Source of the DNA: Tabrizicola sp.
GTDB taxonomy: Bacteria; Pseudomonadota; Alphaproteobacteria; Rhodobacterales; Rhodobacteraceae
DNA: 49,601 nt
Assembly: GCA_016792685.1 (NCBI GenBank)
Contig: JAEULQ010000079.1
Span: 1-49,601, forward strand
Direction: 5' to 3'
Below the pieces are notes generated by a model. That model saw only the letters and a list, made by a program, of their open reading frames with translations. It did no database searches and was not told the DNA's origin. Every line of letters starts with the position of its first letter. Position 1 is the stretch's first letter. The translations under genes and the position numbers were made by a program. Positions 1-49,601 of the stretch are shown piece after piece.

Positions 1-1271
1 GATACGGGCTGATCGGCTCGGCCTGCGTCACGGCGCTGGCCGAGTCGGGCTTTGAGGTCACAGGCATCGGGCGGCTGGCAAGTGCGGCCCGCGGTGCCGA
101 CCCCCGCGCGTCCTGGGTGTTCCGCGATATCCCCTCGGTCACGCCTGAAGAGTGGCAGACCTTGCTTGCCGGGGTTTCGGTCGTCGTCAATGCCGCCGGC
201 GCGCTGCAGGATGGCGCCCGCGATGATCTGGAGGCGATCCATGTCCACACCCTCTCTGCGCTGACACGGGCCGCGGCCGATTTGCCGCTGCGCATCATCC
301 AGATCTCCGCGGCCGGCGTCTCGCCCACCGCCTCGACCCGTTTCTTCCGGACCAAGGCCGAAGGCGATGCGATCCTGGCGCGTGAGGGGCGCGATTGGGT
401 GATCCTGCGTCCAGCGCTTGTCCTTGCGCCCGAAGCCTATGGCGGTACGGCCCTGTTGCGTGCCGCCGCAAGCCTGCCCGGTCTTCTGCCCGAAGTCCTG
501 CCGGAGGCCCGGATCCAGACGGTTCATATCGGCGACCTTGCCGCGGCCGTCGTCGCAGCAGCCAAGGGCGAGGTTCCACACGCCACCGTCGCCGATCTTT
601 GCGAAGCCGAAAGCCAAAACCTGCCTGAGCTTTCCCTTGCCCTGCGGCGCTGGCTTGGCCTGCCCGAGCCCCGCTTTCGCCCCCGCTTGCCCCGCTGGCT
701 TTTGCAGGCAAGCTCGCGCATTGCCGACGCGCTTGGCCATCTGGGCTGGCGTTCGCCCTTGCGCAGCACCGCTCTTCGGGCCCTGGCGGACGGTATCACC
801 GGCGACCCAGCGACCTGGACCAATGCTGGCGGAGCGCCCTGCCGCCCGCTGTCGGCAACACTTGCTTCGATGCCCGCCACGCGGGCCGACCGCCTTGCTG
901 CCCGCGCCTTCCTGGCACTTCCTCTTGCCATCGCAACCCTTGCGGTCTTCTGGATGCTGTCCGGCCTTGTCACCCTTGCCGCACCGCAGGCCGCCGACCA
1001 TGTCCTGACCAGCCGCGGCATGTCCGAACCCCTTGCCCAGACCCTGGTCCGGGGCGGAGCCCTGGCCGACATCCTGCTCGGCCTCATGATCCTCTGGCGC
1101 CCCGGTGCGCGGCTGGCTGCCCTTGGCATGGCCGGGCTTTCGGCGACCTACCTTGCCCTTAGCCTCTTCACCGCCCCTGACCTCTGGGCCGACCCGCTTG
1201 GCCCGATGCTCAAGGTCCTGCCCGGTCTGGTCCTTGCACTCTGGGTCTGGCTATTCCTCGAGGACCGATGA
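1..1271 (+). CDS. NAD(P)-binding/NmrA-like oxidoreductase with C-terminal DoxX-like membrane domain (5' truncated)
   Basis: The reading frame is open from the first complete codon (base 3) to TGA at 1269-1271, so the N-terminus lies outside the window; about 422 residues are visible. The visible start (YGLIGSACVTALAESGF) is the tail of a Rossmann GxxGxxG loop and its following helix, as in atypical SDR/NmrA and complex I NDUFA9-like proteins. The last ~130 residues hold about four hydrophobic segments (for example LVRGGALADILLGLMILW), matching the DoxX-like domain often fused to such SDRs. Substrate unknown. Its stop overlaps the ATG of the next membrane protein (ATGA), so the two are probably translationally coupled. 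The family call is confident; the role is not. Confidence 0.8.
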   Translation, partial: YGLIGSACVTALAESGFEVTGIGRLASAARGADPRASWVFRDIPSVTPEEWQTLLAGVSVVVNAAGALQDGARDDLEAIHVHTLSALTRAAADLPLRIIQISAAGVSPTASTRFFRTKAEGDAILAREGRDWVILRPALVLAPEAYGGTALLRAAASLPGLLPEVLPEARIQTVHIGDLAAAVVAAAKGEVPHATVADLCEAESQNLPELSLALRRWLGLPEPRFRPRLPRWLLQASSRIADALGHLGWRSPLRSTALRALADGITGDPATWTNAGGAPCRPLSATLASMPATRADRLAARAFLALPLAIATLAVFWMLSGLVTLAAPQAADHVLTSRGMSEPLAQTLVRGGALADILLGLMILWRPGARLAALGMAGLSATYLALSLFTAPDLWADPLGPMLKVLPGLVLALWVWLFLEDR

Positions 1272-1735
1272 GCTACGAGTTTCTCCTCTACGCCCATGTG
1301 ATCGGCGCGACCGTGCTGTTGGGCACGGGGGCCGGGATCGCCTTTTTCATGGTGATGTCGCATCAAAGCCGCGACCCGAGGCTGATTGCCCATGTCGCGG
1401 GGATCGTCGTTCTTGCCGACATGCTTTTCACCGCCACGGCCGCGGTCCTGCAGCCGATCACCGGGACCCTGCTGGCGCTTCACCAGGGCTGGCGGCTGAG
1501 CGAAGGCTGGATTGCCCTGTCGCTCGTCCTCTATCTGGTCGTCGGCGCCTTCTGGCTGCCGGTCGTCTTCATGCAGATCCGCATGCGCAACCTCGCCGCC
1601 CAGGCCCGCGATCAGGGCACCCCCCTTCCGCCTGCCTATCTCCGCCTGTTCCGATGGTGGTTCGCCTTCGGCTTTCCGGCCTTCGGCGCCGTTCTGGCGA
1701 TTGTCTGGCTCATGCTGATGAAACCCGACCTCTGA
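1268..1735 (+). CDS. DUF2269 family integral membrane protein
   Basis: A 155-residue protein with about four transmembrane segments: residues ~4-28, ~45-70, ~82-105 and ~130-152. The opening (YEFLLYAHVIGATVLLGTGAG) and the G/A-rich first helix with a conserved His are typical of the DUF2269 family of predicted inner-membrane proteins of unknown function. It begins with an ATG inside the stop codon of the SDR-DoxX gene, so co-expression is expected. The pair may form a membrane redox unit, but that is inference from coupling only. No signal peptide or catalytic motif is visible. Confidence 0.8.
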   Translation: MSYEFLLYAHVIGATVLLGTGAGIAFFMVMSHQSRDPRLIAHVAGIVVLADMLFTATAAVLQPITGTLLALHQGWRLSEGWIALSLVLYLVVGAFWLPVVFMQIRMRNLAAQARDQGTPLPPAYLRLFRWWFAFGFPAFGAVLAIVWLMLMKPDL

Positions 1736-1823
1736 CCCCGGGTTCCCGTTCGCCCTTGTCATCCGATCGCGCGATCCTCTTGCGAGGGGTGCCTGAGCTG
1801 CATCGACGCGCTGCCCAAAGCGA

Positions 1824-1851
1824 AAGGCCCCGAGGTTTCCCCCGGGGCCTT
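1824..1851 (-). terminator. Intrinsic-terminator-like hairpin after the TRAP binding-protein gene
   Basis: Nine-base-pair perfect stem (AAGGCCCCG/CGGGGCCTT) with a 10-nt loop, 18 nt beyond the takP-like stop on the minus strand. The tail is only moderately T-rich (TTCGCTTT). Because it lies between convergent genes it may serve both strands. Confidence 0.6.
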
Positions 1852-1869
1852 CCGAACCTGAGACAGGGC

Positions 1870-2973
<1,104 letters not shown>

Positions 2974-3098
2974 TCAGAACTCCTCCAGTGTTGGCCCCCG
3001 GGTGCGCGATTGTCAGCATGCGCCCCGCAGTGTGCGACATAGACCCTATTCAAGGCCCAGCAAGATAGGAACACAAATCTGCGCCAGCCAAGCCATTA

Positions 3099-3119
3099 TT
3101 GGTAAAACGTTATTACCAA
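3099..3119. promoter_or_regulatory. Operator-like inverted repeat between takP and the VOC gene
   Basis: TTGGTAA - 7 nt - TTACCAA, a perfect 7-bp dyad, with an inner AACGTT that is itself palindromic. It sits almost in the middle of the 283-bp divergent intergenic region in an AT-richer patch, the usual place for an operator. No regulator gene is adjacent, so the cognate factor is unknown (a GntR- or LacI-like repressor is possible). The rest of 2974-3256 holds nothing else I can support. Confidence 0.45.
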
Positions 3120-3256
3120 AGGAAAGGACAACCAAGAATTGTGCGGCCTGTCGGCGGTAACAGCCGCAGGCAACTGACCACACGCCTGCGCCATCACTTG
3201 GCTATGCTAGGAAATGGGACAAGGTCCGGGAATCACCATCTGAAAAGGAAGCCCCG

Positions 3257-3655
3257 ATGTTCAGTTATGTTTCCCTCGGAACCTGCGATCTTGCCCGCGC
3301 GATGCGGTTCTACGATGCAGTCCTTTCCCCGCTCGGGCACGCTCGGATCGAGGATTACGACCCCGAGGACCGCTCGGCCGCCTGGGGGCAGGACGACCCC
3401 GGCCCGCATCTCTGGGTCACCCAACCCTTTGATGGACAACCGGCCAGTGTCGGCAATGGGACGATGGTCTCTTTCCTGGCAGAGAGCCGGGCGGCGGTCG
3501 ATGCCTTTCATGCAGCCGCCCTGGCCCATGGCGGTACTGACGAAGGCACACCGGGCCTGCGGCCGCAGTATGGCCCACATTTCTATGCCGGATATGTCCG
3601 AGATCCCGATGGCAACAAGCTTAACGCCGTTTGCTATCGCCCGAGCCCCGACTGA
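3257..3655 (+). CDS. VOC family (glyoxalase/bleomycin-resistance fold) protein
   Basis: 132 residues, a single VOC domain: the opening MFSYVSLGTCDLARAMRFYD is the first beta-alpha unit, and the ending HFYAGYVRDPDGNKLNAVCY is the canonical last strand with the DPDGN turn and a metal-ligand-like position. Small VOC proteins of this length work as dimers; substrates vary (methylglyoxal-glutathione, antibiotics, dioxygenase substrates) and cannot be assigned here. An AAGGAAG ribosome-binding site lies just before the ATG. It is divergent from takP and followed after 72 bp by the cation antiporter gene on the same strand. Confidence 0.85.
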   Translation: MFSYVSLGTCDLARAMRFYDAVLSPLGHARIEDYDPEDRSAAWGQDDPGPHLWVTQPFDGQPASVGNGTMVSFLAESRAAVDAFHAAALAHGGTDEGTPGLRPQYGPHFYAGYVRDPDGNKLNAVCYRPSPD

Positions 3656-3727
3656 CCGATTTCACTTGGCCCAACTCTTGTTTCGCCGCAACAAACCAAC
3701 CTCCACCGAAAGCACCGAGAGACAATC

Positions 3728-4642
3728 GTGACCTTCATCTATTTCCTGATCGGCCTTGCAGGCCTGCTTCTTGGTGGTGAGCTTCTGGTGCGAGGCGCCT
3801 CAACTATCGCGCGCAAGTTCCACCTCTCTCCTCTTCTCATTGGCCTCACGGTCGTGGGCTTCGGCACCTCCGCGCCCGAACTGATCGTGTCGGTCAAGGC
3901 CGCACTCTCCGGTCAGCCGGGCATCGCCATCGGCGGCGCACTTGGCTCGAACATCAGCAATGTCTTGCTGATCCTTGGCATCTCGGCCCTGATCTCGCCG
4001 CTGGTCATTTCCGGTCGCAAGCTCTGGCGTGACCTCGGCTTCATGCTGCTCGCGACCTTTGCCATCTGGAGGATGCTCGGCGACGGGATCGTCACGCGTT
4101 GGGAGGGGCTGCTCTTGCTCCTGGGCTTGTCAGGCTTCCTGACCGTGGCCTTCCTTGCCGGGCGCAGCCAGCCGCAGCCGGAAAGCCAAGAACCCTTAAG
4201 CCCCGCTTCCCGGTCCTGGATCATGACCGGCGCCGGTCTTGTTCTTCTGGTGATCGGCGCGCATTTCCTTGTGGACAGCGCAACCGTCATGGCCCGCGCC
4301 CTTGGCGTAAGCGAGGCGTTGATCGGTCTTACCATCGTCGCCGTCGGCACCTCGCTGCCCGAGCTTGCGACCAGCGTGATCGCCGCCTGGCGCGGGCAGA
4401 CCGAGATCTCGGTCGGCAACATCATTGGCTCGAACATCTTCAATATCTTCGGGATATTGGGTCTGACCGCGCTCATCACCCCGATCCCTGCCGAAGCACG
4501 TTTTGCGGCGCTTGACATGTGGTGGGTTGCCGGTTCGGCCCTGGGCCTGACTCTGATCGCGGTCCTGATTGGAGGCTTGCCCCGCAAGGCGGGCCTCGCC
4601 CTCCTTGGTGCCTATGCAGTCTATCTGGTCTTCGCAGCCTGA
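3728..4642 (+). CDS. yrbG: Calcium/sodium antiporter, CaCA superfamily (YrbG-like)
   Basis: 304 residues, about ten transmembrane helices in two inverted halves. Both signature alpha-repeats are present: GFGTSAPELIVS (~44-55) followed by GSNISNVLLILG (~73-84), and VGTSLPELATSV followed by GSNIFNIFGILG in the second half. The two acidic residues of the GTSxPE motifs are the cation-coordinating positions of this family. Length matches bacterial YrbG-type exchangers. The start is GTG at 3728 with GAGAGA upstream. Expected role: inner-membrane Ca2+ (or K+)/Na+ exchange. A strong GC hairpin follows the stop. Confidence 0.9.
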   Translation: MTFIYFLIGLAGLLLGGELLVRGASTIARKFHLSPLLIGLTVVGFGTSAPELIVSVKAALSGQPGIAIGGALGSNISNVLLILGISALISPLVISGRKLWRDLGFMLLATFAIWRMLGDGIVTRWEGLLLLLGLSGFLTVAFLAGRSQPQPESQEPLSPASRSWIMTGAGLVLLVIGAHFLVDSATVMARALGVSEALIGLTIVAVGTSLPELATSVIAAWRGQTEISVGNIIGSNIFNIFGILGLTALITPIPAEARFAALDMWWVAGSALGLTLIAVLIGGLPRKAGLALLGAYAVYLVFAA

Positions 4643-4648
4643 AACAAA

Positions 4649-4667
4649 GGGGCGGCCAAGCCGCCCC
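4649..4667. terminator. Bidirectional terminator between convergent antiporter and GST genes
   Basis: GGGGCGG - CCAAG - CCGCCCC, a perfect 7-bp stem with a 5-nt loop in the 33-bp gap between convergent stops. Short T-runs flank it on both strands, so it could serve both genes. Confidence 0.65.
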
Positions 4668-4675
4668 TCCTTCGT

Positions 4676-5287
4676 TCAGATCATCCCTTCGGCCCGCATC
4701 GCCGCCTGCACCGCGGGCCGCTCGGCAACCCTGGCCCGAAGCGCGGTGATGTTCGGGTAGCGGCCTAGGTCATGGCCGAACCCCTTCGACCAGCCGCTGA
4801 TGGTGAAAAGGTAGCCGTCTGCCAACGTATAGCCCGTCGGCACCAGATACTCCCGCCCGTCCGAAAGCAGCCCCTCCAGCCAGGCAAGCTTGGTGTCGAT
4901 CACGCCGAACTGTGCCGCCTTTGCCTCTTCCGTCACGCCCGGCCGGAACAGCGGCGCATAGCCCGACTTGTGCAGCTCGCCGGAAATGAAGTTCATCGCC
5001 TCCTGCATCCGTGCCCTTGCAAGCGTGCCGGCCGCCGGCGCAATTCCAGCCTCCGGCTTCTGGTCAGCCACATACTGCATGATCGCCACGCCTTCGGTCA
5101 GCACTTCACCGGGCGAATTCTCCAGCGCTGGGACCGAGCCCTTCGGGTTCACTGTCCGGAAATCGCTGCCGCCTGCCGTGGTCTTGGCCCGCAAGTCCAC
5201 CTTCTCTGCCGTGAAATCCGATCCGGTCTCGTAAAGCGCAATATGGCAGGCCAGCGAGCATGTGCCCGGCGTGGTAAACAGTCTCAT
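4676..5287 (-). CDS. Glutathione S-transferase family protein
   Basis: 203 residues, typical GST length. The N-terminal thioredoxin-like domain (~1-78) has MRLFTTPGTCSLACHI, with Cys10 in the position used by beta-class bacterial GSTs, the cis-Pro loop KGSVPAL (Pro53) and the LTEGVAI glutathione-binding segment (Glu65). An all-helical C-terminal domain follows (~87-203). Likely cytosolic, conjugating glutathione to electrophiles or acting in thiol exchange; substrate not deducible. The gene stands alone, convergent with the antiporter and divergent from the ilv leader promoter. Confidence 0.88.
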   Translation of the reverse strand: MRLFTTPGTCSLACHIALYETGSDFTAEKVDLRAKTTAGGSDFRTVNPKGSVPALENSPGEVLTEGVAIMQYVADQKPEAGIAPAAGTLARARMQEAMNFISGELHKSGYAPLFRPGVTEEAKAAQFGVIDTKLAWLEGLLSDGREYLVPTGYTLADGYLFTISGWSKGFGHDLGRYPNITALRARVAERPAVQAAMRAEGMI

Positions 5288-5558
5288 CTCTTCGGCTCCT
5301 TTTCAGCCCGGACCCGTCCGGGCATAACCGCGGCAGCGATATCAACATCGGCGGCGCCTGTCCCGGGCAAACGCGACTCATTGCCGCGCAGGGCCTGTGC
5401 CCATCCGCGCAATATTGCGAAAGTTGCGCGCGACGACCGCCTGTCGCAAGAAAAGTTCAAATTTCCCGGGCGATAGCGACATTTTCTGTTTGCAAATCCC
5501 GTTGACGCCCGGCATATCCCCCCCTACTGTTCCGACCGAACGTGAAGGGGATGGGCCA
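5288..5558. other. Intergenic region upstream of the ilv leader
   Basis: Apart from the promoter at 5502-5530 and the leader ribosome-binding site (GAAGGGG, 5544-5550) I see no gene here. The GST promoter should lie within the first part, but no clear hexamers stand out. The stretch around 5445-5500 is AT-richer than its surroundings. Confidence 0.5.
5502..5530 (+). promoter_or_regulatory. Sigma70-type promoter of the ilv leader operon
   Basis: TTGACG (5502-5507), a 17-nt spacer, then TACTGT (5525-5530). Transcription would start near 5537, just before the ribosome-binding site and start of the leader peptide, which is exactly what an attenuator needs. Confidence 0.65.
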
Positions 5559-5606
5559 ATGGCCAGACTTCTTGTCATCGTAGGAAGGAAGCGCATGGGC
5601 CGGTAA
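5559..5606 (+). CDS. ilvL: ilv leader peptide (attenuator peptide), 15 residues
   Basis: An ATG with GAAGGGG about 8 nt upstream opens a 15-codon frame, MARLLVIVGRKRMGR, ending in TAA at 5604-5606. Residues 4-8 are Leu-Leu-Val-Ile-Val (codons at 5568-5582), precisely the branched-chain amino acids made by the downstream enzymes, the hallmark of a ribosome-mediated attenuator. It lies between a good promoter and a terminator hairpin that precedes the acetolactate synthase gene by 24 nt. Starvation for charged Leu/Val/Ile tRNA should stall the ribosome on these codons. That logic is established for ilv leaders in enterobacteria; its use here is inferred from the layout. Confidence 0.85.
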   Translation: MARLLVIVGRKRMGR

Positions 5607-5633
5607 CGGTTGACCATAGTGGTTCCCATGCGC
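5591..5633 (+). promoter_or_regulatory. Candidate antiterminator hairpin of the ilv attenuator
   Basis: GCGCATGGG (5591-5599) pairs perfectly with CCCATGCGC (5625-5633). The left arm lies in the last codons of the leader peptide, the right arm overlaps the first two bases of the terminator stem. A ribosome reaching the leader stop codon would cover the left arm and leave the terminator free; a ribosome stalled at the Leu-Leu-Val-Ile-Val codons would leave it exposed. The overlap with the terminator is short, so the switch is plausible but not proven. Confidence 0.55.
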
Positions 5634-5660
5634 CCCCGAAGGAAACTCCGGGGGCTTTTT
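5632..5660 (+). terminator. Attenuator terminator upstream of acetolactate synthase
   Basis: GCCCCCG (5632-5638) and CGGGGGC (5649-5655) form a 7-bp all-GC stem with a 10-nt loop, followed directly by TTTTT (5656-5660). A textbook intrinsic terminator 25 nt before the ilv structural gene. Confidence 0.85.
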
Positions 5661-5684
5661 GTTGCGAATTGAGGAGAGACGGAA

Positions 5685-7430
5685 ATGACCAAGCAGATGA
5701 CCGGAGCGAAGATGGTGGTCCAGGCCCTGAAGGATCAGGGTGTCGAGGTCGTCTTCGGCTATCCAGGCGGTGCAGTCCTTCCGATCTATGACGAGCTTTT
5801 CCTGCAGAATGACATCCGCCACATCCTGGTGCGCCACGAACAGGGCGCGGTCCACATGGCCGAGGGTTATGCCCGCTCCACCGGCAAGCCCGGCGTGGCG
5901 CTGGTGACCTCGGGCCCCGGCGCGACCAATGCAGTGACCGGCCTCACCGACGCGCTGATGGATTCGATCCCGATCGTGGTGCTGACCGGCCAGGTTCCGA
6001 CCTTCATGATCGGCACCGACGGCTTCCAGGAGGCCGATACGGTTGGCATCACCCGGCCCTGCACCAAGATGAACTGGCTGGTGAAGGACACGGCAAAGCT
6101 TTCGGAAACCATCCATCAGGCCTTCCACGTCTCGACCCACGGCCGCCCCGGCCCGGTTCTGGTCGACATCCCCAAGGACGTGCAGTTTGCCACGGCCGAC
6201 TATGTGCCCGCCGAAAAGGCCAAGATCGCGCATTACCAGCCCCGCACCGAAGGCGACGCCGCCCGGATTGCCCAACTGGTCGAGCTGATGGAGCAGGCCG
6301 AACGCCCGATCCTTTATACCGGCGGCGGGGTCATCAACTCTGGCCCGCGCGCCAGCGCCCTGCTGCGCGAACTGGCGGCCGAGACGAACTTTCCGGTCAC
6401 CTCCACGCTGATGGGCCTCGGCGCCTATCCAGCCTCGGGCAAGAACTGGGTCGGCATGCTTGGCATGCACGGGCTTTACGAGGCCAACCTCGCGATGCAC
6501 GGCTGCGACCTGATGATCAACATCGGCGCCCGCTTCGACGACCGGATCACCGGCCGGGTCAAGGACTTCTCGCCCCGTTCGAAGAAGGCCCATATCGACA
6601 TCGACCCTTCCTCGATCAACAAGGTCATCCATGTCGACGTGCCGATCGTTGGCGATGTGACCAAGGTGCTGGAAGAGCTTCTCCGCCAGTGGCGCGCGCG
6701 CGGGTCGAAGACCGACCAGCGCGGCCTGGCAAGCTGGTGGAAGCAGATCGATGAATGGCGGGCGGTGAAATGCCTGACCTACAAACCCTCGACCACCACG
6801 ATCAAACCGCAATACGCGCTGGAGCGGCTTGAGGCCCTGACCAAGGGCATGGACCGCTACATCACGACCGAGGTCGGCCAGCATCAGATGTGGGCCGCGC
6901 AATACCTCGGCTTCGAGGACCCTAACCGCTGGATGACCTCTGGCGGCCTTGGCACCATGGGCTACGGGCTGCCGGCGTCGATCGGCGTGCAGATCGCCCA
7001 TCCCGAGGCGCTGGTGATCAACGTCGCGGGTGAGGCCTCGTGGCTCATGAACATGCAGGAAATGGGAACCGCGATGCAGTTCCGCGCCCCGGTCAAACAG
7101 TTCATCCTGAACAACGAACGCCTCGGCATGGTCCGCCAGTGGCAGGAGCTTCTGCACGGCGAGCGCTATTCGTCGTCCTGGTCGGAAAGCCTGCCGGATT
7201 TCGTGAAGCTGGCCGAAGCCTTCGGCTGCAAGGGCATCAAGTGCGAGGACCCCAAGGACCTCGACGACGCGATCATGGAGATGATCCGTTACGATGGCCC
7301 GGTGATCTTCGACTGCCTGGTGGAAAAGCACGAAAACTGCTTCCCGATGATCCCGAGCGGCAAGCCGCACAACGAGATGCTTCTCTCCGCTGACGCCGAG
7401 GCCTTCCGCTCCGGGGCGGTGCTGGTTTGA
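5685..7430 (+). CDS. ilvI: Acetolactate synthase, large catalytic subunit
   Basis: 581 residues, three-domain ThDP enzyme: N-terminal PYR domain with FGYPGGAVLPIYDE and the catalytic Glu52 (HEQGAVHMAEGYA), central FAD-binding domain (~190-330), C-terminal PP domain. It makes 2-acetolactate from two pyruvates, or 2-aceto-2-hydroxybutyrate, the first common step to Val, Leu and Ile. The ThDP/Mg motif, usually GDG...NN, reads G449-E-A ... N476-N477, with Glu in place of the usual Asp. The GMVRQWQ segment near the active-site channel is intact. GAGGAGAG lies just before the ATG. It is the first structural gene behind the ilv attenuator and is followed by the regulatory subunit after 61 bp. Called ilvB in some annotations. 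Confidence 0.95.
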   Translation: MTKQMTGAKMVVQALKDQGVEVVFGYPGGAVLPIYDELFLQNDIRHILVRHEQGAVHMAEGYARSTGKPGVALVTSGPGATNAVTGLTDALMDSIPIVVLTGQVPTFMIGTDGFQEADTVGITRPCTKMNWLVKDTAKLSETIHQAFHVSTHGRPGPVLVDIPKDVQFATADYVPAEKAKIAHYQPRTEGDAARIAQLVELMEQAERPILYTGGGVINSGPRASALLRELAAETNFPVTSTLMGLGAYPASGKNWVGMLGMHGLYEANLAMHGCDLMINIGARFDDRITGRVKDFSPRSKKAHIDIDPSSINKVIHVDVPIVGDVTKVLEELLRQWRARGSKTDQRGLASWWKQIDEWRAVKCLTYKPSTTTIKPQYALERLEALTKGMDRYITTEVGQHQMWAAQYLGFEDPNRWMTSGGLGTMGYGLPASIGVQIAHPEALVINVAGEASWLMNMQEMGTAMQFRAPVKQFILNNERLGMVRQWQELLHGERYSSSWSESLPDFVKLAEAFGCKGIKCEDPKDLDDAIMEMIRYDGPVIFDCLVEKHENCFPMIPSGKPHNEMLLSADAEAFRSGAVLV

Positions 7431-7436
7431 TTTGTC

Positions 7437-7457
7437 GGACCGGGGCAATCCCGGTCC
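7437..7457 (+). other. Intercistronic hairpin between the two acetolactate synthase genes
   Basis: GGACCGGG - GCAAT - CCCGGTCC, a perfect 8-bp stem with a 5-nt loop, 7 nt after the large-subunit stop. There is no T-tract, so it is more likely an RNA-stabilising or expression-balancing element than a terminator. Confidence 0.55.
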
Positions 7458-7491
7458 GCCCGCATGACAAGAACAGAAGAAAGCCGCTGAC

Positions 7492-8052
7492 ATGTCCGCA
7501 CTGAACATCAAGAAGGGCTCGACCAGCCATTCGGCCTATGACCTCCGCTCGGGTCTGTCCGAAGTCGAGGAAAGCCACACCCTGGCGGTGATCGTCGAGA
7601 ACGAACCGGGTGTCCTCGCCCGCGTCATCGGGCTTTTCTCTGGTCGCGGCTACAACATCGACAGCCTGACGGTCGCCGAAGTCGACCACACCGGTCACCG
7701 CAGCCGGATCACCATCGTCACCCGTGGCACGCCCGCCGTCATCGACCAGATCGAGGCCCAGCTCCGCCGCATGGTGCCGGTCCATGCCGTCCACGACCTG
7801 ACCATGGAAGGTCCAAGCGTCCAGCGTGAACTTGCGCTACTGAAAGTCGCAGGCACCGGCGCCGCACGGGTCGAGGCGCTGCAGCTGGCGGAAATCTTCC
7901 GCGCCAATGTGGTGGATTCGACGCTGGAAAGCTTCGTCTTCGAGATGACCGGCACCCCGGACAAGATCGACGCCTTCGCCGAACTGATGCGCCCGCTTGG
8001 CCTGCTGGAGATCGCCCGGACAGGCGTCGCTGCGCTGAAGCGCGGGGTGTAG
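7492..8052 (+). CDS. ilvN: Acetolactate synthase, small regulatory subunit
   Basis: 186 residues, the usual length for the one-ACT-domain IlvN/IlvH type with a C-terminal ALS_ss domain. The ACT domain starts at ~25 with TLAVIVENEPGVLARVIGLF, where the Asn and the GVL turn form the valine-binding site, then GRGYNIDSLTV. The C-terminal half (~110-175) activates the catalytic subunit. Together with the upstream gene it forms the holoenzyme and gives valine feedback inhibition. Relative to many homologues there is a ~25-residue N-terminal extension (SALNIKKGSTSHSAYDLRSG), also seen in related alphaproteobacteria. Same operon, after the 7437-7457 hairpin. The symbol ilvH is used equally. Confidence 0.95.
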   Translation: MSALNIKKGSTSHSAYDLRSGLSEVEESHTLAVIVENEPGVLARVIGLFSGRGYNIDSLTVAEVDHTGHRSRITIVTRGTPAVIDQIEAQLRRMVPVHAVHDLTMEGPSVQRELALLKVAGTGAARVEALQLAEIFRANVVDSTLESFVFEMTGTPDKIDAFAELMRPLGLLEIARTGVAALKRGV

Positions 8053-8074
8053 GTCGGGCTTAGGCCCGTCCTGT

Positions 8075-8094
8075 GGCGGGGGCCAAGCTCCGCC
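8075..8094. terminator. Possible bidirectional terminator between ilvN and enoyl-CoA hydratase
   Basis: GGCGGGG and CTCCGCC form a 7-bp stem (one G-T pair) around GCCAAG in the 42-bp convergent gap. No clear T-tract on the plus strand, so the call is weak. Confidence 0.35.
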
Positions 8095-8865
8095 CTACTT
8101 GCCCACGAAGTTTGGCCTGCGCTTTTCCAGGAAGGCCGCTACTCCTTCCCGGAAATCCGCGCTGGTGCCACAGAGCCCCTGGAGCCTTGCCTCGACTGCG
8201 AGCTGGGCATCCAGGCTCTGGTCAAAGGCGCCGCGCAGCGCCTGTTTCAAAGCCGCATAGGCACCTGTCGGGCCGGACGCCAGCTTGTTGGCGCGCGCGG
8301 CCACCACCACATCGAATTCGATGTCCGGCACCGCTTCCCAGATCATTCCCCAGGCCGCGGCCTGGGTTGCGCTGACCGGCTCGGCCAAGAGTGCCGCCCC
8401 CATCGCCCGTTGCATCCCCACCCGACGCGGCAGGAACGAGGTTCCGCCCGCGTCCGGGATCAGCCCGATGCGGGTGAAGGCCTGAATGAAGCTTGCGCTT
8501 TCGCGTGCAATCACCAGATCACAGGCCAGCGCCAGATTGGCCCCTGCCCCCACCGCCGCCCCGTTCACCGCCGCGATCACCGGGACCGGCGCCTCGGTGA
8601 TCGCCCGGATCATCGGCACGTATTCGTCGTTCAGGATGTCTTCGAACCCGGCCTCGTCAAGCCCCTCGACATCCGCCAGGTCCTGACCCGAGCAGAAGCC
8701 GCGCCCCGACCCTGTCAGCACGATCACCCGCGCCGCATGGCCCGCCAGAAGCGCCGCCGTCAGCTCCTGCCGCATCGCGCGGTTCAGGGCATTCATGACC
8801 TCGGGCCGATTCAGCGTGATCCGGCAGATCCCGCCTGCGCTTTCGACCTGGACAAGTTTCGTCAT
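8095..8865 (-). CDS. Enoyl-CoA hydratase/isomerase family protein (PaaG-like)
   Basis: About 256 residues of crotonase fold. The oxyanion-hole segments are GRGFCSGQDL and NGAAVGAGANLALACDL; the catalytic region reads RIGLIPDAGGT, with Asp where PaaG-type isomerases place their catalytic acid and without the second Glu of classical hydratases. This favours a ring 1,2-epoxyphenylacetyl-CoA isomerase or a 3,2-enoyl-CoA isomerase over a plain hydratase. No other paa genes are nearby, so the pathway is uncertain. I chose the ATG at 8865 (MTKLVQVES) over a GTG two codons upstream because GGAGGG lies 5-6 nt before the ATG and would overlap the GTG. Confidence 0.85.
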   Translation of the reverse strand: MTKLVQVESAGGICRITLNRPEVMNALNRAMRQELTAALLAGHAARVIVLTGSGRGFCSGQDLADVEGLDEAGFEDILNDEYVPMIRAITEAPVPVIAAVNGAAVGAGANLALACDLVIARESASFIQAFTRIGLIPDAGGTSFLPRRVGMQRAMGAALLAEPVSATQAAAWGMIWEAVPDIEFDVVVAARANKLASGPTGAYAALKQALRGAFDQSLDAQLAVEARLQGLCGTSADFREGVAAFLEKRRPNFVGK

Positions 8866-8929
8866 GGGCACCCTCCGTTTGGGCCCAAGGCTAGCGGACA
8901 GCCACCGTCAGCCAAAGGCCAACGCGGCG

Positions 8930-9403
8930 TCACTTCTTCAGGATTTCCTCCAGCCGGGCCTCGTCCTCAGCCGAAAGCACGGCATCCGGCGCCGTCCGAC
9001 GCCGCCCGGCCGCAATCGCAACCGCAATCCCGGCAAGAAGAAGCACGGGACCCGCCAGCCACAGGATCAGATTCGCCCCTTCAGGGCGCGGTTTGAAGAG
9101 CACGCCCTCGCCATAGCGGTCGACGACATAATCGACCACCTCCTCGTCGCTGTCACCGGCCACCAGGCGTTCGCGGATGATCAGCCGCAAATCCCGACTG
9201 ATCGGTGCATTGGAATCGTCGATCGTCTCGCCCTGGCAGACCGGGCAGCGGATCTCGCGGCTGATGGCCCGCGCCCGCGCCTCCAGCACCGGGTCGGCGA
9301 GCATCTCGTCGGGTTGCACGGCCAGCACGGGCGTCGCCAACAGCAGAAGCGCCAGAATGTAGGATGCGCAGTTTGCCCAACACCCTTTGCGTGCGCCCCT
9401 CAT
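8930..9403 (-). CDS. ccmH: Cytochrome c-type biogenesis protein CcmH
   Basis: 157 residues from an ATG that overlaps the ccmF stop (ATGA). The N-terminus is a hydrophobic signal/anchor (~14-28, ending TPVLAVQ); the periplasmic domain carries the thiol pair RCPVCQ (Cys53 and Cys56), which reduces apocytochrome CxxCH cysteines; a second membrane segment follows at ~112-135, then a short cytosolic tail. This is the short one-domain CcmH (CcmL type) without the TPR CcmI part. It forms the heme-ligation complex with CcmF encoded immediately upstream. The rest of system I (ccmA-E, ccmG, ccmI) is not in the window. Confidence 0.92.
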   Translation of the reverse strand: MRGARKGCWANCASYILALLLLATPVLAVQPDEMLADPVLEARARAISREIRCPVCQGETIDDSNAPISRDLRLIIRERLVAGDSDEEVVDYVVDRYGEGVLFKPRPEGANLILWLAGPVLLLAGIAVAIAAGRRRTAPDAVLSAEDEARLEEILKK

Positions 9404-11370
9404 TCCGCCGGCACTCCCGCCGGCAGCCGCCTTACCCCGGCCGCCACCCTGTACCGACGGTCCGACAAGCTGAGAAGCCCCCCCAGGGCCATCAGGAGGC
9501 AGCCGCCCCATAGCCAGTTGGCAAAGGGCTCGATATAGCTCCGCACGGCCCAGCCGCCGCTCTTCTGCTTGTCGCCCAGCACCAGATAGATGTCGCGCCA
9601 GAAGCCGTAGTCGATCGCCGCTTCGGTCGTGGGCATTGCGGCCACCGGATAGACCCGCTTCTCGGGGCTCAGGACCGCCACGACAGCGCCGTTCCGGGTG
9701 ACGGTCATCTGACCCATGGTCGACAGGTAGTTCGGCCCTTCGACCTCGCGCACCTCGTCAAGCCGCACGTCGTACCGGCCAAGCGGAAAGGTCTCGCCGA
9801 CTTGAACAACCCGGATATCCTCGACCTTCCAGGCCATCATTGCCGCCACCGCGAAGATGGTGATGCCGAGCCCGCCGTGCGCCGTGACCTTGCCCCAGTC
9901 CGCCCGTGGCAACCGCGCAAGCCGCCCGAAGCGGTTCGCAAACCCCTCGCGCCCGGTCCGCGCCCAAAGGTCGGCCACTGCCCCGAACAGGACCCAGGCC
10001 CCAATACCCAGGCCCAGGGGACCAAGCGCCGTCCGACCGGTCTGCATCGCGAAGCCAAGCGCCATGAGGGCGGCGGCCAGCACCATGACGGGCACCAAAG
10101 CGCGCAGGCCCCGCCGCAGATCGCCCCGCTTCCAGGCCAGCATGGCCCCCGGCGGCAGGATCAGGGCCAAGGCGACCATGAACGGCGTGAAGGCCGCATT
10201 GAAGAAGGGCTCCCCGACACTCAGGTCGCGCCCCAGCAACATTTGCCCGACCAATGGCCAGATTGTCCCGATAAAGACAACAAAGCAGGCCACGCTCAGC
10301 AGGATATTGTTCGCCACAATGGCGCTCTCCCGGCTGACCAGCGCAAAGACCCCCCGCGCCTCCATCACCCCGGCGCGCAGCGCAAACAGAACCAGCGCCC
10401 CGCCGGTAAAGAAGCCGAGGATCATCAGGATGAAGACGCCCCGCTCCGGGTCGTTGGCAAAAGCATGGACCGAGGTGATCACCCCCGAGCGCACGATGAA
10501 GGTCCCGATCAGGCTAAAACCGAAGGCCATGATCGCCAGCAGGATGGTCCAGGCCTTCAGGCTCTCACGCTTCTCCACCACGATGGCCGAATGCAGCAGT
10601 GCGGCTGCCAGAAGCCAGGGCATGAAGCTCGCATTCTCCACCGGGTCCCAGAACCAGAAGCCGCCCCAGCCAAGCTCGTAATAGGCCCACCACGACCCCA
10701 GCGCTATGCCGATGGTCAGGAAGATCCAGGCGGCCAGCGTCCAGGGCCGCACCCACCGGCCCCAGGCGGCGTCGATCCGGCCCTCGATCAGGGCCGCGAC
10801 CGCAAAGGAAAACGCCATGCTCAGGCCGACATAGCCAAGGTACAGGAACGGCGGATGGAAAGCCAAGCCTGGGTCCTGCAGCAAGGGGTTCAGATCCTGC
10901 CCGTCAAGCGGCGCCAGCTCCAGCCGCCAGAACGGGTTCGAGGTCAGGAGGAGGAACGCCAGAAACGCCACCCCGATCATGCCCTGAACCGACAGCACCC
11001 GCGCTTTCAGCCTCACGGGCAGATTGCCGCCAAAGACGGCCACCGCCGCGCCGTAGATCGCCAGGATCAGCACCCAAAGGAGCAGCGAGCCCTCATGGTT
11101 CCCCCAGACGCCCGACACCTTGTAAAGCATCGGCTTGGCCGTATGCGAATTCGACACCACCACGGCCAGCGAGAAATCCGAGACCACGAAGGCCCAGGTC
11201 AACGCCGCAAAGGCGGCGGCCACCAGCATCAGCTGCAGCCCTGCCGCCGGTCCGGCCAGCGCCATCAACCGTGCATCGCCCCTCTGGGCGCCCCATAGCG
11301 GCAGCGTGGCCTGCACGAGTGCCACCATAAGCGCCAGGATCAGCGCGAAATGCCCAAGCTCAACGATCAT
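9400..11370 (-). CDS. ccmF: Cytochrome c heme lyase subunit CcmF
   Basis: 656 residues, polytopic inner-membrane protein with about 14-15 predicted helices, standard length for CcmF. The WWD heme-handling motif is clear (WGGFWFWDPVENASF, ~235-249), with conserved His residues at ~92 (NHEGS) and ~172 (AFHPPFLY). A large periplasmic loop near the C-terminus (~530-610) precedes the last helix. CcmF receives heme from holo-CcmE and attaches it to CxxCH apocytochromes with CcmH. The gene begins a two-gene transcript divergent from arginase and is translationally coupled to ccmH by a 4-base overlap. Confidence 0.95.
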   Translation of the reverse strand: MIVELGHFALILALMVALVQATLPLWGAQRGDARLMALAGPAAGLQLMLVAAAFAALTWAFVVSDFSLAVVVSNSHTAKPMLYKVSGVWGNHEGSLLLWVLILAIYGAAVAVFGGNLPVRLKARVLSVQGMIGVAFLAFLLLTSNPFWRLELAPLDGQDLNPLLQDPGLAFHPPFLYLGYVGLSMAFSFAVAALIEGRIDAAWGRWVRPWTLAAWIFLTIGIALGSWWAYYELGWGGFWFWDPVENASFMPWLLAAALLHSAIVVEKRESLKAWTILLAIMAFGFSLIGTFIVRSGVITSVHAFANDPERGVFILMILGFFTGGALVLFALRAGVMEARGVFALVSRESAIVANNILLSVACFVVFIGTIWPLVGQMLLGRDLSVGEPFFNAAFTPFMVALALILPPGAMLAWKRGDLRRGLRALVPVMVLAAALMALGFAMQTGRTALGPLGLGIGAWVLFGAVADLWARTGREGFANRFGRLARLPRADWGKVTAHGGLGITIFAVAAMMAWKVEDIRVVQVGETFPLGRYDVRLDEVREVEGPNYLSTMGQMTVTRNGAVVAVLSPEKRVYPVAAMPTTEAAIDYGFWRDIYLVLGDKQKSGGWAVRSYIEPFANWLWGGCLLMALGGLLSLSDRRYRVAAGVRRLPAGVPAE

Positions 11371-11542
11371 CTCGCCCCCTTTGTTACTGCCATGATAGGC
11401 TTGCCGGGCCCCGGGCGAAAGCCCTGCGCCCTTCCGCCGCGCCTTTCAGGCAGAATGCCGGTTCAGGGACACGAAACCTGCCGAAATGTGCGTTGCCAGC
11501 GCCAGCCGGGCGCCGCTACACCGGACCAAACGGAGGACACCC

Positions 11543-12466
11543 ATGCCCAAGACCATCCTGATCGGCGCCCCCATCGACACGGGCCAGAAACGTGCCGGCT
11601 GCCTGATGGGCCCCGCCGCCTATCGCGTTGCAGGCCTTCACCGCGAAATCGCCGCCGAGGGCCATGGGGTCGAGGACTGGGGCGATCTGGTCCTGCCCGA
11701 GCTGAAGCCGGTCTCCTGCCCGAACCCGGTGGTGCACGATCTGGCTGAAACTGTCGCCTGGGCCGAGATCCTGGCCGACAAGGTCGATGACGCGCTGTCC
11801 GAAGGCGGCTTCCCGATCATCATGGGTGGTGATCATTCGCTGGCCTTGGGCTCCGCCGCCGGGGCCGCCGCCTTTGCCGCACGGCAGGGCCGGCCGCTCT
11901 TCCTGCTCTGGCTCGACGCACATTCCGATTTCCACACGCCACTGACGACCACCTCCGGCAACCTCCACGGCACGCCGCTGGCCTATATCGCCGGCCGTGA
12001 CGGGTTCGACGCCTTCCCACCCTTCCCCGCCCCCGTACCCGCCCACCGGATCTGCATGTTCGGCATCCGCTCGGTCGATCCGGCCGAACAGGCGGCGATG
12101 CTGGAACGTGACATCTTCATCAACGACATGCGGGTGATCGACGAACGCGGCCTCGTCGCCCCCTTGCGCGAATTCCTCGACCGTGTCCGGGCCGACGGCG
12201 GCATGCTCCACGTCTCGCTCGACGTCGATTTCCTCGACCCCTCGATCGCCCCCGCTGTCGGCACCACCGTCCCCGGTGGCGCCACTTTCCGCGAGGGCCA
12301 TCTGGTGATGGAGCTTCTCCATGAGAGCGGCCTCGTGACCTCGCTCGACCTCGTCGAGTTGAACCCCTTCCTCGACGACCGTGGCATGACCGCCCGCCTG
12401 ATGGTCGATCTGGTGGGCAGCCTCATGGGCAAGAAGGTCTTCGACCGCCCGACACGTTCGAAGTGA
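11543..12466 (+). CDS. rocF: Arginase
   Basis: 307 residues of the ureohydrolase fold. All binuclear Mn ligands are present: His98 in GGDHS, Asp125/His127/Asp129 in LDAHSD, Asp227/Asp229 in SLDVDFLDP. The loop after it (TTVPGGATFREGH) and LVELNP near the C-terminus are those of true arginases rather than agmatinases. Reaction: L-arginine to ornithine and urea, cytosolic. I chose the ATG at 11543 because CGGAGGA lies at 11531-11537; an upstream ATG in frame lacks this. Ornithine cyclodeaminase follows after 13 bp, so the two genes make a short arginine-catabolic operon. Confidence 0.95.
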   Translation: MPKTILIGAPIDTGQKRAGCLMGPAAYRVAGLHREIAAEGHGVEDWGDLVLPELKPVSCPNPVVHDLAETVAWAEILADKVDDALSEGGFPIIMGGDHSLALGSAAGAAAFAARQGRPLFLLWLDAHSDFHTPLTTTSGNLHGTPLAYIAGRDGFDAFPPFPAPVPAHRICMFGIRSVDPAEQAAMLERDIFINDMRVIDERGLVAPLREFLDRVRADGGMLHVSLDVDFLDPSIAPAVGTTVPGGATFREGHLVMELLHESGLVTSLDLVELNPFLDDRGMTARLMVDLVGSLMGKKVFDRPTRSK

Positions 12467-12479
12467 AGGGGAGCAAATC

Positions 12480-13508
12480 ATGGCCCTGAACCTCGTTCCC
12501 TTTGTTTCGGTCGACAAGATGATGAAACTTGTCCTCCACCTCGGCATCGAGCGCGTGATGCGTGACCTCGTGGCCGAGATTGAGGCCGACTTCCGCCGCT
12601 GGCCCTTGTTCGACAAGACCCCCCGCATCGCCTCGCATTCCGAGGTTGGCGTCATCGAACTGATGCCCACCTCGGATGGTGAGACCTATGGGTTCAAATA
12701 TGTGAACGGTCACCCGTCCAACATGAAGAAAGGCCTGCAAACCGTTACAGCCTTTGGTCTTCTTGCCGATGTATCTACAGGCTACCCGGTGCTTCTGTCC
12801 GAGATGACGATCCTCACTGCCCTGCGGACCGCCGCGACCTCGGCCATGGCCGCGAAATGGCTGGGACCCAAGACCGAGGTCATGGCCCTGATCGGCAACG
12901 GCGCCCAGGCCGAATTCCAGGCGTTGGCTTTCGCCGAGGTCTGTGGCATCCGCGAGGTCCGGCTTTACGACCTCGACCCCGCCGCAACCGCCAAATGCGT
13001 GAAGAACCTCGCCGGGCGCGGGTTGAAACTCACCCCCTGCCGGACGGCAGAAGAGGCGATCCAGGGCGCGGGCGTGATCACCACGGTCACCGCCGACAAG
13101 CAATACGCCACGATCCTGACCGACAACATGGTGGGCGCGGGCGTCCACCTGAATGCCGTCGGCGGCGACTGCCCCGGCAAGACCGAACTGCACCGCGACA
13201 TCCTGCTCCGCTCCTCGATCTTCGTCGAATACCCGCCCCAGACCCGGATCGAAGGCGAAATCCAGCAGCTTGACCCCGACCACCCGGTCATCGAGCTCTG
13301 GCGCGTCATCGCGGGAGAAATCCCCGGCCGGACTTCACAGGCCGAAATCACCCTTTTCGACAGCGTCGGCTTCGCGATCGAGGACTTCTCGGCCCTGCGG
13401 TATATACGCGGCAAACTGGCGGAGACCGGCCTTTACGACAACCTCGACATGATCGCCGACCCCGACGACCCCCGCGACCTCTTCGGCATGATCCTGCGCG
13501 CCAGCTGA
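12480..13508 (+). CDS. ocd: Ornithine cyclodeaminase
   Basis: 342 residues, mu-crystallin/ornithine cyclodeaminase family. The substrate-side Lys73 sits in YGFKYVNGHP, and the NAD(H)-binding turn is IGNGAQAEFQ (~138-147). The protein converts L-ornithine to L-proline and ammonia with catalytic NAD+, cytosolic. Directly downstream of arginase (13 bp gap) it completes the route arginine to ornithine to proline. Local oddity: the gene contains two of the palindromic GTATNTAC octamers (12771 and 13400) built from codons that are rare in this GC-rich background, such as ATA in Tyr-Ile-Arg. Confidence 0.93.
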   Translation: MALNLVPFVSVDKMMKLVLHLGIERVMRDLVAEIEADFRRWPLFDKTPRIASHSEVGVIELMPTSDGETYGFKYVNGHPSNMKKGLQTVTAFGLLADVSTGYPVLLSEMTILTALRTAATSAMAAKWLGPKTEVMALIGNGAQAEFQALAFAEVCGIREVRLYDLDPAATAKCVKNLAGRGLKLTPCRTAEEAIQGAGVITTVTADKQYATILTDNMVGAGVHLNAVGGDCPGKTELHRDILLRSSIFVEYPPQTRIEGEIQQLDPDHPVIELWRVIAGEIPGRTSQAEITLFDSVGFAIEDFSALRYIRGKLAETGLYDNLDMIADPDDPRDLFGMILRAS

Positions 13509-13519
13509 GACGCCGGGCG

Positions 13520-13587
13520 CCGATTTCTTCACAGAAATCGGACCGGAGCCTTCAAAGGCTCCGGCGCGGAGTTTTCGAAAACTCCGC
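13520..13587. repeat. Three tandem perfect hairpins between convergent genes
   Basis: Three adjacent stem-loops: 13520-13541 (CCGATTTCT-TCAC-AGAAATCGG), 13543-13564 (CCGGAGCC-TTCAAA-GGCTCCGG) and 13566-13587 (a perfect 22-bp palindrome centred on TTTTCGAAAA). Together they fill the gap between the ocd stop and the kamA-like stop. Likely a bidirectional terminator cluster; the TTTTCGAAAA element has the look of a dispersed intergenic repeat. Confidence 0.75.
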
Positions 13588-13592
13588 CTGTC

Positions 13593-14633
13593 TCAAATGT
13601 CCCGATAGGCATGCTCGACGCCTTGCGGATCGGTCACGATCCAGCCGTCGCCCGCCGGACGCAGATACCCGGGGCCCACGGGCACTTTCCCGTGCCCCCC
13701 GGGGATATCCAGCACATAGATCGGCTGGGCGATCCCCGAAAGCCTACCGCGCAAGGCCGCCATGATCGTCTGACCTTCGGCCAGAGTGACCCGGAAATGC
13801 CCTGTCCCCTTGGCCAGGTCCGGATGATGCAGGTAATAGGGCTTGACCCGGTTGCCGATCAGAGCCCGGAACAGCGCTTCGAGCGTATATACGTCTGTAT
13901 TTACACCCTTCAAAAGCACCGTCTGCGACAAAAGCGGCACGCCCGCCCGCACAAGCCGCCGGAAGGCCAATTCGGCTGCCGGAGTGATCTCATCGGGATG
14001 GTTGGTATGGATCACCATCCAGACCGGAAGCCTGCGGTCGAGCACAGAAACCAGCGCTTCACTCACCCGCCCTGGCGCCACAACGGGCACGCGGGTGTGA
14101 AACCGGACCGTCTCGAGGCTTGCCACCTCTTGCAGACGGTCCAGCATGTCGCCTAGACGCCGGGGCGACAGCACCAAAGGGTCGCCACCGGTAAAGATCA
14201 CCTCGCGCACTTCAGGTATCGCTTGCAAATATCTGATCACGCTATCGAATTCAGCCTCCGAAAGCGCGCCTGACTGGCCCACGCCTTCCCGTCGGAAGCA
14301 GAACCGGCAATAGACCTCGCAGGTCTGCGTGGCATGCAGGATCGCCCGGTCCGGATAACGATGGGTAAGCCCCGCGACCGGGCGATGTGCGTCATCGCCG
14401 ATCGGGTCCGCCAGTTCCTCGGGCCGCACGTCAAGTTCGCGGCGGTCAGGTACGAATTGGGCCCGGATGCCCGGACTGTCCAGCGCCATCACCTCGGGGC
14501 TGATCCGGATCCGGAAACTGGCCTCAACCTGCTCCAGCGCGGAGCGATCCCCGGCCGCAGCCAGGCCAGCGCGCAGAAGTGTATCTACACCTGTAATGAC
14601 AGGTGACTTTGCCAGGCGATCCGGTTTCGACAT
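13593..14633 (-). CDS. Lysine 2,3-aminomutase-like radical SAM protein
   Basis: 346 residues. The radical SAM cluster motif is CEVYCRFC (Cys105, Cys109, Cys112), followed by the GGDP SAM-binding motif (FTGGDPLVLS). The PLP lysine is expected at Lys316 in IPGGHGK. The length is that of short KamA/EpmB-type proteins, without the long termini of clostridial aminomutase. The segment corresponding to GVND of characterised lysine aminomutases (from memory) reads GVNTD here, so substrate may differ. EpmB acts on EF-P, but neither epmA nor efp is adjacent. Usg is encoded 39 bp upstream on the same strand. Fold certain, substrate open (lysine aminomutase, EF-P lysine modification, or other). Confidence 0.85.
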   Translation of the reverse strand: MSKPDRLAKSPVITGVDTLLRAGLAAAGDRSALEQVEASFRIRISPEVMALDSPGIRAQFVPDRRELDVRPEELADPIGDDAHRPVAGLTHRYPDRAILHATQTCEVYCRFCFRREGVGQSGALSEAEFDSVIRYLQAIPEVREVIFTGGDPLVLSPRRLGDMLDRLQEVASLETVRFHTRVPVVAPGRVSEALVSVLDRRLPVWMVIHTNHPDEITPAAELAFRRLVRAGVPLLSQTVLLKGVNTDVYTLEALFRALIGNRVKPYYLHHPDLAKGTGHFRVTLAEGQTIMAALRGRLSGIAQPIYVLDIPGGHGKVPVGPGYLRPAGDGWIVTDPQGVEHAYRDI

Positions 14634-14672
14634 GGGCGCCGCTTAGCCGCCTCACGCGGCGGGAGCAAGCGG

Positions 14673-14942
14673 TCAATGCAAGCGAAACTCCCCCACGACA
14701 TTGCGCCATTCCCCAGGCGCGATCAGCTTGCGGTGGGTGAACCGCACGGAATGCAGCGGGCCCTCAATTTCCTTTTGCCAGAATTCGATGAAGCGGAACA
14801 GCTCGGGGTAATCCGGGGCCAGATCATACTCTTGCCAGATGAAACTGTTGAGAACATTACGATAATCCGGCAATCGATAGTAAAGCTCGGCCGTGGTGAG
14901 GCCATAGCCTCTTAGCATCAACTCCGTCTCGTGCCCGACCAT
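14673..14942 (-). CDS. usg: Usg-family protein
   Basis: 89 residues, rich in aromatics (LMLRGYGLTTAELYYRLPDY, FIWQEYDLAPDYPELFRFIEFW), matching the Usg-like family of small alphaproteobacterial proteins. The family was named for its place upstream of trp biosynthetic genes in Caulobacter; no trp gene is near here. No signal peptide or membrane segment; function unknown. GGAGG-like bases (AGGAGGACGGG on the minus strand) lie directly before the ATG. It is followed by the kamA-like gene, with which it may be co-transcribed, and is divergent from gyrA. Confidence 0.85.
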   Translation of the reverse strand: MVGHETELMLRGYGLTTAELYYRLPDYRNVLNSFIWQEYDLAPDYPELFRFIEFWQKEIEGPLHSVRFTHRKLIAPGEWRNVVGEFRLH

Positions 14943-15059
14943 TCCCGTCCTCCTTTCCCGGGGTTTCTGGTGGAATCATGCCACGGTACATTTAAAAATC
15001 AATAAAAACAGAATGTTGTCACTCATTCCTAATGGCTGCCAAGGTGACGCAAGCTGCCA

Positions 15060-15089
15060 TTGCACCCCATAGCTTGGATGGTGTATCTT
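15060..15089 (+). promoter_or_regulatory. Candidate gyrA promoter
   Basis: TTGCAC (15060-15065), 18-nt spacer, TATCTT (15084-15089). It predicts a start near 15096, which supports translation from the ATG at 15134 rather than from one at 15032. The region just upstream (14990-15020) is AT-rich, which could help melting or bind a nucleoid protein. Confidence 0.45.
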
Positions 15090-15133
15090 CCCGCCTGCTA
15101 AATCTTGATCCCGCAAGGAAGGCGCGCGCCCTC

Positions 15134-17851
15134 ATGGCCGATACCACGGAAGATACTGATAAAAAAGAAGAAACCCCGGATCGTCCGAGCTGGCACGGCC
15201 CCCAGGTCGACATTGCGGCCGAGATGAAGACCGCCTACCTTGATTACGCGATGAGCGTGATTGTCTCGCGCGCGATCCCCGACTTGCGGGACGGGTTGAA
15301 ACCCGTCCATCGCCGCATCCTTTTCGCGATGCAGGAAAGCGGCAACACGCATGACAAGGCCTACCGCAAATCGGCGCGCCCGGTCGGCGACACGATGGGG
15401 AAATATCACCCGCACGGCGACAGCGCGATCTATGACGCCCTGGTCCGCATGGCGCAGCCGTTCTCGATGTCGCTGCCCCTACTCGACGGTCAAGGCAACT
15501 TTGGCTCGATGGACGGCGATAACCCGGCGGCCATGCGCTACACCGAAGTACGGATGGACAAGCCTGCCGCCTTCCTTCTGGCCGACATCGACAAGGAAAC
15601 CGTTGATTTCCAGGACAATTACGACGGCAAGGACAAGGAACCCACCGTCCTTCCGGCGCGCTTCCCGAACATGCTGGTCAACGGCGCGGGTGGCATCGCG
15701 GTCGGCATGGCGACGAACATTCCGCCGCACAACCTTGGCGAAGTGATCGACGGGACGCTCGCCCTGATCGAGAACCCCGATATCTCCATGGAGCAACTCA
15801 TGGAGATCATTCCGGCCCCCGATTTCCCGACCGGAGGCCAGATCCTTGGCCGCTCAGGCGCGCGGAAGGCCTATCTTGAGGGGCGTGGCAGCGTCATCAT
15901 CCGCTCGAAGACCCATATCGAAGAGGTCCGCAAGGACCGCTGGGCCATCGTCATCGACGAGATCCCCTATCAGGTCAACAAGGCCACGATGATCGAGAAG
16001 ATCGCCGAGCTTGTCCGCGAAAAGCGGGTCGAAGGCATCGCCGGGATCGCGGACGAATCCGACCGGGTCGGTGTGCGGGTGGTGATCGAGCTCAAGCGCG
16101 ACGCGACGCCGGATGTGGTGCTGAACCAGCTCTTCCGCTTCTCGACCATGCAGGTCAGCTTCGGCTGCAACATGCTGGCGCTGAACGGCGGCAAGCCAGA
16201 ACAGCTGACACTCCGCGATTTCCTTAGTCATTTCATTACCTTCCGCGAAGAAGTTGTTGCCCGCCGTACTGCTTTTGAGCTTCGGAAAGCCCGCGAGCGG
16301 AGCCATGTCCTATGCGGTCTGGCGGTCGCTGTCTCGAACGTGGACGAAGTCGTGGCGACCATCCGCTCCTCTGCCGACCCGGCCGAGGCGCGCGACCGAC
16401 TGATGACCCGCCGCTGGCCCGCACATGAAATCGCGCCGTATATACGCCTGATCGACGACCCTTCGCATCCGATCAACGAGGACGGGACCTACAACCTCTC
16501 GGAAGTCCAGGCCCGCGCGATCCTTGATCTGCGGCTCCAGCGCCTGACCGCCATGGGCGTCAAGGAAGTGACGGACGAGCTGGAAGAATTGGCGGGAAAG
16601 ATCAAGGACTTCCTCGACATTCTTGGATCGCGCGACCGGATCATGTCGATCATCTCGGACGAGCTCCGCGAGGTCAAAGCCCTGTTTGCCGTCCCCCGCC
16701 GCACCGAGATCAGCGACTGGTCGGGCGATATGGAGGACGAGGACCTCATCGAGCGTGAAGACATGGTCGTCACCATCACCTCGGGCGGATACATCAAGCG
16801 CACCCCGCTTGCCGAATTCCGCAGCCAGAACCGCGGCGGCAAGGGTCTCGCCTCGATGCAGACCAAGGACGACGACGTGGTCACGACGCTTTTCGTCGCG
16901 AATACACATACTTGGCTCTTGTTCTTCACCACCGACGGCATGGTCTACAAGCTGAAGACCTGGCGCCTGCCGCTGGCGGGCCGCACGGCCAAGGGCAAGG
17001 CACTGGTCAACATCCTTCCGATCGAGACCGGCATTTCCATCGCCGCCCTGATGCCCGTCGACGTGCCCGAGGAAGACTGGGGCAACCTGCAGATCGTCTT
17101 CGCGACCTCGGACGGCGATGTCCGGCAGAACGACCTTTCCGACTTCACCAACGTCAAGCGCAACGGCAAGATCGCGATGAACCTGCCCGAGGGCATCACC
17201 CTCGTGAACGCCGCCATCGCCGATGAGAACGACGACATCATGCTGGTGACTGAGGCGGGCCGAGCCATCCGCTTCTCCACCACCGAGATCCGGGTCTTCA
17301 AGTCGCGCGGCTCCACCGGCGTCCGCGGCATTCGCCTGGCCGAGGGAGATCATGTTGTCTCGATGTCGATCATCCGCCACTTCGAGGCCAGCCCCGAGGA
17401 ACGGGCCGCCTATCTCAAGCAACGCCGCCTGATGGCCGGGATCACCGAGGACGAAGCGGACGACGACGAGGAAACCGTTGCCGCAGGACAGCTTAGCACC
17501 GAACGTTACAGCGAGATGTCGGCCGCCGAGGACCTGATCCTTACCGTCACCAAGGGCGGCTCGGGCAAGCTTTCCTCCAGCCACGACTACCCGGTCCGCG
17601 GCCGTGGCGGCATGGGCGTCAAGGCGATCTCCCCGGGGCCCCGCGGCGGCCGGATCATCGCCTCCTTCCCGGTCGAGCTTTCCGACCAGATCATGCTGGC
17701 CACCGATACCGGCCAGTCGATCCGCGTCCCGGTCGACCAGATCAGCTTCCGCTCACGCAGCGCGGGCGGTGTCCGCGTCTTTGCTGTCGGACCCGAGGAA
17801 GAAGTCGTGTCCGTGGCCCGCGTCGCCGATCAGGGCGATGACGAGACTTGA
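15134..17851 (+). CDS. gyrA: DNA gyrase subunit A
   Basis: 905 residues from the chosen ATG ([11 protein letters not shown]), which has AAGGAAGG about 11 nt upstream; an in-frame ATG 34 codons earlier would lie upstream of the likely promoter. The DNA-cleavage domain carries the active-site Tyr136 ([10 protein letters not shown]) and the quinolone-determining region [14 protein letters not shown] with Ser97 and Asp101, the drug-sensitive residues at the classical positions. The C-terminal pinwheel contains the GyrA box QNRGGKG (near 16826-16846), the feature separating gyrase from topoisomerase IV, plus [10 protein letters not shown]. An acidic insertion ([14 protein letters not shown]) splits one blade. 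Two GTATATAC-type rare-codon sites do not change conserved residues. The stop overlaps the next gene's TTG. Confidence 0.97.
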
Positions 17852-18153
17852 GAACAGAGCTTGAAAACCGCCTCGCGGCCCTCGCGGCCGCGGGCGAGAC
17901 CATCCCCTACGGCACGCTTGCGCGTGAGCTTGGCCTCAGCATGGCCGAGCTCACCGCCACCCTCGAAGCGCTGATGGAGATCGACGCCGCCCGGGGTCAC
18001 CCGTTTCGCGCTGTCGTCCTGCGGCAACGGCTGTCAGCCGATCTGCTTCCCGCCCCGGGCTTTTTCCAGAAAGCCGCCGCCCTTGGGGCCGATATCTCGG
18101 ACCCGGCCGCCTATACGGCAGACCTGCGCAGGCGCCTGTCGAGCGTCAAATAG
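17848..18153 (+). CDS. Hypothetical protein, winged-helix-like, coupled to gyrA
   Basis: 101 residues beginning at TTG, whose last bases form the gyrA stop (TTGA overlap). Not recognised. The first part ([19 protein letters not shown], then [20 protein letters not shown]) looks like a small helix-turn-helix domain, with IPYG-TLA resembling the helix entry of alkyltransferase-like folds. The second part ([10 protein letters not shown]...[14 protein letters not shown]) is a compact alpha/beta tail. No membrane segment or metal motif. Tight overlap with gyrA suggests co-translation. The reading frame keeps the GC-rich third-position pattern throughout, so it is probably real despite the rare start codon. 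Confidence 0.65.
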
Positions 18154-18217
18154 AGCCACTTCTGTGCACAGATGCAAAGCTCCTCTGCCGCCACGGGGGT
18201 TTTCTCACCTCTGCTGC

Positions 18218-18250
18218 TCGCTAAAATAGCGAACCCGGCAAAAGACCGGG
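18218..18250 (+). other. Two small hairpins in the DoxX 5' region
   Basis: TCGCTA-AAA-TAGCGA (18218-18232) and CCCGG-CAAAAGA-CCGGG (18234-18250) sit side by side 20-50 nt before the DoxX start. They may end gyrA-operon transcription or shape the DoxX leader. The rest of 18154-18270 shows nothing else. Confidence 0.4.
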
Positions 18251-18270
18251 GCAGCGCTCAAGGGAACATC

Positions 18271-18648
18271 ATGGAACAACTCAAGACCTACTCCCCGCTT
18301 ATTGCCCGCCTCTTCATCGGCGGCTTCTTCCTCCTGGCCGGGGTCGGCAAGGTGGCCGACATCGCTGGCACCGCCGGCTACATCCAGTCCGTGGGCCTCC
18401 CCGGCTTCCTCGCCTGGCCGGCCGCGATCTTCGAAATTGCCCTCGGCCTCGCCCTTATCGTCGGCTACCAGATCCGCATCGCCGCCCTCGCGGGCGCGGC
18501 CTTCTGCATCGTCACGGCCGTGTTCTTCCACAACAACTTCGCTGACCAGACCCAGATGGTCATGTTCCTCAAGAACTTCTCGATCGCCGGGGCGTTCCTG
18601 ATGTTCTTCGCCAACGGCGCGGGCAAACTTGCGCTCGACAAGGCCTGA
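18271..18648 (+). CDS. DoxX family membrane protein
   Basis: 125 residues with four transmembrane helices (~9-30, ~42-66, ~70-90, ~101-120). Features of the DoxX family: [19 protein letters not shown] near the N-terminus and the short GYQIR loop between helices two and three. DoxX-type proteins take part in membrane redox or thiol homeostasis in some bacteria; the role here is not determined. The ATG at 18271 has AAGGGA 6-8 nt upstream and follows the two small hairpins. A strong terminator comes right after the stop, so the gene is likely a single transcription unit or the end of the gyrA unit. Confidence 0.85.
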
Positions 18649-18656
18649 GGCCTTCC

Positions 18657-18680
18657 GCCGGGGGCATTGCAGCCCCCGGC
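18657..18680 (+). terminator. Intrinsic terminator after doxX
   Basis: GCCGGGGGC (18657-18665) and GCCCCCGGC (18672-18680) form a perfect 9-bp stem with a 6-nt loop, followed by the T-rich TTTCCTTTTC. Confidence 0.8.
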
Positions 18681-18716
18681 TTTCCTTTTCCGCCGTTCCG
18701 GCCTAAACCCCGGCGC

Positions 18717-20048
18717 ATGAGCGAACCTCTTCACATCATCGGCGGCGGCATGGCGGGCTCAGAAGCCGCCTGGGCTGCCGCAAATCTTGGCGTCCCCGTG
18801 GTGCTGCATGAGATGCGGCCCAAGGTGGCCACTTTCGCGCACCGCACCGGCGACTTCGCCGAGATGGTCTGCTCGAACTCCTTCCGCTCGGACGATCACG
18901 AACGCAATGCCGTGGGCCTGATCCACTGGGAAATGCGTGCTGCGGGAAGTCTGGTCATGGAGATGGCCGAAAACCACCGCCTTCCTGCCGGCGGTGCTCT
19001 GGCCGTCGACCGCGACCCCTTCGCCCGCGCCGTGACCGAAAAGCTGAAATCGCATCCGCTGATTTCCACGTCCTATGAGGAAGTTACAGAGCTTCCCTCA
19101 ACCGGGCACTGGATCATCGCGACTGGGCCGCTCACCAGCCCGGCACTGGCCCAGTCCATCCGCGCCGCGACAGGTTCGGACGCCCTGGCCTTCTTCGATG
19201 CCATCGCGCCGATCGTATATACCGAAAGTATAGACATGTCGGTCGCCTGGCTGCAAAGCCGCTACGACAAGGGCGAGACGGAAGACGAACAAAAGGCCTA
19301 TATCAACTGCCCGATGACCCGGGATCAGTACGAAGCCTTCATCGACGCCCTGCTTGCGGCCGAGAAGACCGAGTTTCACGAGGGCGAAACCGCAGGCTAT
19401 TTCGACGGCTGCCTGCCGATTGAAGTCATGGCCGAACGCGGCCGGGAAACTCTGCGGCATGGACCGATGAAACCCGTGGGCCTCACCAATGCGCATCAGC
19501 CGGGGGTGAAGCCATATGCGGTGGTGCAACTTCGCCGCGACAACAAGCTCGGAACGCTGCACAACATCGTCGGTTTCCAGACCAAGATGAAATACGGCGC
19601 GCAAACCGCTGTTTTCAAGATGATTCCCGGGCTGGAAAATGCCAGTTTCGCCCGGCTTGGCGGCATCCACCGCAACACGTTCATCAACTCGCCTACGCTT
19701 CTTGACGCCCAGATGCGGCTGAAGTCCCGCCCGTATATACGCTTCGCGGGCCAGATCACTGGGGTTGAAGGCTATGTCGAAAGCGCCGCGATGGGCCTTC
19801 TGGCAGGCAGAATGGCCGCGCACGATCTTCTCGGGCACGAGCTTTCTCCGCCACCGCCGGAAACGGCTATGGGGGCTCTCGTCACCCACATCACTGGCGG
19901 GGCCGAGGCGAAGACCTTCCAGCCGATGAACGTCAACTTCGGGCTCTTCCCCCCCATCGACGCCAAAGGCGGCCGCCGAGGCCGCAAGGACCGTTACAAG
20001 GCCTACACCGACCGCGCCAAAGACGCCTTCACGGCATGGCTTTCATAA
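18717..20048 (+). CDS. trmFO: Methylenetetrahydrofolate-tRNA-(uracil-54-C5)-methyltransferase TrmFO
   Basis: 443 residues, flavoprotein. The FAD-binding loop [12 protein letters not shown] opens the protein (~7-18); [12 protein letters not shown] places Cys51 where TrmFO enzymes have a conserved Cys, and a second conserved Cys lies in [14 protein letters not shown]. It makes ribothymidine at position 54 of tRNA, using folate carbon and FADH2 instead of SAM. The full length and the C-terminal NVNFGLFPP motif are typical. The last 13 bp overlap gluQ, so the pair is coupled and both act on tRNA. The gene carries two GTATATAC octamers (19215, 19733). Confidence 0.95.
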
Positions 20049-20884
20049 CCCGCTTCGCCCCCAGCCCGACCGGCCCGCTGCACTTGGGCCATGCCTATTC
20101 CGCCATCCTCGCCCATGACATGGCTCGCGCCGCCCGGGGCCGGTTCCTGCTGCGGATGGAGGATACCGATCTAGAACGCTGCCGCCCGGACTATGACGCC
20201 CTGATACAGGAAGATCTGGCCTGGCTCGGTCTCACCTGGGATGGCCCGATTCACCGCCAGTCGCAGCACATCCCCAGCTACAACTCCCGCCTCGAAGCCC
20301 TTGAGGACAAGGGCCTTCTCTATCCCTGCTCCTGTACTCGCTCCGACATCCGCGCGGCCCTGTCCGCCCCTCAGGAAGGCGTGGCCTTCAACGTCTATCC
20401 GGGCACCTGCCGTCATCGCAGCATGGCAACGCGAATGCCGGGCGACGCCCTGCGCCTTAACCTTGCCGCCGCGATGGACTCGCTTTCGGCCGCCGACCTC
20501 AGCTTCGGCGAAACCGGGCCTGTCCATGCCGGTCAGCACCGCGTCGACCCCGACCGGGCCATGCAGCAGATCGGCGACGTGGTCCTGTCACGCAAGGGTG
20601 AGGATATCGTCGCCTACTTCTTGGCCTCGGCGTTCGACGACTCCGATCAGGGCGTTACGCATGTGATACGGGGCGAGGATCTTTTCGACTTCACCCCGGT
20701 CCAGGTGATCCTGCAGCACCTCTTTGGTCTACCCACCCCCGTCTACCACCACCACCGCCTGATCCGCGACGATCAGGGCAAGCGTCTGGCCAAACGAGAC
20801 GATGCACGGGCGATCCAGAAATACCGGGCTGAAGGCGCTAAGCCTGCCGATATCCGCCGGATGGTCGGATTACAGAATCCTTAA
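20036..20884 (+). CDS. gluQ: Glutamyl-Q tRNA(Asp) synthetase
   Basis: 282 residues, a truncated glutamyl-tRNA synthetase without the anticodon-binding domain. HIGH motif PLHLGHA (14-20); KMSKS equivalent in [10 protein letters not shown] near 245; zinc ligands Cys98, Cys100, Tyr121 and Cys125 in the patterns PCSC and YPGTC, as in E. coli GluQ. It attaches glutamate to queuosine at the wobble base of tRNA-Asp. Starts inside the trmFO end (13-bp overlap) with convergent hisI downstream. No terminator is evident in the 44-bp gap to hisI. Confidence 0.93.
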
Positions 20885-20928
20885 CGCCTGCGACCAAGCC
20901 ATTGCTTCAAAACGATGTTTCAGATTTG

Positions 20929-21291
20929 TCAACCGTGGACAGGCTGCAGGATCTCGACCTCCTCACCCCCCCGGATCGCCGTATAGAAGCACGACCGCCG
21001 GTTCGTGTGGCAGGCCGGCCCGTCCTGCTCGACCAGTGCCAGCAGGCAATCCCGGTCGCAATCCACGCGCAGCTCGACCAGCCGCTGGTGGTGCCCCGAG
21101 CTTTCCCCCTTCACCCAGAAGGTTCCGCGCGAGCGCGACCAGTAGGTGACCTTCCCGGTCTCCAAAGTCCGCGCGACCGAGGCCGCGTTCATCCAGGCGA
21201 CCATCAGCACCTCGCCCGAGACGTGATCCTGCGCCACACAGGGGATCAGCCCTGCAGCATCATACTTTAGTGTGGCCGGGTCGAAAGACAT
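20929..21291 (-). CDS. hisI: Phosphoribosyl-AMP cyclohydrolase
   Basis: 120 residues, the monofunctional HisI length (no PR-ATP pyrophosphatase domain). Metal-binding pattern: DCDRDCLLALVEQ followed by GPACHTNRRSCFY, the conserved Cys and His set that binds Zn2+, and WSRSRGTFWVKGESSGH in the core. Third step of histidine synthesis: opens the adenine ring of PR-AMP. The start at 21291 (MSFDPATLKYD) has AAGGAG at 6 nt spacing; an earlier in-frame ATG lacks it. Divergent from the NifU-like gene across 61 bp, so their promoters must overlap. Confidence 0.95.
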   Translation of the reverse strand: MSFDPATLKYDAAGLIPCVAQDHVSGEVLMVAWMNAASVARTLETGKVTYWSRSRGTFWVKGESSGHHQRLVELRVDCDRDCLLALVEQDGPACHTNRRSCFYTAIRGGEEVEILQPVHG

Positions 21292-21352
21292 GGGCTTCTC
21301 CTTGGCAGGCAGGCAGCGCGGGTCTACATAAGGGGTCACCGGGAAAAACACC

Positions 21353-21796
21353 ATGAGCGACAGCGACCTCATCAAGCTCTACTCCACGCGTATTCTGGCG
21401 CTTGCGGCCGATATCCCGCATCACGGTCGCCTTTCTGCCCCGCAAGGCAGCGCCCGCCGCCGCTCGCCGCTCTGCGGCTCGACCGTCACGGCGGATGTCG
21501 TGGTGAAGGACGGCCGTATTGCCGACTTCGCCCAGGACGTGAAGGCCTGCGCTCTTGGCCAAGCCTCGGCGTCGGTGCTGGGATCGGTGGCGATTGGCCG
21601 GACACTTCCAGAGCTGCAGTCGGCCCGCGACGCCCTTCGCGCCATGCTGAAGGACGGAGGTCCAGTTCCATCTGCCCCGTTCGAGGCCTACGAAGTCCTG
21701 CTCCCCGCCCGCGACTACAAGAACCGCCACGCCTCGATCCTGCTGGCCCTGGAGGCGATCTGCGAGGCGACCGAGACTGCCCAGGCCGCCGCATAA
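21353..21796 (+). CDS. NifU/SufU-like iron-sulfur scaffold family protein, divergent
   Basis: 147 residues aligning with SufU/IscU scaffolds: Cys41 in SPLCGSTVT and Cys66 in KACALGQASAS correspond to the first two scaffold cysteines. However, the Asp after the first Cys-Gly (CGD) is Ser here, and the third cysteine site near 126-128 reads NRHASILL, with no Cys. A Cys at ~137 is outside the usual position. So two of three cysteines and not the key Asp remain. Such forms recur in alphaproteobacteria by my recollection; they may bind clusters or zinc differently. Upstream neighbour hisI is unrelated. The stop codon's A-run is also the T-tract of the minus-strand terminator that follows. Confidence 0.75.
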   Translation: MSDSDLIKLYSTRILALAADIPHHGRLSAPQGSARRRSPLCGSTVTADVVVKDGRIADFAQDVKACALGQASASVLGSVAIGRTLPELQSARDALRAMLKDGGPVPSAPFEAYEVLLPARDYKNRHASILLALEAICEATETAQAAA

Positions 21797-21828
21797 AAAA
21801 AACCGCCGCGCGTCAGGGACGGCGGCGG
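21795..21828 (-). terminator. Strong intrinsic terminator of the small SOS-box gene
   Basis: Read on the minus strand: CCGCCGC, CGTC, a 3-nt loop, GACG, a bulged C, GCGGCGG, then eight T (21795-21802). About 11 bp, nearly all GC. It lies 91 nt past the stop of the tiny membrane protein gene. No other gene is in 21797-21919. Confidence 0.85.
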
Positions 21829-21919
21829 CAGTAGCGCGTCTGGAAACGGCGGACGGAGAACCATGGCTCACATGGCGGGAAGACCGTCACCCTTGGGGGA
21901 CAGAGCGCGGGGCAGAAAC

Positions 21920-22054
21920 TCAGACGAGGCCAGGCATCGACAGCATGGCAAAGAGGAACACGAAAAGCGCGGCAAGGCCGACCAGATCCTCCACCGCGCC
22001 ACGCGGGGTGCTGGAGAGCAGGGTCTTCATGGCGTCTTTCATCGCGTCCTCCAT
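21920..22054 (-). CDS. Tiny single-span membrane protein with LexA- and CtrA-type sites upstream
   Basis: 44 residues from the ATG at 22054, or 40 from the ATG at 22042, which is favoured by a GGAGGA 4 nt before it. Residues ~1-18 are polar and amphipathic (EDAMKDAMKTLLSSTPRGAV), then one hydrophobic span (DLVGLAALFVFLFAMLSM) to the C-terminus, with no export cleavage site. The gene has its own 85-bp upstream region after recG, holding a GTTC-N7-GTTC box and a TTAACCAT half-site, and its own strong terminator. Small, single-span, SOS-controlled membrane proteins are known as division inhibitors (SidA of Caulobacter) or toxins (TisB); resemblance here is by size and setting only, not sequence. 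I do not recognise the family with certainty. Confidence 0.65.
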   Translation of the reverse strand: MEDAMKDAMKTLLSSTPRGAVEDLVGLAALFVFLFAMLSMPGLV

Positions 22055-22083
22055 GCTTGTTGCTGAATTGTTCTCATATTGCG

Positions 22084-22091
22084 TTAACCAT
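22084..22091 (+). promoter_or_regulatory. CtrA-type half-site TTAACCAT
   Basis: Exact match to the TTAACCAT octamer known for CtrA half-sites, about 30-40 bp upstream of the tiny membrane protein start. The same octamer occurs before ctrA. Not proof of binding. Confidence 0.4.
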
Positions 22092-22096
22092 GTAAA

Positions 22097-22111
22097 GAAC
22101 TTTTTAGGAAC
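22097..22111. promoter_or_regulatory. LexA (SOS) box candidate, GTTC-N7-GTTC
   Basis: Minus-strand GTTC-CTAAAAA-GTTC, the direct-repeat operator established for LexA in Rhodobacter sphaeroides and other alphaproteobacteria. It lies 43-57 bp before the tiny protein's first ATG, in promoter range. About one such match is expected by chance in a window this size, but its place in an 85-bp intergenic region is suggestive. Confidence 0.55.
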
Positions 22112-22139
22112 ATACGAGAACAAAGCCAGACTAAGGGGA

Positions 22140-26389
<4,250 letters not shown>

Positions 26390-27097
26390 TCAGGCGCTGG
26401 CCGCGAGCTTGGCCGCCGCCGCTACCGGATCGCGCAGCACGTAACCGCGACCCCAGACGGTCTCGATGTAATTCTCGCCCCCTGTCGCCTCAGCCAGTTT
26501 CTTGCGGAGCTTGCAGATAAAGACGTCAATGATTTTTAGTTCCGGCTCATCCATACCGCCGTAAAGATGGTTGAGGAACATTTCCTTGGTCAGGGTGGTG
26601 CCCTTACGCAAGCTGAGAAGCTCCAGCATCTGATATTCCTTGCCGGTCAGATGCACCGTCTTGCCTTCGACATCGACGGTCTTTGCATCAAGATTGACCG
26701 AAACCTGCCCGGTCTTGATCACCGACTGGCTGTGGCCTTTCGAGCGGCGAATGATTGCGTGGATGCGGGCCACCAGCTCTTCGCGGTGGAAGGGCTTGGT
26801 CAGGTAGTCATCGGCCCCGAAACCGAAGCCTTTCAGCTTGTTTTCCGTGTCATCCGCACCGGAAAGGATCAGGATCGGGGTTTCCACCCGGGCCTGGCGG
26901 ACTTGGCGGAGGACCTCATGCCCGCTCATGTCCGGCAGGTTCAGGTCCAGAAGGATCAGGTCGTAATCGTAAAGCTTGGCCAGATCGATGCCGTCTTCGC
27001 CCATATCGGTGCAATAGACGTTCAGGTTTGCATGGGTCAGCATCAATTCGATGCTGCGCGAGGTGGTAGGGTCGTCCTCAACAAGCAGAATGCGCAT
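26390..27097 (-). CDS. ctrA: Cell-cycle master response regulator CtrA
   Basis: 235 residues. Receiver domain with acidic pocket VEDD, phospho-acceptor Asp51 ([14 protein letters not shown]) and Lys101 ([10 protein letters not shown]); OmpR/PhoB winged helix with the nearly invariant CtrA stretch [19 protein letters not shown] and [12 protein letters not shown]. The C-terminus ends in small hydrophobics (KLAASA), compatible with the C-terminal proteolysis signal of CtrA. In Rhodobacteraceae CtrA controls motility, division-linked genes and, in some species, gene transfer agents. Its promoter region carries TTAACCAT and TTAACGAT, suggesting autoregulation. SciP, a direct CtrA inhibitor, is encoded just upstream. 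Confidence 0.97.
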
Positions 27098-27123
27098 TCT
27101 TTATAAACTCCGCTCCGTGGTTC

Positions 27124-27154
27124 ATCGTTAACGACTTTGCCGGTCAATGGTTAA
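27124..27154 (-). promoter_or_regulatory. Pair of CtrA-type sites upstream of ctrA
   Basis: Minus strand: TTAACCAT (27147-27154) and TTAACGAT (27124-27131), 23 bp apart, both within the 95-bp gap between sciP and ctrA. TTAACCAT matches the known CtrA half-site. A TTGACC follows immediately, possibly a -35 element. Confidence 0.5.
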
Positions 27155-27192
27155 CCGAGCGTTACTATGCCAGAGGGAGAGAACGAAACAAT

Positions 27193-27471
27193 TTAAAGTT
27201 GTCGGAATTTCTGGATGGCCGTGACTTTCAGGCCCTCATCGCCATGCAGCGCCACCGCCGTGCGCCAGAGCGCGAACTCTTCCTCTGACAGGGAATAGCG
27301 TTCCAGCGCCTCTTTCTCAGAGATGAGCCCAAAGACCACGGCGCGAACCACCACGGCCTTGCGGCTGGCAACCCAGCGCTGTGTATCGGCGGGAGGCAGG
27401 TCGGCCCGGCTGAGCAGGCTGCCATCCGGAAGGGTGATCTGGCGCGGGCCGTCAACACGTTTCAGAAACAT
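27193..27471 (-). CDS. sciP: CtrA inhibitor SciP (DUF1153)
   Basis: 92 residues, as in Caulobacter SciP (about 93). A helix-turn-helix protein of the DUF1153 family: LPDGSLLSRADLPPADTQRW, RKAVVVRAVVFGLISEKEAL, SLSEEEFALWR. SciP binds CtrA at promoters and blocks RNA polymerase recruitment. Gene lies directly upstream of ctrA on the same strand with a 95-bp gap that contains CtrA-type sites, so the inhibitor and its target may be linked in one regulatory circuit. Divergent from mnmA. Confidence 0.93.
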   Translation of the reverse strand: MFLKRVDGPRQITLPDGSLLSRADLPPADTQRWVASRKAVVVRAVVFGLISEKEALERYSLSEEEFALWRTAVALHGDEGLKVTAIQKFRQL

Positions 27472-27594
27472 CGTCGTTCCCTCATTGATTTCGGGCAGAA
27501 TGACGGAACAGGCTTAATCAAAGCTGAAACGGGGGATTGAGAGTGCACAGCATTTTCATATATTCCCCATCATTCCCGTAACCCGGACAATCCG

Positions 27595-28740
27595 ATGCCG
27601 CGCGACGTCGCACTGAACTCTCTTGGCCTGCCGAAACCCCCGTCCGAGACGCGGGTCGTCGTCGCCATGTCCGGAGGCGTCGACAGCTCGGTCGTGGCCG
27701 CAATGCTGGCCGAGGAAGGTTATGACGTCGTTGGCGTGACGCTGCAGCTTTACGACCACGGCGCGGCTCTGGCCAGGAAAGGCGCCTGCTGCGCGGGACG
27801 CGACATCCACGATGCCCGGCGCGTGGCCGAAACGATGGGCTTTCCGCACTACGTCCTCGATTACGAGAACACCTTCCGCGAGGCGGTGATCGAGGAGTTT
27901 GCCGATGCCTACCTGGCTGGCGCGACCCCGGTGCCCTGCATCCGCTGCAACGAACGCGTGAAGTTCAAGGATCTGCTGGCCACCGCCAAGGACCTGGAGG
28001 CCGATTGCATGGCCACGGGTCATTATATCCAGCGCAAGCTCGGGGCCACCGGGCCAGAGCTTCACCAGGCCGCCGATCCCGCGCGCGATCAGAGCTACTT
28101 CCTCTTCTCGACCACGCCCGAGCAGCTTTCGTACCTGCGCTTTCCGCTGGGGCACCTGGCGTCGAAAGCCGAGACCCGCGCCTTGGCAGCAAAATACGGC
28201 CTGCCAGTTGCCGACAAGCCGGACAGCCAGGACATCTGCTTTGTCCCGAACGGCAACTATGCGGCGGTCATCGAGAAGCTGCGCCCCGGCGCGGCCGATC
28301 CCGGTCAGATTGTCGACCTCGACGGGACTGTCCTGGGCGAGCATCGCGGCGTGATCCATTACACGATCGGCCAGCGCAAGGGACTTGGCATCGGCGGCCT
28401 CGGTGAGCCGCTTTATGTGGTGAAGCTTGACCCTGAAACCCGCCGCGTGATCGTCGGGCCCAAGGCCGCGCTGTCGACGCGGATCATTCCGGTCCGGGAA
28501 ATCAACTGGCTGGGCGATGCCCCCTTCGACAGCCAGGCGGAATGGCATCTGAAGGTAAAGGTCCGCTCTACCCGCCCGCCGCGTGAGGCGATCATCCGAC
28601 CAACCGGCCCAACCACGGCCGAGGTCGAGCTGCTGGCCGCCGAGGACGGGGTCAGCGCCGGGCAGGCTTGTGTCTTCTATGCCCCTGAAGGCTCCCGCAT
28701 CTTTGGCGGTGGCTGGATCTGGAAAGGAACCCCCGCGTGA
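27595..28740 (+). CDS. mnmA: tRNA-specific 2-thiouridylase MnmA
   Basis: 381 residues. PP-loop MSGGVDSSV (~25-33) for ATP; catalytic cysteine pair Cys115 (PVPCIRCNE) and Cys215 ([11 protein letters not shown]). It makes the 2-thio group of uridine-34 in tRNA-Lys, -Glu and -Gln using sulfur relayed from cysteine desulfurase. The 20-residue leader before the P-loop is usual in this family's alphaproteobacterial members. No strong Shine-Dalgarno sequence precedes the ATG. The stop overlaps the next gene's GTG (GTGA). Confidence 0.95.
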
Positions 28741-29216
28741 AATCCCTGCTTGTCGCCGCCTTTTTGACCCTGCCCCTGCCTGCCCTGGCCGAAACCCGTG
28801 AGGAACGGGTCGCCATCGCTCAGGAGTATGTCGAGCTTGCGCTGCAGGGCTTTGACATGGCCACGATGATCGAGACGATGTATCAGCCGATCCTGCAGCA
28901 GGTGGCCGCCGGTGGCCAGACGCTCAGCGAGGCGCAGGTGGCCGAGATCCGGCAGCTTTATCTGGACACGTTCACCGATCCGCTGACCCAGCTCATGCGC
29001 GACCAGTCCGAGATCATGGCCGACATGATGACACTGGCCGAAATCACGGCGCTGCGCGACTTCTATGCGACGCCGGAAGGGAGGTCGGTCATGGCGAAGT
29101 TGCCGCAACTGACGGCAGCCCAGCAGCCCGGGATCCTGAAGATTGTGAACGAGAACATGGAAGCGCTGATGCCGCAGGTTCTTGCGATCATCAACGGCGA
29201 AGCTCCCGCGCCCTAA
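28737..29216 (+). CDS. DUF2059 domain-containing exported protein
   Basis: 159 residues beginning at GTG inside the mnmA stop. A 19-residue signal peptide ([19 protein letters not shown]) predicts export to the periplasm. The rest is helical and acidic and ends with a DUF2059-type core ([20 protein letters not shown]). Function of the family is unknown. Coupling to mnmA is by overlap; no functional link is evident. Convergent with the heme peroxidase gene. Confidence 0.85.
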
Positions 29217-29232
29217 GGCGAGTTGGTCCGGA

Positions 29233-29255
29233 GCGCGGCCAGGGTCTGACCGCGC
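29233..29255. terminator. Possible terminator between DUF2059 and peroxidase genes
   Basis: GCGCGG and CCGCGC arms around an 11-nt loop in the 51-bp convergent gap; no T-tract. Weak. Confidence 0.3.
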
Positions 29256-29267
29256 CCCGCAATGTCC

Positions 29268-30728
29268 TCACGCCGAAGGCGCGTCGTCACCCGGCAGGGT
29301 AAGCAGGTTCTCCGAGGCGAGCCCACTGCCCAGTGTGTAGTTCACCAGATCCGTCATGGTGAAACGACCGCCCGAGCCAAGCTTCGGCACGAAACCCGGC
29401 TCTTGCACCAGATACGAGGCCTTGTCCTTCAGCATGAGCGCAACGAAGGTCCGCGCCACGATTTCGGCACCGACCCCGGCAAGCCGGTTGCCGGCGGCCC
29501 GCACCTCGGCTTCGCGCAGGCAATAGTACCAAAGCGGCGCCTGACCGCTTCCGACCTGACCAAGTGCGGGCCCGACGGTGTTCGTCCAGGTCTCGGCCTC
29601 GCTCATCACCGGAATGCCAAGATGGGCCGCCAGTGCCTGACCCGAGGGCAGACGCATGTCGATCCCGCGTTGCAGGTTGCGCGAGGCCAGCGAACGCTGG
29701 CGCAGGGGATCATCCTTCGGCACGATGTTCGTGGGCAGTGTCAGAAGAGGCCCGGAGATCCTGGTGTCGATGAACTTGCTGGCCTGGGCTGACGGTCCGA
29801 AGAAGAACCCCCAGTTCACACGCAGCTGCGCCGGAACCGGCCGGAAGCCCCTGAGGTCGCCGACGCTGTCCGGCGCATCGGGGATGTTGGGGAAAAGCAC
29901 CGCCACGCGCGGCGGACCGCCCGGCGCTGCCCCTGCCCCCAGCGCATAGCCCGGCCGAACCTGGCTGTGGCCGAACCGGTAGGCTGCAACCGAGAATTCC
30001 ACCGGCATGTAGGCGTGTTCGCTTTCAAACAGGAAGGGCGGCGCGGCCAGGGTCGCGGCCGTCAGGTTGGTTCCGACCAGACGCGGCAGGAACTCATTCA
30101 TGACCAGCCATTGATAGTGCCAGCGCACAAAGGTCTGCGTTGCCTCGAACCGTGACTTTCCTGCCGGGACGTCCGGGAACTCGGTCTCGTAAACCTTGTT
30201 GTGGAACTTGATGAACAAGAGGTGCAGCTGAGAGATCAGGCTATTCTCGTCATTGCGCGGATCACCGATGATTGCGCGACCCTGCCGGTTGCGCTGCAGA
30301 TCCTCGCCGTCCTCGGACAAAAGGAGCGGCCCGGGCTTTCCGTCGACATAGAGGTAGGGCTGGACCGACGGTCCCAGACCATATACCGAGTCAAGCTCGA
30401 GAGCAGGGGTACGAAAGTTGGTCGTGCCATCGACATCGACCTGACGTTCCAGGATCGAGGTCGTGTCAAGCGTCAGGTCATGATCGACGAACTGGCCGAG
30501 GAACGTGTAGCCGGCCTTGATCCGGGGATTGTCCTGCGTCGGATCAAAGCCGCTGCCGCCGTTCATCGGACCGGGCGAACCGTCGGCCCTTGTCGGTTCA
30601 CCCAGCTTGTCGGGTCCGGGATCGAAGGACTTGAGCGACCGCAACCAAGGGAACATCCGCCCAAATCGGCCAGGATCGTTGAAACGCCCGCGCGGAATTT
30701 CGGGCTCGCGATAATTGAATCCATGCAT
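29268..30728 (-). CDS. Animal-type heme peroxidase (peroxidase-cyclooxygenase family)
   Basis: 486 residues. The distal heme motif is FLGQFVDHDLT with Gln79, Asp82, His83 and calcium-side Asp84; the catalytic Arg158 and Glu161 sit in DPRNDEN, matching the myeloperoxidase Arg/Glu pair; the proximal His254 is in AYRFGHSQV. In family members Asp and Glu bond covalently to heme. No signal peptide is visible, so the protein is cytosolic or exported by another route (for example type I). Start at the ATG in MHGFNYREPE: GGAGC lies 6 nt before it. Physiological substrate unknown; family members oxidise halides, thiocyanate or phenols. It stands alone and may have been gained laterally. Confidence 0.88.
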   Translation of the reverse strand: MHGFNYREPEIPRGRFNDPGRFGRMFPWLRSLKSFDPGPDKLGEPTRADGSPGPMNGGSGFDPTQDNPRIKAGYTFLGQFVDHDLTLDTTSILERQVDVDGTTNFRTPALELDSVYGLGPSVQPYLYVDGKPGPLLLSEDGEDLQRNRQGRAIIGDPRNDENSLISQLHLLFIKFHNKVYETEFPDVPAGKSRFEATQTFVRWHYQWLVMNEFLPRLVGTNLTAATLAAPPFLFESEHAYMPVEFSVAAYRFGHSQVRPGYALGAGAAPGGPPRVAVLFPNIPDAPDSVGDLRGFRPVPAQLRVNWGFFFGPSAQASKFIDTRISGPLLTLPTNIVPKDDPLRQRSLASRNLQRGIDMRLPSGQALAAHLGIPVMSEAETWTNTVGPALGQVGSGQAPLWYYCLREAEVRAAGNRLAGVGAEIVARTFVALMLKDKASYLVQEPGFVPKLGSGGRFTMTDLVNYTLGSGLASENLLTLPGDDAPSA

Positions 30729-30781
30729 GGAAAAGCTCCATCGGAAAAGGTGATTGAAAAGGTCTTGCAAAAGGCGTCGTC

Positions 30782-30803
30782 AAAAGTGCCCCAATCTGGG
30801 CAC
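30782..30803 (-). terminator. Terminator-like hairpin between lpxB and the peroxidase gene
   Basis: Minus strand GTGCCC-AGATTG-GGGCAC followed by TTTT (30782-30785). It can end the lpx transcript or act as an attenuator in the peroxidase leader. The remaining 30804-30882 shows a second imperfect dyad (TATTCCGG/CCGGTAATA) but no clear promoter. Confidence 0.5.
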
Positions 30804-30882
30804 CCGCCTACAATACCATAGACTGTACGCGCATTGTATCCGTATTACCGGAAGGCGAGGTCCGGAATACCCGTCCAGCGCT

Positions 30883-32019
30883 TTATCGCCGATCGAGAGC
30901 CGCTAGGACTGATCGCGCCGCCCTGAGCCCGGGCGGATCGCCGCCCTGCCCCAACCGCTGCATCGTCACCGTCATCGCCGCCTCTTGCGCCCCTGGATCG
31001 GCCAGCACCGCCTCAAGCGCAGGAACGATCCGGTCGGGACGACAGTCCGGACCGATGAATTCCGGGACGACGCGCGTCTCGCTGACGAGATTCACCAAGG
31101 TCACGGTTTCGATCAGCGCCGCCCGCCGCATGAGCCAGAGCGTAAGCGGATGCATGTCATAGGCGATGACCATCGGGCAGCCATTTGCGGCCAGTTCCAG
31201 CGAAACCGTCCCCGAGGCAGCCAGCGCGACATCGGCCGCTGCAAAAGCGCCGCGCTTCTGGCCCGGTTCCTCGATGATCTCGGGTTTCACCGACCACCCC
31301 GCCGTCATATCGCGGACGAGACCCGCCACTCCGCGCACGGTCGGCAGGGCGACCCGCAGGTCTGGGTGGCGTGCCCGCAACTGTCCCACGACTTCGCCGA
31401 AAATCGGCGCCAGGCGCATGACCTCCCCCTTGCGCGATCCTGGCAGCGCCAGAAGGAGCGGACCCTCGCCCTGGAACAAGGCCTTCTCGTCAGGCGCGGC
31501 CAGCGGCTCGGCCACCACCGGATGGCCAACGAAGTCACAGGTCATGCCAGCGGCTGTCATGTAGGGCGGCTCGAACGGCAGGAGGGCCAGCACATGGTCG
31601 ATGACCCTCGCCATCTTCGCCGCCCGCCCCGGGCGCCAAGCCCAGACCGAGGGCGCGACATAGTGGATGGTCCTGACCTCGGGCCGCGCCGCCCGGACGA
31701 TGGCCGCCACCCGCAAGCAGAAATCCGGACTGTCGATCGTCACCAGCGCCTGGGCACCGCTTGCCAGCACTGCGGCAGCGGTCTCGCGGATGCGGCCTTT
31801 CAGATGAAGATACTTTGGCAGAACCTCGGCGATCCCCATCACCGAAAGCTCCTCCATCGGGAAAAGGCTCTCCAACCCTTCCGCCTGCATGAGCGGACCA
31901 CCGACCCCGGCAAAGCCGGCCTCCGGCGCAAGGGTCTTGAGCCCCGCCATCAGCGCCGCCCCAAGCCGGTCACCCGAGGGTTCGCCCGCAACCAGGAAAA
32001 GCTTCAACGGGCCGCTCAT
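30883..32019 (-). CDS. lpxB: Lipid-A-disaccharide synthase
   Basis: 378 residues, GT19 family: starts LKLFLVAGEPSGDRLGAALM, and includes the donor-site segments HYVAPSVWAWRPGRA and LPGSRKGEV, then ASGTVSLELA. Condenses UDP-2,3-diacylglucosamine with lipid X to form the lipid A disaccharide, inner-membrane associated. Last gene of the envelope cluster, 64 bp after lpxI. I chose the ATG at 32019 because upstream in-frame residues do not fit the family. Confidence 0.95.
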   Translation of the reverse strand: MSGPLKLFLVAGEPSGDRLGAALMAGLKTLAPEAGFAGVGGPLMQAEGLESLFPMEELSVMGIAEVLPKYLHLKGRIRETAAAVLASGAQALVTIDSPDFCLRVAAIVRAARPEVRTIHYVAPSVWAWRPGRAAKMARVIDHVLALLPFEPPYMTAAGMTCDFVGHPVVAEPLAAPDEKALFQGEGPLLLALPGSRKGEVMRLAPIFGEVVGQLRARHPDLRVALPTVRGVAGLVRDMTAGWSVKPEIIEEPGQKRGAFAAADVALAASGTVSLELAANGCPMVIAYDMHPLTLWLMRRAALIETVTLVNLVSETRVVPEFIGPDCRPDRIVPALEAVLADPGAQEAAMTVTMQRLGQGGDPPGLRAARSVLAALDRR

Positions 32020-32083
32020 CGATGGACTTCGCCCACTTTTCGCAACGGCGCGCCCCGCAAAGCAAGCGCTGAGCTTGTCCCGG

Positions 32084-32890
32084 TCATGCCCTTGCCCAGA
32101 GGAAGAGGCCAAGCTCCGCTGCCAGGGCCTGCATGGCAGGAAGATCAAGACAGATGACCGAGCCCGCCTCGAAGGCAATCCCGCCAAGGCCAGCTTGCGC
32201 AACGCCGCGCAGTGTGTCCGGGCCGAGCGTCGGCAGGTCGATCCGCCGGTCCTGGCCTGGCTTTGCCGCCTTGTAGAACACGCCCTTCCCCCGCGCCGGA
32301 TCGGGGCGCAGGCCAATGCTCAGTCCCGCGACCGAGGCCAGCATCGCATCGGTTCCCGGCAGTGCCTCGACGCCAAGGCACAGCCCCTGGACGACAACCG
32401 CACCCTGGCCCACGTCGACTGCGCCAAGCGCCGCCACAATCGCTGCCGCCCGCGCGGCATCGGCCTCATCCCGTGGACCGGGCGCCCCGGCCAGTACTCC
32501 CGCCCCGGGCAGCAGCGTCGGCGCCACATCCTCGACCCCGGCCACGGCAAGGCCCGCCTCTTCGAAAATCTCCAGCACCGCCCGCAAGGTGGCATCATCA
32601 CCCGCCGCCATAGCCTGCATCAGGCGCGGCACCAGTGCTGCCGTATCCGGATCGAAGAGCGCCGGATCAAGTCGCGGCCTTGTCACCGCACCAGCAAAGA
32701 TCACCCGTTCGATGCCCCGATCTTCCAGCGCGCGCAGGAAGGGCACGAGCCGCTCTACCCGGAATGGCAGATCGACACCGATTCCTTCCGGCGCGAACCC
32801 CTCAAGGGCCGCGACAAGCGGCGCATCGGCCATGGCGGCGACCAGTGCGGCGGGCAGCCGCCCCCGTCCGCCAATGAGTGCCGTTTTCAC
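32084..32890 (-). CDS. lpxI: UDP-2,3-diacylglucosamine pyrophosphatase LpxI
   Basis: 268 residues of the LpxI family (alphaproteobacterial alternative to LpxH). Starts ALIGGRGRLPAALVAAM; contains FAGAVTRPRLDPALFDPDTAAL and the C-terminal DUF1009 core with KAAKPGQDRRIDLPTLGPDT (in part), which contributes catalytic residues. Hydrolyses UDP-diacylglucosamine to lipid X and UMP by attack at the alpha phosphate. Its start overlaps the lpxA stop by four bases, and lpxB follows, giving sequential pathway steps. Confidence 0.95.
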   Translation of the reverse strand: MKTALIGGRGRLPAALVAAMADAPLVAALEGFAPEGIGVDLPFRVERLVPFLRALEDRGIERVIFAGAVTRPRLDPALFDPDTAALVPRLMQAMAAGDDATLRAVLEIFEEAGLAVAGVEDVAPTLLPGAGVLAGAPGPRDEADAARAAAIVAALGAVDVGQGAVVVQGLCLGVEALPGTDAMLASVAGLSIGLRPDPARGKGVFYKAAKPGQDRRIDLPTLGPDTLRGVAQAGLGGIAFEAGSVICLDLPAMQALAAELGLFLWARA

Positions 32891-33693
32891 CGGCCGCCCT
32901 TCGGGGTCAGGAAGCTCCGGTCCGACTTGGACAGGATGAAATCCGCGATCTCGCGCACGAGCGCGTTGTCGCTTTCCTCGGCCAGCTTCCGGGCGCGGTC
33001 AAGGAAACTGCCCTCTTCCTGTGCCAGCGTCTGATAGGCGGCCCGCAGTGCGGTGATCCCCGCGCGGTCAACTCCGCGCCGCTTGAGACCGACAAGGTTG
33101 AGCCCGTCAAGCTCGCCCCGCGGTGCCTGCACGAGGCCATAGGGGATCACGTCATTCGTCACCATCGTGACCGCACCGATGATCGCGCCCTGCCCGATCC
33201 GGACCCATTGATGCACGCCCGAAAGGCCACCCACGATCACGTCATCGCCCAGCACGCAGTGCCCGGCAATGGCCACGTTGTTGACCAGGATCACCCGGTC
33301 GCCGATCTGGGCGTCGTGGCCCACATGCGCACCGGTCATGATCAGGCAGTCATCGCCCACCCGCGTGACCCCGCCACCACCCTCGGTTCCGGTGTTCAGC
33401 GTAGCGGCCTCGCGGATGCGGCACCGTTTGCCGACGACAAGCCGAGTCCGCTCACCGTGATATTTGAGGTCCTGCGGGACTTCACCGACCGTCGCAAAGG
33501 GGAAGATCACCGTCTCGTCGCCGATCTCGGTCCAGCCGGTGACGACGGCATGACTTTTCACCACGACGCTTGCACCAAGGGTGACTTCCGGCCCGATCAG
33601 AACGAGGGGCCCGATCACGCAATGCGCGCCGATCACCGCACCCGGCTCTACCACGGCCGAGGCATGGACGCTGGCTGTTGGATGGATGCTCAT
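32887..33693 (-). CDS. lpxA: UDP-N-acetylglucosamine acyltransferase LpxA
   Basis: 268 residues, left-handed beta-helix of hexapeptide repeats from the start ([20 protein letters not shown]), catalytic His region [13 protein letters not shown], and a helical C-terminal domain with [20 protein letters not shown] (in part). Adds the first 3-hydroxyacyl chain in lipid A synthesis. Overlaps both fabZ and lpxI by four bases, showing tight coupling. Confidence 0.96.
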
Positions 33694-34151
33694 GCTTTCG
33701 GGACGTCGAACATCGCCATGAAGGTCGCCTCGCAGGCAAGCTCGCCATCGACCTTGGCGTGGCCTTCGAACTTCCAGACCCGACCACCGCCCCGCAGCGC
33801 ACGGACATGCAGCTCCAGCACGTCACCCGGCACCACCTTGCGGCGGAACTTGACCCCGTCGACACCCATGAAGAAGACCTTGGCCTGCTTGTCCACCAGG
33901 TCCATCGACAAACCAACCAGAACGCCCGAAGTCTGCGCCATCGCCTCGATGATCATGACGCCCGGAAAGATCGGCATGCCCGGGAAATGGCCCTGGAATT
34001 GCGGCTCATTCAAAGTGATGCACTTGATGCCAACGCAGGATTCGTTCAGCACGATGTCCCGGACCTTGTCGATCAGCAGGAACGGGTAGCGGTGCGGGAT
34101 GATGCGCTGGATCAGCTCAAGATCGGCGGTTGTCGTCACGGTTGCATCCAT
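33690..34151 (-). CDS. fabZ: 3-hydroxyacyl-ACP dehydratase FabZ
   Basis: 153 residues, hot-dog fold. The catalytic His55 lies in [12 protein letters not shown] and Glu69 in IIEAMAQ. It supplies trans-2-acyl-ACP for fatty acid synthesis and competes with LpxA for 3-hydroxyacyl-ACP, which explains its place before lpxA (4-bp overlap). Upstream, 91 bp separate it from skp; in many Gram-negative clusters lpxD occupies this position, but no gene fits here. Confidence 0.96.
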
Positions 34152-34242
34152 CGTCTCATCCCCTCACGGCGCAAAGGCCCATGGCTTTTGCTCTAGCTAG
34201 CAAGTCGCTTCGCCCGAAACAAGTTCATGGCCGCCACCCCAA

Positions 34243-34812
34243 CTATGGCGCGCTTGGTTCGTCCGGCGCTGCCGCCAGGGCCGCATCAACCTTGGCGATG
34301 GCTTCGTCAGTTACATCGATAGCGGAAAGCGAGATGATCACCATCTGCTTGTCGACTATGGCCACGGCCTGCTTTTCGTTCAGAAGCTCGCCCAGAATCG
34401 GGACAGCCACCCGCAGGAATTCCTGGCGGTCCTTTTCGCGCGCTTCCGCAAGAAGGCGGGCCTTTGCATCCTGGTTTTTCCGGATCTCCTCGACCTTCAC
34501 GTCGAAGGCTTCCGCCCGGGCCGCGAACTCGGCCGCGGGAAGTGTCTTGCGAAGCTCGGTCAGGGCAAGCTCTTCGGCGACCAGCTCGGCCTCGATCCTC
34601 TTGTTCTCCTGCTCAAGCTCGGTGGTCGCCGCGCGTTCTCGCGCGATCGCGGCCCGACCAAAGGCCGATTCGACGAACAGACGTTCCTGATCCAGCGTCA
34701 GGAGTGCGGATTGCACCTCCTGCGCCCAGACCGGCGTCGTCAAAAACATCGCCACGGCGGCAAGCCGAACCAGCGGCCCGGCGCGCGCCCTTCTGCGCCG
34801 CAGCCAGGGCAT
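34243..34812 (-). CDS. skp: Periplasmic chaperone Skp/OmpH family
   Basis: 189 residues. Signal peptide to about residue 31 (VRLAAVAMFLTTPVWAQEV); the first strand ALLTLDQERLFVESAFG; then long helices with heptad-like patterns (ATTELEQENKRIEAELVAEE) that form the jellyfish arms, and a C-terminal strand (QAVAIVDKQMVIISLSAIDVT). It carries unfolded outer-membrane proteins to the BAM complex. Directly follows bamA with a one-base overlap (TGATG). Confidence 0.9.
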   Translation of the reverse strand: MPWLRRRRARAGPLVRLAAVAMFLTTPVWAQEVQSALLTLDQERLFVESAFGRAAIARERAATTELEQENKRIEAELVAEELALTELRKTLPAAEFAARAEAFDVKVEEIRKNQDAKARLLAEAREKDRQEFLRVAVPILGELLNEKQAVAIVDKQMVIISLSAIDVTDEAIAKVDAALAAAPDEPSAP

Positions 34813-37148
34813 CAGAACTTTGTCGAGATGGTCAGGTCGAAGCTCTGTTCCTTGTCATAGTCTTCCTTCTTCAGTGCGTGACTGAAGTTGAAGCGCAAGG
34901 GTCCGATCGGTGTTGACCAGAAGACCGAGAAGCCGACCGATGCCCGCGGATTGAAGCTGTCATCGACGGAGCCACCACCATCATTGTCAAGGCTCCAGAC
35001 CGAACCCACGTCCATGAACGCGCCGCCCGTGATGCCATATTCCTCGGGCAGGCCCAGGGGGAAGTCCGCCTCGAACCGCGCCACGGCAAAAAGGTTTCCG
35101 CCAAGCGCGTCGTCATCGGTCGCACCAAGATCGCGCGGGCCGATCCCGTTCGGCTCGAAGCCGCGGATCTTGCCATTACCGAAGAACCGGTCGGTCACTC
35201 GGGTCACGTTGCCGCCGAGCGAGGTGATCGCGCCGCCCTCGACGATAGCCCGCAGTGTGACTTCCTCGTTCATGATCTTCGTTTCGGCCAGCGCCAGCGC
35301 CGTGGTCTTCACATACTTGCTGTCACCGCCCAGCCCGGCGAAATCCTGGCCAAAGCGCAGCAGCACGCCGCCCTTCGGGTTAAGGCCGGTGATCCGATTG
35401 TCATATTCGTATGTGTAGCCCAGCGAAACGGTGTTCAGCGCTCCCCGCGCCTCTTCGGCCGTCAGGATGGCCGAGTCGCCATCGTAGTTGTAGATCTTGT
35501 CTTCCGAGACCCCCAGGCGCAGGTCGATCGACGACTGTTCGCCCAGCGGAAAGCCGATGCCCGTCGTGAAGCCGATGTTGCGGGTGTCATAGACCGAGAA
35601 GTCGGATTCCGAGGTCTTGTAGAACCCGCCCACCGAAAAGCTGAGCTCGCGCCCCAAAAGGGCGGGCTCGGTGAAGCTAAAGCTGGAGTTCTGGTTCGAA
35701 CTCGCCGTCGAAATCGACAGCGAAAGCCGCTGCCCGCGACCCAGGAAATTCGACTCCGAGAACCCGATGTTGAAGCCGGTCCCGCTGGCCACCGAATAGC
35801 TGAGGCCGAAGCTGAGCGAACCGGTCGGCTGTTCCTCGACATCGACGTTGACGACCACCTGGTCAGGGGCCGAGCCCTGGTCGGCATTGACCTGCGCGTC
35901 GGCAAAGAAGCCAAGCGCGCGGATCCGTTCGGCAGACTGGCGGATTTCGCGCGGGTTGAACGGGTCGCCCTCGACCGTACGGAACTGTCGGCGGATCACC
36001 TGGTCCAATGTCGTCGTGTTGCCCTCGATGTCGATCCGTTCGACAAAGACCTTTTCTCCGCGGACGATGGCGAATTCGATGTCGACCGCCTGATTGCGGT
36101 CATCACGGGTGACGCGTGGTTCGACCCGGATGAAGGTCAGGCCCTTCTTCAGAGCCAGGTTTTCCATCCGGGTGATGTTGTTGTCGATCAGAAGCGGCGA
36201 ATAGGTCTGGCCTGCGCGGATCTTCTGTGCCGCTTCGAATTCGGCCGCATCGACACCTTCCACTTCCGAAACCGTCGTGGTCTTGCCGATCTTGTAGGGC
36301 AGCCCTTCGCGCACCGTGAAGGTCAGGAAGGTCGCATCGCGCTCACGGCTCACTTCGGCGCTGGCATCCAGCACCTGGAAGTCGATGTAGCCACGCGACA
36401 GATAGAATTCGGTCAGGACCTGCCGATCAAGATCCAGACGCTCGGGGATGAAAGTGTCGCGCTGGATCAGGTTGCGCAGGAAACCGGCCTGCTTGGTCTC
36501 CAGTACTTGGCGCAACCGGCGGTCCGAAAAGGCCTTGTTGCCGACAAAGGTGATGCGCTCGTTCTCGACCACACGACCTTCGGTGATCTCGAAGACCAGG
36601 TCGACGCGGTTGTCGGAACGGCGAATGATCTTCGGCGTCACCGAAGCGGCAAGCCGGCCCGCAACCCGATAGGCCTCGGCAATCGCGGCGGCATCAGATT
36701 CGGCCAGGCTTGGCGAATAGATGCGACGCGGCTGGGACTGGATCAGCTCGGCCAACTTCTCGTCCTTGAGCCGCTTGTTGCCCTCGATGCTGATCACGTT
36801 GACGATCGGATATTCGACAACCCGGATCAGCAGGGTCGAACCCTGGGGAATCAGCTCTACCGTTTCGAAGAGGCCCGAGTTCAGGATGCGCTGGTAGGCG
36901 TCGTTCAGCAGAGCTGCCGAGACCTCTTCGCCGCGGCTGATTCCGGCGTAGTTGAGGATCGTCGCATTATCGACGCGCTCGTTGCCTTCGACCGTTACGT
37001 TCGAAAAGGAAAAGACTTGTGCAAAGGCGGGCGAAAGGAACGGTTGCGAAGCCGTTGCCGCGCCGATGAAAACCGCCGTTGCCAGCAGACGAGCCCTTGC
37101 CCTTGCCCGGTCCGACCGCCCCATGGCCGCGCGTTGGGTCATCCGCAT
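34812..37148 (-). CDS. bamA: Outer membrane protein assembly factor BamA
   Basis: 778 residues from the ATG at 37148, which has GAGG 7 nt before it. Long signal peptide (ends FLSPAFA), five POTRA domains (VTVEGNERVD, ISIEGNKRLKDEKL, ITFVGNKAFSDRRL and further repeats), then a 16-strand barrel ending in Phe (FDLTISTKF), as required for BAM recognition. The conserved (V)RGF-type motif of the L6 loop is seen as KIRGFEPNGIGPRD. Function: folding and insertion of outer-membrane beta barrels. A sigma70-like promoter and a DnaA box lie upstream. Confidence 0.96.
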   Translation of the reverse strand: MRMTQRAAMGRSDRARARARLLATAVFIGAATASQPFLSPAFAQVFSFSNVTVEGNERVDNATILNYAGISRGEEVSAALLNDAYQRILNSGLFETVELIPQGSTLLIRVVEYPIVNVISIEGNKRLKDEKLAELIQSQPRRIYSPSLAESDAAAIAEAYRVAGRLAASVTPKIIRRSDNRVDLVFEITEGRVVENERITFVGNKAFSDRRLRQVLETKQAGFLRNLIQRDTFIPERLDLDRQVLTEFYLSRGYIDFQVLDASAEVSRERDATFLTFTVREGLPYKIGKTTTVSEVEGVDAAEFEAAQKIRAGQTYSPLLIDNNITRMENLALKKGLTFIRVEPRVTRDDRNQAVDIEFAIVRGEKVFVERIDIEGNTTTLDQVIRRQFRTVEGDPFNPREIRQSAERIRALGFFADAQVNADQGSAPDQVVVNVDVEEQPTGSLSFGLSYSVASGTGFNIGFSESNFLGRGQRLSLSISTASSNQNSSFSFTEPALLGRELSFSVGGFYKTSESDFSVYDTRNIGFTTGIGFPLGEQSSIDLRLGVSEDKIYNYDGDSAILTAEEARGALNTVSLGYTYEYDNRITGLNPKGGVLLRFGQDFAGLGGDSKYVKTTALALAETKIMNEEVTLRAIVEGGAITSLGGNVTRVTDRFFGNGKIRGFEPNGIGPRDLGATDDDALGGNLFAVARFEADFPLGLPEEYGITGGAFMDVGSVWSLDNDGGGSVDDSFNPRASVGFSVFWSTPIGPLRFNFSHALKKEDYDKEQSFDLTISTKF

Positions 37149-37182
37149 AATGCATCCTCGCCGTATATTCTTGTTACCGGAC

Positions 37183-37211
37183 TGACTACCGGGAAAGCCA
37201 AGCTTTGTCAA
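37183..37211 (-). promoter_or_regulatory. bamA promoter candidate
   Basis: Minus strand: TTGACA (37206-37211), 17-nt spacer, TAGTCA (37183-37188). A perfect -35 at ideal spacing, about 35-60 bp before the chosen start. Confidence 0.6.
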
Positions 37212-37225
37212 AAGCCTGCGGTTCC

Positions 37226-37234
37226 TGTGGATAA
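37226..37234 (-). promoter_or_regulatory. Perfect DnaA box TTATCCACA
   Basis: Exact DnaA consensus on the minus strand, 15 bp upstream of the bamA -35 hexamer. It may be a DnaA-titration or regulatory site; there is no cluster to suggest an origin. Confidence 0.4.
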
Positions 37235-37307
37235 CTTGGCAAGATGTTGTGCCGGAAGCGCAATGTCACCGGGGTAAGGCTTTTCCTACCCGAGGCACAT
37301 TATGCGG

Positions 37308-38639
37308 TCAGACACAAAGAAGATCGCGGCTAAGCCCGAAGACCATGATGGTAAGAACAAGGGTCAGGCCAACGGTCATCAGCACCCGCAGCGCACGTTC
37401 CGATGGGGCCCGCCGCGTCACTGCTTCGTAGGCGTGAAACACCAGATGGCCGCCGTCGAGCACCGGGATCGGGAACAGGTTCAGGATCCCCACACCCAGG
37501 GACAACACAGCCAGCATCGACACAAAGCTTTCCGCCCCGTTCCGTGCCGCGTCGCCCATCGTCTCGGCCATGCCGATGGCGCCCGAAAGATTGCAGCTGC
37601 TGATCACGCCCTGGATCATGTGCCACATGCCCGAAAAGGTCACTGTGGTCATCATCCACATGTTCTGGCCCGCATTGGTGGCGGCCTCCCAAAGGCCGAC
37701 ATTGCGGACGGCGGGCTCGAAGAACATGCCGGAATAGAGCCCGATGAGGTAGCGTTCGGTGAAGCCGCCGTTGCCGTCATCGACTGTGCGGATGCGCGGA
37801 GTGATGGCGATCTCGAAACTCCGGCCATCCCGCCAGACCACCAGGGGAACAGGCTGGCCCTTGCTCTCGGCCACGATGTCGGGAAGCTCGGCAAAGTAGC
37901 GCACCTCGCGTCCGGCCGCCTGCAGGATCACGTCCCCCTCCTGAAGCCCCGCGTCCATCGCCGCCGACCGGATCTGGATCTCGCCGATGACTGCCGCCTG
38001 AGGGTGCGGTCCCGAAACGACCAGCTCATCCGTGCCGCGCCGCACCGTATAATCGAGCCGCGTTTTGCCCTGCAGGGCGTCGGTGACCGTGCCAAAGCTT
38101 GTCCAGTCCGGCGTCAGCTGCCCATCGACCGCCAGGATCACGTCGCCTTCGACCAGGGTCGGTCCGTCAAAGGGAAAGTCCCGCATGCTGCCGACCGACG
38201 GCTCTTCGCGCGGTACGCCCACCGCCAGGAGCAGGCCTGCCAGCAGCACGAAGGTCAGCAGGAAATTGGCCACCGGCCCCGCCGCGACCGTCGCCGACCG
38301 CGCCCAAAGTGGCGCCCCGGTCATCGTGTGACGCCGCTCATCTGCCGAAAGGCCCGAGATATCCCCGGCCCGCACCGAACTTGCATCGGCATCGCCCAGG
38401 AATTTCACATAGCCGCCAAAGGGAATGGCTGCGACCTGCCAGCGCGTCCCACGCTTGTCGGTACGGCTGAAAAGCACCGGCCCGAATCCGATCGAGAAGA
38501 CCTCGGAACGGATGCCCGACCAGCGGCCAACGACGTAGTGGCCGTATTCGTGGACGAAGACGATGACCGAAAGGCCGATGATGAAGAAGACCACCGTCCA
38601 GGCCGTGCCGCCCAGGGCACCGATCAGGCTTTCCATCAT
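37308..38639 (-). CDS. rseP: Site-2 intramembrane protease RseP
   Basis: 443 residues. Zinc motif HEYGH (His30, Glu31, His34) in the first helix; the third ligand is in PIPVLDGGHL near the C-terminus. One clear PDZ domain lies in the periplasmic loop (EGDVILAVDGQLTPDW and a second partial one). Cleaves membrane anchors such as anti-sigma factors. Its ATG overlaps the dxr stop (ATGA). bamA follows after 159 bp counted to its chosen start, with its own promoter. Confidence 0.95.
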   Translation of the reverse strand: MMESLIGALGGTAWTVVFFIIGLSVIVFVHEYGHYVVGRWSGIRSEVFSIGFGPVLFSRTDKRGTRWQVAAIPFGGYVKFLGDADASSVRAGDISGLSADERRHTMTGAPLWARSATVAAGPVANFLLTFVLLAGLLLAVGVPREEPSVGSMRDFPFDGPTLVEGDVILAVDGQLTPDWTSFGTVTDALQGKTRLDYTVRRGTDELVVSGPHPQAAVIGEIQIRSAAMDAGLQEGDVILQAAGREVRYFAELPDIVAESKGQPVPLVVWRDGRSFEIAITPRIRTVDDGNGGFTERYLIGLYSGMFFEPAVRNVGLWEAATNAGQNMWMMTTVTFSGMWHMIQGVISSCNLSGAIGMAETMGDAARNGAESFVSMLAVLSLGVGILNLFPIPVLDGGHLVFHAYEAVTRRAPSERALRVLMTVGLTLVLTIMVFGLSRDLLCV

Positions 38640-39820
38640 GCGTCTCCTGCCATCCGGCGCGCCGTCTCGACCGCCCTTACCCTTGCCAGATGGTCCATCG
38701 CCAGCACATCCTCAAGTCCATTCAGCAGATTTGATCCACCAAGTTCTGGATCAAGCGCCGCCAGGGTCCTTTCGACCAGCTCGGCCATCCGCATGAACCC
38801 CAGGCGGCCAGCAAGGAACTGATCCAGCGCCACTTCCTTGGCGGCATTGAAGGCCGCACCGCTCAGGCCACGTCGCGCCATCACGTCTCGCGCAAGTCGC
38901 AGCGCCGGATAGCGCGCGAGATCGGGCGCGCGGAAGGTCAGGCTTGCGATCCGGGCAAGGTCCAGTCGGGCGACCGGCAAGTCGGCCCGTTTCGGCCAGT
39001 TCAGCGCATAGCCGATGGAGTGGCGCATGTCGGGCGCGCCGAGATGCGCCATGATCGCCCCGTCGCGGTAGCCAACCATGGAATGGATCAGGCTCTCGGG
39101 GTGGATGATGACTTCGATCTGATCCGGTTCGACTCCAAAGAATTCACGCGTTTCAATGACTTCCAGGGCCTTGTTGAACATGCTGGCCGAATCGATGGTG
39201 ATCCGCTGCCCCATCGCCCAGTTCGGATGCGCCAGGGCATCCTCGACCCGGGCAGCGGCGAGGGCCTCAAGCGGCCAATCGCGCAAAGCGCCCCCGCTGG
39301 CGGTCAGGACGATCCGCTCGACCGCGGCGATATCCTCGCCCACCAGCGCCTGGAAGATCGCCGAATGCTCGCTGTCCACCGGAAGGATCCGCGCACCGTG
39401 GGCGGCGGCTTCGGCCATCAGAAGCGGACCTGCCGTCACCAGGCTTTCCTTGTTGGCAAGCGCGAGGGTCGCCCCATGGCGCAGCACGCGCAGGCCTGGC
39501 ACCAGACCGGCAGCCCCGACAATGGCGCTCATCACCCAGTCGGCGGGCCGGTCTGCCGCCTCGGCGATCGCCTCGGGCCCGGCCGCCACCGCCACGCCCG
39601 ACTCGGCAAGCCGCTCGCGCAGTTCGACCAACCCGTCAGGGTCGGCACAGACCGCCACTTCGGCCTGCAATTCCCGCGCGATTTCGGCCAGCCGGGCGAC
39701 GTTTCGGCCGCCGGTCAACGCCACAACCCGAAAGGCACCAGCGCCCCCGGCGCGGCGCAACAGATCAACCGTCTGTTCGCCGACCGACCCCGTCGCGCCG
39801 AAGATCGAGATGCTGCGCAC
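38636..39820 (-). CDS. dxr: 1-deoxy-D-xylulose-5-phosphate reductoisomerase
   Basis: 394 residues. NADPH-binding GATGSVGEQT near the start; metal/substrate loop VDSEHSAIFQAL; ASGGALRDWP and MGQRITIDSASMFNKALEVIE (in part) around the active site. Converts DXP to MEP, the committed step of the non-mevalonate isoprenoid route, feeding uppS nearby. Overlaps rseP and is preceded by cdsA after 3 bp. Confidence 0.96.
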   Translation of the reverse strand: MRSISIFGATGSVGEQTVDLLRRAGGAGAFRVVALTGGRNVARLAEIARELQAEVAVCADPDGLVELRERLAESGVAVAAGPEAIAEAADRPADWVMSAIVGAAGLVPGLRVLRHGATLALANKESLVTAGPLLMAEAAAHGARILPVDSEHSAIFQALVGEDIAAVERIVLTASGGALRDWPLEALAAARVEDALAHPNWAMGQRITIDSASMFNKALEVIETREFFGVEPDQIEVIIHPESLIHSMVGYRDGAIMAHLGAPDMRHSIGYALNWPKRADLPVARLDLARIASLTFRAPDLARYPALRLARDVMARRGLSGAAFNAAKEVALDQFLAGRLGFMRMAELVERTLAALDPELGGSNLLNGLEDVLAMDHLARVRAVETARRMAGDA

Positions 39821-39823
39821 CCA

Positions 39824-40633
39824 TCAGCCCCCGAGCAGGACAGAGACCGGGGCGAGAAGACCCAGCGCCTTCACCGCGACGACCGCGCCGATCAGGGCAT
39901 CGAAGCGATCCAGCACCCCGCCATGCCCGGGGATCAGGTTCGAGGCATCCTTCACCCCTGCCCGGCGCTTGACCCAGCTTTCGGCGATATCGCCCATCTG
40001 CCCGGCAAAGGCCACCAGTGCCGAGACCGGCACCAGAAGCCAGCTCGCCCCGCCAATGGCCACGAAACCAATTCCAACGGCTGCTGCGCCGATCCACCCG
40101 GCCACGGTGCCAGACCAGGTCTTCTTCGGGCTGATCGCGGGCCAGAATTTCGGGCCGCCCAGCATCCGGCCTGCGAAATAGCCCAGCACATCCGAGGCCA
40201 CGACCACCGCCACAAGCCAGAGGATGACCGAGGTTCCCCCGCCTTCGCGCAGGTCGACCAGCCCGTAGCCCGCGAGCATGATCGCCAGCGCATAGGCACC
40301 CGCCAGCCGACGGTCCCGACGCGGTGTCAGGATCAGCATGATCGTCGGCACGATGAGGAACAGTGCAGCGACGTCACTGCGCAACACCAAAGCCGCAAGC
40401 AAGGCGGCCCCGGCCGCCACGGCCAGCGTCATCGGTGAGCGACGGCGCGAGGGGGCTGTCATCGTGGCCAGTTCCCAGATCATCACGGCGGTCAGGACAA
40501 TCACCAGGGCCGCAAAGGCGGTTCCGCCCAGCCAGATCTCCAGGGCGCCCACCGCGACCATGATGATCGCCGACAGGACGCGGGTGCGCAGGTCGGACCA
40601 TTTTCCCGCCGCGGCGGGTGCAGGTTCCATCAT
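39824..40633 (-). CDS. cdsA: Phosphatidate cytidylyltransferase
   Basis: 269 residues, seven to eight transmembrane helices. The CDS signature lies near the C-terminus (SPKKTWSGTVAGWIG, then SWVKRRAGVKDASNLIPGHG with GGVLDRFDAL). Makes CDP-diacylglycerol from phosphatidate and CTP in the inner membrane. Coupled to uppS by an ATGA overlap. Confidence 0.95.
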   Translation of the reverse strand: MMEPAPAAAGKWSDLRTRVLSAIIMVAVGALEIWLGGTAFAALVIVLTAVMIWELATMTAPSRRRSPMTLAVAAGAALLAALVLRSDVAALFLIVPTIMLILTPRRDRRLAGAYALAIMLAGYGLVDLREGGGTSVILWLVAVVVASDVLGYFAGRMLGGPKFWPAISPKKTWSGTVAGWIGAAAVGIGFVAIGGASWLLVPVSALVAFAGQMGDIAESWVKRRAGVKDASNLIPGHGGVLDRFDALIGAVVAVKALGLLAPVSVLLGG

Positions 40634-41364
40634 TTCAGAACTCCACCGAACCGGCGCTCGCGGTTCGAGAAACGTTGCACGATCCCCGCCAGTTCTTCCG
40701 GCGTGAAATCGGGCCAGAGCGTCTCGGTGAATTCATATTCGGCATAGGCCGCCTGCCAGGGCAGAAAATTCGAGGTCCGCGTCTCGCCGCTGGTGCGGAT
40801 CACCAGGTCCGGATCAGGCAGCCCGCCGGTGTCCAGCCGTTCAGCAAAGGCCGCTTCGGTGACATGCTTCGGGTCAAGCAGACCCGATGCAGCGGCCTCG
40901 GCCAGCTTGCGGACCGCGCGGACGATCTCGTCCCGACCGCCGTAATTCACCGCGACCGTCAGGTTCAGCCGGTCAAGCCCCGCCGTACGAGCCTCGATTC
41001 CGGCCATCAGACGCTGCAGCTTCGGGTCGAGCCTGCTCCGGTCGCCGATGAAGCGCATCCGCACCCCGGCCTTGGCCAGCCTGTCGGCTTCGCGTTCGAT
41101 GTAGCGGGCAAAGATGGCCATCAGGCCAAGGACTTCCTCGGTCGAGCGTTTCCAGTTCTCGGTCGAGAAGGCGTAAAGCGTCAGCCATTTGATCCCGAGA
41201 TCCGGCGCCGCGCGGACGATCTCGCGCACGCGCTCGGCCCCCTTGCGGTGGCCGACAAGCCGTGCCCAACCCCGGTTGGTCGCCCAGCGACCATTCCCGT
41301 CCATGATGATTGCCAGATGGTTCACCGACCGAAGCGCGGGCCCATTCTGCAGATCTTTCGACAA
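40630..41364 (-). CDS. uppS: Undecaprenyl diphosphate synthase (isoprenyl transferase)
   Basis: 244 residues from a TTG start at 41364 (SKDLQNGPALRS), chosen because GGAGG lies 7 nt before it and upstream in-frame ATG would sit inside frr. Catalytic motif HLAIIMDGNGRWA with the Mg2+ Asp; then GHRKGAERVR, TLYAFSTENWKR, NYGGRDEI, and DLVIRTSGETRTSNFLPWQ (in part). Adds isopentenyl units to farnesyl diphosphate, the carrier lipid for peptidoglycan. Follows frr by 22 bp. Confidence 0.93.
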   Translation of the reverse strand: MSKDLQNGPALRSVNHLAIIMDGNGRWATNRGWARLVGHRKGAERVREIVRAAPDLGIKWLTLYAFSTENWKRSTEEVLGLMAIFARYIEREADRLAKAGVRMRFIGDRSRLDPKLQRLMAGIEARTAGLDRLNLTVAVNYGGRDEIVRAVRKLAEAAASGLLDPKHVTEAAFAERLDTGGLPDPDLVIRTSGETRTSNFLPWQAAYAEYEFTETLWPDFTPEELAGIVQRFSNRERRFGGVLK

Positions 41365-41386
41365 AGGCAGCCCTCCCGCCTGCAGG

Positions 41387-41950
41387 TCAGACCTGCATGA
41401 TCTCGGCCTGCTTGGCCTCAAGCGCCTTGTCGACCTGGGCGATGGCCTTGTCGGTCAACTCCTGCACTTCGTCGGACCAGAATTTCTGGTCATCCTCGCC
41501 CATGCCCTGGGACTTCGCTTTCTTGATCTGGTCCATTCCGTCCCGCCGTACATTCCGAATCGCAACCTTGGCGCTTTCGGCATATTGCGCGGCAACTTTG
41601 GTCAATTCGCGGCGGCGTTCCTCGTTCAGCTCGGGGATCGGCAGGCGGATCAGCGGGCCGTCGGTCACCGGATTGATTCCGATGCCGCTTTCGCGGATCG
41701 CCTTTTCCACTTTCGAGATCATGCCCTTGTCCCAGACATTGATCACGACCATCCGCGGCTCGGGCACGTTCACAGTACCCAGCTGGTTGATCGGCGTCAT
41801 CTGGCCGTAAGCCTCGACCTGTATCGGCTCGACGATCGAGGCCGAGGCGCGTCCGGTGCGCAGGCTGGCGAATTCGGTCCGCAGGGCGGCAATCGCGCCA
41901 TCCATGCGGCGCTGGATGGCATCAGTGTCAATCTCAAGATCGTCGGACAT
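41387..41950 (-). CDS. frr: Ribosome recycling factor
   Basis: 187 residues, the standard length. Three-helix bundle with [20 protein letters not shown] (in part), LRTGRAS, and the C-terminal helices [20 protein letters not shown] (in part). Splits post-termination ribosomes with EF-G. In most relatives pyrH precedes frr directly; here 2.5 kb with two other genes intervenes. The stop codon lies within a palindrome TGCAGGTC-A-GACCTGCA (41381-41397). Confidence 0.97.
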
Positions 41951-42067
41951 GGGTTCAGCTTCTTGATCACGGGGCCCAAGTGCCCCTGGCGTCGCCTGCT
42001 ATGCCGCAAGACGCCCCGAAAGTACAGGCTGAGCCGATGTGCACACGTCCGTCTGGTTGTTTGCCGG

Positions 42068-43750
42068 TCAGCGCACCCCCTCGCCCCTTGTCTCCCAACT
42101 CCCGCCCCGATGCGTCCAGCCGCCGGCGAATCCGGCATCCGGCAGCTTGCGAGACCGGCCCCGCCGCCGCGCCTGCCGGGCCGGATCGCCCCAGAAGGCC
42201 GCCAGTTGTGCCGTCAGCCGCGCTTCCTCTGCCTTTTCGCGCTGGGTCAGCTCGGCCAGATAGCCGAAGGACACCGCAGTCTCGTTCAGCGGCGTCTTCT
42301 CGACATAGTCGATGGCGGCCCGCAGGATTCCCGTGGCCGTCCGGTTGGCCTGTGCCGCGATGTACTGCACCGTTGCGACCTCGACCGGCGTCATCCAGGC
42401 CATTTCGCCCACATGCAAACGGCTTTCGAAGATGATCGTGCGCAGGATGTGGCTCAGTCCCCGGGTGGTGAAATTCCGAGTGTGGAAGGTCTCCAGATGC
42501 CAGGCATAGAACCGGTCAAGCTTGGGGTCGAGAAAGGCATAATCCGGCTCGGCCTCGGTGCCCAGGAGCCGTCCTTCCTTGGTCAGCCGGTCCCAGACTG
42601 GAGTGCCGGCATAGGGCAGCATCCGGCAGAACCCCAGGACCGACCAGCCGTCACCGACGAAGGCATCCAGGAAGTCGACATTCGCCCGCACCTGGCGCAG
42701 GTCGGACCAGGGGTCCATCAGCATGAAGCCGAAGTCGAAGGACAGACCCTCGGCCCGCAGCATCCGCCCGGCACCAAGGTGGCGATCGGGCTTCAGCATC
42801 TTGTTCATGTTGCCAAGCCCGACCTCGTCACCCGATTCCACCCCCATATAGACATGGGTCAGCCCACCCGCCTTAAGCCGGGCCAGGATGTCGGGACGAA
42901 CTTCGTCGGACCGGCAAGACATCTTCCAGGCCACGCGCCCGCCGATGTCGCTGGCGGCGATCAAATCGGCAATCTCGCCCGCCCAGTTGCGCGCCCGGCT
43001 TCCCGTCGCCAGAAAATCGTCATCCTGGAAGAGGAACATGGTCACGCCCCGATCGTGGTAGAGATGACGCATCTCTGCGACCACATCGGCCGGTTTGCGC
43101 ATCCGCCGCAGGCTGCCGCCCTGTGCCTCGTAGAAGGGGCGGATCGAGCAGAAAGAACAGTCCCAGGGACAGCCCCGCGACGCCAGGATCGAGGCCGTGG
43201 GCCGGTCCGCCTCCTCATAGGGAATGTCGTCGCGCACGGGCCAGGGCAACGCATCCAGGGGCTCGATCTGGTGGCGCATGGAAATGCATTTCACTTCGCC
43301 ATCCAGAAGCCGGGCCGCCAGCCCCGGCACATCACGCCATTCCAGGCCCTGCCCCAATCGGTCGGCAAGATCCAACAGCGTCGCCTCGCCTTCGAAACGT
43401 ACGATGCTGTCAGCCCCAGGAATCGCGCGCAACACCGCTTTGGGGTCGAAGGACGGATAATGCCCGCCAAGTGTCACATGGGCCCGGATCCCGGCGGCGC
43501 GGATTTCGGCCACGACCTCGGCGAAGGATCGGGTCATGAACTGAAAGATCAGCGACAGGCCGATCAGGTCCGGATTGAAGGCCCGTACCCGCGCAACCAG
43601 TACGCCCGGGTCGGTCGAAAAGGTCGCGATCTCGGTTTCGTGCCCGGCGGCGTTAGCTGCCGCCATCAGGTAGCGCAGACCAAGATTGTCCTGGTCCTGA
43701 AATCCGATGAAAAGAATGCGAATGGGGCGCAGGGCCCGCTCGATCTGCAT
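42068..43750 (-). CDS. B12-binding-type radical SAM protein of unknown function
   Basis: 560 residues. N-terminal Rossmann-like cobalamin-binding-type domain (~10-140: RILFIGFQDQDNLGLRYL, ATF...RAFNPDLIGLSL, TLGGHYPSFDP, FEGEATLLDL), without the DxHxxG motif of base-off B12 enzymes. Radical SAM cluster motif at Cys194, Cys198, Cys201 (RGCPWDCSFC). Later segments GVESGDEVGL and DFGFMLMDPWSDL are typical of class B-like enzymes such as BchE/HpnJ/methyltransferases. Basic Arg-rich tail at the C-terminus. Sits between frr and pyrH with a 120-aa partner, and follows a hairpin with a T7 run. Ribosome-binding site TGAGG lies 8 nt before the ATG. Substrate unknown. Confidence 0.8.
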   Translation of the reverse strand: MQIERALRPIRILFIGFQDQDNLGLRYLMAAANAAGHETEIATFSTDPGVLVARVRAFNPDLIGLSLIFQFMTRSFAEVVAEIRAAGIRAHVTLGGHYPSFDPKAVLRAIPGADSIVRFEGEATLLDLADRLGQGLEWRDVPGLAARLLDGEVKCISMRHQIEPLDALPWPVRDDIPYEEADRPTASILASRGCPWDCSFCSIRPFYEAQGGSLRRMRKPADVVAEMRHLYHDRGVTMFLFQDDDFLATGSRARNWAGEIADLIAASDIGGRVAWKMSCRSDEVRPDILARLKAGGLTHVYMGVESGDEVGLGNMNKMLKPDRHLGAGRMLRAEGLSFDFGFMLMDPWSDLRQVRANVDFLDAFVGDGWSVLGFCRMLPYAGTPVWDRLTKEGRLLGTEAEPDYAFLDPKLDRFYAWHLETFHTRNFTTRGLSHILRTIIFESRLHVGEMAWMTPVEVATVQYIAAQANRTATGILRAAIDYVEKTPLNETAVSFGYLAELTQREKAEEARLTAQLAAFWGDPARQARRRGRSRKLPDAGFAGGWTHRGGSWETRGEGVR

Positions 43751-43765
43751 GGCAATACCTCAATC

Positions 43766-43803
43766 AAAAAAAGGGGGGTCCCCACCTGCAGGCGCAGGCG
43801 GGG
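43766..43803 (-). terminator. Terminator-like hairpin inside the cassette
   Basis: Minus strand CCCCGCCTGC and GCAGGTGGGG, a 10-bp stem (one G-T) with a 4-nt loop, then ACCCCCC and seven T. The C-run between stem and T-tract is non-canonical. It lies between the 120-aa gene and the radical SAM gene, so it may let only part of the transcripts reach the enzyme. Confidence 0.55.
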
Positions 43804-43826
43804 ACGGGATCACCTGGCGTCGGCCC

Positions 43827-44189
43827 TCAGCCCTGCTTTTCCAGCGCGGCCTTCACCGAGCCCTCGAACGCGTCCAGCTTGGCGCGGAACTGGGCCACGT
43901 CGGCCAGCCGTGATTCAAGCTGCAACCGGTCCAGCCGGAACAGCTCTTCCGGCACCGGGTCCCAGTTGATCGGAATCTTCGGGAACTTGAACCGGCTTAC
44001 CCCGACAAGATCGGCCAGAATGCCGCCGATGCCGCCACGAATGCCGTCACCGTCGGGCGGCGGATCGGTGACGCCCCCACCCGGAATGAACGACCCCGCG
44101 ACGCCCTTGACCAGAAGATCCTCGATGGCCGAGATCCTTGCCGCCATCAGCGCATTCTGCGCCATCATCATCTTCAACTGCTGTTCCAT
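43827..44189 (-). CDS. Unknown 120-aa protein preceding the radical SAM gene
   Basis: 120 residues, not recognised. N-terminal amphipathic helix rich in Met/Gln (MEQQLKMMMAQNALMAARIS, 1-20), a Gly/Pro/Asp-rich linker (~31-60: IPGGGVTDPPPDGDGIRGGI, in part), a FKFPKIPINWDPVPEEL segment, and a C-terminal charged helix pair (LDRLQLESRLADVAQFRAK). No Cys, no signal peptide, no membrane span. AGGAG lies 7 nt before the ATG, an excellent ribosome-binding site. Its position suggests it is either the substrate or a partner of the radical SAM protein. A longer in-frame start exists at 44237 but lacks such a site. Confidence 0.6.
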   Translation of the reverse strand: MEQQLKMMMAQNALMAARISAIEDLLVKGVAGSFIPGGGVTDPPPDGDGIRGGIGGILADLVGVSRFKFPKIPINWDPVPEELFRLDRLQLESRLADVAQFRAKLDAFEGSVKAALEKQG

Positions 44190-44389
44190 GACTTGGCTCC
44201 TGAAATTGACTTGAAAGAAACGGGCGCGCGGCAGCAAACCTGCCGGCCCGAGGTCAAGAATACACCTGTTGGAGAAGACCGTCGCGTGAAGATTCCATCA
44301 AAGGCCGAAATATGCCGAACAGCCACAACCCAAGGTGGCTTACGGTTTCCCTCGATTCGGATCGATCCGCAGACCGGGAAAGGTGCGAT

Positions 44390-44411
44390 TCGGCCGGGCG
44401 TTTCCGGCCGA
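44390..44411 (-). terminator. Hairpin after pyrH
   Basis: TCGGCCG and CGGCCGA form a 7-bp stem with an 8-nt loop just beyond the pyrH stop on the minus strand; no T-tract. The rest of 44190-44389 should hold the cassette promoter, but I cannot identify clear hexamers. Confidence 0.35.
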
Positions 44412-44419
44412 CCGGCGCT

Positions 44420-45163
44420 TTAGCCCTGGACGCGGGTATAGGTGCCCTGCCCGGCGAGAATTCCCCTGAACCCGCCCGGCTCGTCCAGCGAAAAGACGAT
44501 GATCGGCAGGTCGTTGTCGCGGGCGAGCGCAATGGCAGTCGCGTCCATCACGCCCAGATGCTTCTCCAGCACCTCGTCATAGGACACGTGGTCATAGCGC
44601 TTGGCATCGGCGTGCTTCTTCGGGTCCTTGTCATAGACCCCGTCAACCTTGGTGCCCTTGAAGATCGCCTGGCAGGCCATCTCACTGGCCCGCAGCGTCG
44701 CCGCTGTATCTGTGGTAAAATAAGGGTTTCCCGTCCCGGCCGCGAAGATGCAGACCCGCTTCTTTTCCAGGTGCCGCACGGCGCGGCGGCGGATATAGGG
44801 CTCGCAGACCTGATCCATCGGGATCGCGCTGATGACCCGGGTAAAGACCCCGATCGCCTCCAGCGCAGATTGCATCGCAAGCGCGTTCATCACGGTCGCC
44901 AGCATCCCCATGTAGTCGGCCGTTGTCCGCTCCATCCCCTGGGCGCTGCCCTGCAGGCCGCGGAAGATGTTGCCGCCCCCGATCACCATGCAGATCTCGA
45001 CCCCAAGGTCGCGGACCGATTTCACCTCTTCGGCGATCCGCGCCACGGTCGGCGGGTGCAGGCCGTAGCCCTGGTCGCCCATCAGCGCCTCGCCCGAGAT
45101 TTTCAGCATCACGCGGCTGTATTTCGTGGCCGCAGCGCCGGTTTCGGTGGCCGTTCCGGACAT
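44420..45163 (-). CDS. pyrH: Uridylate kinase
   Basis: 247 residues, amino-acid kinase fold. [12 protein letters not shown] near the start; the glycine-rich [27 protein letters not shown]; and [14 protein letters not shown] in the nucleotide site. Phosphorylates UMP to UDP. The N-terminus is extended by ~15 residues ([16 protein letters not shown]). Upstream genes rpsB/tsf, usual in this cluster, are not here: miaA is divergent across 82 bp. Confidence 0.96.
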
Positions 45164-45245
45164 GGCACCCCCCTGTATTTCGTTTTGTGTTTGGACTGTG
45201 CCGCAAAATGTCGCAAAACCGCGGCAGGTTCAACGGGGTCTGACC

Positions 45246-46112
45246 GTGAAGATCGCAAGCATTTCTCGCGAGGCGCCAGTGCTGCTCGCCGGACCGACCG
45301 CCAGCGGCAAGTCAGCCCTGGCGATGGAGCTTGCCGCTCGCGATGGCCGGTTGATCGTGAACGCTGATGCGCTGCAGGTCTATGCCAACTGGCGCATCCT
45401 GACCGCCCGCCCCACGCCCGCCGACGAAGCAGCCCTGCCCCACGCGCTTTACGGCCATGTCGCGCGAGATGCGTCCTATTCCGTCGGACATTGGCTGCGG
45501 GACCTGGCCCCGCTTCTGACCCGGCCTGTGGTGGTAGTTGGCGGCACCGGCCTCAACTTCACGGCCCTGACCCGTGGCCTTGCCGAAATTCCCGAAGTCC
45601 CCTCGTCGATCCGCAAGGAGGCCGACGCCCGAATGGCCGCAGAGGGACATTTGGCGCTTCTGTCCGAGCTGGACCCCGCCACCGCCGCCCGGATCGACCG
45701 ACAGAATCCGGTCCGCATCCAGCGCGCCTGGGAGGTCCTGCGCGCCACCGGCCGCGGGCTGGCCTCCTGGCAAGAAGACACGCCTGCGCCCCTTCTGCCC
45801 GTGGCGCAGTCGGAAGCGCTGGTTCTGCAGCCAGAGGTCGATTGGCTCAACGATCGGATCGACCGCCGTTTCGACGACATGCTTGCCCAAGGCGCGCTGG
45901 AGGAAGCCCAGGCGAACCTTGCCGATTGGGATCCCGCCCGCCCCGCGTCGAAGGCCATCGGAGGGCCGGAACTGATCGCACATCTTCTCGGCGAGATCGA
46001 CCTTCAGGACGCAGTTTCCGCAGCCAAGATCGCCAGCCGCCAGTATGCGAAACGGCAGCGGACCTGGTTCAGATCGAACATGAAGGCCTGGCGGCAGCTT
46101 TCCCTTCCCTGA
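45246..46112 (+). CDS. miaA: tRNA dimethylallyltransferase MiaA
   Basis: 288 residues from a GTG at 45246. P-loop [33 protein letters not shown] (in part), the [18 protein letters not shown] motif with the catalytic/tRNA-binding Thr region, and [14 protein letters not shown] at the C-terminus. Adds dimethylallyl to adenosine-37 of UNN-reading tRNAs; the isoprenoid donor comes from the MEP pathway that includes dxr nearby. Somewhat shorter than E. coli MiaA, as usual in this family's relatives. Only a GGGG motif precedes the start, so the exact start is less sure. Confidence 0.93.
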
Positions 46113-46149
46113 CGGGAAGTTGCGGGCCGAAGTTTAAGCGGAATCCCGC

Positions 46150-46158
46150 TTATCCACA
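46150..46158 (+). promoter_or_regulatory. Perfect DnaA box TTATCCACA
   Basis: Exact consensus in the 175-bp gap between miaA and the AraC-type gene, immediately after a small 6-bp hairpin (46136-46151). Single site; no origin-like cluster. Confidence 0.4.
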
Positions 46159-46287
46159 GGCTTGTACACAGAATAATGCAACATCGGTGGGTAACTTGGA
46201 CTCGGCGACGCGAAAATCGCTTGGGTTGCCTCGTTTGCCCTGCTTTACTCCTCCGGTCAGCGCCTCTGCCACAGGATCTGCCCCGAC

Positions 46288-47088
46288 ATGCTCAAACCTG
46301 CCCCGGTCTCGCAACTTCGTCTTGTCGCCATTCCCCGCCTCGCCGCGGGCGGTCGCTGGCGTGTCGAAGCCATGCGCTCCTTGTCCGAACCCTGCTTCCT
46401 GTGGTTCACCAAAGGCCAGGGCCGCATCACGATCTCGGGGGTGACGCGCGGCTACACGGCACATAATGCGGTCTTCATCCCGGCGGGCGTCATGCACGGG
46501 TTCGAGGCAGGGCCGCAGGTTTTCGGCACGGCAGTGTTCTTCGGGCGCGACCCGAAGGTCGTCCTGCCGAAGACACCGCAGCATCTGCGCATCCGCGAAG
46601 TCCATGCCCAACAGGAAATCAACGTCCTGCTTGATTCGATTCTGCGCGAGATCGAAAGCGACACACCCGCCCACGAACGTGCGACCGAGGCCTATGTCGG
46701 CCTTCTGGGTGTCTGGCTTGAACGGCAGGCGCGAAAGGCTGATCCGCTGGAGAGCCCGCGTCAGGACGCCACGCGCCGCCTCGTCGCCCGCTACACGGCG
46801 CTGCTTGAGCGGAATTTCAAGACCGGCATGGGCGTGGCCGACTTTGCCGCCGCGCTGGGCGTGACGCCGACCCATCTCACCCGCTGCTGCAACACGGCCT
46901 GTGGTCGCCCGGCCAGCGCGCTGTTGCAGGACCGGCGCATCTTCGAAGCCCGCAAACTGCTGGCCGAAACCCGAATCCCGGTCGGCAAGATTGCCGAACA
47001 ACTGGGCTTCAACTCGCCGGCCTACTTTACCCGCGCCTTCCAGCACCTGACCGGCAAATCGCCCTCGGCCTTCCGCCGCGCTGGCTAA
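46288..47088 (+). CDS. AraC family transcriptional regulator
   Basis: 266 residues. N-terminal cupin-like sensing domain (~1-110: GRITISGVTRGYTAHNAVFI, PAGVMHGFEAGPQ). C-terminal double helix-turn-helix (~165-264): GVADFAAALGVTPTHLTRCC and IAEQLGFNSPAYFTRAFQHL, followed by the canonical TGKSPSAFR ending. The ligand is unknown. It sits 240 bp upstream of a peptide ABC transporter operon on the same strand, which it may control. Confidence 0.9.
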   Translation: MLKPAPVSQLRLVAIPRLAAGGRWRVEAMRSLSEPCFLWFTKGQGRITISGVTRGYTAHNAVFIPAGVMHGFEAGPQVFGTAVFFGRDPKVVLPKTPQHLRIREVHAQQEINVLLDSILREIESDTPAHERATEAYVGLLGVWLERQARKADPLESPRQDATRRLVARYTALLERNFKTGMGVADFAAALGVTPTHLTRCCNTACGRPASALLQDRRIFEARKLLAETRIPVGKIAEQLGFNSPAYFTRAFQHLTGKSPSAFRRAG

Positions 47089-47222
47089 GGCCGTTTCAGT
47101 TCATACGCGCAACAAATTCGACCGAAGATTGTCGCTATCCGACTATTAAGTGGCGAAAGCAGTCGTTGACGTAGCGGCGAAAAACATGCGCAATGGGTCT
47201 CGGGGGTGCGCAGTCCGCGCAG

Positions 47223-47264
47223 GCCGAAGGTGTGTCCGAAACAGGGTCGGATCTGCCTTTCGGC
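47223..47264 (+). other. Nested hairpin in the leader of the ABC binding-protein gene
   Basis: Outer arms GCCGAAGG/CCTTTCGGC (one bulged T) enclose inner arms TCCGA (47235-47239) and TCGGA (47247-47251), ending about 63 nt before the gene start. Possibly a structured 5' untranslated region. Confidence 0.4.
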
Positions 47265-47290
47265 ATGAGGTTCTGTGTTGCCGCAACCAA

Positions 47291-47314
47291 GAAAAGTCTG
47301 AACGAAAAGTCTGA
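47291..47314 (+). repeat. 11-bp tandem direct repeat before the ribosome-binding site
   Basis: GAAAAGTCTGA at 47291-47301 and again at 47304-47314, period 13 bp, directly before the AGGGAG site. Could be an RNA- or DNA-binding element. The remaining 47089-47222 holds no gene I can support. Confidence 0.5.
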
Positions 47315-47327
47315 CAGGGAGACGACA

Positions 47328-48962
47328 ATGAAAGACATGATCCGGGCTGCCGATCTGCATCCGGCAGCCGAAATGCATCTGGCTGATTATGCCGACGGCA
47401 AGATCAGCCGCCGTGAATTCCTGACCCGCACGACCGCTCTGGGCGTGTCGGCCGCCGCTGCCTATGGCCTGATCGGCCTCCCGGCTCCGGCTCAGGCCCA
47501 GGAAGCCAAGGTTGGCGGCGTGCTGCGCTGCGCGATGGAGGTCAAGGGCACCAAGGACCCGCGTCTGGCCGACTGGCCGCAGATCGCGAACGTCTATCGT
47601 GGCTGGCTGGAATATCTGATCCAGTACAACCCGGACGGCTCCTTCGAAGGGCGCCTGCTGGAAAGCTTCGAAGCGAACGATGACGCGACCGTCTACACGC
47701 TGAAAGTCCGCCCCGGCGTGACCTGGAACAACGGCGACGCCTTCAACGCCGATGACGTGGTGCGCAACTTCACCCGCTGGACCGACGGCAATGTCGAAGG
47801 CAATGCCATGGCCTCGCGCTTCCCCGGTCTTGTCGACGAAGCCACCAAGACGCTGCGTGAAGGCGCGGTCGTCAAGGTCGATGACATGACGGTCCAGCTG
47901 AACCTCAGCGCTTCCGACATTGCGGTCGTGCCGAACCTGGCCGACTATCCGGCCGCAGTCGTGCATTCCAGCTTCAAGGATGGCGAAGACCCGGCCGCCA
48001 ACCCGATCGGGACAGGGCCTTACGTTCCGCAGGAAGTCTCGGTCGGCCAAAAGGCCATCCTGGTCCGTGCACCAAATCACACCTGGTGGGGTGGCACTGC
48101 GCCGCTCGATGAAATCCACTACATCGACTTCGGCACCGACCCTTCGACCATGGTCAACCTCGCCGCCTCGGATGAGGTCGACACCAACTACGAGACCACC
48201 GGCGACTTCATCGAGCAGCTCGACGGGCTCGGCTGGAAGAAGCTGGAACTCGTTACCGCGTCGACGATCGTTGCCCGCATGAACTCGGCCACTTCCGATC
48301 TCTTCAAGGAAAAGGCCGTGCGTCAGGCGGTCCAGCTGGCGGTCGATCCTGCAGTCGTGCTTGAACTTGGCTACAACAATCTCGGGGCTACGGGTGAAAA
48401 CCACCACGCGTTCCCGATCCACCCGGAATACGCCGAGCTGCCGAATCAGACGATCAATCCGGCTGGCCTTGTTCCCGCCCTTGAAGCCGCAGGCCTCAAG
48501 GACACCGAGTTCGAATTGATCTCGCTTGACGACGGCTGGGAAGCGGCAACGTCCGCAGCCATTCATGCCCAGCTCAAGGACGCCGGGATGAACATCAAGC
48601 ACACGGTCATGCCGGGCTCGACCTTCTGGAACGACTGGCAGAAGTACCCGTTCTCCTCGACGACCTGGAACCACCGCCCGCTGGCAGTGCAGAACATGTC
48701 GCTCGCCTATACCTCGACCGGATCCTGGAACGAGACGGGCATGGCGAACGCGGAGTTCGACGCAGCCATGGCCAAGGCGCTGTCTCTGGCCAACGCCGAC
48801 GCCCGGCGTGAGATCATGGTGACGCTGGAATCGATCCTTCAGGACGAGGGCTACATCATCAACCCGTTCTCGCGTTCGATCTACCGCCATGCCAAGGAAG
48901 GCGTGAACGTCGACGTGCATCCGTCGTTCGAACACCACCACTACAAGTGGTCGATCGCCTGA
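47328..48962 (+). CDS. Peptide/solute ABC transporter, periplasmic binding protein
   Basis: 544 residues, family 5 (DppA/OppA) binding protein. A cytosolic N-terminal stretch of ~27 residues precedes the Tat-type signal (ISRREFLTRTTALGVSAAAA) ending near APAQAQ. The core has the family-5 pattern LLESFEANDDATVYTLKVRPG (in part), TWNNGDAFNADDVVRNF, ANPIGTGPYVPQE and KAVRQAVQLAVD. Likely substrate: a peptide or other polar compound; cannot be set. GGGAG lies 7 nt before the ATG. A perfect hairpin separates it from the permease gene. Confidence 0.92.
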   Translation: MKDMIRAADLHPAAEMHLADYADGKISRREFLTRTTALGVSAAAAYGLIGLPAPAQAQEAKVGGVLRCAMEVKGTKDPRLADWPQIANVYRGWLEYLIQYNPDGSFEGRLLESFEANDDATVYTLKVRPGVTWNNGDAFNADDVVRNFTRWTDGNVEGNAMASRFPGLVDEATKTLREGAVVKVDDMTVQLNLSASDIAVVPNLADYPAAVVHSSFKDGEDPAANPIGTGPYVPQEVSVGQKAILVRAPNHTWWGGTAPLDEIHYIDFGTDPSTMVNLAASDEVDTNYETTGDFIEQLDGLGWKKLELVTASTIVARMNSATSDLFKEKAVRQAVQLAVDPAVVLELGYNNLGATGENHHAFPIHPEYAELPNQTINPAGLVPALEAAGLKDTEFELISLDDGWEAATSAAIHAQLKDAGMNIKHTVMPGSTFWNDWQKYPFSSTTWNHRPLAVQNMSLAYTSTGSWNETGMANAEFDAAMAKALSLANADARREIMVTLESILQDEGYIINPFSRSIYRHAKEGVNVDVHPSFEHHHYKWSIA

Positions 48963-48974
48963 GCCAGCGACATG

Positions 48975-48999
48975 CCGGGCGCACCTCAGGTGCGCCCGG
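48975..48999 (+). other. Intercistronic hairpin between binding protein and permease
   Basis: CCGGGCGCACC-TCA-GGTGCGCCCGG, 11-bp perfect stem, 3-nt loop, no T-tract. Such elements often stabilise the upstream mRNA and give more binding protein than permease. Confidence 0.7.
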
Positions 49000-49076
49000 T
49001 CCCCTAGCTACCCCCGCCAACCGTCGTCGCATCCGTGCGGCGGCCTGCTTGCCCGCAGGGAGCAAAGGTCTTCCCC

Positions 49077-49601
49077 ATGCTTAAATTCGTCGCCCGGCGC
49101 CTGGGACTTATGCTGCTGACAGCATTCGTTCTGACTTTCGTGGTCTTCTTCCTGACCAACCTCCAGCCCAACCTTGAAAAGCTTGCTCGCACCGAAGGCT
49201 CGGTCCGGATGACGGACGAAGCGGTCGCCGCCTGGATTGAGCAGAACGGGCATGGCGGTTCGGTCTTCGGCCGTTATGGCCAATGGCTGGGCATCGTACC
49301 CGGCTGGACCAACGTCGACGAAAAGGGTGTCGCGCGCGGCCGGTGCTTTGCCGCCGGTGATGATCCTGCCACGGCCTCAAAATACTGCGGCATTCTCCAG
49401 GGCGACTGGGGCTTCTCGACCTTCTTCAAGAAGGATGTGCTCCCCTCGCTCGGCGAAAAGCTTGGCGCGACCGGCTGGCTGATGCTCTGGGTCATGATTG
49501 TCATGGTCCCGACCTCGCTTCTGATCGGCGTCGTGTCGGGCATGCGCGAAGGCAGCCGTACCGACCGGGTCCTCTCGACCTTCTCGATCGCGACGACGGC
49601 G
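49077..49601 (+). CDS. ABC transporter permease, DppB/OppB type (3' truncated by window end)
   Basis: The frame is open from the ATG at 49077 to the last base; about 175 residues are visible. The opening (LKFVARRLGLMLLTAFVLTF) is the typical first helix of family-5 permeases, followed by a long periplasmic loop (~30-130) with two Cys (RGRCFAAGDD, SKYCGILQGDWGFS) and a second helix (WLMLWVMIVMVPTSLLIGVV). The long loop is larger than in E. coli DppB. The TM core with the EAA loop is outside the window. It follows the binding protein and its hairpin and is expected to be followed by a second permease and ATPases. Confidence 0.85.
   Translation, partial: MLKFVARRLGLMLLTAFVLTFVVFFLTNLQPNLEKLARTEGSVRMTDEAVAAWIEQNGHGGSVFGRYGQWLGIVPGWTNVDEKGVARGRCFAAGDDPATASKYCGILQGDWGFSTFFKKDVLPSLGEKLGATGWLMLWVMIVMVPTSLLIGVVSGMREGSRTDRVLSTFSIATTA

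What the first reader, a model, noticed from the sequence alone, without database searches (positions are those of the whole stretch)
21920..22139. Tiny membrane protein next to recG, possibly SOS-induced
A 40-44 residue protein with an amphipathic N-terminus and one hydrophobic span to its C-terminus has its own 85-bp control region and strong terminator. The upstream GTTC-CTAAAAA-GTTC matches the alphaproteobacterial LexA operator (known from Rhodobacter). Small SOS-induced membrane proteins act as division inhibitors (Caulobacter SidA) or toxins (TisB); I infer a similar role from size, topology, operator and recG neighbourhood, not from sequence similarity. By composition about one GAAC-N7-GAAC is expected in the window, so placement rather than presence is the evidence.
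Basis: partly seen in the sequence, partly recalled or inferred. Interest (0 to 1): 0.75.

Follow-up and report, generated by a model that had tools for sequence, protein, structure and literature searches.

The report
DNA-damage-linked micro-membrane-protein gene with structured RNA tail
Behind the DNA-repair gene recG, this bacterium and nearly all sampled members of its family carry an unnamed gene for a 40-residue membrane protein, with a DNA-damage-type switch in front and a conserved folded RNA tail behind, which makes it a good candidate for a damage checkpoint that I found nowhere described.

Summary
The ORF is real (median dN/dS about 0.23 in the genus): a 40-residue, one-span membrane protein starting at the second ATG. 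A profile finds it in 144 of 149 genomes sampled from the order (every row is of the window's own family), but in 5 of 289 sampled across the class, 4 of them same-family. It sits just after recG in 30 of 30 pattern-selected loci. GTTC-N7-GTTC precedes it in 30 of 30 genus loci and 30 of 31 protein-selected loci of other genera. The same box type precedes recA and lexA, so LexA control is likely. No credible Pfam, NCBIfam, PHROG or Rfam match was found. I infer an SOS transcript that makes a SidA-like divisome brake plus a 3' regulatory RNA. Neither function is shown, and a test of ccrM as RNA target was negative.

The parts
22118..22121 (-). additional upstream GTTC half-site, N6 from the box
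   Evidence: third GTTC at N6 in 30 of 32 genus and 144 of 170 other loci
   Evidence: 30 of 30 genus loci and 30 of 31 protein-selected loci of other genera; second half is AGTTC in 198 of 201 loci, off the recA/lexA consensus TGTTC-N6-TGTTC
22067..22096 (-). promoter: -35 TTTACA (22091-22096) and -10 AACAAT (22067-22072)
   Evidence: 9 of 12 consensus matches, 0.0 expected in shuffles of the region; -35 kept in 30 of 30 genus loci
22058..22073 (-). second LexA-like site GAACA-N6-CAACA overlapping the -10 and the probable start of transcription, in the orientation of the recA and lexA boxes
   Evidence: score 11.8 here; GAACA at this place in 31 of 32 genus and 167 of 170 other loci
22047..22052 (-). 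Shine-Dalgarno-like GGAGGA
   Evidence: sequence; GGA invariant and GGAG in most rows of the genus alignment
21920..22042 (-). ORF of a 40-aa single-span membrane protein, MKDAMKTLLSSTPRGAVEDLVGLAALFVFLFAMLSMPGLV, plus stop
   Evidence: dN/dS; hydropathy; AlphaFold2 model with helices 2-11 and 13-34
21795..21919 (-). conserved structured 3' UTR (about 125 nt here; median 169 nt in 45 UTRs of other genera) with CUGCCCC (21909-21915) and CUGUCCCCC (21895-21903)
21901..21909 (-). 5' arm of the outer helix of the 3' RNA (CGCGCUCUG)
   Evidence: 24 of 25 genus UTRs keep CGCGYUCUG..CAGA..GCGC; compensatory outer helix in other genera
21834..21842 (-). 3' arm of the outer helix (CAGACGCGC)
21795..21829 (-). 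intrinsic terminator GCCGCCGCCGUC..GACGCGCGGCGG followed by U8, overlapping the end of the convergent gene
   Evidence: fold; terminator arms of other genera pair better with their own partner in 56 of 76
22140..24224 (-). recG, the upstream neighbour
   Evidence: named from its sequence, not run through Pfam

Best explanation
A lineage-specific SOS gene. In undamaged cells LexA sits on a composite operator (TGTTC-N6-AGTTC at the -35 plus GAACA-N6-CAACA at the -10) and keeps the promoter shut. After DNA damage LexA is cleaved and a short mRNA of about 265 nt here is made. It is translated at once (short leader, GGAG) into a 40-residue inner-membrane protein: an amphipathic basic N-terminal helix inside the cell, one span with an invariant Asp and Gly at its cytoplasmic end, and a short LPGL-type tail outside. 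The protein most likely holds back the late divisome until repair is done, as SidA does in Caulobacter, without being known to be related to it. The 3' UTR folds into a conserved RNA that displays repeated C-rich motifs and ends in the terminator; it probably outlives or is cut from the mRNA and acts by base pairing. Shown by sequence: the protein, its conservation and position, the sites, the RNA fold. Inferred: LexA binding and induction (likely), membrane topology (likely), division inhibition (a guess from analogy), action of the RNA in trans (a guess from its form).
For: Protein: 31 of 32 same-genus genomes; profile 144 of 149 in the order sample, all rows same family, 138 of them at E <= 1e-4 by my count; 5 of 289 in the class sample; genus median dN/dS 0.23; D19 and G22 in 157 of 157, P37 in 154, no K, R, D or E after position 19. 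Promoter: box in 30 of 30 genus loci and 30 of 31 protein-selected loci of other genera; recA box in 26 of 27, lexA in 5 of 5; boxes at imuB, dnaE-like, uvrD and photolyase genes of this genome. Position: recG just upstream on the same strand in 30 of 30 pattern-selected loci. RNA: outer helix own -21.3 against swapped -14.2 kcal/mol, 105 of 113 better, negative control 47 of 113; CTGTCCC 50 against 1.65 in shuffles; motifs unpaired 0.73 against 0.42 for other C-rich stretches in 142 UTRs. Precedent: SidA, a 29-aa SOS-induced inner-membrane protein acting on FtsW (PMC4211646, passages).
Against: Each LexA-like site departs from the recA/lexA consensus at one informative base in nearly all loci (AGTTC in 198 of 201 upstream boxes; CAACA is the commonest second half downstream, GAACA only 5 of 174), so another GTTC-binding regulator is not excluded. 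The matrix scores alone prove little: shuffled promoters average near 0, but the best of 160 genus shuffles reaches 14.1 and of 850 others 16.7. The genome as a whole is not enriched in GTTC-N7-GTTC (114 against 139 for the reversed pattern). No binding, expression or phenotype data were found. No similarity to a known division inhibitor was tested.
Confidence: 0.45

Rival explanations
1. The RNA is the main product: the locus is an SOS-controlled regulatory RNA whose 3' half carries the function, and the 40-aa ORF is a secondary or regulatory reading frame.
For: The 3' RNA is structured with compensatory changes and repeated, mostly unpaired C-rich motifs in many genera.
Against: The ORF is under clear protein-level selection in the genus, with invariant D19 and G22 in 157 of 157, so the protein matters too.
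Confidence: 0.2
2. A membrane-active SOS toxin like TisB (recalled) that depolarises the membrane and promotes dormancy.
For: Size, single span and LexA-like control.
Against: Short leader, and no second conserved block that could be an antitoxin RNA promoter (genus alignment read by eye). Retention in 144 of 149 genomes of the family sample is unlike type I modules as I recall them. The span carries no charge after residue 19.
Confidence: 0.1
3. A small membrane adaptor in the damage response with another partner (a protease, transporter, DNA-uptake or gene-transfer-agent machinery) rather than the divisome.
For: Many small bitopic proteins are adaptors (recalled). The gene seems restricted to one family, in which LexA has been tied to gene transfer agents and CtrA (passages of PMC6473078).
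Against: Nothing specific points to such a partner.
Confidence: 0.2
4. The promoter is controlled by a GTTC-binding regulator other than LexA, or the conserved bases mainly serve RNA polymerase (A-tract and -35).
For: Consistent one-base deviation from the LexA consensus in each site; the extended string AAAGTTCTT after GTTCNNNN occurs at most once per genome, so other SOS genes do not share it.
Against: GTTC halves are kept where the spacer drifts: 5 of 6 loci lacking the extended pattern still have GTTC-N7-GTTC. The downstream site is a perfect GAACA-N6-GAACA in 5 of 174 loci (L066 and L069).
Confidence: 0.2

Closest known systems
SidA of Caulobacter crescentus (29 aa)
   Same: Tiny SOS-controlled inner-membrane protein in an alphaproteobacterium (passages of PMC4211646).
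   Different: Homology not tested with the SidA sequence; profile A2 rings in only one class genome outside the family, dubiously. Here 40 aa, next to recG, with a structured 3' RNA. FtsW binding untested.
DidA of Caulobacter (71 aa)
   Same: Small single-span damage-induced division inhibitor (passages).
   Different: DidA is SOS-independent (DriD) and acts on FtsN; here LexA-like sites.
YneA / SosA type SOS division inhibitors of Firmicutes
   Same: SOS-induced division inhibitors (search listing and abstract starts).
   Different: Different phylum; similarity not tested.
TisB/IstR-1 type I toxin-antitoxin (recalled)
   Same: LexA-controlled tiny membrane peptide.
   Different: No regulatory leader or antisense antitoxin seen by eye; a core chromosomal gene of one family, not a dispersed module.
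EcpR1 sRNA of Sinorhizobium meliloti
   Same: Widely conserved alphaproteobacterial stress RNA with a GC-rich loop motif; precedent for RNA control of the cell cycle (passages of PMC4414408).
   Different: Stand-alone sRNA behind divK-pleD in Rhizobiales; this RNA is the 3' UTR of a coding transcript and has different motifs.

Membership tests
LexA (SOS) regulon of the family | GTTC-N7-GTTC operator at the promoter | tested here: met
   30 of 30 genus loci, 30 of 31 protein-selected loci of other genera
LexA (SOS) regulon of the family | Match to the strict recA/lexA consensus TGTTC-N6-TGTTC | tested here: inconclusive
   two near-sites scoring 9.9 and 11.8 here against 20.6 (recA) and 20.2 (lexA); shuffled promoters average -0.2 in the genus but the best of 160 reaches 14.1
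LexA (SOS) regulon of the family | LexA-dependent induction by DNA damage | not testable with these tools
   no expression data held; lexA itself is in the genome
SOS-induced membrane division inhibitors (SidA-like in action) | Tiny protein with one membrane span | tested here: met
   (mean Kyte-Doolittle 2.09 over residues 20-38, no charged residue after 19)
SOS-induced membrane division inhibitors (SidA-like in action) | Blocks division through FtsW, FtsI or FtsN | not testable with these tools
   needs cells
SidA family by descent | Sequence homology to SidA | not tested
Type I toxin-antitoxin (TisB/IstR type) | Antisense or regulatory RNA that blocks toxin translation; long leader | tested here: inconclusive
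   short leader with GGAG and no other conserved block in the genus alignment, but judged by eye only
Known RNA families | Rfam model over its gathering score at the 3' UTR | tested here: not met
   (window stretch and 20 of the fetched loci); sub-threshold matches only, e.g. Ysr141 20-31 bits against 196, in the cases I checked (L100, L120) outside the UTR
Known protein families | Pfam or NCBIfam match over its cut-off, or a credible PHROG match | tested here: not met
   best E-values 0.11-0.19

The most novel reading that the evidence does not exclude
A two-armed DNA-damage checkpoint in one transcript: LexA cleavage releases an mRNA whose 40-aa product brakes the late divisome while its 3' RNA, through CUGUCCC and CUGCCUC-type motifs, silences cell-cycle mRNAs. 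The candidate I looked at is ccrM, whose ribosome-binding region in many loci resembles GGGRCAGAGGCAG and is complementary to those motifs by eye. A duplex-energy test did not support ccrM, so only the general form (divisome brake plus riboregulator) is argued.
Probability: 0.22. Interest if true: 0.9.

Novelty: new variant of a known kind. Interest (0 to 1): 0.72.

Why it matters
[quoted passage not shown] A gene kept in 144 of 149 sampled genomes of the family, under LexA-like sites, is an obvious candidate and can be tested directly. A structured RNA fused to it would add a kind of SOS output, protein plus 3' riboregulator in one transcript, that I did not see described for this group.

Tried and rejected
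Presence of the box as evidence: rejected; 1 found against 1.47 expected in the window, and 114 against 139 for the reversed pattern genome-wide.

The 44-aa start: rejected; the first ATG is replaced in 7 of 30 genus loci.

Own-genome box hits: I fetched 18 of the 114 counted places (only part of them is listed), picked by eye for AT-rich spacers, so the recA, imuB, dnaE-like, uvrD and photolyase neighbours are a picked sample, and most of the rest of the 18 are not SOS genes by my reading. Pfam gave 0 families for the protein of L118 that I read as ImuA. The uvrD box scores only 7.9 on the matrix.

ccrM as RNA target: ccrM appeared among 18 own-genome hits of GGGACAGA..ATG. Duplex energies of leader with 3' UTR were no better than with shuffled leaders: median z -0.3 in 17 genus pairs and -0.27 in 9 others, 1 below -1.65 in each group; 5 of 63 window ORF leaders pair at least as well as ccrM. 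RNAduplex allows large loops, so the test is blunt, but it is negative. GGGACAG before ATG is about 4-fold over the reversed control in the window's genome (54 against 14) but also in G094 outside the family (35 against 9), so it is not specific; in two relatives part of the hits is a dispersed intergenic repeat.

A genus version of the arm-swap test (own -10.72, swapped -11.05, 7 of 15) shows no covariation; the arms were cut with an anchor that does not fit the genus, and the helix there is nearly invariant (24 of 25), so it says nothing either way.

Plasmid search with one family protein: no match. Fold search was not run, since a 40-residue helix would give meaningless matches. No covariance model was built; the plain alignment A3 does not align the hairpins.

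Rows dropped and a mend: one search kept 203 non-redundant loci of 228 with an ORF, of 231 tried. Six of the genus loci had been dropped there as exact duplicates of loci under other ids, so the non-genus groups held six genus loci plus, in some of them, two with a genus-type 3' UTR (L061, of the genus, and L074). One search recounts without them, and its numbers are the ones used; the older ones (31 of 32, 108 of 118, 76 of 98, 57 of 78, 0.72) were nearly the same. Pattern-selected loci contain the box by construction and are excluded from the 30 of 31. The dubious class hit (L164) was not examined further. One search read the minus-strand loci on the wrong strand and was replaced.

Full report
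What is there. On the minus strand, 28 bp after the recG stop codon, begins GTTCCTAAAAAGTTC read towards the gene, directly upstream of a promoter (TTTACA, 18 nt, AACAAT), a GGAG and an ORF that ends at 21920. Across 30 genus loci the first ATG is lost in 7, while the second start codon is kept in 30 (GTG in L014), so the protein is 40 aa.

Is it a gene? Yes. With the protein as query, 31 of 32 same-genus genomes match; the miss, G010, is 59% complete. With a 25-sequence profile 122 of 295 family genomes match. With a 50-sequence profile 144 of 149 genomes of the order sample match at E <= 0.01, 138 of them at 1e-4 or better by my count; every row of that sample is of the window's own family, so it says nothing of other families, and 4 of the 5 misses are one genus, g24. 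In the class sample 5 of 289 match: four of the same family and one dubious hit at E 0.005 inside a 503-residue frame. Genus pN/pS is 0.34 and median dN/dS 0.23 over 365 unsaturated pairs of 378; in the rest of the family median dN/dS is 0.48 over 573 of 861 pairs, near saturation. In 157 forty-residue members D19 and G22 are invariant, P37 is kept in 154, no residue after 19 is charged, and the N-terminal stretch has a hydrophobic moment of 0.485 against 0.322 shuffled. AlphaFold2 gives helices 2-11 and 13-34 (mean pLDDT 81.9).

Position. In 30 of 30 loci chosen by promoter pattern, the recG match ends 19-146 bp upstream on the same strand. The convergent neighbour (NifU-like in my reading, not tested) is found in most but not all of them.

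Operator. The string GTTCYTAAAAAGTTCTTTACA is in 30 of 30 genus loci, and GTTC-N7-GTTC precedes the ORF in 30 of 31 protein-selected loci of other genera. In six loci lacking the extended pattern, five still have GTTC-N7-GTTC. Is it LexA? In this genome the same box type lies just before or at the start of recA, imuB, dnaE-like, uvrD and photolyase genes, and before lexA. Across the family it precedes recA in 26 of 27 usable loci; L383 has none and three of the 30 could not be placed. These boxes give a stricter consensus, TGTTC-N6-TGTTC. Shuffled promoters average -0.2 (genus) and 0.4 (others), but the best of 160 and 850 shuffles reach 14.1 and 16.7, so the scores alone do not prove a site; conservation does the work (with fewer shuffles gave maxima of 3.8 and 11.0, 7.5). 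The second element's GAACA is present in 31 of 32 genus and 167 of 170 other loci, and a further GTTC lies N6 upstream in 30 of 32 and 144 of 170. I read this as a composite LexA operator of two near-sites. The steady one-base departures (AGTTC in 198 of 201; mostly CAACA) are the main doubt.

The 3' UTR is conserved in the genus (TTCTGCCCCGCGCTCTGTCCCCC nearly invariant). In 45 UTRs from other genera CTGTCCC occurs 50 times against 1.65 in dinucleotide shuffles, CTGCCTG 55 against 1.95, and TGCCTGTCC 24 against 0.175. In 142 UTRs these motifs are unpaired with mean probability 0.73, against 0.42 for other C-rich stretches. Single-sequence folds of 21 UTRs mostly show an outer helix (GCG.UCUCGUG with CACGAGA..CGC), internal hairpins and the terminator. 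A swap test asked whether each genome's own arms pair better than arms taken from others. Outer helix: -21.3 own against -14.2 swapped, 105 of 113. First hairpin: -9.6 against -6.6, 75 of 95. Terminator as positive control: 56 of 76. Unrelated internal segment as negative control: 47 of 113. So the fold is maintained by compensatory change. Rfam has no match over its cut-off.

How it most likely works. LexA holds the promoter; damage releases a short mRNA; the 40-aa protein enters the inner membrane N-in and slows the late divisome; the 3' RNA acts by base pairing. The LexA step is likely, the membrane step likely, the divisome and RNA steps inferred from analogy only. SidA (29 aa, SOS, FtsW) and DidA show that tiny membrane proteins do this in Caulobacter (passages of PMC4211646); EcpR1 shows that an alphaproteobacterial stress RNA can act on cell-cycle mRNAs (passages of PMC4414408). 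A test of ccrM as a target of the RNA was negative.

Is it in print? Searches of the open library showed me no paper on this gene or RNA. Of the Dinoroseobacter LexA paper PMC6473078 I saw passages; recG does not occur in its main text. Of the Paracoccus sRNA paper PMC5107571 I saw passages; recG does not occur there either, but its supplementary tables were not seen, so an sRNA at this place could be listed there. The Rhodobacter capsulatus lexA paper is not held. Most subscription papers are missing, so novelty is provisional.

Verdict.

Noticed in passing
L313-L342 and L343-L362, ccrM leaders (window genome G000:C60 near 23376): The ccrM start region carries a GACTCATC-like element and a GGGRCAGAGGCAGA-like stretch just before the ATG in many of the loci that could be read (several loci were not placed by the script).
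   Followed up: partly
L284, L289, L296, L301, L304, L310 (genomes G007 and G016): A dispersed repeat GGATATTTGGGGACAGAAAATG, often preceded by CCTCCGGCGGG, occurs several times in two same-genus genomes and does not look like a gene leader.
   Followed up: no
genus g24 (G054, G411, G438, G455): Four of the five genomes without a detectable copy belong to one genus (two others of it ring only weakly), which suggests a lineage-specific loss or divergence.
   Followed up: no
L066, L069, L148 promoters: In a few loci the element over the -10 is a perfect GAACA-N6-GAACA LexA box.
   Followed up: yes
window 21795-21829: The transcript's terminator overlaps the end of the convergent gene (ORF end 21796), so one hairpin may serve both strands.
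   Followed up: no
3' UTR, genus versus family: The genus version of the 3' RNA is shorter (median 119 against 169 nt) and has CUGCCCC in place of CUGCCUG.
   Followed up: partly
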